A stretch of 60,352 nucleotides of DNA from Oscillospiraceae bacterium (lineage in GTDB: Bacteria; Bacillota; Clostridia; Oscillospirales; Oscillospiraceae): contig JAGBBD010000060.1 in assembly GCA_017938625.1 (NCBI GenBank), forward strand, positions 1 to 60,352, read 5' to 3'. The position numbers and the translations under genes were made by a program. Below, in pieces: positions 1 through 60,352 of this stretch. Position 1 is the stretch's first letter. Each line of letters begins with the position of its first letter. The notes below the pieces were generated by a model. That model did no database searches. It saw only the letters and a program-made list of their open reading frames with translations, and was not told the origin of the DNA.

Positions 1-1029
<1,029 letters not shown>

Positions 1030-1034
1030 TTATC

Positions 1035-4000
1035 TTACATATCATCATCGTCGTCGGCACCCATGGAAAGCAGGTCGCCGAACAACTCATCTTCATCCTG
1101 AACTTCCATGCCTGCATTGGCAGCTTCTTCAAGATCCACATCTCGCTCAAAGCCTTCGCCCAGATCCAGATCATCATCACGGAAGTTGACACGGTTGGGG
1201 TTGACAAAGGTCACATCATCGTCATCGGGATCACGCAGCTCGATCTCCTCGCCCTCACCGTTGAGCACCTTGATATCCAGACACAGGGACTGCAGTTCCT
1301 TGACCAGAACCTTGAAGGACTCGGGCACACCGGGCTTGGGCACATTGTGACCCTTGACGATGGCTTCGTAGGTCTTGACTCTGCCGGTGACGTCGTCGGA
1401 CTTGACCGTGAGGATCTCCTGCAGCGTGTAAGCAGCGCCGTAAGCTTCCAGCGCCCAGACTTCCATTTCGCCGAAACGCTGACCGCCGAACTGCGCCTTG
1501 CCGCCCAGAGGCTGCTGGGTGACCAGGGAGTAGGGGCCGGTGGAACGGGCATGGATCTTATCGTCGACCAGATGATGGAGCTTCAGATAGTACATATAAC
1601 CAACGGTGACCAGATTGTCGAAACGCTCACCGGTTCTGCCATCGTACAGAACGGACTTGCCGTCTTCACGCAGGCCTGCCAGCTTCAGAGTTTCGCGGAT
1701 ATCTTTTTCGTTGGCGCCGTCGAAGATGGGAGTTGCCACCTTCCAGCCCAGAGCCTGGGCAGCGTAGCCAAGGTGAACATCCAGCACCTGACCGATGTTC
1801 ATACGGGAAGGAACGCCCAGAGGATTCAGAACGATATCCAGAGGAGTACCGTCGGGCAGGAAGGGCATATCTTCCTCGGGCAGAACGCGGGAAACGACAC
1901 CCTTGTTACCATGGCGGCCTGCCATCTTATCGCCCACAGAGATCTTACGCTTCTGGGCAATATAGACGCGGACGACCTTGTTGACACCGGGGGGCAGCTC
2001 GTCGCCGTTTTCGCGGGTAAATTCCTTGACATCCACAATGATGCCGCTTTCGCCGTGAGGCACCTTCAGGGAGCTGTCACGGACTTCTCTTGCCTTTTCA
2101 CCGAAGATGGCGCGCAGCAGGCGCTCTTCGGCAGTCAGCTCGGTCTCGCCCTTGGGGGTGACCTTACCGACCAGATAGTCGCCGGAGGTGACTTCCGCAC
2201 CGACGCGGATGACACCGTGCTCGTCCAGATCCTTCAGAGTGTCTTCGCCCACGTTGGGGATATCTCTGGTGATCTCTTCGGGACCCAGCTTGGTGTCGCG
2301 GGACTCGGTCTCATACTCCTCGATATGGATGGAGGTGAACACATCCTCGCGGACCAGACGCTCGTTCAGCAGGATGGCGTCTTCGTAGTTATAGCCTTCC
2401 CAAGTCATGAAGCCGATGAGCACGTTCTTGCCCAGAGCGATCTCGCCGTTGTCACAGCTGGGGCCGTCTGCCAGAACCTGACGGTCGGTGACACGGTCGC
2501 CCACTGCAACGATAGGACGCTGGTTGACACAGGTACCCGCGTTGCTTCTTGCAAACTTGGTCAGAGGATAATCTTCCACGTGACCGTCGTCATAGCGGAC
2601 GGAAACGTTATTGGCGGAGACCTTGGTCACTACGCCGTCGCCCTTGGCGGTGACGCAGACTTCGGAGTCCACAGCGCACTTGTGCTCGATGCCGGTGGCA
2701 ACGATGGGTGCTTCGGTGACCATCAGAGGCACTGCCTGACGCTGCATGTTCGCACCCATCAGAGCACGGTTTGCGTCGTCATTTTCCAGGAAGGGAATGA
2801 AGGCGGTAGCCACAGAGGTCATCATCTTGGGAGACACATCCATGTAGTCAATGACGTCACGATCCACAGAGATGATCTCGTTGCGGTGACGGCAGACCAC
2901 ACGGGAATTGACAAGGCAGCCATTCTCATCGATGGGCTCGGCAGCCTGGCAGACATAGAAATCATCTTCCACATCGGCAGTCATGTACTCGACGATGTCG
3001 GTGACCTTGCCGGTAGCCTTGTCGATCTTGCGGTAAGGAGCCTCAATAAAGCCGTACTCATTGATACGGGCATAGGAAGCCAGATAGTTGATCAGACCGA
3101 TGTTGGGACCTTCGGGAGTCTCGATGGGGCACATACGGCCATAGTGGGAGTAGTGGATATCTCGCACATCGAAAGATGCACGCTCACGGCTCAGACCGCC
3201 GGGGCCCAGTGCGGACAGACGGCGCTTGTGGGTCAGCTCAGCCAGAGGATTGTTCTGATCCATGAACTGGCTCAAGGGAGAAGAGCCGAAGAACTCTTTG
3301 ATCACAGCCGTCACAGGACGGATGTTGATCAGGCTCTGAGGCGTAACGGTATCCATATCCTGCACGGTCATGCGCTCACGAATCACGCGCTCGAGACGGG
3401 TGAAACCGACACGGAACTGGTTCTGCAGCAGCTCGCCCACGCAGCGCAGACGGCGGTTGCCCAGATGGTCGATATCATCCACAGTACCGATGCCATAGAC
3501 CACGCAGTTGAGGTAGTTGATGGAAGCAAGGATATCGTCCTTGGTGATGTGCTTGGGCAGCAGATCGTCATGGCGCAGCTCAATGGCTTCTGCCCATGCT
3601 TCGCTGTCGGCAGTGCCCAGCTCTGCCATCATTTCACGCAGAACGGCAAAGCAGACCTTTTCCTTGATGCCATACTGCATGGGATCGAAGTCCACAAAGT
3701 TCTTCATATCCACCATGCCGTTGGAGAAGATCTTCACGCGCACACCATCGGCAGTTTCCACCACAGCATCATTGACGCCCTTGGCGGAGATGGCCCTTGC
3801 CTGCTCACGGTTCAGCGTGTCGCCGGGCATGGCAAGGACTTCACCGGTCATGGGGTCGATCACAGGCTCTGCCAGAGTCTGACCTGCCAGACGGGTCCAG
3901 ATGTCCATCTTCTTATTGAACTTATATCTGCCCACCTTGGACACATCATAACGATGTGCATCAAAGAACAGCGCATCCAGATAGCTTCTTGCACTTTCCT

Positions 4001-4778
4001 CCGTGGGAGGCTCGCCGGGTCTGAGCTTGCGGTAGATCTCGATCAGGCTCTCTGCCGCAGTCTTGGTGGTATCCTTTTCCAGAGTGGCGAGGATTCGGGG
4101 ATCTTCACCGAACAGTTCCTTGATCTGCGCCTCGGTCTCAACACCGAGAGAGCGGATCAGGCAGGTGATGGGAATCTTACGGTTCTTGTCGATACGGACA
4201 TAGAACACATCTGCCGTATCGGTCTCATACTCCAGCCATGCGCCGCGGTAAGGGATGACCGTTGCCGTGTAGGTGTGCTGGTCAGCCTTGTCCACCTCGT
4301 GACCGTAGTACATACCGGGGCTTCTGACGATCTGGGAGACGATAACACGCTCTGCACCGTTGATCACGAAGGTACCGCCGTTGGTCATCAAGGGGAAATC
4401 TCCCATGAAGATCTCCTGCTCCTTGATCTCGTCGGTCTCCTTGTTGTGCAGACGCACACGAACCTTGATGGGCTTTGCGTAGGTCGCATCGCGCTCCTTG
4501 CACTCCTCAATGGTATACTTGGGAGGCTCGTTCATGCTGTAGTCGAGGAAGCTCAGCTCCAGATTACCGGTGTAGTCGGTAATGGTGTCCACGTCTTTGA
4601 AGACTTCGGAGAGGCCCTCCGCCAGGAAGCGCTCGTAGGAGTCCTTCTGGATCTTCAGAAGATTCGGGATCTCGATGATTGTGTCGTCATCATGCTTGGC
4701 ATAGCTCTTTCGGGGCGTGGTGCCGCACATGATATCCTTGACCATTGCCATGTTGAAATCATCACTGCCTTTCTTCAT
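1035..4778 (-). CDS. rpoB: DNA-directed RNA polymerase subunit beta
   Basis: This encodes the beta subunit of RNA polymerase, about 1247 residues, normal for Firmicutes. The rifampicin pocket (DNA about 3190-3300) reads [20 protein letters not shown], so the residues equivalent to E. coli D516, H526 and S531 are wild type; rifampicin susceptibility is inferred. The C-terminus ends in an acidic Asp run. The start is uncertain: an upstream GTG (4790), ATG 4778 and ATG 4751 are in frame and none has a strong ribosome site; 4778 follows a weak GAAGAG. A good promoter lies about 140 bp upstream, and the next upstream gene (metN) is divergent, so rpoBC here is not preceded by rplKAJL. rpoC follows after 20 bp. 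Confidence 0.96.
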
Positions 4779-4920
4779 AATTCTCTTCACTAATTTGACA
4801 CGCTTGGGTGAGTTGTCACGTTTTTGAAATTAGGTCTTGCTTTCCCTTTCGTTCCGTGGTAAAGTGTGACCATGGAGTTAAAAGGGCACATTTGCCGATA
4901 TTAAGGCATTATGGGTAACT

Positions 4921-4949
4921 ATTGTATCACACCTTTTCTCTCCCGTCAA
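4921..4949 (-). promoter_or_regulatory. Sigma-A promoter of rpoBC
   Basis: On the minus strand the -35 is TTGACG (4944-4949) and the -10 is TACAAT (4921-4926), with a 17-bp spacer. It leaves an untranslated leader of roughly 135 nt before rpoB, in which I see no known riboswitch or L10-type operator. Confidence 0.8.
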
Positions 4950-5008
4950 TTGGAAATATCGAAAAATTTTACCATTTTTGCCCGGGCAGAAATGGTTTTA
5001 TTTTTTTA

Positions 5009-5037
5009 TTGACGAATCTTTCGTTTTGCGGTATACT
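5009..5037 (+). promoter_or_regulatory. Sigma-A promoter of the metNIQ T-box transcript
   Basis: The -35 is TTGACG (5009-5014) and the -10 is TATACT (5032-5037), with a 17-bp spacer. The transcript would start near 5044, just before the T-box leader. It is divergent from the rpoBC promoter. Confidence 0.8.
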
Positions 5038-5069
5038 TCTTAAATAAGTAAACACCAAAAGGCAACGAA

Positions 5070-5305
5070 CGGAAGAGTACGCGCGAAAGCACGGCAAAGA
5101 GAGCCTCGGCAGCTGAAAAGAGGCACGATGCATCACGCGGAACATGGTCCGGGAGCCGTGCGGGCGATATTGAGTCCGTGTCGGGTGCGCCCGTTATCGC
5201 GCAGGAGTATGCCGGTACTCTATAAGGCCGTATTCGTGAGGATGCGGAGAAGCAAGGTGGTAACGCGATGATCTCGCCCTTGACGATGGTCAAGGGCGCT
5301 TTTTA
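5070..5305 (+). promoter_or_regulatory. T-box riboswitch, methionine type, with terminator
   Basis: This leader carries the T-box hallmarks. An AGTA-containing base of stem I (5076-5080) is followed by GCACGGC (5089-5095) paired with GCCGTGC (5155-5161), then an AGAGA motif and a distal hairpin (GCCTC/GAGGC). The likely specifier codon is ATG at 5144-5146, after GAAC. The T-box AAGGTGGTAACGCG lies at 5254-5267 (two differences from the usual AGGGTGGNACCGCG). A strong terminator hairpin (5275-5298) with a T-run follows. By family rule, uncharged tRNA-Met would stabilise the antiterminator and turn on metNIQ. The TGGT of the T-box fits a tRNA with discriminator A, as the tRNA-Met at the right end of this window has. 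Confidence 0.88.
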
Positions 5306-5327
5306 TTGGAAGAAAGGAGTTGATCGT

Positions 5328-6341
5328 ATGCCGCAGCCCATTATTCAGGTCAAGGATCTGAGCAAGCGCTTTGGCTCGCAGGACCAGGAAGTCCGTGCGC
5401 TGGAGCATATCGATCTTGATATTTACCCCGGCGATATTTTCGGCATCATCGGACTGTCCGGTGCCGGTAAGTCCACTCTGGTACGATGCATGAATTTGCT
5501 CGAACGCCCCACAGAGGGCAGCGTCATCGTGGACGGACAGGATCTGATGCAGCTTTCTGCCAAGGAGCTTCGTCAGGCAAGAAAGTCCATCGGCATGATC
5601 TTCCAGCACTTTAATCTTCTGATGCAGAGAACTTGCCTTGACAATATCACGTTCCCGCTGGAACTGATCGGCACACCGCGGAAGAAAGCCGTGGAGCGCG
5701 CCCGTGAGCTTCTGAAGATCGTGGATCTGGAGGACAAGGAAAAGGCCTATCCCTCTCAGCTCTCCGGCGGTCAGAAGCAGCGCATCGCCATTGCAAGAAC
5801 ACTTGCCACCAATCCCAAAGTGCTCCTGTGCGACGAAGCCACCTCTGCGCTGGACCCCAAGACCACCCGCGATATTTTAAGACTGATACAGGACATCAAC
5901 AAACGTCTTGGCATCACCGTGGTGGTCATCACTCACGATATGAAGGTCATCGAAGAGATCTGCGGCAAGGTCGCCATTTTGAACAAGGGACATGTGGCAG
6001 AGTGCGGCACGGTGGAAGATATCTTCACCAATCCGCAGACGGAAGCAGGCAGACGTCTGGTCTACCCCGACGGTGTTCCCTTTGATCTTCTGCCCGCCAG
6101 CCGCGTCATCCGCGTTGCCTTCAACGGCGGCACGGCATATCAGCCGCTCATCGCTTCTCTTGCCATCGATTGCGGTGTCAAGGTCAATATTCTCGGAGCA
6201 GACACCAGAAACATTGACGGAAAAGCCTTCGGCACCATGCTGCTGGGTTTGCCTGACAACGAACTGGAAGCATCCAAGGCTCTGAGCTACATTATGGCGC
6301 AAAAGGACATTACTGTGGAGGAGGTGGGTGAGCATGGTTGA
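5328..6341 (+). CDS. metN: Methionine ABC transporter ATP-binding protein MetN
   Basis: This is the ATPase of a methionine importer, 337 residues, the usual MetN length. The Walker A GLSGAGKST is at residues 42-50, the ABC signature LSGGQ at 145-149 and the Walker B VLLCDE at 165-170. The C-terminal 75 or so residues fit the NIL/ACT-like domain that senses intracellular methionine and inhibits the transporter in known MetN proteins. The start ATG follows AGAAAGGAG; open frame further upstream belongs to the terminator. It lies directly behind the methionine T-box and overlaps metI by 8 bp. Regulation is by T-box attenuation plus, by family knowledge, NIL-domain feedback. Confidence 0.95.
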   Translation: MPQPIIQVKDLSKRFGSQDQEVRALEHIDLDIYPGDIFGIIGLSGAGKSTLVRCMNLLERPTEGSVIVDGQDLMQLSAKELRQARKSIGMIFQHFNLLMQRTCLDNITFPLELIGTPRKKAVERARELLKIVDLEDKEKAYPSQLSGGQKQRIAIARTLATNPKVLLCDEATSALDPKTTRDILRLIQDINKRLGITVVVITHDMKVIEEICGKVAILNKGHVAECGTVEDIFTNPQTEAGRRLVYPDGVPFDLLPASRVIRVAFNGGTAYQPLIASLAIDCGVKVNILGADTRNIDGKAFGTMLLGLPDNELEASKALSYIMAQKDITVEEVGEHG

Positions 6342-7089
6342 AAACATCGCTGCCGTACTGGAAAGCTGGGGCGTAAGAAAAGCCCTTGAGCAGCTGGAAT
6401 ACCTGCTGGATCCCGCCACACTTCCCTTTGCCATCTGGGAGACGCTTTACGCACCGCTGCTGGCTGCTGTGTTTGCCTATGTGATCGGTCTTCCCCTCGG
6501 CGTTCTGCTGGTCACCGGTGAAGAAGGCGGCATCCGTCCGCTCCCCAAAGCTCTCATGGGGACCCTCAATACCATCATCAATCTGCTGCGTTCCATCCCC
6601 TTTCTTATTCTTATGGTCATGGTGTTCCCTCTGTCCCGTCTGATCTTGGGCACAGCAGTCGGCACCGCTGCTACCATCGTCCCTCTGACGGTGGCTGCCG
6701 CACCTTATGTTGCAAGACTGGTGGAAGGCTCTTTGCGTGAAATGGATCGCGGCGTCATTGAAGCAGCACAGGCAATGGGCTGCTCCACGTGGCAGATCAT
6801 CACCAAGGTCATGCTCCCCGAGTGCAAGCCCAGCCTCATTACGGGCGCCACCAATGCCGCTATCACCATTCTGGGCTACGGCGCTATGGCCGGTGCCATC
6901 GGCGGCGGCGGCCTCGGCTCCATCAGCCTGCTGCGTGGTCATCAGCGCAGTCAGGTCATCGTGCTGTACGTGGCTGTGATCATTCTGGTCATCCTTGTCC
7001 AGATCCTTCAATCCATCGGTACCGCTTTGTGCGTCAAATCGGACAAGCGTATCAATCATACATCAACAAAAAGGAGAAACAAAAAATGA
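6334..7089 (+). CDS. metI: Methionine ABC transporter permease MetI
   Basis: This is the membrane permease of the methionine importer, 251 residues. It has about five hydrophobic segments and the permease EAA-type loop (GVIEAAQAMGCSTWQIITKV) that docks on MetN. ATG 6334 was chosen because a GGAGGAGGT site ends 8 nt upstream; a GTG at 6328 lies too close to it. It is about 30 residues longer than E. coli MetI through extensions at both ends, including a basic tail. Its stop overlaps the metQ start (ATGA), so translation is probably coupled. Confidence 0.93.
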   Translation: MVENIAAVLESWGVRKALEQLEYLLDPATLPFAIWETLYAPLLAAVFAYVIGLPLGVLLVTGEEGGIRPLPKALMGTLNTIINLLRSIPFLILMVMVFPLSRLILGTAVGTAATIVPLTVAAAPYVARLVEGSLREMDRGVIEAAQAMGCSTWQIITKVMLPECKPSLITGATNAAITILGYGAMAGAIGGGGLGSISLLRGHQRSQVIVLYVAVIILVILVQILQSIGTALCVKSDKRINHTSTKRRNKK

Positions 7090-7889
7090 AAAAGTTCTTA
7101 GCACTGGCTCTGGCAGTTCTCATGATCGCTGCCCTCGCCGCCTGCGGCGCAAAGACCGACAACAAGACCATCACCGTCGGCGCCACCCCTGCTCCCCACT
7201 GCGAAATTCTGGAAGTTGCCAAGGAACTCATGGCAGCAGAAGGCTACACCCTGGAGATCAAGGAATTCAACGACTACATCATCCCCAACGACTCTGTTGA
7301 AGAAGGCGAACTGGATGCCAACTACTTCCAGCACATCACCTACATGAACAACTTCAACGACGAGAACGGCACCCATCTGGTCAGCGTTGCCGGTATCCAC
7401 TACGAGCCCTTCGGCCTGTACGCAGGTCAGACCGCTTCCGTGGAAGAGCTGGCTGACGGCGCAAGCATCGCTGTCCCCAACGACGCTACCAATGAAGCCC
7501 GCGCTCTGCTGCTGCTGGAGCAGGAAGGTCTGATCGTTCTGGAAGAGGGCGTGGGACTGGCTGCTACCAAGGCTGACATCGCCGAGAATCCTCTGAAACT
7601 GGACATCGTGGAAATGGAAGCTGCTCAGCTGACTGCCACTCTGCAGGACGTTGACATGGCTGTTATCAACGGCAACTATGCCATCGACGCAGGTCTGAAG
7701 GTTTCCGAGGCTCTGGCTGTGGAAGCTGCTGACGGCACCGCTGCCGAGGCTTACGTCAACGTGCTGACCGTCAAGGAAGGCAACGAAGAGAACGAAGCTG
7801 TGCAGGCTCTGGTCAAGGCTCTCATGTCTGACGAAGTCAAGGCTTTCATCGAAGAGACCTACGAAGGCGCAGTTGTTCCCCTGTTCTGA
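7086..7889 (+). CDS. metQ: Methionine-binding lipoprotein MetQ
   Basis: This is the substrate-binding lipoprotein of the methionine importer, 267 residues, NlpA/MetQ family. The N-terminus is a lipoprotein signal peptide with lipobox LAAC (Cys20). The opening KTITVGATPAPHCEIL and the segment NYFQHITYMNNFN are typical of the family's binding cleft. It is last in the T-box-controlled metNIQ operon and is followed by a strong terminator. A few MetQ relatives bind other amino acids or dipeptides, but the methionine T-box supports methionine. Confidence 0.94.
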   Translation: MKKFLALALAVLMIAALAACGAKTDNKTITVGATPAPHCEILEVAKELMAAEGYTLEIKEFNDYIIPNDSVEEGELDANYFQHITYMNNFNDENGTHLVSVAGIHYEPFGLYAGQTASVEELADGASIAVPNDATNEARALLLLEQEGLIVLEEGVGLAATKADIAENPLKLDIVEMEAAQLTATLQDVDMAVINGNYAIDAGLKVSEALAVEAADGTAAEAYVNVLTVKEGNEENEAVQALVKALMSDEVKAFIEETYEGAVVPLF

Positions 7890-7904
7890 TTTTTGAGCAA
7901 ACAA

Positions 7905-7935
7905 AAAAGCTGACGGGATTTTCCCGTCAGCTTTT
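7905..7935. terminator. Bidirectional terminator after metQ
   Basis: AAAGCTGACGGGA pairs with TCCCGTCAGCTTT across a short T loop, with an A-run before and a T-run after. It can stop metNIQ from the left and the lipoprotein gene (7945-9285) from the right. Confidence 0.85.
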
Positions 7936-7944
7936 TATTTGCTT

Positions 7945-9285
7945 TTATTTTTCCCTTGCGATAAATCCGCACACAGCATTCAGATTGTAGATGCCGTAGC
8001 AGCCCTCGGGCAGCTGGGGCTCCTTGCCCATCTGATACCAGTTCATGAACTCGGATGCCACTTCCTCGGCAGTAGCGCCGGGCAGATACAGGTAGAACAG
8101 TTCAGGATCTTCCAGACCGTGCGGCTCGGCGGTCACAAAGCGATAGCCATCCTCATACAGGATCTGACCCGCTTCCCGCGCCTTTGCAATGCTTTCCAGT
8201 TCCATCATATACCAACATTCGCTGATCTGCTCAGGCTCGGTGAACTTTCCCACAAAGTCGCAGACATAGCCGGTACCATTGGGGTACTCTTCTCCGGTAT
8301 CGCCCAGATCATAGTCATAATACCGCCCCGTAAAGCTGCCGTCATCGGCAAGCGTAAGCTCCGTTGCCCAGCCGCCGACACCGCTGTAGAACATAAACTC
8401 TTCCGGGATCTGCGCAAATATGCCGGTCTCGCCCGCAGCCGCTCCCAGCATGGCAAGCAGCTCCGATACCCGCTCTTTGGTTTCTTCCATATCTTCTTCA
8501 TTGATCATGAGCGCCGCAATGGTGCCGCCTTCATATTCAGATTTGACCTGCTCCAGCTGCTGTGCTTTCTCTTCCTGCCATTCTTTTTCGCGTTCTTCCA
8601 GCTCCGATACGTCTTCCTCCGTCAGCAGCAGCTGCTTGAAGATCACTTGCTCCAAGCCGTTCCACAAAGCTGCACAGCGGGAGCTGCCCATGTTCATGTC
8701 ATACTGGGTCTGCCAATTTTCCATGCCCTGTTCGTGATAGGCTTCCAGCTGATCGGCGCACTGCGTAAACACTTCCGCTCTGTTTGCCTCATAGTAAACA
8801 TCATGGCTGAAATCCCCGGACGCAGGCTCAGGCTGCTTCAAGGTGTCGTCTTCACACACATACACGGCAGGCGTTTCCTGCAGATCGGTGCGTTCCTTCC
8901 ACAAGCTGTCCATACCACGGGAGCAGCCTGCATCAAACACGACCTCGGCAGCACCATCCTCATTCAGTTTCCAGCTGCCCAGCTCCATGACATTCCAACC
9001 GAAGCGGATGGCGGCATTATTATCAAACAGCGCCACATAAAACGTGTTATACTGCATGGCAGGGTCTGTCACCTTACCCTCTGCTGAAGACCAGATTCCC
9101 ACAAAGGCATCATCGTCCTCTTCATTGGGAAGTTCCGTTTCTTCTTCCGGCTGAACGAGTTCCTCCACAGGTTCTTCACTTACGACCTCTTCAACGGTCG
9201 TTTCATCCGTATCTTTCGTTGCAGGCATGGTACAGGCAGACAACAGCAGCACCAATGCCAGCAGCAGTGCCAACATCTTTTTCAT
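7945..9285 (-). CDS. Putative lipoprotein, function unknown
   Basis: This 446-residue protein starts with a lipoprotein signal peptide (lipobox LSAC, Cys18). A low-complexity acidic stretch follows (about residues 25-60, rich in E, P, V), a probable spacer across the wall. The rest is globular: a segment opening FVGIWSSAEGKVTDP and another with GWATELTLADDGSFTGRYYD, which look like two lipocalin-like or beta-barrel modules separated by a charged helical region (EELEEREKEWQEEKAQQLEQ). I do not recognise a catalytic motif. It is monocistronic with its own promoter and faces metQ. A surface-exposed binding protein is a guess. Confidence 0.7.
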   Translation of the reverse strand: MKKMLALLLALVLLLSACTMPATKDTDETTVEEVVSEEPVEELVQPEEETELPNEEDDDAFVGIWSSAEGKVTDPAMQYNTFYVALFDNNAAIRFGWNVMELGSWKLNEDGAAEVVFDAGCSRGMDSLWKERTDLQETPAVYVCEDDTLKQPEPASGDFSHDVYYEANRAEVFTQCADQLEAYHEQGMENWQTQYDMNMGSSRCAALWNGLEQVIFKQLLLTEEDVSELEEREKEWQEEKAQQLEQVKSEYEGGTIAALMINEEDMEETKERVSELLAMLGAAAGETGIFAQIPEEFMFYSGVGGWATELTLADDGSFTGRYYDYDLGDTGEEYPNGTGYVCDFVGKFTEPEQISECWYMMELESIAKAREAGQILYEDGYRFVTAEPHGLEDPELFYLYLPGATAEEVASEFMNWYQMGKEPQLPEGCYGIYNLNAVCGFIAREK

Positions 9286-9321
9286 AGCAATACTCCTTTC
9301 GCTGTGATATTGGTTGTGTTC

Positions 9322-9350
9322 ATTTTACCACACTCTAAAATATATGACAA
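9322..9350 (-). promoter_or_regulatory. Promoter of the 446-residue lipoprotein gene
   Basis: On the minus strand the -35 is TTGTCA (9345-9350) and the -10 is TAAAAT (9322-9327), with a 17-bp spacer, about 37 bp before the start codon. Confidence 0.7.
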
Positions 9351-9460
9351 GCAAAGGGGCTAAAAATAAAGGGGGTGTCATGCCGGGCACCGGCAACAGG
9401 AACTCCGAGACCCCAACACCGGGCGCAGAGTGATATCAGACTTTAATGCGTAAAAAAGGG

Positions 9461-9489
9461 TTGTATCTGTGCACTTTTTCCCGTATAAT
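9461..9489 (+). promoter_or_regulatory. Promoter of the RNHCP gene
   Basis: The -35 is TTGTAT (9461-9466) and the -10 is TATAAT (9484-9489), with a 17-bp spacer. The AGGAGGG ribosome site and ATG follow within 30 bp. Confidence 0.75.
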
Positions 9490-9518
9490 AAAGAAAATAT
9501 TTCAGGAGGGTCATCCCC

Positions 9519-9944
9519 ATGAACCGAGAAAACAAGCGCAAGAGCTTTGAAAAAGGCTATTATAAAAACAACCCCTGCCACGAGGTTTTCACCTGCAAGA
9601 ACTGCGGCAGAGAGGTCATTCCCGAAGGCGCAGGCTCCGAGCACCGCAATCACTGCCCCAACTGCCTGCATTCTCTGCACGTGGACATTGAGCCGGGCGA
9701 CCGCGAAAGCGACTGCGGCGGCGTCATGGAGCCCATTGCAGTCTGGGTCCGCAAGGGCGGCGAGTGGGCGATCATCCACCGTTGTAAGCGCTGCGGCGAT
9801 CTGTCCTCCAACCGCATTGCCGGTGACGACAATCCCATGAAGCTCATGTCCATTGCCATGAAGCCTGTGGCAAATCCCCCCTTCCCCATTGAGCGCATCG
9901 AAGAACTGACAGCCGCCATGGGCGGTCAGGGTGAGATCAAATAA
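9519..9944 (+). CDS. RNHCP domain-containing protein
   Basis: This 141-residue cytosolic protein matches the small RNHCP family, named for a conserved motif seen here as EHRNHCPNCLHS. It has three zinc-knuckle-like pairs: CKNCG near residue 25, HCPNC near 47 and CKRCG near 90, suggesting one or two structural zinc sites. The family has no established function; it is often found near RNA metabolism genes, which is not informative here. AGGAGGG precedes the ATG at good distance. It is monocistronic with its own promoter and terminator. Confidence 0.85.
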   Translation: MNRENKRKSFEKGYYKNNPCHEVFTCKNCGREVIPEGAGSEHRNHCPNCLHSLHVDIEPGDRESDCGGVMEPIAVWVRKGGEWAIIHRCKRCGDLSSNRIAGDDNPMKLMSIAMKPVANPPFPIERIEELTAAMGGQGEIK

Positions 9945-9947
9945 GAT

Positions 9948-9983
9948 AAAAGACACCGAGTACATGGTACTCGGTGTCTTTTT
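9948..9983. terminator. Terminator between RNHCP gene and lipoprotein gene
   Basis: AGACACCGAGTAC pairs with GTACTCGGTGTCT with an ATG loop, an A-run on the left and a T-run on the right. It can serve both converging genes. Confidence 0.85.
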
Positions 9984-9984
9984 A

Positions 9985-10779
9985 TTATCGCTCAAACTCC
10001 GCCGCAAGACCTTGGGTCACAAACCGATAAGTACCGGGCGGCAGGTAGCCATAGGGCGCAAGAGAGTAGGTCTCTTCCGCCGAGTCTTCCGCAAGGAGCA
10101 TACACAGGACCTCAACAACCGCCATTTCCTGCTCGGCAGGTACGTTATACCAGACGCCGTCAAGGAGCACCTGCAGACCGTAGTCATAGCCGTAGCCCCA
10201 CTCTTCACCGGAAAGATTGGTGAAGCGCACATTTACCAGATCTCCGTCAAAATTTGCCTCCAAAGAAATGCCGGAGGGCGGAACTAACTCCTGCGCAGGG
10301 GTAAGGAATATCGCATTCCAGCCCTTTGCGGTCTTTGCCACAAGATCCGCACAGGGCATCACAGCAAGATCATGGAACTCGTCTGCCGTGTCCCACGGGT
10401 GGTTTTGGGCAAACGCGGCAAAGTCATAGTCAAAGGCATAGGTTTTGCCGTTCCGGGCAATAAAGTATCCATCAGACCAGAGGCCCTTTACCGAGCCAAG
10501 ATCTCCTGCGCCCATTTCAATGCCGTAAAAAGGCGGCTGCAAAGATGTCACATCCACAGCTGCCTCCCGTGCGTCGGCATGATGGAAATCTTCCATCACC
10601 TGGGCGCGGTAGGCATCGGTCTCAAACAGATGCTGCCTTGTGATGGTCTCACCATCATAGATGTAAAGCGCCAGCGCGCTGGTCTCAGGATCGGCATTGG
10701 GCATCAGATCCACGCCGTCCTTCATGCCGCAGCCTGCCAGAAGCAGCAGCGCAGCAAGGCATACAAAGAGTTTTTTCAT
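9985..10779 (-). CDS. Putative lipoprotein with C-terminal Ig-like domain
   Basis: This protein of about 264 residues opens with a lipoprotein signal peptide, MKKLFVCLAALLLLAGC (Cys17). The middle is unassigned. The last 110 residues run from an immune-globulin-like opening (ISLEANFDGDLVNVRFTN) to SLAPYGYLPPGTYRFV, a pattern seen in small bacterial Ig-like domains of Firmicutes lipoproteins. ATG 10779 was preferred over a GTG 9 nt upstream because AGGAGG sits 8 nt before it. It lies about 33 bp downstream of the DUF975 gene and is probably co-transcribed. Function unknown; no catalytic residues stand out. Confidence 0.75.
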   Translation of the reverse strand: MKKLFVCLAALLLLAGCGMKDGVDLMPNADPETSALALYIYDGETITRQHLFETDAYRAQVMEDFHHADAREAAVDVTSLQPPFYGIEMGAGDLGSVKGLWSDGYFIARNGKTYAFDYDFAAFAQNHPWDTADEFHDLAVMPCADLVAKTAKGWNAIFLTPAQELVPPSGISLEANFDGDLVNVRFTNLSGEEWGYGYDYGLQVLLDGVWYNVPAEQEMAVVEVLCMLLAEDSAEETYSLAPYGYLPPGTYRFVTQGLAAEFER

Positions 10780-10812
10780 CTTATGCACCTCCTGCCAATA
10801 CAGACGACAAAA

Positions 10813-11523
10813 TCATGCCTCCGGTTGCACATAGCGCATCTGCGCTCTGCCTGTCACTTCCAGATAAAACGCAGCCTCCGCCGCCTGCATATAGGGCATG
10901 AGCCACAGATAGCCGAAGCCGAAGGTACACAAGACCACCAGCAGCGCCCAACCGAAGAAGCTCATGTGCAGGCAGAACAGCCGCCACTTATTTCCTTTCA
11001 TCAGCCGCCCCGATTCACGCACGGCGTCCATGACCGAAAGATCCGGGAATTCCGCAATGAGATAGGGCACCATGCTATAGCGATATAAGGCAATGATACC
11101 GGGGATAATAAACAGCACAGACCACAGCGCCACAAAAACGCCCATAACCACAAGCATCCAGATACCCTTGAGCCAGATGGAGAACCGTGCGAACAGGTCT
11201 TTGAGCACTGCGCCGCGATGGGCAGCCAGATTGGTAAAATAGTGAGACATTCCCAGGGTGATGGCGCCGCCGATGGCAAAGGCGATCAGCATACTCACCA
11301 CAGTAACAGCGACCATCATAGGCCAGGCATCTGCAGCTGCAAGGTCTATCATACCCACAGCTTCTGTGCCGGTCTGTTCCGACACAGGCGCCACGCCCAG
11401 CTGGCCTGACACAAGATCGATACCGCCGCCCAGAAGCGAGCCGATCAGGCTGACACAAATGGCTGTGCCCCAATTGCCTTTGAGCACCTCTCTTGCCCAC
11501 TTTCGGAAATCACTTGCAAACAT
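10813..11523 (-). CDS. DUF975 family membrane protein
   Basis: This 236-residue integral membrane protein matches the DUF975 family: the N-terminus SDFRKWAREVLKGNW, the segment VLFIIPGIIALYRYSMVPYL followed by DAVRESGRLMKGNKWRLF, and five or six hydrophobic segments. The family is common in Firmicutes and has no known activity. It is first in a probable two-gene operon with the downstream lipoprotein. Its promoter is divergent from and abuts that of the MoxR gene. Confidence 0.85.
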   Translation of the reverse strand: MFASDFRKWAREVLKGNWGTAICVSLIGSLLGGGIDLVSGQLGVAPVSEQTGTEAVGMIDLAAADAWPMMVAVTVVSMLIAFAIGGAITLGMSHYFTNLAAHRGAVLKDLFARFSIWLKGIWMLVVMGVFVALWSVLFIIPGIIALYRYSMVPYLIAEFPDLSVMDAVRESGRLMKGNKWRLFCLHMSFFGWALLVVLCTFGFGYLWLMPYMQAAEAAFYLEVTGRAQMRYVQPEA

Positions 11524-11543
11524 CGCGATCCCTCCTTTTCTTC

Positions 11544-11572
11544 AGTATATCACATGGGACAGACCTTCGCAA
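11544..11572 (-). promoter_or_regulatory. Promoter of the DUF975 operon
   Basis: On the minus strand the -35 is TTGCGA (11567-11572) and the -10 is TATACT (11544-11549), with a 17-bp spacer. Its -35 directly abuts the -35 of the divergent MoxR promoter. Confidence 0.7.
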
Positions 11573-11601
11573 TTGACCTTTGCAAGAAGACTTGATAAAA
11601 T
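11573..11601 (+). promoter_or_regulatory. Promoter of the MoxR/CoxE operon
   Basis: The -35 is TTGACC (11573-11578) and the -10 is TAAAAT (11596-11601), with a 17-bp spacer, ahead of a CAGGAGGG ribosome site. Confidence 0.75.
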
Positions 11602-11630
11602 AGTAAAAAACGATCAGGAGGGTACTCCTT

Positions 11631-12524
11631 ATGAATTTGGAACTACTCAAGCAAAAAATGGACGAAGCCAATTATGTTTATGATGATACTTTGGCTGTGA
11701 CCTTGTCCGTGGCCCTGCAACTGGGAAGACCTCTGCTCATTGAGGGCGCGGCAGGCGTCGGCAAGACGGAGGTCGCCAAGGTCATGGCGCAGGCGCTGGA
11801 TCGGGAACTGGTGCGGCTGCAGTGCTATGAGGGGCTGGACGAAGGCAAGGCGCTGTATGAATGGAATTATCAGAAGCAGCTTTTGTCCATTCAGATCAAT
11901 ATGCAGGAGCAGGATAAGGATCAGCTGACCCAGAGTCTGTTTGGAGAAAGCTTTTTGCTGGAGCGCCCCCTGCTGAAGTCCATCCGCTCCGAAAAGCCCG
12001 TGGTGCTTCTGATTGATGAGATCGACAAGGCGGACGAGGAATTTGAAGCCTTCCTGCTGGAGCTTCTGTCTGAAATGCAGGTCTCCATCCCGGAGATCGG
12101 CACCATCGGCGCCAAGTCCGTGCCCTTTGTGGTGCTGACCTCCAACCGGGCAAGACCGTTGTCTGAAGCGCTGCGCCGCAGATGCGCATATCTGTATATC
12201 CAGTACCCCGATCTTGAGAAGGAGCTTGCCATTTTACGCAAAAAGCTTCCCCACATCGACGACCGTCTGGCAGGTCAGGTGGCAGTTGCCGTGCAGAAGC
12301 TCCGTGCCAGCGAGAGCATTCTGAAAAAGCCCTCCATCGCAGAAACATTGGACTGGGCGGCGGCGCTGGATGCTCTCGGCATCCGGGAACTGACCCCCGA
12401 CGCCATGCGGCAGACAGCCGGCTTTATTCTGAAAAACAACGAAGATATGCACGTTCTGGAAGAAGAGCCTGCTCCTCACGACTGCAATTGCGGTCACAAC
12501 TGCGGAGGCCACCACCATGGTTGA
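11631..12524 (+). CDS. MoxR/CoxD-type AAA+ ATPase
   Basis: This 297-residue cytosolic AAA+ ATPase has Walker A GAAGVGKT (39-46), Walker B LLIDEID (126-132), a sensor-1 region (VLTSNRARPLSEALRRRC) and the lid. MoxR proteins act as chaperones that insert metals or remodel complexes with a VWA-domain partner; the next gene encodes that partner and overlaps it by 8 bp. The tail is unusual: the last 15 residues (HDCNCGHNCGGHHHG) are almost all Cys, His and Gly, resembling a metal-binding tail. It is closest in look to the CoxD/CoxE pair of CO dehydrogenase maturation, but no such enzyme is in the window, so the client is unknown. Confidence 0.88.
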   Translation: MNLELLKQKMDEANYVYDDTLAVTLSVALQLGRPLLIEGAAGVGKTEVAKVMAQALDRELVRLQCYEGLDEGKALYEWNYQKQLLSIQINMQEQDKDQLTQSLFGESFLLERPLLKSIRSEKPVVLLIDEIDKADEEFEAFLLELLSEMQVSIPEIGTIGAKSVPFVVLTSNRARPLSEALRRRCAYLYIQYPDLEKELAILRKKLPHIDDRLAGQVAVAVQKLRASESILKKPSIAETLDWAAALDALGIRELTPDAMRQTAGFILKNNEDMHVLEEEPAPHDCNCGHNCGGHHHG

Positions 12525-13791
12525 TCCCGTGGTATATACGGAAAAGCTTTCCCTGTTTTCCAGAATGCTCCGGCTGGAAGGTCTTGCCGTAGGCCCGCAG
12601 GAAACTGCCGACGCCTGTCAGGTACTGCTAAACCTCGATCTGACAGACAAAGCCCTTGTCAAAGCAGGTCTTCGCACCGTGTTTGCCAAATCCCGGGAAG
12701 AGCAGACCACCTTTGACCGTGTGTTTGACGGCTTCTTTGTCAGTGAGGAGACCATGCGCAAGCAGGCCATGGAGCAGATGGCAAAACAGGCCCAGATGGA
12801 AGAGGGCCGCAGGCAGGCAGAGAAGGATCTGCAGTTTCAAGGGCAGCCCATGGATCTGCGTGAAGATCTGCGGGACGTCTATGCCGCCATGCCGGAGGAA
12901 GAGCGGCAGAAGCTGCGCAATATCATGGAAAAATACAAGGGCAATATAGAAAGAAGTCCGGAGCTATACGGCAATTTTATCCACTCCGTATTTGCAAGAG
13001 CGCTCATGGAGCACCAGATGCGTATGGAGGACGCTGCCATCGGCTGCGAGGAAGCAGACCCGGAGCTGGGTATGCTCTACCGTGATATCTCCCAGTTTAA
13101 GGATACGGAGATCCCAAAGGCTATCGTGCTGATTCAGTCCATTGCCCGGCAGATCAACGGAGAGCTTTCCTCCAAGGGGCAAAAGCGAAGTCACAGCGGC
13201 AAGCTGGACTTCCGCCGCACCATCCGCAAAGGACTGGAGACAGGCGGCAGCTTCTACCGGCTGAGCTTCAAGAAAAAACGCACACGCCGCAAGCGGCTGG
13301 TGCTGCTGTGCGACGTGTCAGGCTCCATGATGCAGTTTTCAGAATTCGCTCTGCGGTTTATGCAGGCATTAAACCAAGTGTCGGAAAGCTCCCGTGTGTT
13401 TTTATTCTCCGAGGATCTTTTTGAGGCAGATCCCTTCTCTTTGCAGAATATGGACCTGTTCCGCAATTATGTGCGTCAGTCCGGCTTGTACGGAAAGGGC
13501 ACGGATCTTGGCACAGCGCTGGAAAAGCTGTGCGCCATCCGCCCGGAGGTGCTCAACGCCTCCACCACGCTGCTGATCTTATCCGATTCCAAAACCATCG
13601 ATCTGCCCAGAGCCACCGCCGCCATGCTGGAAGCCAAGCACCGCAGCGGCAAAATGCTGTGGCTCAACCCCATCCCGGAACGAAAGTGGCAGTACCTCAG
13701 AAGCATCCAGACTGCCGCCACCATCTGCCGCATGCTCCCCTGCAGCACCTTGCAGGAGCTTGGTGAAGCCTGCCGCAGACTTGCAACATGA
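12517..13791 (+). CDS. CoxE-type VWA domain protein
   Basis: This 424-residue protein is the expected partner of the MoxR ATPase. The N-terminal half is mostly helical and includes a charged stretch (KQAMEQMAKQAQMEEGRRQA). The C-terminal half is a von Willebrand A domain with the metal-binding MIDAS motif DVSGS (266-270) and downstream residues KGTDLGTAL and LSDSKT. In known pairs the VWA protein ties the ATPase to its client enzyme. The start overlaps the MoxR gene; GGAGG lies inside that gene. The stop is directly followed by structured-element copy 1, which could end the transcript. Confidence 0.87.
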   Translation: MVDPVVYTEKLSLFSRMLRLEGLAVGPQETADACQVLLNLDLTDKALVKAGLRTVFAKSREEQTTFDRVFDGFFVSEETMRKQAMEQMAKQAQMEEGRRQAEKDLQFQGQPMDLREDLRDVYAAMPEEERQKLRNIMEKYKGNIERSPELYGNFIHSVFARALMEHQMRMEDAAIGCEEADPELGMLYRDISQFKDTEIPKAIVLIQSIARQINGELSSKGQKRSHSGKLDFRRTIRKGLETGGSFYRLSFKKKRTRRKRLVLLCDVSGSMMQFSEFALRFMQALNQVSESSRVFLFSEDLFEADPFSLQNMDLFRNYVRQSGLYGKGTDLGTALEKLCAIRPEVLNASTTLLILSDSKTIDLPRATAAMLEAKHRSGKMLWLNPIPERKWQYLRSIQTAATICRMLPCSTLQELGEACRRLAT

Positions 13792-13799
13792 TAAACAAC

Positions 13800-14028
13800 G
13801 AGAGCAGACAAAGCGGAGTCCAAATAAGAAAACATAGATTTTGCCCCACAGATGTCATCTGTGGGGCAAAACTGTTATCAGCCATTTAGGCAGGGATTTT
13901 TTGTCAGTTCAAGCTCATTTTTTGCAGCGATGCTTTGTGCATCGCAAGAAAAATGAGGGAAGAACCGGCGAAAAAGACCAACAAAAGGGGCTATGTTTTC
14001 TTATGAGGACGCAGCAAAGTCTGCTCTC
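13800..14028 (+). repeat. Dispersed structured element, copy 1
   Basis: This is one of two near-identical 209-nt elements (core 13810-14018; partner core 33132-33340; about ten differences by eye). The fold is clear. An outer stem GAGAGCAGAC/GTCTGCTCTC (13800-13809 with 14019-14028) and ATAAGAAAACATAG/CTATGTTTTCTTAT (13824-13837 with 13991-14004) close the element. Inside are a hairpin of TTTTGCCCCACAGA arms (13839-13871), and a 14-bp helix with G-U pairs (13897-13910 with 13962-13975) capped by a CTCATTTTT hairpin (13914-13957). It fills the gap between two convergent genes. It could be a structured RNA, a MITE-like mobile repeat or a complex bidirectional terminator. No coding sequence is evident. 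Confidence 0.85.
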
Positions 14029-14037
14029 ATTTTATGA

Positions 14038-15084
14038 TTACGGATACCGGGTAGTGACCGTAAAGCTGTAGAACTCCGGGTCTGTTCGATACATGACCCT
14101 GTTCCAGTGGACGGTGTCGTTGTAGTTGCCCTCCACCACAAGGATGCTGTCTTCATATTTTTCCAGAACCACCACCGTATGGCTGCCGGACTGGTCTCTG
14201 ACCATATCGCCGACCTTGATTCTGTCAAAGTCGGAATGCACCTCGGATATGGGAAGATCACCGAACACAAGGTCGCTGCAGTACAGGGCAAAGCCTGCAC
14301 AGCCTGCCCAAGTCAGCTGCAGAGCCTCGGAGTGATAGGACGAGTTGATTCCCCAGTAGGTACCCTCCGGGTAGGTATCTTCCAAGCTCCACAGGATCTG
14401 CACTGCAGTTTCCTGAGAAATATCTTCGTAGGCAGAGACATCCTCTGCTTCGCTGTCGGCTGCCTGCTCCTGCATGGCGCCGGTCACGACATAAGCACGA
14501 TAAAGGAACGTCACGATCTGACCGCGGGTGCAAATACCATCGGGGCTGAACTGCCCGTCTCCCGTGCCGTTGGTAATACCACACCGCACTGCCCACGAAA
14601 CAGCCGCGCTATAGGGTGCCATCGCAGGAACATCATAGAAAGAAGCCAGGCTTTCATAGGAAGAGCCTGCCAGTTTCCACAGATAGGTCACCACATCTGC
14701 ACGGGTGCAGGGTGCGTCGCCTGTAAAAAACTCGCCTCCAACCAATTCATTTTCATATGCCCATGTGGCTGCACTATAATAGTACACATCTGCGCTCACA
14801 TCATAAAAGGGGCAGTAGCCCTGCGGTGCAGGCTCTCCTGCAGCACGCCAGAGGAAGGTCAGAATCTGCGCTCTGGTGCAGGTATCATATGGTGAGAAGG
14901 TGGCGGCGCTTGTGCCGTTGGTGATGCCGTTGTTCACCGCCCAGGATACAGAAGACGCAAACCAATCGCTCTGGCCCACATCGGCAAAGGTACCGATCCC
15001 CACAGCCTGTGCCGTGATCGACAAAGACAAACTGCAAATCATAACCATAACCAGCAACGCTGACCACACTCTTTTTCCTGTCAC
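14038..15084 (-). CDS. SLH-domain protein with C-terminal cysteine-peptidase-like domain
   Basis: This 348-residue secreted protein has a signal peptide (about 1-28) and three S-layer homology repeats (about 30-80, 88-140, 148-200), each with an ITNGT/FSP-type core, so it should bind secondary wall polymer. After a linker, the C-terminal 120 residues contain a Cys (GCAGFALYC), a His (SGSHTVVVLEK) and a following polar residue, the order expected of CHAP/NlpC-like papain-fold domains. Peptidoglycan hydrolysis is a reasonable guess; the domain is divergent and could be inactive. The start is a GTG 6-7 nt after AGAGG. It has its own promoter and converges on the CoxE gene. Confidence 0.8.
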   Translation of the reverse strand: MTGKRVWSALLVMVMICSLSLSITAQAVGIGTFADVGQSDWFASSVSWAVNNGITNGTSAATFSPYDTCTRAQILTFLWRAAGEPAPQGYCPFYDVSADVYYYSAATWAYENELVGGEFFTGDAPCTRADVVTYLWKLAGSSYESLASFYDVPAMAPYSAAVSWAVRCGITNGTGDGQFSPDGICTRGQIVTFLYRAYVVTGAMQEQAADSEAEDVSAYEDISQETAVQILWSLEDTYPEGTYWGINSSYHSEALQLTWAGCAGFALYCSDLVFGDLPISEVHSDFDRIKVGDMVRDQSGSHTVVVLEKYEDSILVVEGNYNDTVHWNRVMYRTDPEFYSFTVTTRYP

Positions 15085-15116
15085 GTGATAACCTCTTTTC
15101 TGTCACAGTTTGTAAC

Positions 15117-15145
15117 ATTCTACTACAAACACTGACCGATTACAA
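15117..15145 (-). promoter_or_regulatory. Promoter of the SLH protein gene
   Basis: On the minus strand the -35 is TTGTAA (15140-15145) and the -10 is TAGAAT (15117-15122), with a 17-bp spacer. Confidence 0.65.
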
Positions 15146-15150
15146 CCATA

Positions 15151-15330
15151 TTTTACGATCCAAGGATCGTAAAATCGCCGCGGTGTTTCGCTCCTTGCGA
15201 TGACAAGCGGTGTACGAAGTGCCTGCACACACCTCATCCGTCACGACTTCGCCGTGCCACCTGAAGGTGAATTGCCGCAAAGCGGCAAGAGAGGCTGCCC
15301 TGGGGGCATCCCCTCAAGGGGAAGGTTTTG
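15151..15330. repeat. Intergenic palindrome cluster
   Basis: This gene-free stretch holds several repeats head to tail. A perfect hairpin TTTTACGATCC/GGATCGTAAAA lies at 15151-15174. GTTTCGCTCCTTGCGATGAC (15185-15204) reads on the other strand like the common gut-Clostridia TCATTGCGAGGAGCGAA repeat. From 15229 an ACCTCATCCGTCACG...CGTG hairpin is followed by ACCTGAAGGT, GCCGCAAAGCGGC and CCCCTCAAGGGG palindromes. It looks like pieces of intergenic repeat families inserted into one another. I see no gene in 15146-15403. Confidence 0.6.
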
Positions 15331-15403
15331 GTGCATGGCATATTTTGATCCGTCGGAGCAGCCGACACCTCACCTATTCACACTTCACTATTCCTTATTG
15401 TCT

Positions 15404-15440
15404 AACAAGAAAAGCACCCCGTGTGGGGTGCTTTCTTGTT
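15404..15440 (-). terminator. Terminator of gpmI
   Basis: AGCACCCC pairs with GGGGTGCT, extended by AACAAGAAA/TTTCTTGTT. In the minus direction it follows the gpmI stop and carries T residues in its 3' arm. Confidence 0.8.
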
Positions 15441-17005
15441 TAGATCATGCTCTTTTCCCAGCAAGCGGGAGCTTCGAAGCCCATCATCTTGACAATGGTG
15501 GGCGCTACGTTTGCAAGGCCGTATTCGCCATCTTTGATCTCGTACTTGGTATCGGGATCCCAGATGATGAAGGGAACAGGGTTGAGGGAATGGGCAGTAC
15601 GGACAGAGGTCTTGCCCTTCTTGGTCTCGGTCATCTGGTCAGCATTGCCGTGGTCGGCAGTGATACAGACGGTATAGCCGTACTTTTCGGCAGCCTCCAG
15701 AATGGCACCGAGGCCCTTATCCACATATTCCATAGCGGTGATGACAGCTTCCATGGAGCCGGTGTGACCGACCATGTCGCCGTTGGGGAAGTTGCAGCGC
15801 AGGAAGTCGAACTTCTTGGACGCCATGTTCTCCACCATCTTCTCGGTGATCTCCACAGCCTTCATGGCAGGAGCCTGATCGAAGGGGATCACATCGGAGG
15901 GGATCTCTTCGTACACTTCCAGAGCCTCGTCCACCTTGCCGGAGCGGTTGCCGTTCCAGAAATAGGTCACATGGCCGTACTTCTGAGTCTCGGACAGAGC
16001 GTACTCCTTGATGCCGTGGGCACACAGGACTTCGGTCAGAGTGTTGGTGATAACAGGAGGCTGCACCAGATAGTTTTCGGGGATATTCAGATCGCCGTCA
16101 TACTGCAGCATACCGGCAAACTTGACACCGGTATAGTCGCCGCGGTCGAACTTGTCAAAGTCCTTGCGGTCGAAGGCAAGAGAAATTTCTTGTGCGCGGT
16201 CGCCGCGGAAGTTGAACAGCACCACGCTGTCGCCGTTTTCGATCTTGGCAACGGGCTCACCGTTTTCGGCAATGACAAAGGCGGGCAGATCCTGGTCGAT
16301 GCAGCCCAGCTCTTCGCGGTAGGTCTCAATGGCAGTCTTGGCATCGGGGAACTGACGGCCCTCGGCGCGGACATGGGTCTTCCAGCCGGTCTCGACCATA
16401 GCCCAGTTGGCCTCGTAGCGGTCCATGGTGACCTGCATACGGCCGCCGCCGGAAGCGATCTTATAAGTATGCTCGGCATCGGACAGCTCTGCCAGAACAT
16501 CCTCCAGCTGCTGGACATACTCCAGAGCGGAAGTGGCGGGCACATCTCTGCCGTCGAGCAGGATGTGGCAGAATGCCTTCTTCACGCCGTCCTGCTTGGC
16601 ATGGCGCAGCAGCGCCAGCAGGTGGGAAATGTTGGAATGGACGTTGCCGTCGGACAGAAGGCCGATAAAGTGCATGGCCTTGCCGTTTTCGGCGCAGTTC
16701 TTTGCAAGGTCGATCCAGGTATTGGATGCGAACAAAGAGCCGTTTTCAATGCTCTCGCCAACCAGCTTGGCGCCCTGAGAATAGACCTGACCGCAGCCGA
16801 GTGCGTTATGACCGACCTCGGAGTTGCCCATATCTTCATCGCTGGGCAGACCCACAGCGGTGCCGTGTGCCTTCAGCCAGGTGTAGGGGCACTGGGCAAA
16901 CAGCTTGTCCAGATTGGGGGTGTTGGCCACCTTGACAGCATCGCCGCTGCCGCCGTCGCCCTTGCCTACGCCGTCCATGATCACTAATACGATGGGTTTC
17001 TTCAT
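15440..17005 (-). CDS. gpmI: 2,3-bisphosphoglycerate-independent phosphoglycerate mutase
   Basis: This cytosolic glycolytic enzyme interconverts 3- and 2-phosphoglycerate using two metal ions and a phosphoserine. It has 521 residues, the normal iPGM size. The serine motif GNSEVGHNALGCG is near residue 63, and the metal-site segments KYGHVTYFWNG, FPNGDMVGHTG and TADHGNADQM are all present. The start MKKPIVLVIMDGVG follows GGAGGAAG; upstream frame belongs to the previous gene. Its ATG overlaps the stop of the C_GCAxxG_C_C gene (ATGA), so the two are translationally coupled. Confidence 0.95.
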   Translation of the reverse strand: MKKPIVLVIMDGVGKGDGGSGDAVKVANTPNLDKLFAQCPYTWLKAHGTAVGLPSDEDMGNSEVGHNALGCGQVYSQGAKLVGESIENGSLFASNTWIDLAKNCAENGKAMHFIGLLSDGNVHSNISHLLALLRHAKQDGVKKAFCHILLDGRDVPATSALEYVQQLEDVLAELSDAEHTYKIASGGGRMQVTMDRYEANWAMVETGWKTHVRAEGRQFPDAKTAIETYREELGCIDQDLPAFVIAENGEPVAKIENGDSVVLFNFRGDRAQEISLAFDRKDFDKFDRGDYTGVKFAGMLQYDGDLNIPENYLVQPPVITNTLTEVLCAHGIKEYALSETQKYGHVTYFWNGNRSGKVDEALEVYEEIPSDVIPFDQAPAMKAVEITEKMVENMASKKFDFLRCNFPNGDMVGHTGSMEAVITAMEYVDKGLGAILEAAEKYGYTVCITADHGNADQMTETKKGKTSVRTAHSLNPVPFIIWDPDTKYEIKDGEYGLANVAPTIVKMMGFEAPACWEKSMI

Positions 17006-17370
17006 TTGAATTCTTCCTCCAGATAATTTGCACAATATTCAATAAATGTGGGACACATTTTCTTCTGATTTTTTGCCAGCAGTTCCCGGCACAGGCAGCT
17101 GCCGTATTCCTGCTTGAAAGCGCGCATAAATTCCTGCGACTTGCCGCACTGACGATTGTTTTCATCGCCGTATCGCAGCCCCAGCGCCATAAGCGCTCCG
17201 GTGACCGCACCGCAGACCTCGCCGCTGCGCATACCGGCGCCGAAAAACGCTGCCAGTCTGTAAGCCTGCTCCTTGGTAAGCCCAAACTGCTCACAGCTGC
17301 TCATGAGCACAGCCTGACAGCAGTTGCAGCCCTCACAGTGGAGCCGGACAGCTTCTTTTCCGTATTCCAT
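17002..17370 (-). CDS. C_GCAxxG_C_C family redox-type protein
   Basis: This 122-residue protein belongs to the cysteine-rich C_GCAxxG_C_C family. Conserved cysteines are in HCEGCNCCQAVL, the GAGMRSGEVCGAVTGALM core, and C-terminal CGKSQ, CLCREL and MCPTFIEYC. The family is thought to bind a metal or iron-sulfur cluster or to undergo disulfide chemistry; no reaction is established. It is first in an operon with gpmI, an odd pairing that could reflect oxidation-responsive control of glycolysis, which is speculation. AAAGGATC precedes the ATG. Confidence 0.85.
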   Translation of the reverse strand: MEYGKEAVRLHCEGCNCCQAVLMSSCEQFGLTKEQAYRLAAFFGAGMRSGEVCGAVTGALMALGLRYGDENNRQCGKSQEFMRAFKQEYGSCLCRELLAKNQKKMCPTFIEYCANYLEEEFK

Positions 17371-17402
17371 GATGTAAGATCCTTTCAACACCGATCTGAT
17401 TT

Positions 17403-17431
17403 ATTTTACTATATTTTCTGTTTTATTACAA
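17403..17431 (-). promoter_or_regulatory. Promoter of the C_GCAxxG_C_C/gpmI operon
   Basis: On the minus strand the -35 is TTGTAA (17426-17431) and the -10 is TAAAAT (17403-17408), with a 17-bp spacer. Confidence 0.7.
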
Positions 17432-17438
17432 CTCTTTT

Positions 17439-18464
17439 TTACCCCAGACAGTTACCGCAGGGAGCATACCCTGCCGCGGTGGCTTCCTCATAGGACGCAA
17501 AGAACACGCGGTTTTCCTCCTTGGGAAGGCCGGAACATTCCGGCAGGTGAAATTTTCCTGAATTCTTGTTGCCGATCAGGTTCTCCGTCTTCTGGGTGGG
17601 ATTGGTCACAGGGGCGTTTTTGTTGGTAGTGAAGGTGACGCCTTCCCCATCGCTGCGGCAGACGATATGTCCCTGCAGATCGGTACGGAATACCTGCACA
17701 TCCGCGTCACGCAGACGGGACATGACCACCTCATGGGGATGCCCGTAGGTATTCCCCTCTCCCACCTGAATGACCGCATACTCCGGCGCCACGGCGCGCA
17801 GCCACTGATAGCAGGTGGAAGTATCGCTGCCGTGGTGACCCAGCTTCAGAACGGTGGCAGAGACATCCATACCATAGTCCAGAATGTCCTTCTCTGAAGT
17901 CTCTTCCGCATCGCCAGTAAACAGGAAGGAATTATCCCCGTGATCCACACGCAGGACGATGGAGGTATCGTTGGTGTCGTCATACTCCTTTACAGGCCCA
18001 AGAACTGTGACCTGTGCCTGTCCAAGCTCATAGGTACTGCCCGGCTCCGGCAGGGTCAATTCCAGATACTGCTGGTCAGCATAGTTTGCAAAATCCTCAA
18101 AGCAGGAAGAGGAATACTCCGTCACGGGGCACCAGACCGCCCCCACCTCAAACACTGCCATCACACCGGGCAGACCGCCCACATGATCCTCGTGTGCGTG
18201 GGTGTTGACCACATAGTCCAGCTTGGTCACGCTCTGGGAGAGCAGATAGGACACCACGAGATTGGAATCTTCCACATTGCCGCCGTCAATGAGCATGGTC
18301 TTTCCGTCACAGCGCAGGAAAATACAGTCTGCCTGCCCCACATCCACATAGTGGACTTCCAGATCCCGGCTGACAGGCGGGATCTCATCCCGGTGCGTAA
18401 ACCTCATGTGACACCCGCTCAACAGCAGGCATAATACAAGCACGATCGCATAAAACCGTTTCAT
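17439..18464 (-). CDS. ComEC/Rec2-like metallo-beta-lactamase lipoprotein
   Basis: This 341-residue protein has a lipoprotein signal (LLLSGC) followed by a metallo-beta-lactamase fold of the ComEC/Rec2 C-terminal type: VHYVDVGQADCIFL, the metal-binding THAHEDHVGG, FTGDAEE and LGHHGSDTS. It lacks the ComEC membrane channel, so it is a stand-alone secreted hydrolase, probably a nuclease or phosphodiesterase. The last 45 residues (GKFHLPECSGLPKEENRVFF through GYAPCGNCLG) match the Ada-type zinc-binding module often attached to such secreted nucleases. ATG 18464 follows AGGAGG by 7 nt. Its promoter faces the divergent thioredoxin operon. Confidence 0.88.
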   Translation of the reverse strand: MKRFYAIVLVLCLLLSGCHMRFTHRDEIPPVSRDLEVHYVDVGQADCIFLRCDGKTMLIDGGNVEDSNLVVSYLLSQSVTKLDYVVNTHAHEDHVGGLPGVMAVFEVGAVWCPVTEYSSSCFEDFANYADQQYLELTLPEPGSTYELGQAQVTVLGPVKEYDDTNDTSIVLRVDHGDNSFLFTGDAEETSEKDILDYGMDVSATVLKLGHHGSDTSTCYQWLRAVAPEYAVIQVGEGNTYGHPHEVVMSRLRDADVQVFRTDLQGHIVCRSDGEGVTFTTNKNAPVTNPTQKTENLIGNKNSGKFHLPECSGLPKEENRVFFASYEEATAAGYAPCGNCLG

Positions 18465-18482
18465 ACACATTCCTCCTTTTTT

Positions 18483-18511
18483 ATTATAGCAATCACGGTG
18501 ACATTTCACAA
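18483..18511 (-). promoter_or_regulatory. Promoter of the ComEC-like gene
   Basis: On the minus strand the -35 is TTGTGA (18506-18511) and the -10 is TATAAT (18483-18488), with a 17-bp spacer. It overlaps the divergent thioredoxin promoter. Confidence 0.75.
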
Positions 18512-18526
18512 GTTCTGTGTTATACT
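18498..18526 (+). promoter_or_regulatory. Promoter of the thioredoxin redox operon
   Basis: The -35 is GTGACA (18498-18503) and the -10 is TATACT (18521-18526), with a 17-bp spacer. It shares about 14 bp with the opposing promoter, so the two probably compete. Confidence 0.7.
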
Positions 18527-18554
18527 AAGAAAAACCTGTAAGGAGGTTATTTCA

Positions 18555-18854
18555 ATGGAACACACCCTGACAAAAGCCAATTTTGATGAGATCGTTTTAA
18601 AAAGTGAAGAGCCGATTCTGGTGGACTTCTGGGCTTCCTGGTGCGGCCCGTGCATGATGCTGGCACCTTTTGTGGAGGAATTAAGCAAGACTCGCAAGGT
18701 GGGCAAGGTCAATGTGGACGAAGAACCGGAACTTGCCCGGCAGTTTAACATCATGTCCATCCCCACCCTGCTGGTGTTCAAAGGCGGCAAGCTGGTCAAC
18801 CAGTCCATGGGCTACCAAAGTCTGGAGAGCCTGCAGGCTCTGATGGAGGTCTGA
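18555..18854 (+). CDS. trxA: Thioredoxin
   Basis: This 99-residue cytosolic thioredoxin has the classic active site WCGPC (Cys30, Cys33), the preceding DFWASW strand and the cis-proline loop SIPTL. It reduces protein disulfides. It heads a five-gene operon whose second gene encodes an FTR-like protein, suggesting it can be reduced by ferredoxin as well as by the NADPH-type TrxB encoded at 24437. The start follows AAGGAGG. Only one base separates its stop from the next ATG. Confidence 0.94.
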   Translation: MEHTLTKANFDEIVLKSEEPILVDFWASWCGPCMMLAPFVEELSKTRKVGKVNVDEEPELARQFNIMSIPTLLVFKGGKLVNQSMGYQSLESLQALMEV

Positions 18855-18855
18855 G

Positions 18856-19056
18856 ATGGGCAAGGTTCGGCTCAACGAGAACGAGCTGGTCGTCAAGACC
18901 GTCAAAGAGGGGCTCAAGCGTACCGGCGGCTACTGCCCCTGCCGCACAGAGCGGACGGAAGAATTCAAATGTATGTGCCGGGAATTTAAGGAGCAGATCG
19001 AAGACCCCAATTACGAGGGTTACTGCCACTGCTTCCTGTATTACACAGAAAAATGA
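18856..19056 (+). CDS. Ferredoxin-thioredoxin reductase catalytic-subunit-like protein
   Basis: This 66-residue protein carries three CXC pairs, CPC (27/29), CMC (39/41) and CHC (57/59), the signature of the ferredoxin-thioredoxin reductase catalytic subunit. In the plant enzyme these cysteines hold a 4Fe-4S cluster next to a redox disulfide and pass electrons from ferredoxin to thioredoxin. It is shorter than plant FTR and its spacing between pairs differs (9 and 15 residues here against 16 and 8), so it is a compact bacterial relative. It sits between a thioredoxin and a TlpA-like gene. No FTR variable subunit is in the window. Confidence 0.82.
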   Translation: MGKVRLNENELVVKTVKEGLKRTGGYCPCRTERTEEFKCMCREFKEQIEDPNYEGYCHCFLYYTEK

Positions 19057-19064
19057 GGAACGTT

Positions 19065-19643
19065 ATGAAAAAATGGATCGCATTGTTTCTTTGCCTGCTG
19101 CTTCTGACAGGCTGCGGTGCAAACGCACCTGCGGAAGAAGTGCAGGAAGAATCCGCAGCGCAAACTGCGGAGGAAGTACAGGAGAACGCCAATGCCTTTG
19201 GCGCGTTTTCTGCCGAAACGCTGGACGGACAGACCGTGACGGAAGCTGTTTTTGCCGAAGCCGACCTGACCGTAGTCAATCTTTGGGGCACCTTCTGCGG
19301 CCCCTGCATCAGCGAGATGCCCACTTTGGGTATGCTCCATGAGGAGCTTGAAAATGTGCAGGTTTTGGGAATCGTTCTCGACTGCACCGATCAGCACGGC
19401 AATCCCGACGCCGATCAGGTGGAAGTTGCCAAGGATATCATGGAAACTTCCGGTGCTGCTTATCCCAGTCTTGTGCTCAACCAGAGCCTTGCCATGATCG
19501 GCATGGCAAATTTCCAGTATATCCCCACCACCTTGTTCGTTGACAGCGACGGCAATGTGGTCGGCTCTGAGGCAGTAGGTGCCATGGACGAAGCCATGTG
19601 GCGCGAGACCATCGCCCAGCGTCTGGAGATGGCAGCACAATGA
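19065..19643 (+). CDS. TlpA/ResA-like thioredoxin-fold lipoprotein
   Basis: This 192-residue extracytoplasmic lipoprotein has the signal MKKWIALFLCLLLLTGC (Cys17), an Ala/Glu-rich spacer (20-45) and a TlpA/ResA thioredoxin domain. The active site is FCGPC (Cys78, Cys81), and the cis-Pro loop is YIPTTLFVD. Such proteins reduce disulfides on the outer face of the membrane and need electrons passed through it. ATG 19065 follows GAGG by 6 nt. Its stop overlaps the start of the 44-residue CXXC gene (ATGA). The supply is probably the following two membrane genes, since no CcdA or DsbD gene is present. Confidence 0.9.
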   Translation: MKKWIALFLCLLLLTGCGANAPAEEVQEESAAQTAEEVQENANAFGAFSAETLDGQTVTEAVFAEADLTVVNLWGTFCGPCISEMPTLGMLHEELENVQVLGIVLDCTDQHGNPDADQVEVAKDIMETSGAAYPSLVLNQSLAMIGMANFQYIPTTLFVDSDGNVVGSEAVGAMDEAMWRETIAQRLEMAAQ

Positions 19644-19774
19644 AAAAAGTGATCCCTTGGGGATTGATCGCCCTTGCCTGCGTCCTGCTTGCCGCAGGTG
19701 TGCTGACAGGAGAGCACACCGTCATCTGGCGCAAAGCTGTCAATATCTGCATGGAGTGTATCGGTCTTGGGTAA
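19640..19774 (+). CDS. CD1871A-type CXXC motif microprotein (44 aa)
   Basis: This 44-residue protein starts MKKVIPWGLIALACVLLAAG, a single membrane segment, and ends with NICMECIGLG. The CXXC (Cys37, Cys40) lies at the C-terminus after the segment, probably outside if the N-terminus is in. The pattern matches the small CD1871A-family CXXC proteins of Clostridia, whose function is not known to me. It overlaps the TlpA-like gene by 4 bp and the polyferredoxin gene by 8 bp, so it is locked into the operon. It may be a thiol relay within the membrane. Confidence 0.82.
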   Translation: MKKVIPWGLIALACVLLAAGVLTGEHTVIWRKAVNICMECIGLG

Positions 19775-20624
19775 GTACACGAAGGTGCGCACCGCCGTTC
19801 AAGTGTGCTGGACTGCCCTGTCCAACGGATATCTGGCAGGGTTTTTGAAGGGAAAGATCTACACCGGCCCTGCCAAAAACATCTGCGTCCCGGGCTTAAA
19901 CTGCTACTCCTGTCCCGGCGCACTTGGCGCATGCCCCATCGGTGCGCTGCAGGCAACACTGGCTTCCAGAAACCACAAGACTGCGTTCTACGCAGTCGGG
20001 TTTCTCATTCTCTTCGGCGCGATCTTGGGGCGAATCGTCTGCGGCTTTCTGTGCCCCTTTGGATTGGTGCAGGATCTGATCTACAAGATCCCCATCAAAA
20101 GAAAACGGAAGCTGCTGCCCGGTGACCGGTGGCTGAAATACTTAAAATATGTCATACTGGTACTGTTCTGCATCGTGCTGCCCCTTGTGGCGGTAGACGC
20201 AGTAGGTCAAGGCACGCCTTGGTTTTGTGCCTACATCTGCCCCTCCGGCACGTTCCTTGGTGGTATCCCCCTTGTGGCATCCACCCCCATGCTGCAAGCG
20301 GCCCTCGGCTGGCTGTGGCGGTGGAAGCTGGCAGTGCTTCTTGTGCTGCTGGTGCTTTCTCTGTTCTTCTACCGTCCCTTCTGCCGCTATGTGTGCCCGC
20401 TGGGCGCCATTTACGGCTGTTTTAATCAGGTATCTCTCCTGAAGTACAAGGTAGAAGAAAGCGCCTGCGTATCTTGCGGCAAGTGCCAAAAGGTCTGTCC
20501 CTTTGACATTGACCCGTCCAAAACGCCCAATGCCGCCGAATGCATCCGCTGCGGCCGATGCCTCGACACCTGCCCCACGGATGCCCTGGAAATGATGGGC
20601 TTATACAAAAAGAAAAAAGACTGA
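19767..20624 (+). CDS. NapH/CcoG-like 4Fe-4S membrane protein (polyferredoxin)
   Basis: This 285-residue membrane protein combines about four or five membrane segments with cysteine motifs on both faces: an N-terminal CVPGLNCYSCPGALGACP, membrane-adjacent CGFLCPFG and CRYVCPLGA, and a C-terminal pair of 4Fe-4S sites CVSCGKCQKVCP and CIRCGRCLDTCP. The layout matches NapH/NosR/CcoG-type proteins, which carry electrons across or into the membrane. The best start is TTG 19767, 10 nt after GGAG inside the previous gene. Coupling to the CXXC microprotein and TlpA-like lipoprotein suggests it feeds electrons from ferredoxin to extracytoplasmic thiols. Confidence 0.88.
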   Translation: MGKYTKVRTAVQVCWTALSNGYLAGFLKGKIYTGPAKNICVPGLNCYSCPGALGACPIGALQATLASRNHKTAFYAVGFLILFGAILGRIVCGFLCPFGLVQDLIYKIPIKRKRKLLPGDRWLKYLKYVILVLFCIVLPLVAVDAVGQGTPWFCAYICPSGTFLGGIPLVASTPMLQAALGWLWRWKLAVLLVLLVLSLFFYRPFCRYVCPLGAIYGCFNQVSLLKYKVEESACVSCGKCQKVCPFDIDPSKTPNAAECIRCGRCLDTCPTDALEMMGLYKKKKD

Positions 20625-20645
20625 TAGCTAAGCTATCAGTCTTTT
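20615..20645. terminator. Shared terminator of the redox operon and yfcE-like gene
   Basis: AGACTGATAGC pairs with GCTATCAGTCT, with an A-run before and a T-run after. Both converging stop codons lie inside the stem. Confidence 0.85.
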
Positions 20646-21175
20646 TGCATGATAACGTTCCCGTCAAGATCTTTCCACAGGAAGCTGCCGTTTTCCCAGA
20701 TCATGTAGCCGTGATGGCTGCCGTTTTTGGGAATGGACACAGAGCCGGGATTGAGATACCAATAAGTCCCCTTGTCCGTGCAGGCAGGGATATGGGTATG
20801 TCCGCACAGCAGGATATCGCCATTTTGCAGCTTGGGCGGCTGATCTTCCGAAAACAGATGCCCGTGGGTGGCATAGACGGTCTGTCCGCCGTCACACAAG
20901 ATGCAGTAGTCAGCAAGGACAGGAAAGTCCAATACCATCTGATCCACTTCTGCTTCGCAGTTGCCTCTGACACACAATATCTTGTGTTTGCGTTCATTGA
21001 GCATAGCAATGACTTTTTTCGGCTCATAGCCCTGTGGCAAATCATTGCGGGGCCCGTGATAAAGAAGATCTCCCAACAGCACGAGACGCTCCGCCTGCTC
21101 CAAATCAAAGGCTTTGAGCAGTTTTTCCGTATAAAACGCGCTGCCGTGCAGGTCTGACGCGATCATCCATTTCAT
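20636..21175 (-). CDS. YfcE-family metallophosphoesterase
   Basis: This 179-residue cytosolic phosphodiesterase has the full metallophosphoesterase motif set: SDLHGS, GDLLYHGPRN, CVRGNCEAE, THGH and CGHTH. E. coli YfcE uses manganese and cleaves small phosphodiesters; the natural substrate is unknown. ATG 21175 follows AAAGGAG. It is monocistronic, divergent from nrdG and convergent with the redox operon. Confidence 0.92.
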   Translation of the reverse strand: MKWMIASDLHGSAFYTEKLLKAFDLEQAERLVLLGDLLYHGPRNDLPQGYEPKKVIAMLNERKHKILCVRGNCEAEVDQMVLDFPVLADYCILCDGGQTVYATHGHLFSEDQPPKLQNGDILLCGHTHIPACTDKGTYWYLNPGSVSIPKNGSHHGYMIWENGSFLWKDLDGNVIMQKD

Positions 21176-21202
21176 AAAAAACACTCCTTTCGTGTCCCAA
21201 TT

Positions 21203-21231
21203 ATGATACCATGAAAAATATTTTTTATCAA
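21203..21231 (-). promoter_or_regulatory. Promoter of the yfcE-like gene
   Basis: On the minus strand the -35 is TTGATA (21226-21231) and the -10 is TATCAT (21203-21208), with a 17-bp spacer. It borders the upstream NrdR-like box. Confidence 0.65.
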
Positions 21232-21276
21232 CACAAGATATTGTTACTATTTGTAATTGACAACCCAATATTTTGA
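21231..21276. promoter_or_regulatory. Candidate pair of NrdR boxes
   Basis: ACACAAGATATTGT (21231-21244) and ACCCAATATTTTGA (21263-21276) both resemble the NrdR consensus ACACWATATATTGT. Their starts are 32 bp apart, three helical turns, as in known NrdR pairs. The second box lies between the -35 and -10 of the nrdG promoter, where ATP/dATP-sensing NrdR would block transcription. nrdR itself is not in the window. Confidence 0.6.
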
Positions 21277-21285
21277 TGGTATGCT
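21257..21285 (+). promoter_or_regulatory. Promoter of nrdGD-trxB
   Basis: The -35 is TTGACA (21257-21262) and the -10 is TATGCT (21280-21285), with a 17-bp spacer. Confidence 0.8.
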
Positions 21286-21316
21286 AAATACCCACGCCAA
21301 TGAAGGAGGGATACTT

Positions 21317-22009
21317 TTGAAAATCGCAGGATTGCAGAAAATGACCCTGCTGGATTTCCCCGGGCGCATTGCCTGCACCGTGTTCCTCCCCGGCTGCAAT
21401 CTCCGCTGCCCGTTCTGCCACAACGCCTCTCTGGTGCTGCCGGAACGAGAAAAAGAGATCATTACGGAAGAAGAACTGTTCACATTTCTGTCTTCGCGTC
21501 AAAAGAAGCTGGATGGCGTATGTGTGACCGGCGGCGAGCCGACACTATATATTGATTTACCGGAACTGCTGAATAAAATCAAAGCCATGGGTTTTCAGGT
21601 CAAGCTGGACACCAACGGCACCAATCCGGAAATGCTCCGGGAAATCATTCGGAACGGTCTTTGCGACTATGTTGCCATGGACATTAAAAACAGTCCCGAG
21701 CGCTACACCGAAACCTGCGGCGGCATCGATGTGCTGGAACAGGTAAGGCAGAGCGCGGCACTTCTGATGCAGGGCAATGTGGACTATGAGTTCCGCACCA
21801 CAGTCATGCATCCTTTCCATACACCGGAGGAGCTGACGCAGATCGGAAAATGGCTGCAGAGTGCCAAACGGTACTTTATTCAAGGTTTTGTAGACAGCGG
21901 CGATCTTCTTTCATCGGGTAACGAGGCCCTGACCGAAAATGAGATGAAAGAATTATTACTCGCCGTTCAGAAATATATCCCATCCACACAACTCAGAGGA
22001 CTGTCATAG
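21317..22009 (+). CDS. nrdG: Anaerobic ribonucleotide reductase activating protein
   Basis: This 230-residue radical-SAM enzyme has the cluster motif CNLRCPFC near its start and the SAM-binding GGEPT. It would form the glycyl radical on NrdD, encoded 18 bp downstream. The start is a TTG (MKIAGLQKMTLLDFPGRIAC) 7 nt after AAGGAGGG; upstream in-frame codons lie within the promoter. At 230 residues it is longer than E. coli NrdG and closer to the Firmicutes/archaeal type. Confidence 0.93.
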   Translation: MKIAGLQKMTLLDFPGRIACTVFLPGCNLRCPFCHNASLVLPEREKEIITEEELFTFLSSRQKKLDGVCVTGGEPTLYIDLPELLNKIKAMGFQVKLDTNGTNPEMLREIIRNGLCDYVAMDIKNSPERYTETCGGIDVLEQVRQSAALLMQGNVDYEFRTTVMHPFHTPEELTQIGKWLQSAKRYFIQGFVDSGDLLSSGNEALTENEMKELLLAVQKYIPSTQLRGLS

Positions 22010-22027
22010 AGAAAGAGGAGAATTATC

Positions 22028-24367
22028 ATGTATCAAGTTATCAAACGAGACGGACGTACGACTGATTTTAATATCACCCGTATTTCCAATGCCATCACCA
22101 AAGCCTTTGATGCCACCGGCATCGCCTACACCCCCGATGTGATCAACCTGCTGGCTCTGCTGGTCACCTCCGACTTTGCACCCAAGGTCGAAAACGATCA
22201 GATCACTGTGGAATCCATTCAGGACTCCGTAGAAGCCGTGCTGCAGAGAGCCGGCTATGCCGAAGTTTCCAAGGCATACATCCTGTACCGTAAGAACCGC
22301 GAAAAGCTGAGAAATATGTCCTCCACCATTCTGGACTACAAGGGTCTGGTGGACAGCTACCTGAAGGTGGCTGACTGGCGCGTAAAGGAGAACTCCACCG
22401 TCACCTACTCCGTGGGCGGTCTGATTCTGTCCAACTCCGGTGCCATCACCGCCAACTACTGGCTCAGCGAGATCTACGATGAAGAGATCGCTGCCGCCCA
22501 CCGCAACGCAGATCTGCACCTGCACGACCTGTCCATGCTCACCGGCTACTGCGCAGGCTGGAGTCTGAAGCAGCTGATTCAGGAAGGTCTCGGCGGCGTG
22601 CCCGGCAAGATCACTTCCGCTCCCGCCAAGCACCTTGCCACCTTGTGCAACCAGATGGTCAACTTCCTGGGCATCATGCAGAATGAATGGGCAGGCGCAC
22701 AGGCCTTCTCCAGCTTCGACACCTATCTTGCTCCCTTCGTGAAAGCCGACAAGCTGGAGTACAACGATGTCAAGCACTGCATCGAAAGCTTCATCTACGG
22801 TGTCAACACCCCCAGCCGCTGGGGCACCCAGGCTCCCTTCTCCAACATCACGCTGGACTGGACTGTGCCTGCTGACCTTGCCGATCAGCCCTGCATCATC
22901 GGCGGCAAGCCTCAGGACTTCACCTACGGCGACTGTAAGAAGGAAATGGACATGGTCAACCGTGCCTTCATCGAAGTCATGATCGAAGGCGATGCCAACG
23001 GCAGAGGTTTCCAGTATCCCATCCCCACCTACTCCATCACCAAGGACTTCGACTGGAGCGAGACGGAAAACAACAAGCTGCTGTTTGAGATGACCTCCAA
23101 GTACGGCACCCCCTACTTCTCCAACTACATCAACTCCGATATGCAGCCCAGCGATGTGCGCTCCATGTGCTGCCGTCTGCGTCTGGATCTGCGTGAACTG
23201 AGAAAGAAATCCGGCGGCTACTTCGGCTCCGGCGAATCCACCGGCTCCATCGGCGTTGTCACCATCAACCTGCCCAAGATCGCATATCTTGCAGCCGACA
23301 AGGAAGATTTCTTCGCAAGACTGGACAAGCTTATGGACATCGCTGCCCGCAGCCTTTCCATCAAGCGCAAGACCGTCACCAAGTTCCTCAACGAGGGTCT
23401 GTACCCCTACACCAAGCGCTATCTGGGCGGCTTTGACAACCACTTCTCCACCATCGGCCTGCTGGGCATGAACGAAGTTGGCCTCAACGCCAAGTGGCTG
23501 CGCAAGGATCTGACCCACGAAGATGCACAGGACTTTGCTGTGGAAGTGCTCAACCATATGCGCGAGCGTCTGTCCGACTACCAGGAGCAGTACGGTGATC
23601 TGTACAACCTGGAAGCCACACCTGCCGAGTCCACCAGCTACCGTCTTGCCAAGCACGACAAGGAGCGTTACCCCGATATCATCACCGCTCACGAGGGCGC
23701 TACCCCCTACTACACCAACTCCAGCCATCTGCCCGTCGGCTACACCGAGGATGTGTTCGCAGCTCTGGACATCCAGGATCGTCTGCAGCCCCTGTACACC
23801 TCCGGCACCGTGTTCCACACCTTCCTGGGCGAAAAGATGCCCGACTGGAAGGCAGCCGCCGCTCTGGTCAGAAAGATCGCAGAGAACTACGAGCTGCCCT
23901 ACTACACCCTGTCTCCCACCTACTCTGTGTGCGTAGACCACGGGTATCTCACCGGCGAGCAGTACACCTGCCCCATCTGCGGCAAGAAGGCAGAAGTCTA
24001 CAGCCGTATCACCGGTTACTACCGTCCCGTTCAGAATTGGAACGACGGCAAGAGCCAGGAGTTCAAGGATCGCAAGACCTACAACGTCAATGGTGTCCCC
24101 GGTGTGTATAAGGCAGCACAGGAAAAGGCAGAAGAGACTGTCTGTGACAATGGTGAAACCATGCTCTTTGTCACCAAGACCTGCCCCAACTGCCGCATCG
24201 TGAAGCCTCTGCTGGATCAGGCAGGCATCGCCTACAAGGTCATGGATGTGGCAGAGCACCAGGATCTGGCAAAATCCTACAAGCTGAAACAGGCTCCCAC
24301 TTTGGTCGCCGGCGGCAAGTGCTATGCAGGTGTTGCCGAGATCAAGGGTTGGCTGAAAGAGCAGTAA
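22028..24367 (+). CDS. nrdD: Anaerobic ribonucleoside-triphosphate reductase with fused glutaredoxin-like domain
   Basis: This 779-residue class III ribonucleotide reductase makes dNTPs without oxygen. The N-terminal ATP-cone (about 1-95) is the allosteric site. The catalytic body has HLHDLSMLTGYCAGWSL. The C-terminal glycyl radical site is RITGYY (Gly663), next to a zinc site with CPIC. After residue 700 there is an extra domain of about 75 residues with CPNC (719-722), a cis-Pro-like KQAPTL and WLKEQ at the end: a glutaredoxin/NrdH-like fold. This fusion suggests the enzyme carries its own thiol reductant, fitting the trxB gene next door. It is coupled to nrdG. Confidence 0.94.
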   Translation: MYQVIKRDGRTTDFNITRISNAITKAFDATGIAYTPDVINLLALLVTSDFAPKVENDQITVESIQDSVEAVLQRAGYAEVSKAYILYRKNREKLRNMSSTILDYKGLVDSYLKVADWRVKENSTVTYSVGGLILSNSGAITANYWLSEIYDEEIAAAHRNADLHLHDLSMLTGYCAGWSLKQLIQEGLGGVPGKITSAPAKHLATLCNQMVNFLGIMQNEWAGAQAFSSFDTYLAPFVKADKLEYNDVKHCIESFIYGVNTPSRWGTQAPFSNITLDWTVPADLADQPCIIGGKPQDFTYGDCKKEMDMVNRAFIEVMIEGDANGRGFQYPIPTYSITKDFDWSETENNKLLFEMTSKYGTPYFSNYINSDMQPSDVRSMCCRLRLDLRELRKKSGGYFGSGESTGSIGVVTINLPKIAYLAADKEDFFARLDKLMDIAARSLSIKRKTVTKFLNEGLYPYTKRYLGGFDNHFSTIGLLGMNEVGLNAKWLRKDLTHEDAQDFAVEVLNHMRERLSDYQEQYGDLYNLEATPAESTSYRLAKHDKERYPDIITAHEGATPYYTNSSHLPVGYTEDVFAALDIQDRLQPLYTSGTVFHTFLGEKMPDWKAAAALVRKIAENYELPYYTLSPTYSVCVDHGYLTGEQYTCPICGKKAEVYSRITGYYRPVQNWNDGKSQEFKDRKTYNVNGVPGVYKAAQEKAEETVCDNGETMLFVTKTCPNCRIVKPLLDQAGIAYKVMDVAEHQDLAKSYKLKQAPTLVAGGKCYAGVAEIKGWLKEQ

Positions 24368-24377
24368 ACAGGTTATC

Positions 24378-24413
24378 ATGTCATTGCGGAAGTCTTTTGG
24401 CTTCCGCAATGAC
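24378..24413. repeat. Palindrome between nrdD and trxB
   Basis: TGTCATTGCGGAAG pairs with CTTCCGCAATGACA around an 8-nt loop. No T-run follows, so it is a weak terminator at most; it could separate nrdD and trxB mRNA. The GTCATTGCG end resembles common gut-Clostridia intergenic repeats. Confidence 0.65.
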
Positions 24414-24436
24414 ATCGTGCTTTACGGAGGATAAAT

Positions 24437-25336
24437 ATGACTGATATGACTGATATTTTGATTTTGGGCGGCGGCCCTGCCGGACTGACGGCTGCACTGT
24501 ATGCCGCAAGAGCCGGCAAGAGCGTTATCGTCTGCGAAAAAGAAGGCTTCGGAGGTCAGATCACCCAGGCCCATCAAGTGGACAACCTGCCGGGTCTGCC
24601 CGGCATCTCCGGTCTGGAGCTGGGCGATAAGCTGTGCTCCCAAGCCATGGACGCGGGTGTACAGACCGCGTTCTGCGAAGTGGTAGGCATCCACCACCAT
24701 ATTGACGGCACATTCTACGTGGAGACCGATGACGGCCCCATGAATGCAAGAACAGTCATTTTTGCCGGCGGCGCAAAGCCCAGAATGCTGGGGGTTGCAA
24801 GAGAAGAAGACCTGATCGGCAGCGGCATCAGCTACTGTGCCCTGTGTGACGGTGCCTTTTTCCAAAACCAGGATGTGGCTGTTATCGGCGGCGGCAACAC
24901 CGCCTTTTCAGATGCTTTGGTGCTGGCAGGTATCTGCCGCAGCGTGACCATCGTCCACCGCCGCGACAGCTTCCGCGCGGAAGAGGCCGTGGTGCAGGCC
25001 GTAAAGAATACGCCCAACATTAAGCTGATGACGCCTTACACCGTGTCCGAGCTGGTCGGTGAAGAGCAGGTGGAGGGCATCGTGCTCAACGACGGTACCA
25101 CCGTGCCGGTGCAGGCAGTCTTTGTGGCGCTGGGCAGAGTACCCGACTGCAGTCTGATCGAAACGCTGGTTGACCTTGACGAGGCCGGCTATGTGATCGC
25201 TTCTGAAAGCTGCATGACCAAGACCCCCGGTCTGTTCGTCGCAGGTGACTGCCGCCAAAAGACCATCCGCCAGCTGACCACCGCCATGGCTGACGGCACG
25301 GTTGCCGCCATGGCAGCGTGCGAGTTCCTCAAATAA
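24437..25336 (+). CDS. trxB: Thioredoxin reductase
   Basis: This 299-residue flavoprotein has an FAD-binding GGGPAG (11-16), the redox pair in YCALCDG (Cys134, Cys137) and a second nucleotide motif GGGNTA (151-156). VHRRDSFRA contains the arginines that bind the NADPH phosphate, so it is predicted to use NADPH rather than ferredoxin. It reduces thioredoxin and probably the fused redox domain of NrdD. It follows nrdD after 69 bp containing a palindrome, with a GGAGG site. Confidence 0.93.
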   Translation: MTDMTDILILGGGPAGLTAALYAARAGKSVIVCEKEGFGGQITQAHQVDNLPGLPGISGLELGDKLCSQAMDAGVQTAFCEVVGIHHHIDGTFYVETDDGPMNARTVIFAGGAKPRMLGVAREEDLIGSGISYCALCDGAFFQNQDVAVIGGGNTAFSDALVLAGICRSVTIVHRRDSFRAEEAVVQAVKNTPNIKLMTPYTVSELVGEEQVEGIVLNDGTTVPVQAVFVALGRVPDCSLIETLVDLDEAGYVIASESCMTKTPGLFVAGDCRQKTIRQLTTAMADGTVAAMAACEFLK

Positions 25337-25341
25337 AAAAA

Positions 25342-25690
25342 CACCGCCCGGTTTGTCAGACCGGGCGGTAAATGCATCCAAGAGCCGCATCAAAAAGCCT
25401 CGCAGAGTTCCGCTGCCGCAGCAGCGGAATAAGTCGGATCAAAAGTTTCGGCGACGTGTACGTCGAAACTTTTTCAACTATCGTGCAAGTGTGTGACCAC
25501 GGGTCACGCGCGCCGCACGATGCAAAGCTCTTGCCAAAAATATCATAGATATTTTTGGTCGGCCGCCCGGTTTGTCAGACCGGGCGGTAATTATCATTGC
25601 AAACGAAGCGTCGGCTATCCGCGGATATTTCCGCAGCATCACTTCGTGCGAGTTTCAAAACTGCGTCTTTCTTTCTACCACCTCCTGTGA
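25342..25690 (-). ncRNA. Candidate hairpin-chain small RNA
   Basis: This gene-free region has the marks of a minus-strand transcript. A TGGTATAAT extended -10 lies at 25695-25703 and an AGGAGGTGG at about the predicted 5' end. At the far end a GC-rich hairpin with a seven-T run (25344-25371 plus the bases to 25335) can terminate it. Between lie an ACGAAG/CTTCGT stem, a duplicated CCGCCCGG/CCGGGCGG hairpin (25563-25590), CCAAAAATATC/GATATTTTTGG (25534-25558), a nested stem (25480-25521), AAAGTTTCG/CGAAACTTT (25441-25474) and TTCCGCTGC/GCAGCGGAA (25408-25429). It may instead be stacked intergenic repeats. I recognise no known RNA family. Confidence 0.35.
25344..25590. repeat. 28-nt direct repeat of a GC-rich hairpin
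   Basis: The same 28-nt hairpin sequence, CCGCCCGG-TTTGTCAGA-CCGGGCGG-TAA with minor overlap, occurs at 25344-25371 and 25563-25590, bracketing 191 bp that contain four other hairpins. Confidence 0.85.
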
Positions 25691-25776
25691 TATGATTATA
25701 CCAGATGAAACAGGAAAATTTTTGAATATCCCGTAACCTGTTTCTGAATGATTTGTAAACTTTGGGAGGCTTTCCA

Positions 25777-26592
25777 ATGTCTGATATTTATCGTTCCAGC
25801 GCCCACAACCACACCGTATTCTGTGATGGCAAGAGTACCGCCGAGGAAATGGTATTAAAAGCGCTGGAGCTGGGCTTTGTTTCTCTGGGTTTCTCCGGTC
25901 ACGGCTATTCTCCCTACGATCCCACAGGCATGCCGAGGAAGGATGAGATCGCCTATCGGGAAGAGGTCAAACGGCTGCAGCAGGTCTATGGCGACAGGCT
26001 GGAGATCCTGCTGGGTGTGGAGCACGACTCTCTCATGCCCTACGATACGTTTGCCTATGATTTTATGATCGAGTCGGTACATAATCTGTACAAAAACCGC
26101 TATGTTTACTCTGTGGATTGGGATCAGCCCCATCTGGAAGAAGCCATTCATGTCCATGGCGGAGATGTCTACGACTATTGCAAGGTGTACTTCGAAGCCT
26201 GCGCCGAAACGTATCTGGCTTCCCCTGCCCAGATCGCAGGACACCTTGATCTTGTATGCAAATTCAATGAAAAAACGCCGCTTTTTGATGAACTTGATCC
26301 CCGATATCTTGACCCTGCCTTCCAGGCGCTGGACTGCGCGCTGGAGAAAAACATGGTCATCGAGGTCAACACCGGCGCCATGGCAAGGGGCTACAAATCC
26401 ATCCCCTACCCTGCTCCCGCTATTTTGAAACGGGTCAAAGAAAAAGGCGGCCAAGTCATGGTCAACAGCGACTGCCATGATGCAAATAACCTGATCTTTG
26501 GCTACGACACCGCCCGGGAGCTGCTCCTTTCCTGCGGCTTCACCTCCGCGGTGATCCTCAGAAAACATGGCTTCGAAGAAGTCGGGCTGTAA
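25777..26592 (+). CDS. PHP-domain histidinol-phosphatase family protein
   Basis: This 271-residue enzyme belongs to the PHP superfamily, HisJ/HisK type: SAHNHTVFCDG at the N-terminus, GFSGHGYSP, LLGVEHDS, AGHLDLV, EVNTG and a C-terminal NSDCHD are the metal ligands. It probably hydrolyses L-histidinol phosphate, the penultimate step of histidine synthesis, but no other his gene is nearby, so another phosphate ester is possible. ATG 25777 follows GGGAGG. No convincing promoter is visible upstream. Confidence 0.85.
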   Translation: MSDIYRSSAHNHTVFCDGKSTAEEMVLKALELGFVSLGFSGHGYSPYDPTGMPRKDEIAYREEVKRLQQVYGDRLEILLGVEHDSLMPYDTFAYDFMIESVHNLYKNRYVYSVDWDQPHLEEAIHVHGGDVYDYCKVYFEACAETYLASPAQIAGHLDLVCKFNEKTPLFDELDPRYLDPAFQALDCALEKNMVIEVNTGAMARGYKSIPYPAPAILKRVKEKGGQVMVNSDCHDANNLIFGYDTARELLLSCGFTSAVILRKHGFEEVGL

Positions 26593-26594
26593 AA

Positions 26595-26639
26595 AAGGAA
26601 GAAGACACACCTCTGTGTAAGAGGTGTGTCTTCTTCCTT
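26595..26639. terminator. Bidirectional terminator after the PHP gene
   Basis: AAGGAAGAAGACACACCTC pairs with GAGGTGTGTCTTCTTCCTT over a 7-nt loop, preceded by an A-run. It ends the PHP gene and, in reverse, the DUF1667 operon. Confidence 0.85.
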
Positions 26640-26994
26640 ATGCCATGTCCTTGGTGGCGACCATGTTGACGCCGGTACCGCAGATATCTGCGGCAAGGAC
26701 ATCGTATTGCTTCACAGGACGCTTGACACACAGGCTGCGAATCACAGCCATGCAGTCAAGCAGTTTTTCTTTGGGCAGAGGCTTATCGGAACGCACGGGC
26801 AGCAGATCGTGCTCCACGCCCTCCACCTTCACCGTGGTGGTCAGAATACGGACAGGATGGGTAAATTCCCCGGAGGCATATTCCAGACCTCTCTTGCAGC
26901 CGTAGCCGTCCACAGACAGGATATTCTCGCCCTCACCGTCCACCATCACATGGCAGCCACGGGGGCAAACCGTACAGATGATCTCTTTTTTCAT
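26638..26994 (-). CDS. DUF1667 family iron-sulfur-type protein
   Basis: This 118-residue protein has the DUF1667 pattern: CTVCPRGCHV and GYGCKRG cysteines at the N-terminus, likely ligands for a 4Fe-4S cluster, then HPVRILTTTVKVEG. The family lies almost always behind the two FAD enzymes found here and may serve as a small electron-transfer subunit, analogous in place to GlpC. It starts 3 bp after the upstream oxidoreductase gene. Confidence 0.9.
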   Translation of the reverse strand: MKKEIICTVCPRGCHVMVDGEGENILSVDGYGCKRGLEYASGEFTHPVRILTTTVKVEGVEHDLLPVRSDKPLPKEKLLDCMAVIRSLCVKRPVKQYDVLAADICGTGVNMVATKDMA

Positions 26995-26997
26995 GAT

Positions 26998-28254
26998 TTA
27001 GCCCTCCTTTTCCACCAGCACGGTCAGATCGCCCTGCAGCTGTGCAGGATCGATGATGACATGATTCATCTCACCGGGATTGACTCTGAATTCCTTTTTG
27101 CTGTAGAGTACTGTATCGCCGCATTTGGCGATCAGACGCACGTTTTCTTCCGGCTGCAGGACACGGAAGAACACAGACACTTCTTCGCCCTGACCTGCTT
27201 CCAGACTCTGAGGGCACAGATAACGGACGTTGCGGCCTGTCACACACTTGACCTTGCTGCCTGCCTTGGGGAAGCTGCCCATGGCAAATTTGGCTGCAAA
27301 CTTGCCTGCCGTGGCGCTTTCGCCGGAGACATTGTCCACCAGATCGTTGACATGAACCACGTTGCCGCAGGCAAAGACACCGGAGGCAGAGGTCTGCATA
27401 TACTGATCCACAGCAGGGCCGTTGGTGATGGGATCCATAGAAATGCCTGCCTTCCGGGTCAGCTCATTTTCGGGCATGAGACCCACGGAGAACAGCACCG
27501 TATCGCACTCCACCAGTTCTTCCTTGTCCAGGATCGGCTTTTTGTTTTCGTCAACAGGTGCCACACGGACGCCGGTCACTCTGCCGTCGCCCTCAATGGC
27601 GGTGATGGTATGTGCCAGCTTCAGAGGGATGCCGAAGTCATCCAGACACTGGACACGGTTTCTGGTCAGGCCTGCCAGATAGTCCATCAGCTCCACCACC
27701 ATGACCACCTGAGCGCCTTCCAGCGTCATACGTCGAGCCATGATCATGCCGATATCGCCGGAGCCGAGAATGACCACCTTTTTGCCCACCATAATATTCT
27801 GACGGTTGACAAGGCGCTGGGCAGCGCCTGCCGTATAAAGACCTGCAGGACGGGTACCGGGTACCATGATGCCCGCTCTCGTCTTTTCTCTGCAGCCCAT
27901 GGCAAGGACCACAGCGCCTGCCTTGACTCTTGTCATACCGTTGTGACGGGAGGCCGCGATGATCTCTTTCTCTTCTGCATTGACCTGCAGCACCATGGTG
28001 TCAAGCAGATACTCCACACCAAGCTCCTTGGCTTTTTTCACAAACCTGCCGTAGTACTCGGGCCCGGTCAGTTCTGCCTTGAAACGGGTCAGACCGAAAC
28101 CGGGATGGATGCATTGCTGCAGAATGCCGCCCAGAGCATTGTCGCGCTCGAGGATCAGAACTTTTTTTGCACCTTCTTCTCTGGCCGCCACAGCAGCCGC
28201 AAGACCGGCAGGGCCACCGCCGATAACGGCAACATCACAGGTTACTTCAAACAT
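26998..28254 (-). CDS. FAD-dependent NAD(P) oxidoreductase (GlpB-position subunit)
   Basis: This 418-residue flavoprotein has an N-terminal dinucleotide motif VIGGGPAGLAAA, a second one (VVILGSGDIGMIMARRM) and GVFACGNVVHVND near the FAD end, the layout of pyridine-nucleotide-disulfide-type reductases. There is no CXXC redox pair. It lies between a GlpA-like dehydrogenase and a DUF1667 protein. By context it would pass electrons from the dehydrogenase to NAD(P) or ferredoxin. Its exact acceptor is not visible. Confidence 0.88.
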   Translation of the reverse strand: MFEVTCDVAVIGGGPAGLAAAVAAREEGAKKVLILERDNALGGILQQCIHPGFGLTRFKAELTGPEYYGRFVKKAKELGVEYLLDTMVLQVNAEEKEIIAASRHNGMTRVKAGAVVLAMGCREKTRAGIMVPGTRPAGLYTAGAAQRLVNRQNIMVGKKVVILGSGDIGMIMARRMTLEGAQVVMVVELMDYLAGLTRNRVQCLDDFGIPLKLAHTITAIEGDGRVTGVRVAPVDENKKPILDKEELVECDTVLFSVGLMPENELTRKAGISMDPITNGPAVDQYMQTSASGVFACGNVVHVNDLVDNVSGESATAGKFAAKFAMGSFPKAGSKVKCVTGRNVRYLCPQSLEAGQGEEVSVFFRVLQPEENVRLIAKCGDTVLYSKKEFRVNPGEMNHVIIDPAQLQGDLTVLVEKEG

Positions 28255-28271
28255 GTTCGCATCCTCCCTTC

Positions 28272-29711
28272 TCAGCGAGTGGCGCCGGTGACCATATAGG
28301 AGCCGGCGTTGTTTTTGTCGATATCTTCCGGTCTGCAGCCCAGCTCACGGGCCAGGATCTCCAGCACCTTGGGGCCGCAGAAGCCGCCCTGGCAGCGCCC
28401 CATGCCTGCACGGACACGGCGCTTGACCGCATCCATATTCTTTGCGCCCAGAGGACGATGGATGGCAGCGAGGATCTCCGCCTCCGTAATAGTCTCACAG
28501 CGGCAGATGATATTGCCATAGAGAGGGTTCTCCTTGACCAGCACATCCTGCTGCTCCACAGTCAGCTCGCTGAACTTGACGATGCCCTTGCGACGGGAGA
28601 TGAAGTTGTCCTTCAAGACCATCTTGGCACCGTGCTCCAACAGTTGCTGCGCCACATACTTGCCCATGGCGGCAGACAGGGTCAGACCGGTGGAACGAAC
28701 ACCGGACAGGTTTACATAACCCTTCAAGTCATCCCACACATCCACGTGCAGACCCTCGGGAACACGGTTGGGACGAAGACCGGAATACTGGGTGATGGTA
28801 TCACGGACATTGACCTTGGGAATCAGGTTCATAACGTCCTTGGTGATGCTGGCAAGACCCTCTGCCGTGGTGGACTTGTCGGTCTTGCTGGGCTGATCCT
28901 CTGCTGTGGGGCCCACCAGCATATTGCCGTGGATGGTGGGGCACATGAGCTTGCCCTTGGTGATCTTGGTGGGGATGGGCAGCACGATGTGCTCGACCTG
29001 ACAGGAGGTGTTCTTATCGAGGATGAAGAACTGACCCTTTCTGGCGACCACCTCATACTCCGCCTTGCCTACCATCTGCGCGATCTCATCGCAGTACAGA
29101 CCTGCACAGTTGATGACCCAGCTTGCCTGAATATCGCCGCCTGTGGTCTGCACACCGGTGATCTGACCGTTTTCGGCAGCAATACCCGTAACCTTGGTAT
29201 TGAGCATAAAGCTGACGCCGTTGGCATGGGCATTTTCCGCATAAGCCTGCACAAGGATGAAGGGATCGATAATGCTCTCACGAGGGATGTACAGACCGCC
29301 CTTGCACTCGGGATTGAGGTTGGGCTCCATTTCCAGCATCTGCGCGCCGGACATGTATTCCACATCATAGACGTGGTTCATAAATGCCTTTTCCTTAATG
29401 GCAGGCAGCTTATCAAACTGTTCCTGCGTCATGGCAGGCAGGATGGCACCGATCCGCTTGAAGGGAACATCCAATTCCTCTGCCAGCTGATCGTACATGG
29501 GGTTGGCTGCCACCACAAGACGGCTCTCCAGCGTGCCGGGGGCAGCGTCATAGCCGGTGTGGATAATGGCGCTGTTGGACTTGGAGGCGTCACCGCCCAC
29601 ATCTGCGCTCTTTTCCACCACGATCACATCGATCTCATACTTGGAAAGCTCTCGTGCCACCGCACAGCCGACTGCGCCTGCGCCGATGACCACTACATCA
29701 GTTTTGATCAT
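28272..29711 (-). CDS. GlpA-like FAD-dependent dehydrogenase with BFD-type 2Fe-2S domain
   Basis: This 479-residue enzyme has a DAO-type FAD fold (VIGAGAVGCAVARELS near residue 9) and a C-terminal BFD-like domain with IICRCETITEAEI and GRCQGGFCGP, four cysteines for a 2Fe-2S cluster. It is closest to anaerobic glycerol-3-phosphate dehydrogenase GlpA and to L-2-hydroxyglutarate oxidases. With the two downstream genes it forms the Clostridia-type three-gene unit often called a glycerol-3-phosphate dehydrogenase. No glpK or glpF is in the window, so the substrate is inferred. Confidence 0.88.
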   Translation of the reverse strand: MIKTDVVVIGAGAVGCAVARELSKYEIDVIVVEKSADVGGDASKSNSAIIHTGYDAAPGTLESRLVVAANPMYDQLAEELDVPFKRIGAILPAMTQEQFDKLPAIKEKAFMNHVYDVEYMSGAQMLEMEPNLNPECKGGLYIPRESIIDPFILVQAYAENAHANGVSFMLNTKVTGIAAENGQITGVQTTGGDIQASWVINCAGLYCDEIAQMVGKAEYEVVARKGQFFILDKNTSCQVEHIVLPIPTKITKGKLMCPTIHGNMLVGPTAEDQPSKTDKSTTAEGLASITKDVMNLIPKVNVRDTITQYSGLRPNRVPEGLHVDVWDDLKGYVNLSGVRSTGLTLSAAMGKYVAQQLLEHGAKMVLKDNFISRRKGIVKFSELTVEQQDVLVKENPLYGNIICRCETITEAEILAAIHRPLGAKNMDAVKRRVRAGMGRCQGGFCGPKVLEILARELGCRPEDIDKNNAGSYMVTGATR

Positions 29712-29788
29712 GTAAACACCTTTTCTTTTCCGTATTTATGGCGCATGGTAAACTCCACAGTTTTCCATGCTTATCCACTTCTTTCCAC

Positions 29789-29817
29789 ATCATACTACTC
29801 ACAAATCCAAATGTCAA
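29789..29817 (-). promoter_or_regulatory. Promoter of the GlpA-like operon
   Basis: On the minus strand the -35 is TTGACA (29812-29817) and the -10 is TATGAT (29789-29794), with a 17-bp spacer. Confidence 0.8.
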
Positions 29818-29830
29818 GACAAATGAGAAG

Positions 29831-29854
29831 CGCGCAGCGTTGCTGCGCGCTTTT
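29831..29854 (-). terminator. Terminator after the VanW gene
   Basis: AAGCGCGCAG pairs with CTGCGCGCTT. It directly follows the VanW gene stop on the minus strand; the T-run is short. Confidence 0.6.
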
Positions 29855-29860
29855 GATGGT

Positions 29861-31594
29861 TTATCTTCTGTAATACTTCCGATCGTCGTCAGAAGAGTTG
29901 TTGTTTTTGTTGTTATTCTTATTGGTATTGGTGTTCTGCTCCGGCTTCTTGTCTTCCTCAGGCTTGGTGTCGGAAGGTGTTTCCTCCTGCTTTTCCTCTT
30001 CCACTTCCTTTTCCTCTTCTTCCTCGGCACCGGCACCGACGATATACACCGCATCATACTTGGTATATTCGCTGATGGCGCACTTTTCCGTGCGCAGGAA
30101 GACACCGTTCAGATCATAGAAGTTCTTGTAGCTCCAGTAGACATAGCCGGTGTGAGGTGCCTGCTCCAGTTCTCTGTAGCCTGCCGGCTTGGTCGCATCC
30201 ACCTTTTCTACTTCCTCGTAGGGAATGGTCTCCACCAGCTGGCTGGACATGGTGACCTTGTAATCGTGCTCGTTGGTGCCCACGATGCTGACCTTCACAT
30301 AGCCGCCGGAAACCTCAGCATTGATCTTGATGGGGGTGGAGTTGCTGTTTTTGAACTTGAAATCCACAGCGCCCCAGTAGACTGTAGCATCACAGCCCGG
30401 CTTCACATAGCCCACAGGATACATATGGGGCTGACGCTCCACGATCTGCAGATCAGCTGTCAGCGCACACATATACACGGAAGACACGACCTGACAGATG
30501 CCGCCGCCTTCTTCCATTTCACTCTCGCCGCCGTCGGCATAGATGATGCCTTCCTTGTAGCCCTTTTCAATGGTACGCTCTCCCACCACATTGTTGAAGG
30601 AGAACACCTCTCCCGGCTGGAGCACCGTGCCGTTGATTTCCCGGCAGGCAAGGGTCAGATTGGTGGTGCGGTTTGTGTTATAGGTATGGGCGCTCTGATA
30701 GGATGCCAGCACATCGGGGTAGTTCTTGGTGTTATACTCCTCTGCCGTCATGGTCGGCTCCATGACGCCCAGCTGAACTTCAATAGTGCTGCCCTCTTCC
30801 GCCAGCGCGATCTGGGCATTGACTGCGATGATATCAAAGCCGTAGCCCACCACCTCCGGCATCAGTCTGTCTTCTGCCTTGTTATAGTAGGCATTGCGGG
30901 CAGGGGTGCAGTACTCATCATAATAAGGCTGCAGATCCACGATATCATAGGGGTCGATGTCATAGGAAAAACGGATATCGGACAAATCTCCTGTGGTATA
31001 GGCATTGATCACCGTTTCATAGAGCTTCTCCACATCCAGCTTTCTGCCATTGTAGCCAAGCTTGATGGTCAAAAGCTCCTTCTCTTCATCCATGGTCACT
31101 TCCGACTGGACCTTTTCCTGCGCCACATCCTCGGCAGTTTCTTCGATCAGCTGACGGATGTAGTCTGTGTCCACCTGCAGATGCTCCTCGGCATCAAGGA
31201 TATAGGCAGACTTTCTGCACTGCAGATATGTTTTCAGCGCTGCCAGTGCACCGCCGCTTCTGCCGTATGCCATCGCTTCTGCCGCCATAGCTTCCGCATC
31301 GGGCGGTGTGTTGGTGCTCTGCGGATCAAAGACCAGCTTTCTGTCCGGCAGCTGCACCGTCAGGATACGCTCTGCATGGGTCTTGGCAAGGCTCTCTTCC
31401 AATGCCTCCTCGGCGGCTTTCTGATCCATGCCGCCCACATTGACACCGGACACACAGACATTGGGGAAGATCTCGCCGCTGTTTTGCAGCGACTTGCCCC
31501 AGAAAAAGGCTCCAAGGAATATCAGCAGCGCCAGGACCGCCGCGCAAATACCGACGATCAGCACAATGGTTTTGGTACGTTTGCCGTTACTGAT
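29861..31594 (-). CDS. VanW family wall-associated protein
   Basis: This membrane-anchored protein of about 577 residues has one N-terminal transmembrane segment (TIVLIVGICAAVLALLIFLG), two putative peptidoglycan-binding repeats (about 45-260), a VanW domain (CREINGTVLQPGEVFSFNNV through GGGICQVVSSVYMCAL) and a low-complexity Asn/Lys/Glu tail. VanW proteins occur with vancomycin-resistance clusters and widely in Firmicutes; no enzymatic role is proven. The start is odd: the AAAGGAGGG site is followed 7 nt later by ATC, in frame with the segment, and no ATG, GTG or TTG is near. An ATC start or a base error is likely. A TATACT -10 lies at about 31628. Confidence 0.85.
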   Translation of the reverse strand: MSNGKRTKTIVLIVGICAAVLALLIFLGAFFWGKSLQNSGEIFPNVCVSGVNVGGMDQKAAEEALEESLAKTHAERILTVQLPDRKLVFDPQSTNTPPDAEAMAAEAMAYGRSGGALAALKTYLQCRKSAYILDAEEHLQVDTDYIRQLIEETAEDVAQEKVQSEVTMDEEKELLTIKLGYNGRKLDVEKLYETVINAYTTGDLSDIRFSYDIDPYDIVDLQPYYDEYCTPARNAYYNKAEDRLMPEVVGYGFDIIAVNAQIALAEEGSTIEVQLGVMEPTMTAEEYNTKNYPDVLASYQSAHTYNTNRTTNLTLACREINGTVLQPGEVFSFNNVVGERTIEKGYKEGIIYADGGESEMEEGGGICQVVSSVYMCALTADLQIVERQPHMYPVGYVKPGCDATVYWGAVDFKFKNSNSTPIKINAEVSGGYVKVSIVGTNEHDYKVTMSSQLVETIPYEEVEKVDATKPAGYRELEQAPHTGYVYWSYKNFYDLNGVFLRTEKCAISEYTKYDAVYIVGAGAEEEEEKEVEEEKQEETPSDTKPEEDKKPEQNTNTNKNNNKNNNSSDDDRKYYRR

Positions 31595-31755
31595 AAAAAT
31601 CCCTCCTTTGGCACAGTTATACGCATACAGTATACCCCATAACAGTAGCTCGGCGCAACAACACGCCAGTGACAAATCTATGTCATTTTGACAACAGTAT
31701 GGAAATTCGTGCCCAACTTTGCTATACTATGAGAAATGATATCCGGGAGGTTTTT

Positions 31756-32250
31756 ATGCTCTACGCTTTTCTGGCTGTTTTTGCCGTTTTGATCGTCATC
31801 GCCGATCAGATCACAAAGTATCTGACCGTTGCCAATATCCCCCTTCATGAGATCATCCCCGTGTGGGACGGTGTGTTCCATCTGACCTATCTGCGCAACA
31901 CCGGCATGGCTTTTTCTCTTCTGGAGGGCGGCAGGTGGTTTTTCCTCGTTCTGACCGCTGCGGCGCTTGCCCTAATGGTATTGGCTGTTGTAAAAAAGTG
32001 GATCGACCATCCCGTGGGGCTGTGGTCTCTTGCCGCCATTGCCGGCGGCGCTGTGGGCAATCTTATTGACCGTGTGTCCCTTGGCTATGTGATCGACATG
32101 ATCGAGGTGGAGTTCATCCGCTTCCCCGTGTTCAACGTGGCAGACAGCTTTGTGGTCTGCGGTGCCATCGGCCTTGTGATCTATACTTTTTTCTTTGATA
32201 AACCCAAGAAGGAGAACGCAGATGAGACTGACACTGGACCGATCGGGTGA
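31756..32250 (+). CDS. lspA: Lipoprotein signal peptidase
   Basis: This 164-residue membrane peptidase has four membrane segments and the LspA motifs: DQITK, NTGMAF, GNLIDR and FNVADSF. The catalytic aspartates by homology are Asp114 and Asp130. It cleaves prolipoproteins such as the several lipoproteins encoded here. ATG 31756 follows GGGAGG by 6 nt. It overlaps rluD by 29 bp. Confidence 0.95.
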   Translation: MLYAFLAVFAVLIVIADQITKYLTVANIPLHEIIPVWDGVFHLTYLRNTGMAFSLLEGGRWFFLVLTAAALALMVLAVVKKWIDHPVGLWSLAAIAGGAVGNLIDRVSLGYVIDMIEVEFIRFPVFNVADSFVVCGAIGLVIYTFFFDKPKKENADETDTGPIG

Positions 32251-33124
32251 GCGCGCCGACGCGGCGCTTGCAAGACTTTGCCCGGAGCTTTCCAGAAGCG
32301 CTGCCCAGAAACTGCTGGAGCAGGGCGCCGTTCTGCGCAACGCAGCTGTCTGCAAAAAGAACGAAAAGCTTCTGGAAGGCGATGTGCTGGAATTGGAACT
32401 GCCCCAAGTGCAGGAGGTCAGCATCGAAGCAGAGGACATTGCGCTGGACATCGTCTATGAGGACGAAGATGTGATCGTTATCAACAAGCCCAAGGGGCTG
32501 GTCGTCCACCCTGCTGCCGGTCATTGGTCCGGTACTTTGGTCAATGCTTTGATGTACCACTGCAAGGACTCCCTTTCCGGCATCAACGGGGAACTCCGTC
32601 CCGGCATTGTCCATCGCATCGATATGGACACTTCGGGCCTTCTGATCGTTGCCAAAAATGACTTTGCCCATCAGAGCCTTGCTGCCCAGCTGCAGGATCA
32701 CACCCTTGCCCGAACCTACGAGTGTATCGTCTGCGGCGGCATCCGGGAGGACAGCGGCACGATCGATGCCCCCATCGGCAGACACCCTGCCGATCGCAAA
32801 AAAATGGCAGTCACAGAAAAAAACAGCCGCAGCGCCGTGACCCATTGGCAGGTCTTGGAGCGCTTCGACCGTTATACGAGAGTACAGTGCAAACTGGAAA
32901 CCGGCCGCACCCATCAGATCCGTGTCCACATGGCATGGCGCAACCACCCCATTCTGGGCGACATGGTCTACGGGCACAAAAAGCCGGAACTTGGGATGGA
33001 CACCCAGTGTCTGCACGCAAGAGAACTGACCTTCCTGCATCCGAGAAGCGGCGAGCCCACTACGGTGACCTGTCCCCTGCCGGACTATTTTGAAGAAGTT
33101 CTGCGAAAATTAAGACAAAAATGA
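32222..33124 (+). CDS. rluD: RluD-type 23S rRNA pseudouridine synthase
   Basis: This 300-residue enzyme has an N-terminal S4 RNA-binding domain (SRSAAQKLLEQGAV) and a pseudouridine synthase core with HRIDMDTSGLLIVAK, whose Asp is the catalytic residue, and GRTHQIRVH. It modifies 23S rRNA uridines; the RluD assignment against RluC/RsuA-family relatives rests on overall length and motif. ATG 32222 follows AAGGAGAA inside lspA. Its stop lies in the outer stem of structured-element copy 2. Confidence 0.92.
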   Translation: MRLTLDRSGERADAALARLCPELSRSAAQKLLEQGAVLRNAAVCKKNEKLLEGDVLELELPQVQEVSIEAEDIALDIVYEDEDVIVINKPKGLVVHPAAGHWSGTLVNALMYHCKDSLSGINGELRPGIVHRIDMDTSGLLIVAKNDFAHQSLAAQLQDHTLARTYECIVCGGIREDSGTIDAPIGRHPADRKKMAVTEKNSRSAVTHWQVLERFDRYTRVQCKLETGRTHQIRVHMAWRNHPILGDMVYGHKKPELGMDTQCLHARELTFLHPRSGEPTTVTCPLPDYFEEVLRKLRQK

Positions 33125-33354
33125 GAGAGCTAAAGCGGAGTCTGAATAAGAAAACATAGATTTTGCCCCACAGAGGTTATCTGTGGGGCAAAACTGTTAT
33201 CAGCCATTTTGGCAGGGATTTTCCGTCGGTTCAAGCTCATTTTTTGCAGCGATGCTTTGTGCATCGCAAGAAAAATGAGGGAAGAACTGGCGAAAAAGAC
33301 CAACAAAAGGGGCTATGTTTTCTTATGAGGACGTAGCAAACGCTCTCTCATTTT
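33118..33354 (+). repeat. Dispersed structured element, copy 2
   Basis: This second copy has a 209-nt core (33132-33340) matching copy 1 at all but about ten positions. Its outer stem is different in sequence but again paired: AAAATGAGAGAGC (33118-33130) with GCTCTCTCATTTT (33342-33354), flanked by A- and T-runs. The helix at 33146-33159 with 33313-33326 and the hairpin 33161-33193 match copy 1. The helix 33219-33232 with 33284-33297 has changed bases that mostly stay paired. It fills the gap between rluD (+) and the CarD gene (-). Confidence 0.85.
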
Positions 33355-33854
33355 ATTTTATCTGCTATATAGGCTGAAACTTCACTCTGGGAGATCTGCA
33401 GAGAATAGGCAAATTCCTCGCCCACGATGCGTTCGGCGGAAGCCAGCAGCTTTTCATCGGTGGTGCAGAACTTTTTACCTTCCCGCAGACGCTCCTGCTT
33501 TTGCACATACAGGCAGCCGATCAGCTTCAGAAGTTCTGCCGTGATACCCTTGGCAATGATCTGACCGAAAGCATCGGCTCTGTGCCTCGTGTCTTCGATC
33601 CATTCCAGCTTTTCATCCTTCACAGAGCAGATCAGATCATCGATCTGCATCTGCGTCAGTACCGGACGCATTTTCGCCGTCAGTGCTTCATTGGCAGTTG
33701 GCACATAGGTGATACAGGTGGGCGATGCAGCCGGACGCAGCAGATAGTATTCCTGCTTGTTGGTGCCTGTCCGGGACAAAGACATGACTCTGATATCCTC
33801 AATGGTACAAATACCTGTGGCACCGTAAGATACAACTTCACCGACTTGGAACAT
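33348..33854 (-). CDS. CarD family transcriptional regulator
   Basis: This 168-residue protein has the CarD/CdnL/TRCF RNA-polymerase-interaction domain at its N-terminus (FQVGEVVSYGATGICTIEDI) and a helical C-terminal half. CarD proteins bind the beta subunit near its N-terminus and stabilise promoter opening at rRNA and other promoters. Monocistronic with its own promoter. Its stop overlaps the outer stem of structured-element copy 2. Confidence 0.9.
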   Translation of the reverse strand: MFQVGEVVSYGATGICTIEDIRVMSLSRTGTNKQEYYLLRPAASPTCITYVPTANEALTAKMRPVLTQMQIDDLICSVKDEKLEWIEDTRHRADAFGQIIAKGITAELLKLIGCLYVQKQERLREGKKFCTTDEKLLASAERIVGEEFAYSLQISQSEVSAYIADKIK

Positions 33855-33898
33855 AGACCCTCCTTCTCCAAAAAACGCGGAAGAACACCCATGTTCCC

Positions 33899-33928
33899 AT
33901 TATACCAGAAAAAATTTTTAATTTCCAA
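33899..33928 (-). promoter_or_regulatory. Promoter of the CarD gene
   Basis: On the minus strand the -35 is TTGGAA (33923-33928) and the -10 is TATAAT (33899-33904) with an extended TGG, spacer 18 bp. Confidence 0.75.
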
Positions 33929-33967
33929 GGCAATTTTCACCAAATCGCGCGTTTCAATGCTGTAGGA

Positions 33968-34828
33968 TCATGCAAGCAATTTGCCGATCTCATCTGCCAG
34001 CGCGGCAAACTGGGCGATAGACAAGTTCTCGCCGCGGACGTTTTCGGGCAGACCGCAAGCGGTGATGCAGCCCAGCAGAGACTCTTTGCCAAGCTGGCCG
34101 AAGGCGCTCATCAGTCCGTTGACCAGCGTCTTGCGGCGGTTGGCAAAGCTGGCACGTACCACGCGGAAAAACAGCTTTTCATCCCCGATGGGACACACAG
34201 GCTCTTTGCGCACCGTCAGATGCAGCACGGCAGAGGTCACCTTGGGCTGCGGGATAAAGCAGCCTGCCGGCACATCAAACAAAATTTCCGGCACGGCATG
34301 GTACTGGCAAAACACAGTAAATGCACCGTATGCCTCCGTCCCCGGCTTTGCGCAGATGCGCTGCGCCACTTCCTTCTGCACCATGACCGTAACCGTTTCA
34401 AAGCACTTGGCTTCCAGCAGCGCCGCCAGAATGTCCGAGGTGATGTAATAGGGCAGGTTTGCACAGGCTTTGGGACGCAGAGAGCCAAACTGCTCCCGCA
34501 CGAGCGACGGAATATCCTGCTTGAGCACATCATCAAAAATGATCTGCAGATTGTCAAACTCCCCTAAGGTCTCTGCCAGAACAGGCTGCAGCTTTTTATC
34601 CACCTCAACAGCGACCACCTTGCCTGCCCGCAGACAGAGCTGCTGGGTCAAAGGGCCCATACCGGGGCCGATCTCCAGAACACCGCAGCTTTGATCCACA
34701 CCGGCATCCTCGGCAATTCGCTGCGGCACCCACGCCTGGGTCAGGAAGTTCTGCCCTTTGGACTTGGAAAAATGAAAGCCGTGGCGCGTCAGAATATCCT
34801 TGATCACACTTAAATTTGTCAGTTCCAT
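33968..34828 (-). CDS. rsmA: 16S rRNA (adenine1518/1519-N6) dimethyltransferase
   Basis: This 286-residue SAM-dependent enzyme (KsgA) dimethylates two adenines in the 16S rRNA end loop during small-subunit maturation. The motifs are SKGQNFL at the start, GPGMGPLTQQL (SAM binding) and the catalytic NLPYYIT. Length is normal. Loss in other bacteria gives kasugamycin resistance. It has its own promoter; the CarD gene follows about 110 bp downstream. Confidence 0.96.
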   Translation of the reverse strand: MELTNLSVIKDILTRHGFHFSKSKGQNFLTQAWVPQRIAEDAGVDQSCGVLEIGPGMGPLTQQLCLRAGKVVAVEVDKKLQPVLAETLGEFDNLQIIFDDVLKQDIPSLVREQFGSLRPKACANLPYYITSDILAALLEAKCFETVTVMVQKEVAQRICAKPGTEAYGAFTVFCQYHAVPEILFDVPAGCFIPQPKVTSAVLHLTVRKEPVCPIGDEKLFFRVVRASFANRRKTLVNGLMSAFGQLGKESLLGCITACGLPENVRGENLSIAQFAALADEIGKLLA

Positions 34829-34851
34829 AACGATCCCCTCACTTTGTAGTC

Positions 34852-34881
34852 ATGATATCACAAACCACAAAGCGCCGTCAA
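34852..34881 (-). promoter_or_regulatory. Promoter of rsmA
   Basis: On the minus strand the -35 is TTGACG (34876-34881) and the -10 is TATCAT (34852-34857), with an 18-bp spacer. Confidence 0.75.
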
Positions 34882-34917
34882 CAAAAAGCAGGCTTCCTTA
34901 CAGAAAGCCTGCTTTTG
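34882..34917 (-). terminator. Terminator of the SLH glycosidase gene
   Basis: AAAGCAGGCTT pairs with AAGCCTGCTTT, with a T-run on the minus strand. It overlaps the rsmA promoter -35. Confidence 0.8.
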
Positions 34918-34919
34918 TG

Positions 34920-37154
34920 TTACTTCATCATAAAGAGCATCTTTGCCACCTGAGAGCGTGTCACGTTGCCCTGAGGCTGCAGCTTGCCGCCGATGCCATT
35001 GATGACGCCCTGCTCCACCATGGCGGTCAGCGCCTCTCTTGCCCAGTCGGAGACCGTTTTTTCATCCTCAAATTCCTCCAATGCATCGGAGTCGGAGGTC
35101 GCCTTTCTTGTACGGGCAAGGATGGTCATGGCAGCCTCTCGCGTAATGGTGGAATTGGGCTGGGCATAGACCTTGCCGTTTTCCTGGCTGCCGGTAAAAT
35201 ACTCCAGCTTATAGGCTGCCTTCATGGCATTGAGTGCCCAGGAAGCGATCTGGCTGCTGTCGGCAAAGGGTGTTTCCACACCTGCGTAGCTGTCCACATC
35301 CACTTCCAGCCATCGCATGAGCGCCACCACAAATTCCTGACGGGTCATGGACGCATCGGGACGATAGACCAGCTCGCCCTGCTGATTTTCAGAGCCCTTG
35401 AGCACATCGCGGAAATACAGCTGAGAGATAAACTCTCTTGCCCAATGACCCTCCAGATCGGTCATGGGATTGGTGCGAAGCTCCAGCGGGATCTCTACGT
35501 CCAGATCACCGCAGGACACGGTCAAAGTGCCGCTGCCCTCTTCTGCGGCTGCCGTAAAGCTGCCGTCCTCGGAGATGGTGCCCAGTTCCTGAGGTACATC
35601 CCATGTGAAGGAGCGATCCGTTGCCGCAAGGGAAAGGCCCTGGTACTCTGCCGATGCCGTCAGATCCAAAGAAGTGCCGGTCTCCACCAGCAGTTCCTCC
35701 ACCGGCAGTTCCCACTCTTCACGGACGATCTGCATACTGGTGGGTGTCTGCACCACTTCGATCACGGCGCTGCCGGACAGGTCGCCGCAGATGGCGGTGA
35801 CAGTCGCACCACCTACGCTGCCTGCCGTAAAGACACTGCCGCTCATGGTGCCGCCATCGGCAGTCCATGTGACTGCTGCAGGCAGCGCAGATGCCATGTA
35901 GTTGCTGTCCGTTGCCTTGGCAGTCATGGTGATCTTGCCGCCGGGAAGCGCCGCACGGTCATAGGGATAGACGAACAGCTTGCTTGCCCCCTGTGCTGCC
36001 TTGGTCGGGCGCACAAAGAACAGGAAGTTGGCGCAGGCACGCTGCTGCCCGTCGGAGGGCTCATTGGCTGTGGTAAATGCCGTATCACCCGGCTGAGTCA
36101 CACCCACACAGGTGGAGCCGCCGCCGTCCAGATTGACAGCTGTCACGCAGCCCAGCTCTACCAGACGCTCTGCCAGCATCGCCATGGTGATGCCCTTGGA
36201 GACGCTTTCCTCATCCACCGTGTAGCAGACCACATCACCGTTTGCTTTTACGCCCACAGCTGTGCGGCCTGCCTTGCTGTCTGCGCTGGTATGGGTAAAG
36301 TCGGAACGCACCACACCGTCCTGCACAAGGAAATCTCCTGCGCCTACGGCATACTCCACATTCTCCCAATGGGAAGCGATCTGGGCACAGAAGGTGACGG
36401 TGTCACCAGGTTTCAGACTGCGGATGGCATTCCGGAAGGGCTCATAGGTGGCAGCCTCTGCCAGAGAGAGGACAAAATAGCCCTCGGGAATGGAGCAGGA
36501 CTTGGTATTCTGCGCCACCTTGGCAACGGTACATTCCACCTCGCCGCCAAGCGTCAGCTCCGCGTCCCCTTCTGCCTTGAGCAAAACATGGTAACCCGCC
36601 ACATCGGATTTTGTCTTGGTGTCAAAATCATTGGAATACAGCACCATGCCGTTGTTCTCGGTGAGCAGCTGGTTATAGTGCAGCAGAATATCCTCGCTGC
36701 CCCATGCACCGCGGACTTCCAATGTCACATCTTCCATGATAACATTGCCGTCTTTCCGGATACCCAGCGTCACACCGCTGCCGCTGGCACGAAGGATCCC
36801 CTCCGTCACCACCATGCCCATGGGCAGACCGTTCTTCAGATCGAAAAATGCAGCATTGACGCCGCCTGCCACGGTATAGCCCTTTTCTTTCAGATAATCA
36901 CGCATATAATCCATGGTGCTGCGCCCATAGAGGGTATCGCCAAAAACCACCATGGGCTTCACATCGCCGCCGGGGGAATAGGTCAGAATGTGCTCCTTCT
37001 GTGTGCCGCCGTTGACCATGAATGTCTTTGTCAGTTCCAGAGAATCTGCCAGCGGCAGGCTGCTTTCCTGCAGCACCTCCGCTGCCAGCGCAGTCGACAG
37101 CAGCATATGTATGGCAAGTGCCGCAGCGGCAGCTTTGATGATCCATTTTTTCAT
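34920..37154 (-). CDS. SLH-anchored phosphodiester glycosidase (NAGPA-like)
   Basis: This 744-residue secreted protein has a signal peptide (1-24), then a phosphodiester glycosidase domain (about 60-370) with GGVNAAFFDLKNGLPMG, RTAVGVKANGD and VTAVNLDGGGSTC, the hallmarks of the N-acetylglucosamine-1-phosphodiester alpha-N-acetylglucosaminidase fold. Next come Ig-like regions (about 375-540) and three S-layer homology repeats to the C-terminus (EGHWAREFISQLYFRDVLKG onward). It should sit on the wall and may trim phosphodiester-linked sugars of wall polymers or exopolysaccharide. It is monocistronic. Confidence 0.88.
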   Translation of the reverse strand: MKKWIIKAAAAALAIHMLLSTALAAEVLQESSLPLADSLELTKTFMVNGGTQKEHILTYSPGGDVKPMVVFGDTLYGRSTMDYMRDYLKEKGYTVAGGVNAAFFDLKNGLPMGMVVTEGILRASGSGVTLGIRKDGNVIMEDVTLEVRGAWGSEDILLHYNQLLTENNGMVLYSNDFDTKTKSDVAGYHVLLKAEGDAELTLGGEVECTVAKVAQNTKSCSIPEGYFVLSLAEAATYEPFRNAIRSLKPGDTVTFCAQIASHWENVEYAVGAGDFLVQDGVVRSDFTHTSADSKAGRTAVGVKANGDVVCYTVDEESVSKGITMAMLAERLVELGCVTAVNLDGGGSTCVGVTQPGDTAFTTANEPSDGQQRACANFLFFVRPTKAAQGASKLFVYPYDRAALPGGKITMTAKATDSNYMASALPAAVTWTADGGTMSGSVFTAGSVGGATVTAICGDLSGSAVIEVVQTPTSMQIVREEWELPVEELLVETGTSLDLTASAEYQGLSLAATDRSFTWDVPQELGTISEDGSFTAAAEEGSGTLTVSCGDLDVEIPLELRTNPMTDLEGHWAREFISQLYFRDVLKGSENQQGELVYRPDASMTRQEFVVALMRWLEVDVDSYAGVETPFADSSQIASWALNAMKAAYKLEYFTGSQENGKVYAQPNSTITREAAMTILARTRKATSDSDALEEFEDEKTVSDWAREALTAMVEQGVINGIGGKLQPQGNVTRSQVAKMLFMMK

Positions 37155-37189
37155 ATGGTCCGAACTCCTTTGTTTTTTGGTTTCTCCCT

Positions 37190-37218
37190 ATGCTAACACA
37201 ATTTTCAGATGTTGTAAA
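37190..37218 (-). promoter_or_regulatory. Promoter of the SLH glycosidase gene
   Basis: On the minus strand the -35 is TTTACA (37213-37218) and the -10 is TAGCAT (37190-37195), with a 17-bp spacer. Confidence 0.65.
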
Positions 37219-37276
37219 GTCCAAGGCTTTTCTATGGAAAAGTTCACAATTTAGCCTTTTTTTGCAAGGGGTTTTG

Positions 37277-37285
37277 TGCTATAAT
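37277..37285 (+). promoter_or_regulatory. Extended -10 promoter of the secA operon
   Basis: TGCTATAAT (37277-37285) is an extended -10 element. No good -35 is visible upstream. It lies about 40 bp before secA. Confidence 0.65.
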
Positions 37286-37323
37286 GGCTGTTATGACATT
37301 ACCCTTTGAAAGGATCACGATAT

Positions 37324-40077
37324 ATGGGAGTTTTTCAAAAAGTGTTCGGTACCCGCTCTGAGCGGCAGATCAAGAAATTTGCCAAGCAAATCGATGCCAT
37401 TCTGGAACTGGAAGACAGCTACAAGGCCCTTTCCGACGAAGAATTGAAGGCCAAGACCACAGAGTTTAAAGACCGCCTTGCAAACGGAGAGACCCTGGAC
37501 GACATTCTGGTAGAGGCCTTTGCTGCCTGCCGGGAAGCTGCCGACCGCGTACTGGGCATGCGCCCTTATAAGGTGCAGCTCATCGGCGGCATGGTGCTCC
37601 ATCAAGGCCGTATCGCGGAAATGAAGACCGGTGAAGGCAAGACCCTTGTCGCCATTTTGCCGGCCTACCTCAACGCGCTGTCCGGCAAGGGCGTGCACAT
37701 CGTCACCGTCAACGACTATCTTGCCAAGCGTGACTCGGAGTGGATGGGCAAGGTCTATCGCTTCATGGGGCTCAGCGTCGGACTGATCATCAGCGGTCTG
37801 ACACCGGAGCAGCGCCGCGCTGCCTACGCTGCCGATATCACCTACTGCACCAACAACGAACTGGGTTTTGACTATCTGCGTGACAATATGGCGACCTACA
37901 AGCAGGAGATGGTCCAGCGCGGTCACAATTTTGTCATCGTGGACGAGGTGGACTCCATCCTCATCGATGAAGCCAGAACACCTCTGATCATTTCCGGCAA
38001 GGGCGAAGCCTCCACCAAGCTCTATGAGCTGGCGGACAAGTTCGTTGCAGGTCCGCGCAAGCAGGTCTTTGCCACCACCAATGAAAAGGAACTGCAGGAC
38101 CAGTACGACTGCGACTATGTGGTGGAAGAAAAGACCAAGACCGTCAATCTGACCCAGAAGGGCATCGACAAGGCAGAGGCTTTCTTCGGCATTGAGAATC
38201 TGTCCGATCCCGAGAATGTGACCATCGTTCACCACATCAACCAGGCCATGAAGGCACGCGGTGTCATGAAAAAGGACATCGATTATGTGGTCAAGGATGG
38301 CGAGATCATCATCGTGGATGAATTTACCGGCAGACTCATGTACGGCAGACGCTACAGCGAGGGTCTTCATCAAGCTATTGAAGCTAAGGAAAATGTGGAT
38401 GTTGCCAACGAGAGCAAGACCCTTGCCACCATCACCTTCCAGAACTTCTTCCGTCTGTACGGCAAGCTTTCCGGCATGACCGGTACGGCGCTGACCGAAG
38501 AGGCGGAATTTGAAGGCATCTATGAACTGGATGTCATCGAGATTCCCACCAACAAGCCCATCGCCCGTGAAGATCTCTCCGATGTGGTCTACAAGACGGA
38601 AGCTGCCAAGTTCCGTGCCGTCATCGAGCAGATCAAGGCGTGCCACAAAAAGGGGCAGCCTGTGCTGGTAGGCACAATCTCCATTGAAAAGTCCGAACAT
38701 CTGAGTAAGCTTCTGAAAAAAGAAAATGTGCCCCACAATGTCCTCAATGCCAAGCACCATGAACGGGAAGCCGAAATCGTGGCACAGGCAGGCAAGCTGG
38801 GCGCTGTGACCATCGCTACCAACATGGCAGGTCGAGGCACCGATATCATGCTGGGCGGCAACGCGGAATTTTTGGCGCTCAACGATCTGCGCAAGGCAGG
38901 TTACGAAGAAGAGGTCATCGTGGAGTGCACCTCCTTTGCAGACACCACCGATCCTGTGATCTTGCAGGCGCGTGCCGCTTACAATGAGGCATACAAAGCC
39001 CACAAGGAAGTGATCTCCAAGGAAGCCGCACAAGTCCGTGAAGCAGGCGGTCTGTTCATCATCGGTACGGAGCGCCACGAATCCCGCCGTATCGACAACC
39101 AGCTGCGCGGTCGTGCCGGTCGTCAGGGCGATCCCGGTCAGACACGCTTTTATCTGTCTGCCGAAGACGATGTCATGCGTCTGTTCGGCTCCGATCGTTT
39201 CAAAGCCATGATGGACACCCTGCGCATCGATGAGAACACCCCCATTGACGCCAAGATCCTCTCCGGCACCATTGAAAATGCCCAGAAAACTGTGGAGGGT
39301 CGTCATTTCCATGCCAGAAAGAGCGTTCTGGAATACGACAATGTTATGAACACCCAGCGCCAGATCATCTATGGTCAGCGCGCACAGGTGCTGGACGGCG
39401 ACGATCTGCAGCCTACCATCGAAGGCATGTTCCGCTCCGTGGCGCAGAGCCATGTGACAGCCTACTTTGGTGAGCAGCCTCACATCGATGCTGCCAATTT
39501 CGCCCACATGGCGGAAAAATACGACAATCTGTTCTACCCCAAGGGCAGCTGGCACGTGGATGCCGAAACGCTCGGCAAGCTGACGGCTGAGGATCTGACA
39601 GAGCAGATGCTTGAAAAAATGCACGAGACCTATGCGCGCAAGGAAGCGCTGTTTAAGCAGCTGCACTTCGATATGCGCGAGTTTGAGCGTGTGATCGTTC
39701 TGCGTGTGGTCGATGAGTTCTGGATGGATCACATCGATGCCATGTCCGATCTCAAGCAGGGCATCTCTCTGCGCGCCTACGGTCAGATCGATCCTGTGGT
39801 GGAATACAAGCGCGAAGGCTTTGAAATGTTCGAAGCTCTCATTGAAGCCATCCGCGAGGAAGTTGTCCTGCGGCTGTTTACCTATCAGGTCAAACCCCAG
39901 CAGCAGCTGCAGAGAAAGAAGGTCGCCAACATCACCGCCACCGGCAGCGCAGGCGACAAGACCGTCAAGCGTCAGCCTGTGGCAAAGAAAGCCAAGGTCG
40001 GCAGAAACGATCCGTGTCCCTGCGGCAGCGGCAAAAAGTATAAGCATTGCTGTCTGGACAAGGATCTGCAGCAGTAA
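37324..40077 (+). CDS. secA: Preprotein translocase ATPase SecA
   Basis: This 917-residue motor drives Sec export of unfolded proteins, including the signal-peptide proteins in this window. It has [14 protein letters not shown] (Walker A), [20 protein letters not shown] (DEAD-type Walker B), the GMTGTA and [10 protein letters not shown] helicase motifs, and a C-terminal zinc SEC-C tail [16 protein letters not shown] that binds SecB/lipid in relatives. ATG 37324 follows GAAAGGATC. It heads a six-gene operon reaching 44871 with gaps of 10 bp or less or short overlaps. Confidence 0.97.
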
Positions 40078-40086
40078 GGAGCAAAT

Positions 40087-40878
40087 ATGTCTTTTTATAC
40101 CATGAACAAGGGCCCTGAATACTCGGTCTGCGACGCTTTGCAGGGCGCTGTCCATTGCTTCTCCACCCGTCTCGGCGGTGTCAGCAAAGATCATTTATCC
40201 AGCCTTAACCTGGGGATGCATCGCGGCGACGAGAAAGAGAACGTTGTGGAAAACTACCGTATTCTCGGCGATGCCGTGGGCTTTTCCCCGGAGCAGACCG
40301 TGTTTACCAAGCAGCAGCATACGGATATCATCCGTGTCGTCACAAAAGAAAACTGCGGTGAAGGTCTGTTCCGCGACACCACCGAAGTCTGCGACGGTCA
40401 TATCACAGACTGTCCCGATGTTGCGCTCGTGACCTTCTCTGCCGACTGCACGCCTGTTTTGCTCTTTGATCCCGTGCGCCGTGCCATCGGCGCCGTCCAT
40501 GCAGGCTGGCGCGGTACGGCGCAGGGCATTGCCGCCAAAGCGGTGGATGCCATGGTGCGGGAATTTGGCTGTGAGCGCCAAAACATCCGTGCTGCCATCG
40601 GCCCATGTATCGGCAAATGCTGCTTTGAAACCGACTGGGATGTGCCCCAAGCTATGCTGGATGCCCTTGGTCCCAAAGCTGTGACGGCATTCTCCCAGAA
40701 AGGCGAAAAATATCATGTGGATCTGAAATTCTGCAATGCCCTGTGGCTACAGCGCGCCGGAGTGGGAGCGCTGGATATTTCCCCCGACTGCACTGCCTGC
40801 TGCACAGACCGCTACTGGTCCCATCGCAAACAGGGTGACCTGCGCGGCTCTCTGGCAGGAATCATCATGCTCAAATGA
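40087..40878 (+). CDS. pgeF: PgeF/YfiH-family laccase-domain protein
   Basis: This 263-residue protein belongs to the YfiH family, formerly called polyphenol oxidase; characterised members act as purine nucleoside phosphorylases or adenosine deaminases, and in E. coli PgeF edits peptidoglycan precursors. The motif set is FSTRLGGVS, QQHTD, FSADCTPV, VHAGWRGTAQGI and AIGPCIGKCCFE, which supply the metal-binding Cys and His. It is second in the secA operon. Confidence 0.9.
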   Translation: MSFYTMNKGPEYSVCDALQGAVHCFSTRLGGVSKDHLSSLNLGMHRGDEKENVVENYRILGDAVGFSPEQTVFTKQQHTDIIRVVTKENCGEGLFRDTTEVCDGHITDCPDVALVTFSADCTPVLLFDPVRRAIGAVHAGWRGTAQGIAAKAVDAMVREFGCERQNIRAAIGPCIGKCCFETDWDVPQAMLDALGPKAVTAFSQKGEKYHVDLKFCNALWLQRAGVGALDISPDCTACCTDRYWSHRKQGDLRGSLAGIIMLK

Positions 40879-40888
40879 GGTGAGGAAT

Positions 40889-42466
40889 TTGAAACGAATA
40901 CTGTGCTTTCTTCTTGCCATGATGCTGCTTTGTGCTATATTCTCCGGTTGCTCTTTCGGTGATTTTCTTTCCGGCACAGCGCTGACAGATCCCACTTCCC
41001 AGACAGAGCAGACCGTTCTACCGGAGCAAATGCAGGAAATGGCATCGGAAGCGGTCATGAATGAAGCCCAGCGCCCCGAGGTGCTGCAGCTTGCCTATCA
41101 GGAAGACTATGGTCTTAACCCCTTTACCACTGTCAGTCTGAACAACCGCACCATTTTGTCGCTCCTTTATGAGCCGCTGTTCATTGTCAACAGCGACTTC
41201 CAGCCTGAGCCTGTTCTTGCTGCAACGGCAGAGGTCTCCGACGATGGCAGAACCACTACCATCACCATGCGTTACGGGCCTAAGTTCCACAACGGTGACA
41301 ACGTGACTGCCAAGGATGTGGTCTACTCCTACCAGCTTGCAAAAGAAAGCGATTACTACGGCAACCGCTTCTACTACTTTGAATCTTTTGAAGCCATCAA
41401 CTCCCGTACCATCGTGCTCAAGACCTCTGTCAGCTACGAGAAGGCAGCCCTTCTGCTGGACTTCCCCGTGGTGCGTGACGGCACCGGCACATGGGCAGTC
41501 CCCGACGGCAGCGGCCCTTTCACCCTGCAGGGCGGCGGATATCAAATGGTCCGCTATGAGGACTGGTGGCAGGACAATTGGTTTCTCGGCTACGAAAAAG
41601 CCTCTCTGACTCCCTGCACCACGGCTGCGGATATCCGCGACCACTATGAGTACGGTCAGGTCAATCTGGTCTGCTCCGATCCCAGCTCCGCTGCCTACGC
41701 AGCGTTCCACTACGACTATGAGCTCTGGAGCAGCCCTACCACCATCATGCAGTACATCGGCTTTAACCACAACGACAAGGTCTTTGGTCTTGATGCCGTC
41801 CGTTCCGCCATCACCTATGCCATCAACCGGGAGACCATCGTGGCAGAGGATCTGGGCGGCTGTGCCGTGCCTGCCACCCTGCCTGCCTCTCCTTTATCTC
41901 CCTGCTATAACGCAGGTCTCGCGGCAGACTATGAATATGACATGACTACCTTCCGTCAGCTGCTGGGCGATGCCCAGATCCGTGACTACACGGAAGACGG
42001 TGTGCTGGATGTCTATGTAGGCGAATACTCTGTTCCCCTCGAGGGCACCATGATCGTCAACGCGTCCAGCAACCAGCGTGTCGCCACAGCACAGCGCATT
42101 GCGGACTATCTGAACACAGCAGGCTTCAACATTACGGTCAAAGCCTTGGAAGAGGACGACTACCAGGATGCGCTGGAATACCAGAACTTCGATATGTACT
42201 ACGGAGAGCTGCGTATGTCCAACAACTTCGACATGGGCTCGTTCTTCCGTGATTACGGCTCTGCAAACTTTGCAGGCTCTGCCAACTCCACCGGTCTGGA
42301 GCTGAGCCTGTCCATGCTGGAAAACAGCGGCAACGGCTATGATCTGCACAAGTGGGTCATGGACAAGGGCTGGATCTGCCCCATTTTGTTCAAGAGCTAT
42401 GCCGTCTACACCACTCGCGGCGCGGCAAAGGATCTGAATCCTGCCGTTGACTGGATCATTCATTGA
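40889..42466 (+). CDS. Family 5 extracellular solute-binding lipoprotein
   Basis: This 525-residue lipoprotein starts at a TTG after GAGGTGAGG and has a lipoprotein signal ending in FSGC. It belongs to the peptide/nickel-type solute-binding family (SBP_bac_5): LQLAYQEDYGLNPFTTVS, FHNGDNVTAKDVVYSYQLAK and AITYAINRETIV are typical. Usually it works with Opp/Dpp permeases and ATPases, but none is present in the window, so it is an orphan that may share a transporter elsewhere. It is third in the secA operon. Confidence 0.88.
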   Translation: MKRILCFLLAMMLLCAIFSGCSFGDFLSGTALTDPTSQTEQTVLPEQMQEMASEAVMNEAQRPEVLQLAYQEDYGLNPFTTVSLNNRTILSLLYEPLFIVNSDFQPEPVLAATAEVSDDGRTTTITMRYGPKFHNGDNVTAKDVVYSYQLAKESDYYGNRFYYFESFEAINSRTIVLKTSVSYEKAALLLDFPVVRDGTGTWAVPDGSGPFTLQGGGYQMVRYEDWWQDNWFLGYEKASLTPCTTAADIRDHYEYGQVNLVCSDPSSAAYAAFHYDYELWSSPTTIMQYIGFNHNDKVFGLDAVRSAITYAINRETIVAEDLGGCAVPATLPASPLSPCYNAGLAADYEYDMTTFRQLLGDAQIRDYTEDGVLDVYVGEYSVPLEGTMIVNASSNQRVATAQRIADYLNTAGFNITVKALEEDDYQDALEYQNFDMYYGELRMSNNFDMGSFFRDYGSANFAGSANSTGLELSLSMLENSGNGYDLHKWVMDKGWICPILFKSYAVYTTRGAAKDLNPAVDWIIH

Positions 42467-42470
42467 TGCT

Positions 42471-42911
42471 ATGAAACTGTTTATCGACGCCGACGGCTGT
42501 CCTGTTACGGACATCGCCGTCGGCATTGCCAATACCTACCAAGTCCCCTGCACCATCGTGTGTGACACATCCCACGAGATCGTCCGCCCCGATGTGCAGA
42601 CCATCACTGTGAGCAAGGGCGCAGACAGCGCAGATTTCATGCTGGTCAATCTGCTGAGCCCCGGCGATGTGGTCATCACCCAGGACTATGGTCTTGCCGC
42701 CATGTGCCTAAGCAAACACGCCCATGTGCTCCATCAGGACGGTTTTGCCTACACGCAGGAAAACATCGACGGACTTTTGTTTTTCCGTGCTGCGGCAAAG
42801 AAAGCCCGCCGCGCAGGCGCAAGAATGAAAGGCCCTTCCAAACGGACACAGGCGCAGAACGATGCCTTTGCCCGCGCTCTGGAAGCCCTGTTTCGGGAGA
42901 TATGCCCATGA
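42471..42911 (+). CDS. YaiI/YqxD (UPF0178, DUF188) family protein
   Basis: This 146-residue protein matches the widely conserved UPF0178 family: FIDADGCPV at the start, DGFAYTQENIDGLLFFRAAA and KGPSKRT near the end. It looks like a PIN-like nuclease fold with Asp residues, but no activity is established. It is fourth in the secA operon and overlaps the GIY-YIG gene (ATGA). Confidence 0.9.
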   Translation: MKLFIDADGCPVTDIAVGIANTYQVPCTIVCDTSHEIVRPDVQTITVSKGADSADFMLVNLLSPGDVVITQDYGLAAMCLSKHAHVLHQDGFAYTQENIDGLLFFRAAAKKARRAGARMKGPSKRTQAQNDAFARALEALFREICP

Positions 42912-43162
42912 ATTGGTATACCTATATGGTTCGCTGCCGCGATGGCAGTCTGTACACAGGCTACACCAACGATGTAAAACAGCGGGAAAAAGTCCATAAT
43001 ACCGGTAAGGGTGCAAAGTACACCAAGAGCCGCCTGCCGGTCAGTCTTGTCTACTATGAGGAGTTTGCAGACAAATCCCAGGCGCTCAAACGGGAATGTG
43101 CCATCAAAAAACTGACCAAAGCGCAGAAAGAAGCGCTGATCACAGGAAAGGAGCCGCTATGA
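42908..43162 (+). CDS. GIY-YIG domain protein (UPF0213-type)
   Basis: This 84-residue protein is a single GIY-YIG nuclease domain: YTYMVRCRDGSLYTGYTND with the two tyrosines of the motif, then KYTKSRLPVSLVYYE. Stand-alone members are small and poorly studied; a role in DNA repair or structure-specific cleavage is inferred. It overlaps both neighbours by ATGA. Confidence 0.9.
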   Translation: MNWYTYMVRCRDGSLYTGYTNDVKQREKVHNTGKGAKYTKSRLPVSLVYYEEFADKSQALKRECAIKKLTKAQKEALITGKEPL

Positions 43163-44871
43163 GTCTATCTTCCACCAACCGCTCCGTGCAGCTGCTGATG
43201 CGGTTTTCCGACGGCAAAACTGCCACCGAGCCTCTGATCGAATACAACGCACAGAAGCCCTGTGCGCCTTACGGGGCTTCTTCCCAGCCGCTCCCCCGCT
43301 GCACACCGGAGCGGCAGGGCATTGCGAGCAGCCACATTGCCGCATTTTTGCACGCATTGCAAAATGACCCCACCCTGCGGATGCACAGCATCATGATCGT
43401 CAGAAACGGCCACGTTCTGTGTGAAGCCGCCTTTGGCGCGCAGGAATTGGACCTGCCCCGTATGACTTTCTCTGCCTGCAAAAGCATCACCTCTCTTGCC
43501 GTGGGCATTTTGATGGATGACGGGCTGCTGCATCCCGATGACCGTCTGATCGACCATTTCCCGCAGGAGGGAAATCTTGTCAGCAGACGGCTGATGAAGG
43601 ATATTTCCATTGCGGATGTTCTGAGCATGCGCACCGGCAATCAGTTCAATGAGCTTTCCTGCATGACACAAGACGACTGGGTACAGGGCTTCTTCGCTTC
43701 CCCGGGACTGGGTGGAGAAAAATTTCAGTACAACAGTCTCAACACCTATATTCTTGCAGCCCTTGTCCGCCGTCTGAGCGGTGAGAGTCTCTCTTCCTTC
43801 CTCTCCAAGCGTTTATTCTCTCCCATGGGCATTGAAAACTTCCACTGGGAGCTGTGCCCGTCCGGCACGGAAAAGGGCGGTTGGGGCCTTTATATGCGCC
43901 CGGAGGATCTTGCCAAGCTGGGTCAGCTGGTCGCAGATGGTGGTGTTTGGAAGGGCAGACAGCTGATCTCCAGACAGTATCTGGAACAGGCGACCACTGC
44001 CCACGCACAGGTGCCGGAGAGCTACGGCGATTACAACTACGGCTGGCAGTTCTGGGTAGGCAGAAACGAGCGCACCGTTCTGTTCAACGGCATGCTGGGG
44101 CAGAATGTGCTGTGTTTCCTTGACAATGGCATTACCGTGGTATCCCATGCAGGCAACGACGAGACCTTCCAGCAGAGCAACTATTTTAAGCTGGTCAGCC
44201 GTTTCTTCGGCGGCAGCTTCTCTGCCCGGCTGCCGGCAGATCTTGCAGAAGCAAGGCAGCTCAAGCGTCTGATCCGGCAGCTCGGCAGCTGCAGGGAAAA
44301 GCTTCCCGACAAGACGCTGTTTTCCTGCTTTGCAGGCAAACGTTTTGTGACGGCTTCCCCCAGAGCCGCCTCCACAGGGCTTCTGCCGCTGACACTGCAG
44401 GCAGTGCAAAACTGCTACACCAAGGGCGTCTGTGCCATTGCTGTCGGCGGCGACCGGGATCTGGCGGAGATCTTCTATGAGGAGCGCGGCTGCCTGTATC
44501 AGATCCACGCAGGAACGAAAGAGCCTTGTGTCCAGACCCTTCAGTTTGGGCAAAGCGCCTTCCGTGTGGCAGCACAGGCAAGGTTCACCACAGACGAAGA
44601 CGATCGTCCCGTTCTGCGGCTGCAGCTTGATTTTTTGGAGACACCCTGCCAGAGAGTTCTGAAGCTGATCCTGACACCGAACGGTGCTATTTTAAAGCAG
44701 ACGGAAACGCCCTGCATGGATGATGTGCTGACCACCCTGCTGACCACGGTGTATCCAACTGCCAATACCCTGCTGAAAACCGTACTGGGCGGCGGCGAGG
44801 ATGATGACTATCTGCAATGGAAGATGTCTTTGCTCTTTGCGCCCACCTTGCGTTTTACGGAAGAAGAATAA
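43159..44871 (+). CDS. Serine beta-lactamase-fold hydrolase
   Basis: This 570-residue protein has a class C/beta-lactamase-like serine hydrolase domain (about 55-360). The catalytic Ser-Lys pair is SACK (Ser105, Lys108), and a YNSLNTY segment supplies the second Tyr/Asn motif. No signal peptide is visible, so it seems cytosolic. The C-terminal 200 residues form an extra domain of unknown role. Such proteins include esterases, D-aminopeptidases and penicillin-binding relatives. It is last in the secA operon, before a strong terminator. Confidence 0.85.
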   Translation: MSLSSTNRSVQLLMRFSDGKTATEPLIEYNAQKPCAPYGASSQPLPRCTPERQGIASSHIAAFLHALQNDPTLRMHSIMIVRNGHVLCEAAFGAQELDLPRMTFSACKSITSLAVGILMDDGLLHPDDRLIDHFPQEGNLVSRRLMKDISIADVLSMRTGNQFNELSCMTQDDWVQGFFASPGLGGEKFQYNSLNTYILAALVRRLSGESLSSFLSKRLFSPMGIENFHWELCPSGTEKGGWGLYMRPEDLAKLGQLVADGGVWKGRQLISRQYLEQATTAHAQVPESYGDYNYGWQFWVGRNERTVLFNGMLGQNVLCFLDNGITVVSHAGNDETFQQSNYFKLVSRFFGGSFSARLPADLAEARQLKRLIRQLGSCREKLPDKTLFSCFAGKRFVTASPRAASTGLLPLTLQAVQNCYTKGVCAIAVGGDRDLAEIFYEERGCLYQIHAGTKEPCVQTLQFGQSAFRVAAQARFTTDEDDRPVLRLQLDFLETPCQRVLKLILTPNGAILKQTETPCMDDVLTTLLTTVYPTANTLLKTVLGGGEDDDYLQWKMSLLFAPTLRFTEEE

Positions 44872-44874
44872 AAG

Positions 44875-44914
44875 AAGGAAGCAGTTTTGCAAATAAAACT
44901 GCTTCCTTTTTTTA
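44875..44914. terminator. Bidirectional terminator of the secA operon
   Basis: AAGGAAGCAGTTTT pairs with AAAACTGCTTCCTT, followed by a T-run. It also lies directly after the antiporter gene on the minus strand. Confidence 0.85.
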
Positions 44915-46213
44915 TTATTGGTTTTTCTTTGCCTCGGCTTCTGCCAGCTTGTGGGAACGGCGGTTCTTGACAGCTTCCGACATGGGCTGGATGTCGCCTG
45001 CCTTGGTCAGCGCCATTCTGGTCATCAGCGGGCCGACCAGTTCGTAGACCAGCACGGAGAACAAAATGATATTGCGGATCAGATCGCCTTCCGCGCCCAG
45101 CTGCTTGGCAGTCAGACACATACCAAGCGCCACACCTGCCTGGGGCAAAAGCGTAATGCCCAGATACTTGCAGATGTTATCGTCACACTTGGTCCACTTG
45201 GCGCTGATGTAAGCACCGAAGTATTTGCCAAGGGAACGGAACAAGATATACACCACACCAATGCCCACGATGACAGCATCCGTAAATACGCTCAGTTCCA
45301 GCTCTGCGCCGCTGATGACAAAGAACAGAGCAAACAGCGGAGAGGTCCACTTGTCGGTCTTCTCCATCAGATCATGGGACAGAACACAGCAGTTGCAGAA
45401 CACCGTGCCCAGCATCATGCACACCAGAAGAGAGCTGAAGCCCAGCTTCACAGGACCCAGCTCAAACTCCAGCATGGAAAGAGATGCGGTCAGGAACACA
45501 AAAGCAATGCTCATGTTCAGACGGTTGGTGTTGGAGTTAAAGAGCTTTTCCAGCTGGGTCAGCACCCATCCGAGGATGGCGCCCAGCGCCAGAGACGCAG
45601 CGATCTCCACCAGAGGATTGACCAGAATAGAAACAAGATCCGCGCCGCCGCTGGAGAGCGTTCTTGCGATACCGAAGGACACGGCAAAGACCACGAGGCC
45701 GACCGCATCATCCAATGCAACGATGGGCAGCAGCAGGTCAGTCAGCTTGCCCTTTGCCTTATACTGACGCACGACCATCAAGGTCGCTGCAGGTGCAGTC
45801 GCCGTGGCAATGGCACCAAGGGTGATGGCTTGCGCAAGAGACAGCTTATCGGGGATGATAAAGTGCAAGAGCACCAGCACCACATCCACCAGCAGGGCAG
45901 CGACCAGTGCCTGCACCACACCGATAACGGCAGCCTGATGACCTGTCTTTTTCAGATCCTCCAGACGGAACTCGTTTCCGATGGAGAAGGCGATAAAGCC
46001 CAGCGCCACCTCGGAGATCAGCGACAGCTTGGAAACAGCTTCTGCCGATGTAAAGCCCACACCATCCAGATGCAGCGCACCAAGGCAGTAAGGGCCGATC
46101 AACACACCTGCGATCAGATATGCCGTGACGGCAGGGAACTTAAAAGGTTTCAGGACTCTGGTCATGAGAAGTCCTGCAAGCATTGCGATAGAAACAGACA
46201 GTAAAACAGACAT
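44915..46213 (-). CDS. Cation:proton antiporter (CPA2/KefB type)
   Basis: This 432-residue membrane protein has 12 or so hydrophobic segments and a Na+/H+ exchanger fold of the CPA2 family: VTAYLIAGVLIGPY, the unwound-helix segment ATAPAATLMVV and the core IVALDDAVGLVVF with the conserved Asp pair. It has no TrkA-N domain. It would exchange Na+ or K+ for protons. It ends in a short basic tail. A TATACT -10 is visible upstream near 46248 with no clear -35. Confidence 0.88.
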   Translation of the reverse strand: MSVLLSVSIAMLAGLLMTRVLKPFKFPAVTAYLIAGVLIGPYCLGALHLDGVGFTSAEAVSKLSLISEVALGFIAFSIGNEFRLEDLKKTGHQAAVIGVVQALVAALLVDVVLVLLHFIIPDKLSLAQAITLGAIATATAPAATLMVVRQYKAKGKLTDLLLPIVALDDAVGLVVFAVSFGIARTLSSGGADLVSILVNPLVEIAASLALGAILGWVLTQLEKLFNSNTNRLNMSIAFVFLTASLSMLEFELGPVKLGFSSLLVCMMLGTVFCNCCVLSHDLMEKTDKWTSPLFALFFVISGAELELSVFTDAVIVGIGVVYILFRSLGKYFGAYISAKWTKCDDNICKYLGITLLPQAGVALGMCLTAKQLGAEGDLIRNIILFSVLVYELVGPLMTRMALTKAGDIQPMSEAVKNRRSHKLAEAEAKKNQ

Positions 46214-46310
46214 TATGACTCTTCCTCTTCTCTTTTTTGCTGAGTTAGTATAACTCTTTTATTTCAAAAATGCTCACCAAAGATTTCCTGTTTTCACTTC
46301 GTTTTCTTGT

Positions 46311-46350
46311 ATAAAATTTAACGGACGACTAAAAGCCGTCCGTTAAATTT
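46311..46350 (-). terminator. Terminator after yhaM
   Basis: AAATTTAACGGACG pairs with CGTCCGTTAAATTT over about 9 nt. The stem starts at the yhaM stop codon. Confidence 0.75.
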
Positions 46351-47284
46351 ACCCGTGATTATAGATGCGCTTTTCCAAGGCGAAAATCCTGTTGGAGAAG
46401 GTGCCCGGCTGGGTCTTTTCCAGGTTTTCGCGGTAGATCTCCATTTTTGCATCAATGTTATCGATATAGCTCAGAAGCTCTGCCTCTGCGCACATGGGCA
46501 CCACAGCCGCGCCGAACTCCGGCTGCCCGTGGTGGGACAAAAGCATATGCTGCAAAAGAATGGACTTTTCTTCCGGGATCTGCAGCTCCTTTGCGATCTG
46601 TGCAGCCTCCTGCGCACCCATGACAAGATGCCCCAACAGCTGCCCCTTGACGGAATACTCCGTCACCACGCCAAGGTCGGAGACTACAAATTCCTGCAGC
46701 TTGGCAATGTCATGGAGCAGCGTGCCCGCCAGCAGCAGACTGCGATCAATGACCTTTTCATAAAGCCCTGCCAGATACTGGGCAAGCTCCATCATATAGA
46801 CTGTGTGCATCAGAAGGCCGCCCACAAAGCTGTGGTGGACACTTTTGGCAGCAGGCATTTTCTGCAGCGCCTCACCGTGACGGTCGAGGAACACGCGGCA
46901 GACAGCGCTGTAGTCACTGTCTTCCATGCCATCGACCAAAGATCTCAGCCGCAGAAAAGCAGCCTGCCGGTCAATGGGGGCAACAGGCACCAGATCTGCC
47001 AGATCATAGGGATCATTCTCTGTAGCCAGACGGATGCGATCCACCTTGATCTGGGGTGCACCCTTGAATTCCTGCATCTGTCCCTGAACCTTTGCCACCT
47101 TTCCCTCATCGGCAGGGCCGATGGGGCCGGCATAGTCCCAGACCTTTGCCTCGATCATCATGGAAGCATCTGCCAGAGAGCAGGAAAGATAAGGTTTTCC
47201 GGAATTGGTCACCTTTAAAAACACATTTTTCAGCACATAAAAGCCGGTAAAGCTGTCACCAACGTGCAATTCTTCCAATTTCAT
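46349..47284 (-). CDS. YhaM-type 3'-5' exoribonuclease (HD domain)
   Basis: This 311-residue protein has an N-terminal OB-fold nucleic-acid binding region (about 1-85, VTNSGKPYLSCSLADASMMIEAKVWD) and an HD phosphohydrolase domain (about 150-280) with LLMHTVYMMEL and LLHDIAKLQEF. B. subtilis YhaM is a manganese-dependent exoribonuclease that trims mRNA 3' ends. ATG 47284 follows a GGAG; a GTG 6 nt upstream is also possible. Confidence 0.9.
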   Translation of the reverse strand: MKLEELHVGDSFTGFYVLKNVFLKVTNSGKPYLSCSLADASMMIEAKVWDYAGPIGPADEGKVAKVQGQMQEFKGAPQIKVDRIRLATENDPYDLADLVPVAPIDRQAAFLRLRSLVDGMEDSDYSAVCRVFLDRHGEALQKMPAAKSVHHSFVGGLLMHTVYMMELAQYLAGLYEKVIDRSLLLAGTLLHDIAKLQEFVVSDLGVVTEYSVKGQLLGHLVMGAQEAAQIAKELQIPEEKSILLQHMLLSHHGQPEFGAAVVPMCAEAELLSYIDNIDAKMEIYRENLEKTQPGTFSNRIFALEKRIYNHG

Positions 47285-47310
47285 AGTCACTCACTCCTTA
47301 CAATGGGTCT

Positions 47311-47339
47311 ATTGTACTACAAAATCGCAAGTTCGTAAA
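47311..47339 (-). promoter_or_regulatory. Promoter of yhaM
   Basis: On the minus strand the -35 is TTTACG (47334-47339) and the -10 is TACAAT (47311-47316), with a 17-bp spacer. Confidence 0.7.
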
Positions 47340-47347
47340 CTATGAAG

Positions 47348-49405
47348 TTACGGACAAGGCAGGGTGATCTCCGCCTTGAACAGATCGCCGTCCACCGTCA
47401 GATCAAAGCTGCCGTTTTGCAGCTTCACCAAGCTTCTTGCAATGTTCAGCCCCAAGCCGCTTCCTTCCGTATGGCGGGACAGGTCACCGCGGACAAAGCG
47501 TTCCATCAGATCCTTCGCATCCAGATCCAACGGCTCTTGGGAGATATTCTTCACGCTGATGACCACATCGGCATCCTTCTTTCTGGCAGTCATATATACC
47601 CGTGTGCCGGGCATGGCATACTTTGCCACATTGCCCAGAAGATTATCCATGACACGCCAGAGAAGCTTTCCGTCTGCCAGCACATAAAGATCTGCGCGCA
47701 CCGATGTGACAAGCTCCAGATTTCGCTCTTCCAGCCGCTCCCGGTATTCTCCGATGGCTTGCTCCAGAAGTTCCAGAACATTCAGTTTTTCCGGCTCCAC
47801 CGTTATATTGCCCGTGGATGCCTTGGATGCCTCCACCAGATCCTCTGTCAACTTTTTCAGCCGCAGCGCCTGCCGCTGCAGCACCTCCAGATACTGAATG
47901 CCCTCCGCCTCCGTGTGGGGCTTGCTGAGCAGATCCACATAGTTGATGATGGAAGTCAAGGGCGTTTTGATATCATGAGAAACGTTGGTGATCAGTTCTG
48001 TTTTCAGATGCTCCGAGCGCATTTTCTGCTCGACTGCCTTGTTCATGCCGCCTGCGATGGCATTGAGATCCCGGGCATGATCCTGAAATTTCCAATACAT
48101 ACCGTCTGTATTCAGATGGTGCTCCAGATCTCCGTCTGCCAGCGCCTTTGCCGCCTGCTGAAGCTTTTTCATCTGCGCCGCACCCCAGACTGCTGCAAGA
48201 ATCACAAACAGGTTAAACAAGATCAGCAGCACAAGGGGGCCTTCGGAAGCTCTGGTATTGACAAGCCATGTGAACAAAATGATCTCCACGGTCATAATGC
48301 CCAGAACAGTCAGCACCGCCACCGGCACCAACGACAAAGACGCAAAGCCGCGGCGCATCACATCTGCCACTGTCAGAACAGGCTTTTTCACCCATTTCCA
48401 CAGGAGCTTTAAAAGCTTATATCCAAGGGCGCTTTGCCAGAAAATGCGTGCCTTCAGTCTGGTCGTAAGCCCTGTCAGACAGCCTATGACCGCCATTCCA
48501 CAGCATACTGCGGCTGCATCGCACAGCAGGATAATCAGCTGCAGCTCGTGCCATGTGAGATAGACATTGTGCTTGCTTTCATACATGGCAAGAAACGAGC
48601 CCATCACACCGACCACCGCCAACGCGCCCACTGCCAGAATGACCTCCAGCCAGATCCTGTCAAACCAGGTGGTGACGATCTCATCCTTCCCCGGTCTGCG
48701 GCCTGCCTGAGTCAGCAGCAGTGACAAAGACAGCAGAAGCCCGATGACACAAAGGGCAAAGCAAACTGCCGCGTCCGTCTTCCAACACTTCCAGACGATC
48801 CAGATCTCAAAGCCTTCTCCCACCGGGTCATCGGTGACCTGTATATGCCGCGGCAGGAGACAAAGGATCTGGTGCATGACGCTTTCATCCTCCGGCGAGA
48901 GCACATTGCCTGTTGCATATTCATACTCATACTCATAATAGAAGGACTGATCTCCCGTCCAATCCTCATTGAAGTAATAGTCGCACACATACACATTTTC
49001 AAATACGCTGCCCGGTGCACCCAGCTCCATATAAAAATTGCTCTGCTTGAGGTAAACATTGTCCTTCAGATTTTTGGGCACCGTCATATCCAGCCCCTGA
49101 GTATAGGAAGCCGTGACCTTGCCGGAGTCTTCCTCCAGAATGATAAACCGCAGATCGGAGTTTTGCAGAAGCTTTCCCCATTGGTGAAAGCTTGGATCGG
49201 ACCGATACTGATAGATAACCTCCTGCACCGCCGTTTGGACACGCTCGACACAGAAATGGCTCTCCTGATACGGCGTATCTTCATACAGCCCATTTTCCAA
49301 ACAGGCAAGGACGATGTAAGCAGACCAGACACCAAAAACAAGACACGCTGCTGCCATAAGCCATGCAAGCAGCTTCACATACCAACGGCTCAAACCATGC
49401 TGCAT
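47348..49405 (-). CDS. Sensor histidine kinase
   Basis: This 685-residue membrane kinase has an N-terminal membrane segment (about 10-35), an extracellular sensing region (about 36-215) rich in aromatic and acidic residues, and four or five further segments (about 220-430). The cytoplasmic part has a HAMP-like linker, the phospho-accepting SHDIKTPLTSIINYVDL, the N box and the ATP lid GSGLGLNIARSLV. The signal is unknown. It starts 1 nt after the response regulator stop, following GGGAGGG. The extra membrane segments are more than in simple VanS/PhoR kinases. Confidence 0.92.
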   Translation of the reverse strand: MQHGLSRWYVKLLAWLMAAACLVFGVWSAYIVLACLENGLYEDTPYQESHFCVERVQTAVQEVIYQYRSDPSFHQWGKLLQNSDLRFIILEEDSGKVTASYTQGLDMTVPKNLKDNVYLKQSNFYMELGAPGSVFENVYVCDYYFNEDWTGDQSFYYEYEYEYATGNVLSPEDESVMHQILCLLPRHIQVTDDPVGEGFEIWIVWKCWKTDAAVCFALCVIGLLLSLSLLLTQAGRRPGKDEIVTTWFDRIWLEVILAVGALAVVGVMGSFLAMYESKHNVYLTWHELQLIILLCDAAAVCCGMAVIGCLTGLTTRLKARIFWQSALGYKLLKLLWKWVKKPVLTVADVMRRGFASLSLVPVAVLTVLGIMTVEIILFTWLVNTRASEGPLVLLILFNLFVILAAVWGAAQMKKLQQAAKALADGDLEHHLNTDGMYWKFQDHARDLNAIAGGMNKAVEQKMRSEHLKTELITNVSHDIKTPLTSIINYVDLLSKPHTEAEGIQYLEVLQRQALRLKKLTEDLVEASKASTGNITVEPEKLNVLELLEQAIGEYRERLEERNLELVTSVRADLYVLADGKLLWRVMDNLLGNVAKYAMPGTRVYMTARKKDADVVISVKNISQEPLDLDAKDLMERFVRGDLSRHTEGSGLGLNIARSLVKLQNGSFDLTVDGDLFKAEITLPCP

Positions 49406-49406
49406 A

Positions 49407-50105
49407 TCAAGCCCTCCCGTCCTTGACAAATTTGTAGCCATGACCCCAGACCACTTTGATATATCTGGGATCTGACGGGTTGATCTCGATCTTTTCCCGC
49501 AGATGGCGGATATGTACCGCAACGGTGCTCTCCGCACCGAAGCCCGGCTCGTTCCACACTGCCTCGTAGATTTTGGCAGAGGGATAGACCGTGCCGGGAT
49601 CCTTCATCAAAAGCCGTAAAATGCCATATTCACTGGGTGTCAAAGATACCTTCTCTCCGTCCACCGTCACCGTTCTTGCAGGATTATCCAAAGTCACAGC
49701 GCCGATGGTGATCACATCGGAGGACTGGGTCTGACTGCCAAGGCTGGTATAGCGGCGCAGCTGAGAACGCACACGCGCCAGCACCTCCATAGGCTCAAAG
49801 GGCTTGGTGATATAGTCGTCCGCCCCCACGTTCAGTCCCATGACCTTGTCGCCCGTTTCGCTTTTGGCGGTCAGCAGGATAATAGGAACATTGCTTTGGC
49901 TGCGCAGCCTCACAGTTGCAGACAGACCATCCAGCTCCGGCATCATAATGTCCATCAGGATCAAGTGGATGTTCTCCTGTTCCGCGATCCTGAGGGCTTC
50001 CTTACCTGTGTAGGCAGAAAACAGCCGATACTCCGGGCAGGACAAATAGATCTTCAGCGCTGCCACAATGTCGTGGTCATCGTCACATATCAGAATGTTA
50101 TACAA
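49407..50105 (-). CDS. OmpR-family response regulator
   Basis: This 232-residue regulator has a receiver domain with acidic pocket DDD and phospho-acceptor Asp52 (ILMDIMMPELDG), Thr and Lys switch residues (LLTAKSE, ITKPFEP), and a winged-helix C-terminus ending VVWGHGYKFVKDGRA. A TTG start 5 nt after GAGGTGA is best; a GTG 9 nt upstream gives 3 more residues. It is paired with the kinase downstream. Upstream, TTAAGAT occurs twice about 23 bp apart, near 50143 and 50166, a possible autoregulatory site. A TACAAT -10 with a poor -35 precedes it. Confidence 0.93.
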   Translation of the reverse strand: MYNILICDDDHDIVAALKIYLSCPEYRLFSAYTGKEALRIAEQENIHLILMDIMMPELDGLSATVRLRSQSNVPIILLTAKSETGDKVMGLNVGADDYITKPFEPMEVLARVRSQLRRYTSLGSQTQSSDVITIGAVTLDNPARTVTVDGEKVSLTPSEYGILRLLMKDPGTVYPSAKIYEAVWNEPGFGAESTVAVHIRHLREKIEINPSDPRYIKVVWGHGYKFVKDGRA

Positions 50106-50177
50106 GTTTCTCACCTCGCCTTCATTGTATCAGACGAGAAATTAAGATAAAAGGTTTGAAGTTTTTAAGATTTCTTT

Positions 50178-50214
50178 AAAAAGGGCGCTCAGCTTTGGCT
50201 GAGCGCCCTTTTTT
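50178..50214 (-). terminator. Terminator of the galactosidase operon
   Basis: AAGGGCGCTCAGC pairs with GCTGAGCGCCCTT over a short TTTG loop, with an A-run and a T-run. It follows the 188-residue gene on the minus strand. Confidence 0.8.
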
Positions 50215-50779
50215 ATGCTTCTATACTCATTTCATAAATTCTCACGATGCCTTCGCAGCCGGTCAGACCAAGGTGGAACCGTTCCGGCAGATCCTCTGCG
50301 CGAAGCGAGGTCTTTTGTCCGTTCAGATCGATCAGCAATTCCTGCTCCAGCACCTGTACGGTCAGCGCGTGGATCTTATGTTCCTCATTGGAAAAGCTCA
50401 TACCCAGCCGCTTGTGCCAGAAGCATTTACCGTCTTCTCGGTAATGCCGCCAGACATTGATGCCGTTCTTCCACAGCACCACCTCAAAACACGCACCGTA
50501 GCGCACAGCGCCGTCTGCGCAGGCTTCTGCCTCCGGCACGATGATGATCTCCGGGCAGCCCAAGTCCTCAAAGGCACAGCGAATGGTCGCTTTCGCGCCT
50601 GCAGTATAGGTCTGCTTGCTCAGAAGGCTGATATTATCAAAGCCCTCCCGGTGAGACGCGTTGACGCAGGTGGTGATATGATCTTCCTTTTGTGTAAAGG
50701 AGGGCGTTTCCGTAAAACGGAAGGAGTAGGCAGTGGTGAGCATATCCTGCCACGCAGGACGATTAAAGCGGATCTTCAT
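50213..50779 (-). CDS. Uncharacterised protein next to alpha-galactosidase
   Basis: This protein of 188 residues has no signal peptide and no clear family to me. Its alternation of aromatic and polar strands (CFEVVLWKNGINVWRHYRED, ALTVQVLEQELLIDLNGQKT, GLTGCEGIVRIYEMSIE) suggests a concanavalin-like beta-sandwich as in carbohydrate-binding or GH accessory modules. ATG 50779 follows GGGGAG and lies 1 bp after the galactosidase stop, so the two are coupled. It may help handle the same glycan; this is a guess from context. Confidence 0.7.
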   Translation of the reverse strand: MKIRFNRPAWQDMLTTAYSFRFTETPSFTQKEDHITTCVNASHREGFDNISLLSKQTYTAGAKATIRCAFEDLGCPEIIIVPEAEACADGAVRYGACFEVVLWKNGINVWRHYREDGKCFWHKRLGMSFSNEEHKIHALTVQVLEQELLIDLNGQKTSLRAEDLPERFHLGLTGCEGIVRIYEMSIEA

Positions 50780-50780
50780 A

Positions 50781-52883
50781 TTATCTCCCCAGCAGCACCG
50801 CACCTGCGGTGAAGGGCTTCGCCTCCTTGATGTTCACTTCGCCGTCCGTCACATGGATATTTTCGCTGCCAAACTGTGCCTTCACCTTGAAGCCTGCAGG
50901 GATCTCGATATGCACATCGGTCAGATCGTTCTCAAAGGCATGATAGACCACCAGAATCTCATCGTCCGTCTTGCGCACCACAGCCTGCAGGCCTGCAGGA
51001 TAGCGCATACAGTCGCTTCGGTTTCCGTAGATCTTGGAACGTCCGTTGCAGATGACGTTTTCCAGCTTTCCATAGAACTCCATGGCATCCTTGACCACAG
51101 CTTTCTGCCAGGGGGCCAGCTTGATCACATCGCCGGACAGGCAGACTCTGCCAAGGAAGGTGGCTGCCAGAGAGTATTCCAGACGGTCTTTGTCGTCCTC
51201 CGGATGGACCACGCACCAGATCAAAGACTGGGCAGGCAGCATCAGATTGTGGAGGTTTGCCGCAATATAGGGGATCTCCACAGACTCATGGGCATCGGAG
51301 AAGGAGCTGACGGCGGAAACACCCATCATAGTCGGCTCATTGCGGTTGCCGCCGGATGCGCAGTTTTCAATGACGATGCCGGGGATCTGCTCCTTGATGC
51401 GGACAAAGAAATCTCTGGAGCACTCCAGATGCTGACGAAGACCCTCGGCAGCAGACTCCGCACCGTCCACACCGGCGCCAATGTTGTGGTTGTAGTCCAC
51501 CTTCAGATATCCAAAGTCGTTATCCCGCAGGAAGTCGATCACGCGCTCGTTGAGGTAGTCGTTCACATCCTTCCGGCGCATATCCCAGAAGGTGCGTCTG
51601 TTCCACGCCTTGACCACCACGCTGTCACGGGTCAGATGCATATGGTCATACTCAGGCTCGTACATCTTGGAGCCTGCCGTGGTACACTCAAATTCTATCC
51701 AGATGCCGGGGATCATGCCGTTGGCACGGATCTTGGCATTCATGGCCTTGGCATCGGGGAAAATGGACTTGTCAATGAGCCACTCGCCGTTGCCTGACTG
51801 CTCCTGCCCTGCGCTGCACCAGCCTGCATCGATCATAAGATACTTGATATCGTACTGCTTCAGCTCTTCGGAGAATGCCAGCATTTTTTCCTGTGTCGGC
51901 TTGCCCCAGGTGGCACAGTATTCGTTGAAGGAAGTGGGAATACCCTCTTCGCCGTAAGCGCGCCATGCAGGCTTGAGCATATCGGTCAGATTGGCGCAGC
52001 AATCAAACAGATCCTCGTCGGACACAGCAAGATACGCCGTGGGGGCAGCAAAACGTTCACCGGGGGCGATGTTCTTTTCCCAGCCGCAGAACTCACGGTC
52101 GCCCAGACCACCTGTAAAGGAAAGCGCGTCATCCCAGCGGGTCAGCTCCATCTGCCATGTGCTGTTGCAGGCAAGCTGCGCACCCCAGAACACGCCGGTC
52201 TTGGTGTCTTCAAACACCGCTGTGGGGAAATGGCGCCGTGTGGGATAGCTGCCAAGAGAGCCAAAGCGCTCATTGTTGTAGCAGGTCTGCCAGCCGGGCC
52301 ATGATTTTTCCAGAGAAAGCTCCTCAATGCTCTGGCAGACGTGCTTGCCCTCTTTGCTCCAGCCGCCGTAGAAGCGGTGGAAGCGGTAGGTATTGGGGGC
52401 GTCATCCATGTAGAAAGGTGTCAGATTGTCAAGGCAGAAGCTGGAGAGCATATCCAGCTTGACCGTGTCTGTGCCTTCGTTCATAAAGACGGTCTTGGTC
52501 TCCAAGCCGCCAAGGCCAGCCCGGTATGTCAGCATGTGCAGCGCACGGCAGCCGTATTCCAGCTCCACCAGAGTTTCCACGCTCTGTGCGCCGTCTTCCT
52601 CGATCAGACGCTGGGAGATAAATTTCAAGGGCTGATCAAAGGTCTTCAGGGTGAAACCGGGAGAAGCTACGCTCTGCCCGATCATGTGGACGTGAACCAG
52701 CTTGCCCAGTTTCCATCCGTGGGAGTACTTTGCCGCAGGGTCAAACGCCGCCTCCGGCTCTGCCCACGGCTGCAGAACAAGGTCTGCCTTGGACGCAGGA
52801 TACAAAAACAAGGACACATTGCCGTCATCTTCAATATAGTAATCCACCATGGTCTTGCCAAAGGAATAAGTTTTGATCTGCAT
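50781..52883 (-). CDS. GH36 alpha-galactosidase
   Basis: This 700-residue enzyme belongs to glycoside hydrolase family 36: the N-terminal beta domain, then a TIM barrel with LMIDAGWC, the nucleophile in YLKVDYN (Asp463), ENCASGGNR and the acid/base in SDAHES (Asp530). It removes alpha-1,6-galactose from raffinose-type sugars or galactomannan. No signal peptide, so it acts inside the cell on imported sugars. It has its own promoter. No transporter is adjacent. Confidence 0.93.
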   Translation of the reverse strand: MQIKTYSFGKTMVDYYIEDDGNVSLFLYPASKADLVLQPWAEPEAAFDPAAKYSHGWKLGKLVHVHMIGQSVASPGFTLKTFDQPLKFISQRLIEEDGAQSVETLVELEYGCRALHMLTYRAGLGGLETKTVFMNEGTDTVKLDMLSSFCLDNLTPFYMDDAPNTYRFHRFYGGWSKEGKHVCQSIEELSLEKSWPGWQTCYNNERFGSLGSYPTRRHFPTAVFEDTKTGVFWGAQLACNSTWQMELTRWDDALSFTGGLGDREFCGWEKNIAPGERFAAPTAYLAVSDEDLFDCCANLTDMLKPAWRAYGEEGIPTSFNEYCATWGKPTQEKMLAFSEELKQYDIKYLMIDAGWCSAGQEQSGNGEWLIDKSIFPDAKAMNAKIRANGMIPGIWIEFECTTAGSKMYEPEYDHMHLTRDSVVVKAWNRRTFWDMRRKDVNDYLNERVIDFLRDNDFGYLKVDYNHNIGAGVDGAESAAEGLRQHLECSRDFFVRIKEQIPGIVIENCASGGNRNEPTMMGVSAVSSFSDAHESVEIPYIAANLHNLMLPAQSLIWCVVHPEDDKDRLEYSLAATFLGRVCLSGDVIKLAPWQKAVVKDAMEFYGKLENVICNGRSKIYGNRSDCMRYPAGLQAVVRKTDDEILVVYHAFENDLTDVHIEIPAGFKVKAQFGSENIHVTDGEVNIKEAKPFTAGAVLLGR

Positions 52884-52916
52884 AAAAAGTCCGCCTTTCT
52901 TATGGTCGTTACGAAA

Positions 52917-52946
52917 ATTGTAGCACGCAGACGCGCAGAATGTCCA
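52917..52946 (-). promoter_or_regulatory. Promoter of the alpha-galactosidase gene
   Basis: On the minus strand the -35 is TGGACA (52941-52946) and the -10 is TACAAT (52917-52922), with an 18-bp spacer. Confidence 0.65.
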
Positions 52947-52972
52947 TATCTAAATCACGCAATTTATGAACA

Positions 52973-53001
52973 AAACCGCCGTGGGATACCCTACGGCGGT
53001 T
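52973..53001 (-). terminator. Terminator after the small membrane protein
   Basis: AACCGCCGT pairs with ACGGCGGTT over a GGGATACCCT loop, with T residues on the minus strand. Confidence 0.75.
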
Positions 53002-53005
53002 CTGT

Positions 53006-53179
53006 TCATTTCTTTGTGATCTGCCTGTCGATCTGATAGAACACCTCTCCCAATACGATACAGACAAGTGCAAAGAGCAGGATTTTTAAAGGCTCATACC
53101 CCGGCAGGAGGATCACGCCCAATCCGCCGCCAATAGCCAAAGCCGCAATCAGCAGCAAAACTCTCACAAAATGCTTCAT
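53006..53179 (-). CDS. Small two-helix membrane protein
   Basis: This 57-residue protein is mostly two hydrophobic segments (MKHFVRVLLLIAALAIGGG and ILLFALVCIVLGEVFYQ) with a short basic tail. AGAAAG precedes the ATG. It starts 17 bp after the histidine phosphatase gene and is likely co-transcribed. Function unknown. Confidence 0.75.
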   Translation of the reverse strand: MKHFVRVLLLIAALAIGGGLGVILLPGYEPLKILLFALVCIVLGEVFYQIDRQITKK

Positions 53180-53196
53180 GTTCTTTCTCCCCAAAA

Positions 53197-53841
53197 TCAC
53201 ACAGATGAATTGACAAACGCTGTTTTGATGCCCTGCAGATGCGCATCCTCTCCGGCGCGGACGCACTGCCAGCTGCCATTCTCATAGGTCAAGGTGGTGA
53301 CGGACGCATTGGACACCCACGGCACTTGATTCATGCAGTCCAGTTTTCCGTGAATGGTCATGGTCATAGCCGCGCGGATGGGTGTGGCATGAGAGGCTGC
53401 CGCCACGATCTTCCCCTCGTTTTCAAGGGCGATCTTTTCAAGCGCCGCCATGACGCGTTCCGTCATCTGCCGCACCGTTTCTCCTCCGGTGCAGCGAGCC
53501 CTTGCAATATCTGTCTGCCATAGTCCAAAGTCCTCGGGATAGCGCTGGGCAAGAGAAGAAAACACAGCCCCTTCCCATTCGCCGCCGTCCATTTCACGAA
53601 GCCCCGGCTCCGGGATCACATCCAGCCCAAAGGGAGCAGCCAAAATCCGCCCGGTGTGATGGGCGCGCTCCAGATCGCTGGCGTAGATTCTATATACATT
53701 ATAGTTTTCACGCAAATACCGCGCCGTCAGTTCCGCCTGCCGGATGCCCTGCTCCTCCAGCTTCACATTGTAAAACCCGGCAAACAGATCCCGCCTGTTT
53801 GCCTCACTTTCTCCATGGCGCACCAATAAAATCGTGGTCAT
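53197..53841 (-). CDS. Histidine phosphatase family protein
   Basis: This 214-residue enzyme has the phosphatase RHG motif (LLVRHGESEAN), the later catalytic His in ASHATPIRA, and YASDLERAHHTGRI. The family includes phosphoglycerate mutase-like phosphatases and adenosylcobalamin phosphatase CobC; the substrate is open. ATG 53841 follows a GGGGGTGAC. It has a 57-residue membrane protein downstream. Confidence 0.88.
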   Translation of the reverse strand: MTTILLVRHGESEANRRDLFAGFYNVKLEEQGIRQAELTARYLRENYNVYRIYASDLERAHHTGRILAAPFGLDVIPEPGLREMDGGEWEGAVFSSLAQRYPEDFGLWQTDIARARCTGGETVRQMTERVMAALEKIALENEGKIVAAASHATPIRAAMTMTIHGKLDCMNQVPWVSNASVTTLTYENGSWQCVRAGEDAHLQGIKTAFVNSSV

Positions 53842-53942
53842 AGTGTCACCCCCGCTGCTTTTCAATTTACTGATTGCGCCGCTTTCTGATTTGACTGACG
53901 ACTGCCGCATATTTGCTGTTCTAAACAAGCCCTTATTCCATC

Positions 53943-55364
53943 TCATTTCAGGCGGTCACATAGAGGGAGAATTTCTTCCAATTTGGCAACAATGCGCTTC
54001 TGTTCTGCCAGGGGAGGTACAGGAACAACTGTTAATGCAACCTTATCAGAATTAAGGTTATTAACAACTGCACCAGCAACACGGCTACAGAACTGCGCAA
54101 ACACCATTGGTGAGCTAAGCAAATAGTAAAGATAATCTTTATCGAAGAGCTCCAGAACTGGTCTCAAGACCAGCCATCCGTCATGGATGCAACCGTCGAT
54201 ATTTAGGATATACGGCCTACCAAAACTCATAGAATTACTAAGTAGGAAATCTCCTTTTTTCACATAACGGCTTTTCTTCATGCCAGCTGGAACAATTCGT
54301 TCTTGAGTGGCGTTTATATATTTCCCGCCCTTTTCCGTATCGCCAATCTTGATCCAATTAATTCCGTTGGGATCAGAAGTGATGTACTCCTTAATTGGAC
54401 GGGGCGATCCCCCTCTTTCGATAATAAGAGCATCTCCCAGCCGCACCCAAAACCAGCTATCGGGAATATCATATGGAATTTCATCTTCGGAAATAGCGGG
54501 CAGCGGTTTGTTGCGTTGATATTCTTCCTGAACTTGCTTGAACAGATTCCGCTGGCTGCCCTCATTTGCATCCTGTTCAACACACTTACCTTGCATTGCC
54601 ATCTGGAGAATGGATTTCTGCATATCCATAGGGAAACGCTTGTTGAACGCTTCCAGTTTGTTCCATGCAGCTTCATAGCGGTCAATCAGCGGAAGAATTT
54701 CTTCCAATCTGGCTACGATCCGCTTCTGCTCCGCCAACGGAGGTAGAGGAACAACTATGCTGTGCAGTGCATTGGAAGACAAGCCTTGGATTCCAATACC
54801 TTTACCAGCAATCCATCCAGCGTTTTTATAGAGGTAAAAGATGTAATAGAAATATTCAATGCTAACATTGCCATATGGGCGCAAGCGGTGGATGTGGTTT
54901 TGTATACGCATGGGCATATCATATGACCAAATGGCTGCCCGACCGCAATCGCCGCCCTCACATACAAGCAAATCGCCTTTTTGAATCGTACATTTTTCGA
55001 TCTCCGCATCTGTAAATGGCATCTCCTTAAGTCGATCCAACTCAAACCGATTCCAATACAGATTAGAGGTTGTGATATACTGCAATATCGCTCCATCACG
55101 ATTTGTACCATTTAATGCTTTGCCCGTATTGTGTTGAAATAGATCTCCGATATAGCACCAATGCCAAGTGTCAGGAATATCGAATCTCCAATCATCCTCT
55201 GTAATTTGGGGCAGCGCTTTTTCTTTTTTGGCGATCAATGCCGCTTTTGCTTCCTGAATCTGCAGGAACAACTCTTTGCCCGTCCCCTCTTCGGGACGCT
55301 GTCCCACAAGTTTACCTTGAAAAGCTTGCTGCAACACGCTGTTTTTTAATTCTTGTGGTGTCAT
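53943..55364 (-). CDS. hsdS: Type I restriction enzyme specificity subunit HsdS
   Basis: This 473-residue subunit has two target recognition domains (about 45-190 and 265-440) separated by helical conserved repeats. The repeat PPLAEQKRIVARLEEILPL occurs in the middle and again (PPLAEQKRIVAKLEEILPL) at the C-terminus, the tandem layout that lets two half-sites be read. A second matching pair is QQAFQGKLVGQRPEEG and MAMQGKCVEQDANEG. The two domains are divergent, so the recognised site is probably bipartite. It overlaps hsdM by ATGA. The DNA repeats of about 65 bp could allow recombination. Confidence 0.92.
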   Translation of the reverse strand: MTPQELKNSVLQQAFQGKLVGQRPEEGTGKELFLQIQEAKAALIAKKEKALPQITEDDWRFDIPDTWHWCYIGDLFQHNTGKALNGTNRDGAILQYITTSNLYWNRFELDRLKEMPFTDAEIEKCTIQKGDLLVCEGGDCGRAAIWSYDMPMRIQNHIHRLRPYGNVSIEYFYYIFYLYKNAGWIAGKGIGIQGLSSNALHSIVVPLPPLAEQKRIVARLEEILPLIDRYEAAWNKLEAFNKRFPMDMQKSILQMAMQGKCVEQDANEGSQRNLFKQVQEEYQRNKPLPAISEDEIPYDIPDSWFWVRLGDALIIERGGSPRPIKEYITSDPNGINWIKIGDTEKGGKYINATQERIVPAGMKKSRYVKKGDFLLSNSMSFGRPYILNIDGCIHDGWLVLRPVLELFDKDYLYYLLSSPMVFAQFCSRVAGAVVNNLNSDKVALTVVPVPPLAEQKRIVAKLEEILPLCDRLK

Positions 55365-56881
55365 TCGACAGCACCCCCAAGAAGAGCAGACAGTTCTGCC
55401 AGAACACGGTCGATCTCTGCGTTCAGGGATGCTCGTTCTTCCTGATACCGCTGCATTAAATCCATAGGTGCCAGAATTTCCTCTTCGATATGGGGATAGC
55501 CGCATTGATCGAAGTTGAAGCCAAGTTCCTCCGCAAGCTGCTCCGCGGTATATCGCTTTGCTTTGTCGAAGCCGTCCACAGTGATTTCTTGACGATCATT
55601 CCACCACTCCACCACAGGATCAAAGTGCTTCAGCTCCATGGGCTTGGTCTTGGAGAAATGCTTGCGGTCAGAGGGCATATCAAGGCGATAAAACCAAGTT
55701 TCTTCTGTAGGTTTGGTGTTGTCAAAAAACAGAATGTTGGTGGTGATAGAGGTATAGGGCGCAAACACGCTGCCGGGCATACGGATAACAGTATGTAAGT
55801 CAAACTCTTTCAGCAGCTTCTTTTTGAGATTAAGCTTGGCATTATCCAGACCGAACAGGAAACCATCGGGCAAAATAACCGCTGCACGACCATTCTTTTT
55901 CAGCCGATACATGATGACCGCCATAAAGAGGTCAGCGGTTTCGGAGCTTGCCAGATCATCAGGGAAATGATTTTTCACATCTGTCTTTTCGCTGCCGCCG
56001 TAGGGAGGGTTCATCAGGATCACATCAAACTGATCGCTTTCGGTATAGTCCAGCACATCGCGGAGCAAGGAATTGTCGTGGTACACACGGGGGACATCCA
56101 GCCCATGCAGCAGCATATTGGTAACACAAAGGATATAGGGGAACGGCTTTTTCTCAATGCCGTAGATGGAATTGTCATACTGTTCCTGATTGTCAGTATT
56201 TTGAACCTTGGGCGCCAATTCTTTGAGCCAGCTGGTAATAAAGCCGCCTGTGCCGCACGCAAAGTCAGCCATGGTTTCACCGATCTTAGGTCCAATCATC
56301 TTTGCCATAAAATCGGTGACAGCTCTGGGCGTATAGAACTCACCGGAAGATCCGGCACTTTGCAGTTCTTTCAAGATCGTTTCGTAGATCTCACCAAAAG
56401 CATGGACTTCTTCATAATCGCTCAGATCCAGCTCGTCAATGATATTGATGATCTGACGAAGCAGAACACCATCCTTCATATACTGGTTGGCGTCTTCAAA
56501 GGCTGTTCTGACAATGGATTTCTTGATCGGTGTGCTGGGCGTAACAGTTACACCCTGAATCTTTACGCTGCCATCGGGATTTAGAATATTCTTGCCTTTT
56601 AGGACAGGGAACAACGTGTTGTTCACGAACTCCAAAAGGGTATCACCGGTCATGGCACTGCCGCTGCGATCATCCACAGCCCAGTTACACCAGCGACACT
56701 CTTCGGGAATGATGGACTCATAAGCATCTTCATTCATATCCCAATCCTGTTCCTTGGCATCATACACTTTCAGGAACAGCATCCACGCCATCTGCTCAAT
56801 ACGCTGGGCATCACCGTTGATACCTGCATCGTTGCGCATGATGTCACGCAATCTTTTCACAAATCCCGACAGATTACTCAT
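55361..56881 (-). CDS. hsdM: Type I restriction-modification methyltransferase subunit HsdM
   Basis: This 506-residue N6-adenine methyltransferase has the N-terminal helical domain, motif I DFACGTGGF (206-214) and the catalytic NPPY (291-294). It methylates the site read by HsdS and protects host DNA. Length is normal. It follows the nuclease-like gene after 11 bp on the minus strand and overlaps hsdS by 4 bp. Confidence 0.94.
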   Translation of the reverse strand: MSNLSGFVKRLRDIMRNDAGINGDAQRIEQMAWMLFLKVYDAKEQDWDMNEDAYESIIPEECRWCNWAVDDRSGSAMTGDTLLEFVNNTLFPVLKGKNILNPDGSVKIQGVTVTPSTPIKKSIVRTAFEDANQYMKDGVLLRQIINIIDELDLSDYEEVHAFGEIYETILKELQSAGSSGEFYTPRAVTDFMAKMIGPKIGETMADFACGTGGFITSWLKELAPKVQNTDNQEQYDNSIYGIEKKPFPYILCVTNMLLHGLDVPRVYHDNSLLRDVLDYTESDQFDVILMNPPYGGSEKTDVKNHFPDDLASSETADLFMAVIMYRLKKNGRAAVILPDGFLFGLDNAKLNLKKKLLKEFDLHTVIRMPGSVFAPYTSITTNILFFDNTKPTEETWFYRLDMPSDRKHFSKTKPMELKHFDPVVEWWNDRQEITVDGFDKAKRYTAEQLAEELGFNFDQCGYPHIEEEILAPMDLMQRYQEERASLNAEIDRVLAELSALLGGAVE

Positions 56882-56892
56882 GTTGCACCTCG

Positions 56893-57405
56893 TTATAGAC
56901 CATAGCGGTCAAACATTTCTTTCGCTCTTGCTTCTGTAAACAGCCATTCATCAGGAAGCTTATCCACTGTTCCATACGCAGCTGCTGTCGGACCCCATTC
57001 ATGATACTCATAGAGAATGGTGTCACCACGCCCACCGGCTTCGCCACATAACTGCTCAGCAATTTCCCGGGGAGATGCAAGATACATTCTGGACATTTGA
57101 AAGTCCGTAGTGTTTTTGAATTGCACCAAGCAGAAGATTGTCTTCTTGTGGTGCTTATTCAACCACGCCTGGACAGCTTCATGGTAAGTGCGCCCTTTTT
57201 TCAAACTCTGCGTTAAGCCCCAGCTTCCGTCCTGACTACCCTTAACCGAAATTTTCAGCATTTTCTCGCCGGAGACAGCAATCAAATCATATTCGGGTTG
57301 GTTTGCGCCATATTGGACGGATACATCATACGCATATCTGGCAAACTGAGCTGCAGCAAAGGCTTCTCCAGCAACACCAACATGCCAGGATGTCATTTTA
57401 CTCAT
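56893..57405 (-). CDS. Predicted PD-(D/E)XK-like nuclease in the type I RM operon
   Basis: This 170-residue protein lies between hsdR and hsdM. Its N-terminal half resembles the PD-(D/E)XK (Holliday-junction-resolvase-like) fold: GVAGEAFAAAQFAR with Glu14, YDLIAV with Asp40 and LKISVKG with Lys55. The position before the lysine, usually E or Q two residues earlier, is Ser, so activity may be lost or altered. ATG 57405 lies 4 bp after the hsdR stop. It is not a standard type I subunit; it may be an accessory nuclease, a DNA-binding factor or an immunity part. Confidence 0.65.
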   Translation of the reverse strand: MSKMTSWHVGVAGEAFAAAQFARYAYDVSVQYGANQPEYDLIAVSGEKMLKISVKGSQDGSWGLTQSLKKGRTYHEAVQAWLNKHHKKTIFCLVQFKNTTDFQMSRMYLASPREIAEQLCGEAGGRGDTILYEYHEWGPTAAAYGTVDKLPDEWLFTEARAKEMFDRYGL

Positions 57406-57409
57406 GGTA

Positions 57410-59749
57410 TTAACCTACCTTATAGATTTCTTCCTGCAATTCTTTCACAGCTTGGAAATATCCACTTTTGCCGCCAAAGTAGCTTGCAATTTTTGCCGGC
57501 ATACCGAATCTCTTAAACTCGCTGAGCTTCAAAACCTCAACCTTTTCAAGTTCATAGATGCCTGTGTTCATGTAACGCTCCAACAGAGCTTCCAGTACTT
57601 CACGGGCAACGCCCTTGTACTTGCTTAGGAAGTCACGCTTCTTGACATTGTTGGCTCGTTCCCTTCTGGTCAACGGTTTCTGGTCAAAGGCTACATGGCA
57701 AATAAAGTCAAAGTCATCGACTTCACCCATTCCCTGTGCAGCCTTCATTGCTTCCAGATCAATGCCGCGCTCCAGGAGCAGATCGCGAATACTCTCTTTT
57801 TTTTCTTCGGCAGACCATTGACGGATGAAGTTATCCAGAGAGGCATATTCGCCCAAGATGTTGCTCTTGGTGTAATCCACAATGCTTTCCTGTCTCAGCA
57901 GTTTGCCATTGGCATCATAAATAGACACTGTCTTGCCAATCACCTGAACTGTGCAGCCGGTCGCATCCACAATGGGTTTGATCCTGGGATCATTGGAAGG
58001 CTCGACAGGTGGATTTTCCCCACCTCCGCCATTGTTTCCGCCTGCATTGGGATCAAAGCCCTCATCCTGTTCAACGGGGCCATCCCAATCTGGATCTGCA
58101 AACAAGCGACTCACATTACGGAAATCCATAACGACAAAGTGCGTCTTTCCTTCCTTTTCACGCAGTCTTGTACCTCGACCAATGATTTGCTTAAATTCCG
58201 TCATGGAGCCGATCATCTGGTCAAGTACAATCAGTTTTGTCATTTTGCAGTCTGCGCCTGTTGTCAACAATTTGGATGTGGTTGCGATAACAGGATAAGG
58301 TGCGGAAACGGAAATAAAGTAGTCCAGTTTGGATTTTCCATAAGGGTCACTGCCTGTAATCCGAACGACATAGTCTGGATTTTGCTGCATCATATCTGCG
58401 TTGAGCTCTGCCAATGCATTGCGCATACGGTCTGCATGTTCCTCGGTAGCGCAGAAGACAATTGTTTTCTGCATTCGATTGGTGCTCTTGAGATACTGTG
58501 TGATCTCACGGGCAACTTCACGGGTACGCTCTTCCAGGATGATATTGTAATCAAAATCACTGTTGGTATAGATGCGATCTTCGATCTCTTGACCATTCTT
58601 GTCCAACTGCCCTTTGCAGGGTCGCCAGCCCTCACCTATGTTTGTGCGGATATTGATGACCTTGAACGGAGCAAGGAAACCATCTTCGATACCCTCACGT
58701 AAGCTGTAGGTATAAATGGGATCGCCAAAGTAATCAATGTTGGAAATGTACTTGGTTTCCTTGGGCGTTGCAGTCATACCGATTTGAGTGGCAGAAGAGA
58801 AGTATTCCAAAATTTTGCGCCAGTTGCTGTCTTTCTTGGCTGAACCACGGTGACACTCGTCCACAATGATCAAATCAAAGAAATCTTTCTGGAACAAGGA
58901 TGCAAAGCGCGCAACGGGATCTTCGCCTGTTTCGGTTTCTTCTTCATTGCCTGCAAGCTGCTGATACAAGGAGAAGTACACCTCATGGGAGGTAATGGTA
59001 ACGGGATCATCCTTTGCAAAGTTGATCTTATGGATAGTCTTTTCCAGCGGTGCAAAGTCCTGCTGAATAGACTGATCCACCAGAATATTACGGTCAGCCA
59101 GATACAGCACTTTCTTTTTCAATCCGGCTTTCAGCAGTCGATACACAATTTGGAAAGCGGTGTAGGTCTTGCCCGTGCCGGTCGCCATGACCAGCAAAAT
59201 ACGTTCTTGCCCTTTGGCGACTGCTTCCACTGTACGATTGATCGCGTTTCTTTGGTAATAGCGCGGAGCGTAGGTGGTCTGGCTGGTATAGTAAGGCTGA
59301 TTGATCGCCTTCATTTCATCAGAGGATACACCTTGTTCTGTCTGGAAACGTGCCAACAGTTCATCCGGGGACGGAAACTGGTCAAGCTCGATCTGCCGTT
59401 CCTGTCCGGTTAGCATATCATGTTCATAAAATGCATCACCGTTGCTGCTGTATGCAAACGGCACATCCAACATCTTTGCATAGTTGATCGCTTGCTGAAT
59501 GCCATACGAAACAGTATGCTTGTTGTCTTTTGCTTCCACAATGGCAATGGGCTTGCTATCGTTTAAGTACAGAACATAGTCAGCCTTTTTGGGTTTCTCA
59601 CGGACAACAAGATTGCCCTTCAGGTTAATTTTACCATCTGTGATTTTGGTCTCCATGGTAATTTGACTGAGCTTCCATGTGACAGTGATTGCAGGGGTAA
59701 TATATCGAAGCTTAATATCTTCCTCTGTCATTTGCTTTTTCGTCAACAT
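57410..59749 (-). CDS. hsdR: Type I restriction enzyme translocase/nuclease subunit HsdR
   Basis: This 779-residue subunit has an N-terminal PD-(D/E)XK nuclease domain (Asp57, Glu72, Lys74 in VEAKDNK), a helicase motor with Walker A ATGTGKT (189-195), DECH (297-300), TATPKET and a C-terminal QIIGRGTRLREKEG segment. It translocates and cuts unmodified DNA with HsdM/HsdS. At 779 residues it is shorter than EcoKI HsdR (about 1170), like the EcoR124-unlike short class. ATG 59749 was picked over a later ATG at 59731. It has its own promoter. Confidence 0.92.
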   Translation of the reverse strand: MLTKKQMTEEDIKLRYITPAITVTWKLSQITMETKITDGKINLKGNLVVREKPKKADYVLYLNDSKPIAIVEAKDNKHTVSYGIQQAINYAKMLDVPFAYSSNGDAFYEHDMLTGQERQIELDQFPSPDELLARFQTEQGVSSDEMKAINQPYYTSQTTYAPRYYQRNAINRTVEAVAKGQERILLVMATGTGKTYTAFQIVYRLLKAGLKKKVLYLADRNILVDQSIQQDFAPLEKTIHKINFAKDDPVTITSHEVYFSLYQQLAGNEEETETGEDPVARFASLFQKDFFDLIIVDECHRGSAKKDSNWRKILEYFSSATQIGMTATPKETKYISNIDYFGDPIYTYSLREGIEDGFLAPFKVINIRTNIGEGWRPCKGQLDKNGQEIEDRIYTNSDFDYNIILEERTREVAREITQYLKSTNRMQKTIVFCATEEHADRMRNALAELNADMMQQNPDYVVRITGSDPYGKSKLDYFISVSAPYPVIATTSKLLTTGADCKMTKLIVLDQMIGSMTEFKQIIGRGTRLREKEGKTHFVVMDFRNVSRLFADPDWDGPVEQDEGFDPNAGGNNGGGGENPPVEPSNDPRIKPIVDATGCTVQVIGKTVSIYDANGKLLRQESIVDYTKSNILGEYASLDNFIRQWSAEEKKESIRDLLLERGIDLEAMKAAQGMGEVDDFDFICHVAFDQKPLTRRERANNVKKRDFLSKYKGVAREVLEALLERYMNTGIYELEKVEVLKLSEFKRFGMPAKIASYFGGKSGYFQAVKELQEEIYKVG

Positions 59750-59794
59750 GATGCACACGCCCCTTTTGCAGGAAGTATCTTCATTCTTGACTAA

Positions 59795-59823
59795 AATATA
59801 ACACAGAGGAACATTTTCTGCAA
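59795..59823 (-). promoter_or_regulatory. Promoter of the RM operon
   Basis: On the minus strand the -35 is TTGCAG (59818-59823) and the -10 is TATATT (59795-59800), with a 17-bp spacer. Confidence 0.65.
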
Positions 59824-59875
59824 CTAATACCACAAAGTTGCTTGCAGAATACGCAAAACACACCAAGAGAAAAGG

Positions 59876-59905
59876 AAAAAGCACTTGCTTATGCAAGTGC
59901 TTTTT
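59876..59905 (-). terminator. Outer terminator near the tRNA remnant
   Basis: AAAAAGCACTTGC pairs with GCAAGTGCTTTTT over TTAT. In the minus direction it follows the tRNA remnant and ends in T residues. Confidence 0.8.
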
Positions 59906-59906
59906 C

Positions 59907-59963
59907 TGGCAGGGGCTGCAAAAGATACTATTGCCTGTTTTTGCACATGAATTTGAACTCTCA
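59907..59963 (-). pseudogene. Decayed tRNA-Trp-like 3' half
   Basis: TGGCAGGGG (59907-59915) equals the 3' end of the intact tRNA-Trp below. After a 27-nt insertion, the stretch from GCACATG to CTCTCA (59943-59963) matches the tRNA T-arm region at 16 of 21 positions. The 5' half is missing. The intact copy begins at 60189; both copies are followed, on the minus strand, by AGAAAA and a terminator. Confidence 0.6.
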
Positions 59964-59980
59964 CACCGCTATACGTTTTG

Positions 59981-60152
59981 AGTGATATTCCGTCTTCGAT
60001 GGAGTGATATTTTCTCTTGAAGATAGTGATATTGAAACCAACGGTTTCAGTGATATTATATTCGCTCTTAGAGCCGGGCGCAGCCCAATATCACTTGCGT
60101 AGCTAATATAACTGGCGCAGCCAATATAACTCGCCGAAAGGCGAATACAACT
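59981..60152. repeat. Array of four direct and four inverted 9-nt units
   Basis: AGTGATATT starts at 59981, 60003, 60025 and 60049 (spacing 22, 22, 24). Its reverse form then appears as AATATCACT (60087), AATATAACT (60105, 60123) and AATACAACT (60144), spacing 18, 18, 21. Between the units lie small hairpins such as GAAACC/GGTTTC and CGCC/GGCG. The two halves can pair with each other. No coding sequence or known RNA is evident. Confidence 0.75.
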
Positions 60153-60187
60153 AAAAACGACAAGTTTCTGTTGAAACTTGTCGTTTT
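60153..60187 (-). terminator. Terminator of the tRNA operon
   Basis: AACGACAAGTTTC pairs with GAAACTTGTCGTT over a 4-nt loop. In the minus direction it follows tRNA-Trp at once and ends in a T-run. Confidence 0.85.
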
Positions 60188-60188
60188 C

Positions 60189-60264
<76 letters not shown>

Positions 60265-60295
60265 ATATTTATCTCAAGCCTTCCGGCCTATTTAC

Positions 60296-60352
60296 TGGTG
60301 GGCCTTCAGGGACTCGAACCCGGGACTATCCGGTTATGAGCCGGATGCTCTA
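60296..60352 (-). tRNA. tRNA-Met (anticodon CAT), partial
   Basis: The 3' part of a tRNA with encoded CCA, discriminator A, T-arm GGGTTCGAGTCCC and anticodon loop CTCATAA (CAT). The 5' part lies beyond the window edge. The GGCCC acceptor arm fits elongator tRNA-Met. Elongator type is inferred; CAT could also be a modified tRNA-Ile. Confidence 0.9.

Follow-up and report, generated by a model that had tools for sequence, protein, structure and literature searches.

Short non-autonomous repeats of the MITE type are already known from bacteria, Correia/NEMIS being one of them, and group IIC introns insert adjacent to, and downstream of, terminator stem-loops. Other bacterial MITEs, such as BOX/RUP/SPRITE and ERIC, are described as short, non-coding, multi-copy and intergenic, with inverted ends and long hairpins (PMC10969869). 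For IS30, 2-bp direct repeats and nearly palindromic hot spots are reported, with insertion at the central 2 bp of such a site (PMC9333248). REP elements are given as palindromes of 20-40 bp with the tag GTAG/CGTC (PMC3733652), and for IS elements located in REP palindromes, as well as for the REP/TnpA-REP systems, mobility is described as tied to extragenic palindromes (PMC1525189, PMC8266576).

Here we analyse a stretch of 60,352 nt from an Oscillospiraceae bacterium (the window), which holds two copies of a structured repeat that we call class I. We consider it likely that class I is a non-autonomous, MITE-like mobile element that inserts into the loops of intrinsic terminators and leaves the terminator arms as its flanks. 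This reading is drawn from genomic sequence: the copies are dispersed and group by genome, their ends are inverted, most of them have a 2-nt bracket and a terminator-like hairpin around them, one empty site was found, and the fold covaries. Its likeness to the bacterial MITEs is evident, but terminator-loop insertion is not mentioned for them in the available part of the 2024 review (PMC10969869); furthermore, the interior of class I is a covarying multi-helix fold with one hairpin that occurs class-wide, and no parent IS was identified. With the IS30 family it shares a near-palindromic target and the 2-nt bracket (PMC9333248), whereas it shows an orientation bias with respect to the central dinucleotide, no transposase was recognised near its copies and the target stems share no sequence. 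As in the REP-associated systems mobility would be linked to extragenic palindromes, but the targets of class I are unique terminators and not a repeat family, and its size is about 205 nt instead of the 20-40 bp given for REP. Membership in the REP elements (tagged palindromes with a Y1 transposase) was ruled out because size and architecture differ. Like the group IIC introns, class I would combine a structured RNA with terminator-associated insertion, but in the loop rather than downstream. A group IIC intron was ruled out as no Rfam group II match was found in the loci scanned, and no reverse transcriptase occurs among the 25 most frequent of 70 Pfam families near class I copies. What is new, therefore, is not the non-autonomous repeat as such but the terminator-loop specificity and the class-wide hairpin. 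A search of the open-access literature, whose scope makes it weak evidence of absence, found no description of a terminator-loop MITE or of this hairpin, P5.

Two copies in the window and their covarying fold

The cores of the two copies (13810-14018 and 33132-33340) are both 209 nt long and differ by direct alignment at exactly 10 positions, where the first-pass annotation had counted about ten by eye. Across approximately 240 nt the copies are 93% identical. Their folding energies are -115.4 kcal/mol for copy 1 and -119.3 kcal/mol for copy 2 (z = -13.8 and -13.2), and in neither case was any of 200 shuffles as stable. The substitutions had been said to keep the helices paired. This is correct for the two quoted examples, the U-G pair of copy 1 that is C-G in copy 2 (13902/33224) and the A-C mismatch that becomes G-U (13906/33228 with 13966/33288), but not for an overlooked third one, 13901/33223, where U-A turns into a C-A mismatch (column pair 95-167). 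The outer stems are indeed specific for each copy and self-complementary, with GAGAGCAGAC pairing to GTCTGCTCTC and ATGAGAGAGC to GCTCTCTCAT. Their arms are A-rich on the 5' side and U-rich on the 3' side, like a bidirectional intrinsic terminator, and in copy 2 each arm contains the stop codon of one neighbouring gene (Table 1).

Table 1. Positions of both class I copies, their helices, flanking arms and neighbouring genes in the window
Feature	Position	Strand	Remark
CoxE-like VWA protein gene, left of copy 1	12517..13791	+	
Putative 5' arm of host terminator hairpin split by copy 1 (GAGAGCAGAC)	13800..13809	.	pairs with 14019-14028; copy-specific
Copy 1 of class I element (AGCGGAG...GGACGCAGCA)	13812..14016	+	AA brackets at 13810-13811, 14017-14018
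P2 5' arm (ATAAGAAAACATAG), conserved closing helix	13824..13837	+	pairs with 13991-14004
P3 hairpin (TTTTGCCCCACAGA...TCTGTGGGGCAAA)	13839..13871	+	sequence varies between genera, pairing kept
P4 small hairpin (CUGUUAUCAG)	13872..13881	+	alignment fold
P5 long hairpin with conserved apical domain, copy 1	13882..13990	+	model R2 match
P2 3' arm (CTATGTTTTCTTAT)	13991..14004	+	
Putative 3' arm (GTCTGCTCTC) and U-rich tail of terminator split by copy 1	14019..14035	.	
SLH-domain protein gene, right of copy 1	14038..15084	-	convergent
RNA pseudouridine synthase gene, left of copy 2	32195..33124	+	
Putative 5' arm of terminator split by copy 2 (ATGAGAGAGC)	33121..33130	.	overlaps stop codon of gene 32195-33124; plain terminator at orthologous G002 locus
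Copy 2 of class I element	33134..33338	+	AA brackets at 33132-33133, 33339-33340
P5 apical-domain hairpin, copy 2	33204..33312	+	R2 match E 1.1e-22; copy 2 among the 50 source sequences of R2
Putative 3' arm (GCTCTCTCAT, 33342-33351) and U-rich tail, copy 2	33342..33358	.	overlaps stop codon of - strand gene 33348-33854
CarD-like regulator gene, right of copy 2	33348..33854	-	convergent

In an alignment of 12 full-length sequences 96.9% of the cells are paired and 33 of 74 pairs show double-sided changes, a number reached by none of 500 shuffles and by no slid structure, though these counts, like those for P5, are inflated by the kinship of the sequences and the structures were taken from the same alignments. 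The covariation of the full element is 0.431, while shuffles give 0.157 and no slid structure exceeds 0.105; a weaker measure, further pair types, was matched by 7 of 500 shuffles. For P5 alone, examined in a set of 50 sequences that began from model matches, the values are higher: 94.0% paired cells, double changes in 32 of 33 pairs and a covariation of 0.802 (0.216 in shuffles, at most 0.187 in slid structures). As judged from these alignments, the fold covaries strongly and has been conserved among many related bacteria. There are 156 G-U against 17 A-C cells in P5 and 45 against 7 in the full element, which indicates that one of the two strands is the folding one. This strand may be RNA or single-stranded DNA, since in the latter G-T is likewise favoured over A-C and both are compatible with the excess.

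Occurrence of class I and of the P5 hairpin

The source genome (G000) contains three full copies, the third on contig C48, together with a variant on C31 and a partial copy on C6. In the variant (G000:C31:26659-26799; L021:960-1100) P5 is replaced by a plain GAGGCGGTT...AACCGCC hairpin, with a unique outer stem kept, which shows that the interior of the element is modular. Solitary P3-like hairpins (TTTGCCCCACAG...CTGTGGGGCAAA) occur at three further sites of this genome (L023 C47:11135-11219, L024 C45:4481-4524 and L025 C63:56242-56281); P3 itself may be a dispersed repeat or a favourite terminator.

A DNA search of the seven other genomes of the genus found the element in none of them, and a covariance model made from the 12 full-length copies (R1) gave weaker score matches there, one in G001 and two in G002. 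At the level of the family, 8 of 400 genomes, the source included, had a DNA match: relatives of about 70-74% identity in four others, among which G146 and G069 match nearly the whole query, and matches of just 26-29 nt in the remaining three. Related copies are present in genera other than that of the source. Two more copies were found in Oscillospiraceae bacterium RGIG4623, and with R1 at least eight full copies in G468 and at least three, one of them shortened, in G436. Copies thus exist outside the source genome and their pairs covary, so that neither of the outcomes named by the first-pass annotation as refuting it was observed. Throughout, class I is short (about 205-290 nt), non-coding, dispersed and multi-copy. 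In genome G249 a pattern for the P2 arm yielded 61 forward and 62 reverse matches, against 16 and 5 in the control, corresponding to about 50 copies (matches less control, two per copy); many contigs of this genome end within the element.

A tree was built from 28 class I copies, the other two of the 30 being shorter than 181 nt. Each genome's copies fall together in it, those of G154 beside those of the same-genus G289, with 8 of the 25 inner forks under 80% support. Such a grouping by genome is, as read from the tree, the mark of spread within lineages. Some loci hold minimal elements with little beyond the two ends, namely L188 (G249:C5), L189 (G249:C20) and L258 (G843:C1:1155559-1155621); L189 nevertheless lies within a terminator-like hairpin. 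In a divergent relative (L073:1501-1777, G300:C42) the place of P3 is apparently taken by another P5-like domain, which lies on the opposite strand.

P5 reaches much further than class I. R1 gives scores in 157 of 400 family and 57 of 295 order genomes, and in nine inspected matches, seven of them from the weaker group, as in most of 72 that were aligned, the P5 motif is found with variations inside other ends. It reads C(A/G)AGGC-(about 8 bp)-CGCAG-NNN-UAC-UU(U/G)GU-GUA-NNN-CAAG-(about 8 bp)-AACG, and its internal loops are conserved in sequence as well as in shape. A covariance model of P5 from 50 sequences (R2) scores in 93 of 391 sampled genomes of the class and in 22 of 398 of the phylum, where the two samples overlap, the source genome is in both and the phylum figures are model scores. 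Outside its class I copies the source genome has five more R2 matches (C60, C62, C63, C35 and, weaker, C65). Compared in G053, G281, G038 and G177, these repeats with P5 inside other ends, here called class II, are about 160 nt long, have abrupt ends and are mostly alike within a genome. A TA target duplication was suspected for class II and dropped because it is inconsistent in G843. At L228 (G952:C17:49681-49904) and L229 (G897:C15:31556-31780) two inverted P5 domains lie inside one long inverted repeat. Beside genes P5 has no sense bias: among the 30 of 50 class II loci with resolved neighbours, both genes are antisense in 13, both sense in 9, convergent in 7 and divergent in 1. At L248 (G843:C1 near 3238477) a solo class II end immediately precedes an apparent start codon, a possible case of co-option as a leader. 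Since the C31 variant lacks the apical domain of P5 and two G249 copies are reduced to their ends, P5 appears dispensable for the persistence of some copies.

The first-pass annotation recognised no named family, which holds as far as Rfam (release 15) goes: the window has no match at gathering score except to tRNAs, two genes for which lie on the - strand at its end (60192-60352, one of them cut). At E values up to 10, eight class I loci gave two matches, both far below gathering; one is a weak match to mir-299 over the left part of the element in L044 (20.8 bits, gathering 67). Another ten loci, in which P5 lies outside class I, yielded 12 matches, all below gathering and none over the element. 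Membership in an Rfam family was ruled out because no match over the element reaches the gathering score in the loci scanned. Nor was a transposase or recombinase recognised near the copies, among the 25 most frequent of 70 Pfam families in 96 ORFs of at least 150 aa from 45 class I loci; of these most frequent families none recurs in more than three ORFs. ORF clusters present at three or more loci, inspected by eye across up to 183 loci, contained no shared transposase; the largest of them, with members from 11 loci, resembles an ABC-F ATPase. As a trace of an autonomous partner, a pair of ends 1-3 kb apart was sought and not found in 15 stretches of G249 and G000. The end pattern of G843, a single-contig class II genome with 11% contamination, likewise gave none at this distance, but pairs spaced by about 160 bp, one pair with a spacing of about 60 bp, and solo ends (13 of 14 stretches). 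Because no such enzyme was recognised near the copies, we infer mobility from their distribution. Phage records had no match to a window copy, and plasmid records none to one G249 and one G038 element. In viral contigs the class I end patterns had no match and two P5 pattern searches gave two and none, both matches located at contig ends.

Ends, flanks and the empty site

In G249 the ends of the element are near-perfect inverted repeats (AGGGTGTACCCGATAAGAAAACATAAG), and G468 has the inverted ends AGGCAGTTCC/GGAACTGCCT; in the window copies their outer 10 nt are imperfect. AA stands on both sides of the core in 22 of 28 class I copies. On the P3 side in G249, TT precedes the inverted end (AGGGTGTACCCG...) in 33 of 43 cases (AA 5, CT 3, AT 2), and at the P5-side ends AA is found in 29 of 32 (TT 2, AT 1), so that read in one orientation the bracket is mostly TT/TT. 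The orientation relative to the AA/TT dinucleotide is therefore largely fixed and strongly biased. A symmetric transposon in a palindrome would insert both ways equally, hence the bias indicates that something asymmetric is recognised. Rather than being a duplication, the AA bracket may belong to the element itself.

Outside the core, the 30 copies compared each have a sequence of their own, yet in most of them the left flank pairs with the right one. For 28 of these 30 (G069_131 and G154_43, cut by contig ends, were left out) the mean duplex energy of a copy's own flanks is -19.4 kcal/mol, compared to -8.9 kcal/mol when flanks are swapped between copies. For 17 copies of G249 the respective values are -19.0 and -7.8 kcal/mol. 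The medians are -20.65 kcal/mol for class I (n=28), -20.7 for G249 (n=17) and -6.0 for class II (n=47), the boundaries of the latter being approximate. The 1% level of the swapped-flank control was passed by 17 of 28 class I and 13 of 17 G249 copies and missed by the other 11 and 4; the best swapped pairs reach -27.6 (class I) and -17.9 kcal/mol (G249). Almost no flanking stem is present in c48 (-5.9), G146_42 (-4.8) and the G249 copies L182 (-5.9), L187 (-6.3) and L188 (-4.7 kcal/mol), and in some further copies the outer stem is disturbed by extra sequence. An A-rich tract (at least 5 A per 8 nt within the 24-nt flank) occurs at 69 of 75 G249 ends, as a raw count uncorrected for base composition. 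Class I prefers gene ends: of 47 sites, 30 could be resolved by a composition-based heuristic for gene orientation (17 could not), and these comprise 18 convergent, 11 same-strand and one divergent. For class II the corresponding numbers are 7, 21 and 2 (30 resolved of 46).

One clean empty site was found, for copy 2 in G002. There, on contig C14, both neighbours of copy 2 are present and the plain hairpin ATGAGAGCATCG-TAA-CGATGCTCTCAT, with a T-run after it, stands between them; the outer half of this terminator is identical to the copy-2 arms in the window. The other six genomes of the genus yielded no locus with the two genes adjacent. A syntenic empty site for copy 1 did not turn up in the same-genus genomes; plain hairpins lie downstream of the counterpart of its left gene in G006 and G002. 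From flank statistics and this one site, the variable outer stems are probably the arms of ordinary intrinsic terminators between convergent genes, with the element in their loop. The original suggestion of a functional RNA fold or a hairpin-ended mobile element fits in both halves, given the strong covariation on one side and dispersed, lineage-amplified copies with inverted ends on the other. Its assignment of the outer stem to the element does not, as a host terminator hairpin fits better.

Possible origins and meaning

According to the explanation we favour, a class I element would be moved by an enzyme supplied in trans. After insertion, the closing helices P1/P2 would rejoin the split arms, which would keep the terminator working and make the insertion almost harmless; the fold would be under selection because the folded insert preserves termination. 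P5 would form a recognition module of its own, read most likely by the mobilising machinery. The largely fixed AA/TT orientation together with the lack of a sense bias of P5 suggests recognition at the level of one DNA or RNA strand and not a role in the neighbouring mRNA. One may go further and suppose that P5 marks an undescribed system in which a structured single strand is read via its mirror-image loops (CAAG/CGCAG) and inserted, one strand in one orientation, into a hairpin loop, with one branch using terminator loops as safe harbours and others having spread, as repeats flanked by TA or AA, across Clostridia and its relatives within the phylum; in this full extent we hold the idea to be doubtful.

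A different mechanism for the same mobility, and one whose probability overlaps with that of our explanation because the two differ in mechanism only, is an IS30-type, palindrome-targeting transposase that moves the element as double-stranded DNA, so that terminators are hit merely as palindromes and the RNA fold is irrelevant to mobility. The inverted ends, the 2-nt bracket and the palindromic targets agree with it, as IS30 is reported to make 2-bp repeats in nearly palindromic hot spots (PMC9333248). Symmetric ends in a symmetric target, however, predict random orientation where a strong bias is observed, and the sharing of P5 with class II is left unexplained; we therefore regard it as somewhat unlikely. 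That the repeats are domesticated and have been retained because they serve the flanking genes, either as bidirectional terminators or as stabilisers of 3' ends, is improbable. Indeed, convergent genes flank 18 of 30 resolved class I sites and both window copies, and on the minus strand P3 together with the CTATGTTTTC that follows it has the look of a terminator, although one such site is about what chance would give. But a plain terminator suffices at the empty site, the DNA search found the element in none of seven other same-genus genomes, and G249 alone has about 50 copies.

Strong covariation, the preference for G-U pairs on one strand and the highly conserved unpaired motifs of P5 would all be expected for a multi-copy structured RNA gene, acting in trans and ending in an outer stem as its own terminator. 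Since the core begins 18 nt (copy 1) and 7 nt (copy 2) after the upstream stop codon, there is no intergenic room for a promoter at either copy, and no sense-strand promoter-like site (sigma-70 consensus only) was seen. The outer stems are unrelated between copies of one genome and the empty site holds a complete plain terminator, which makes such a gene quite improbable. Finally, the covariation could be a by-product of palindrome correction and not of selection on the fold, for every helix is an inverted repeat, and arm-to-arm correction by template switching can occur in inverted repeats. Such a process should remove mismatches, whereas the loops CAAGG/AACGCAG and CGCAG/CAAG are retained in varied form at the family, order and class level, and in P5 G-U exceeds A-C ninefold, so that we consider this origin most improbable.

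For RNA discovery, the case carries a caution: where a conserved core is framed by outer stems that vary, these may be the arms of split host terminators and not covarying RNA helices. P5, which matched no Rfam family in the loci scanned, scores in 93 of 391 sampled class and 22 of 398 sampled phylum genomes, so that there may be an enzyme or binding protein which recognises it and which could be sought by co-occurrence. Terminator loops in general would offer mobile DNA a safe harbour if, as we propose, folding of the insert is what keeps the stop signal of the host intact.
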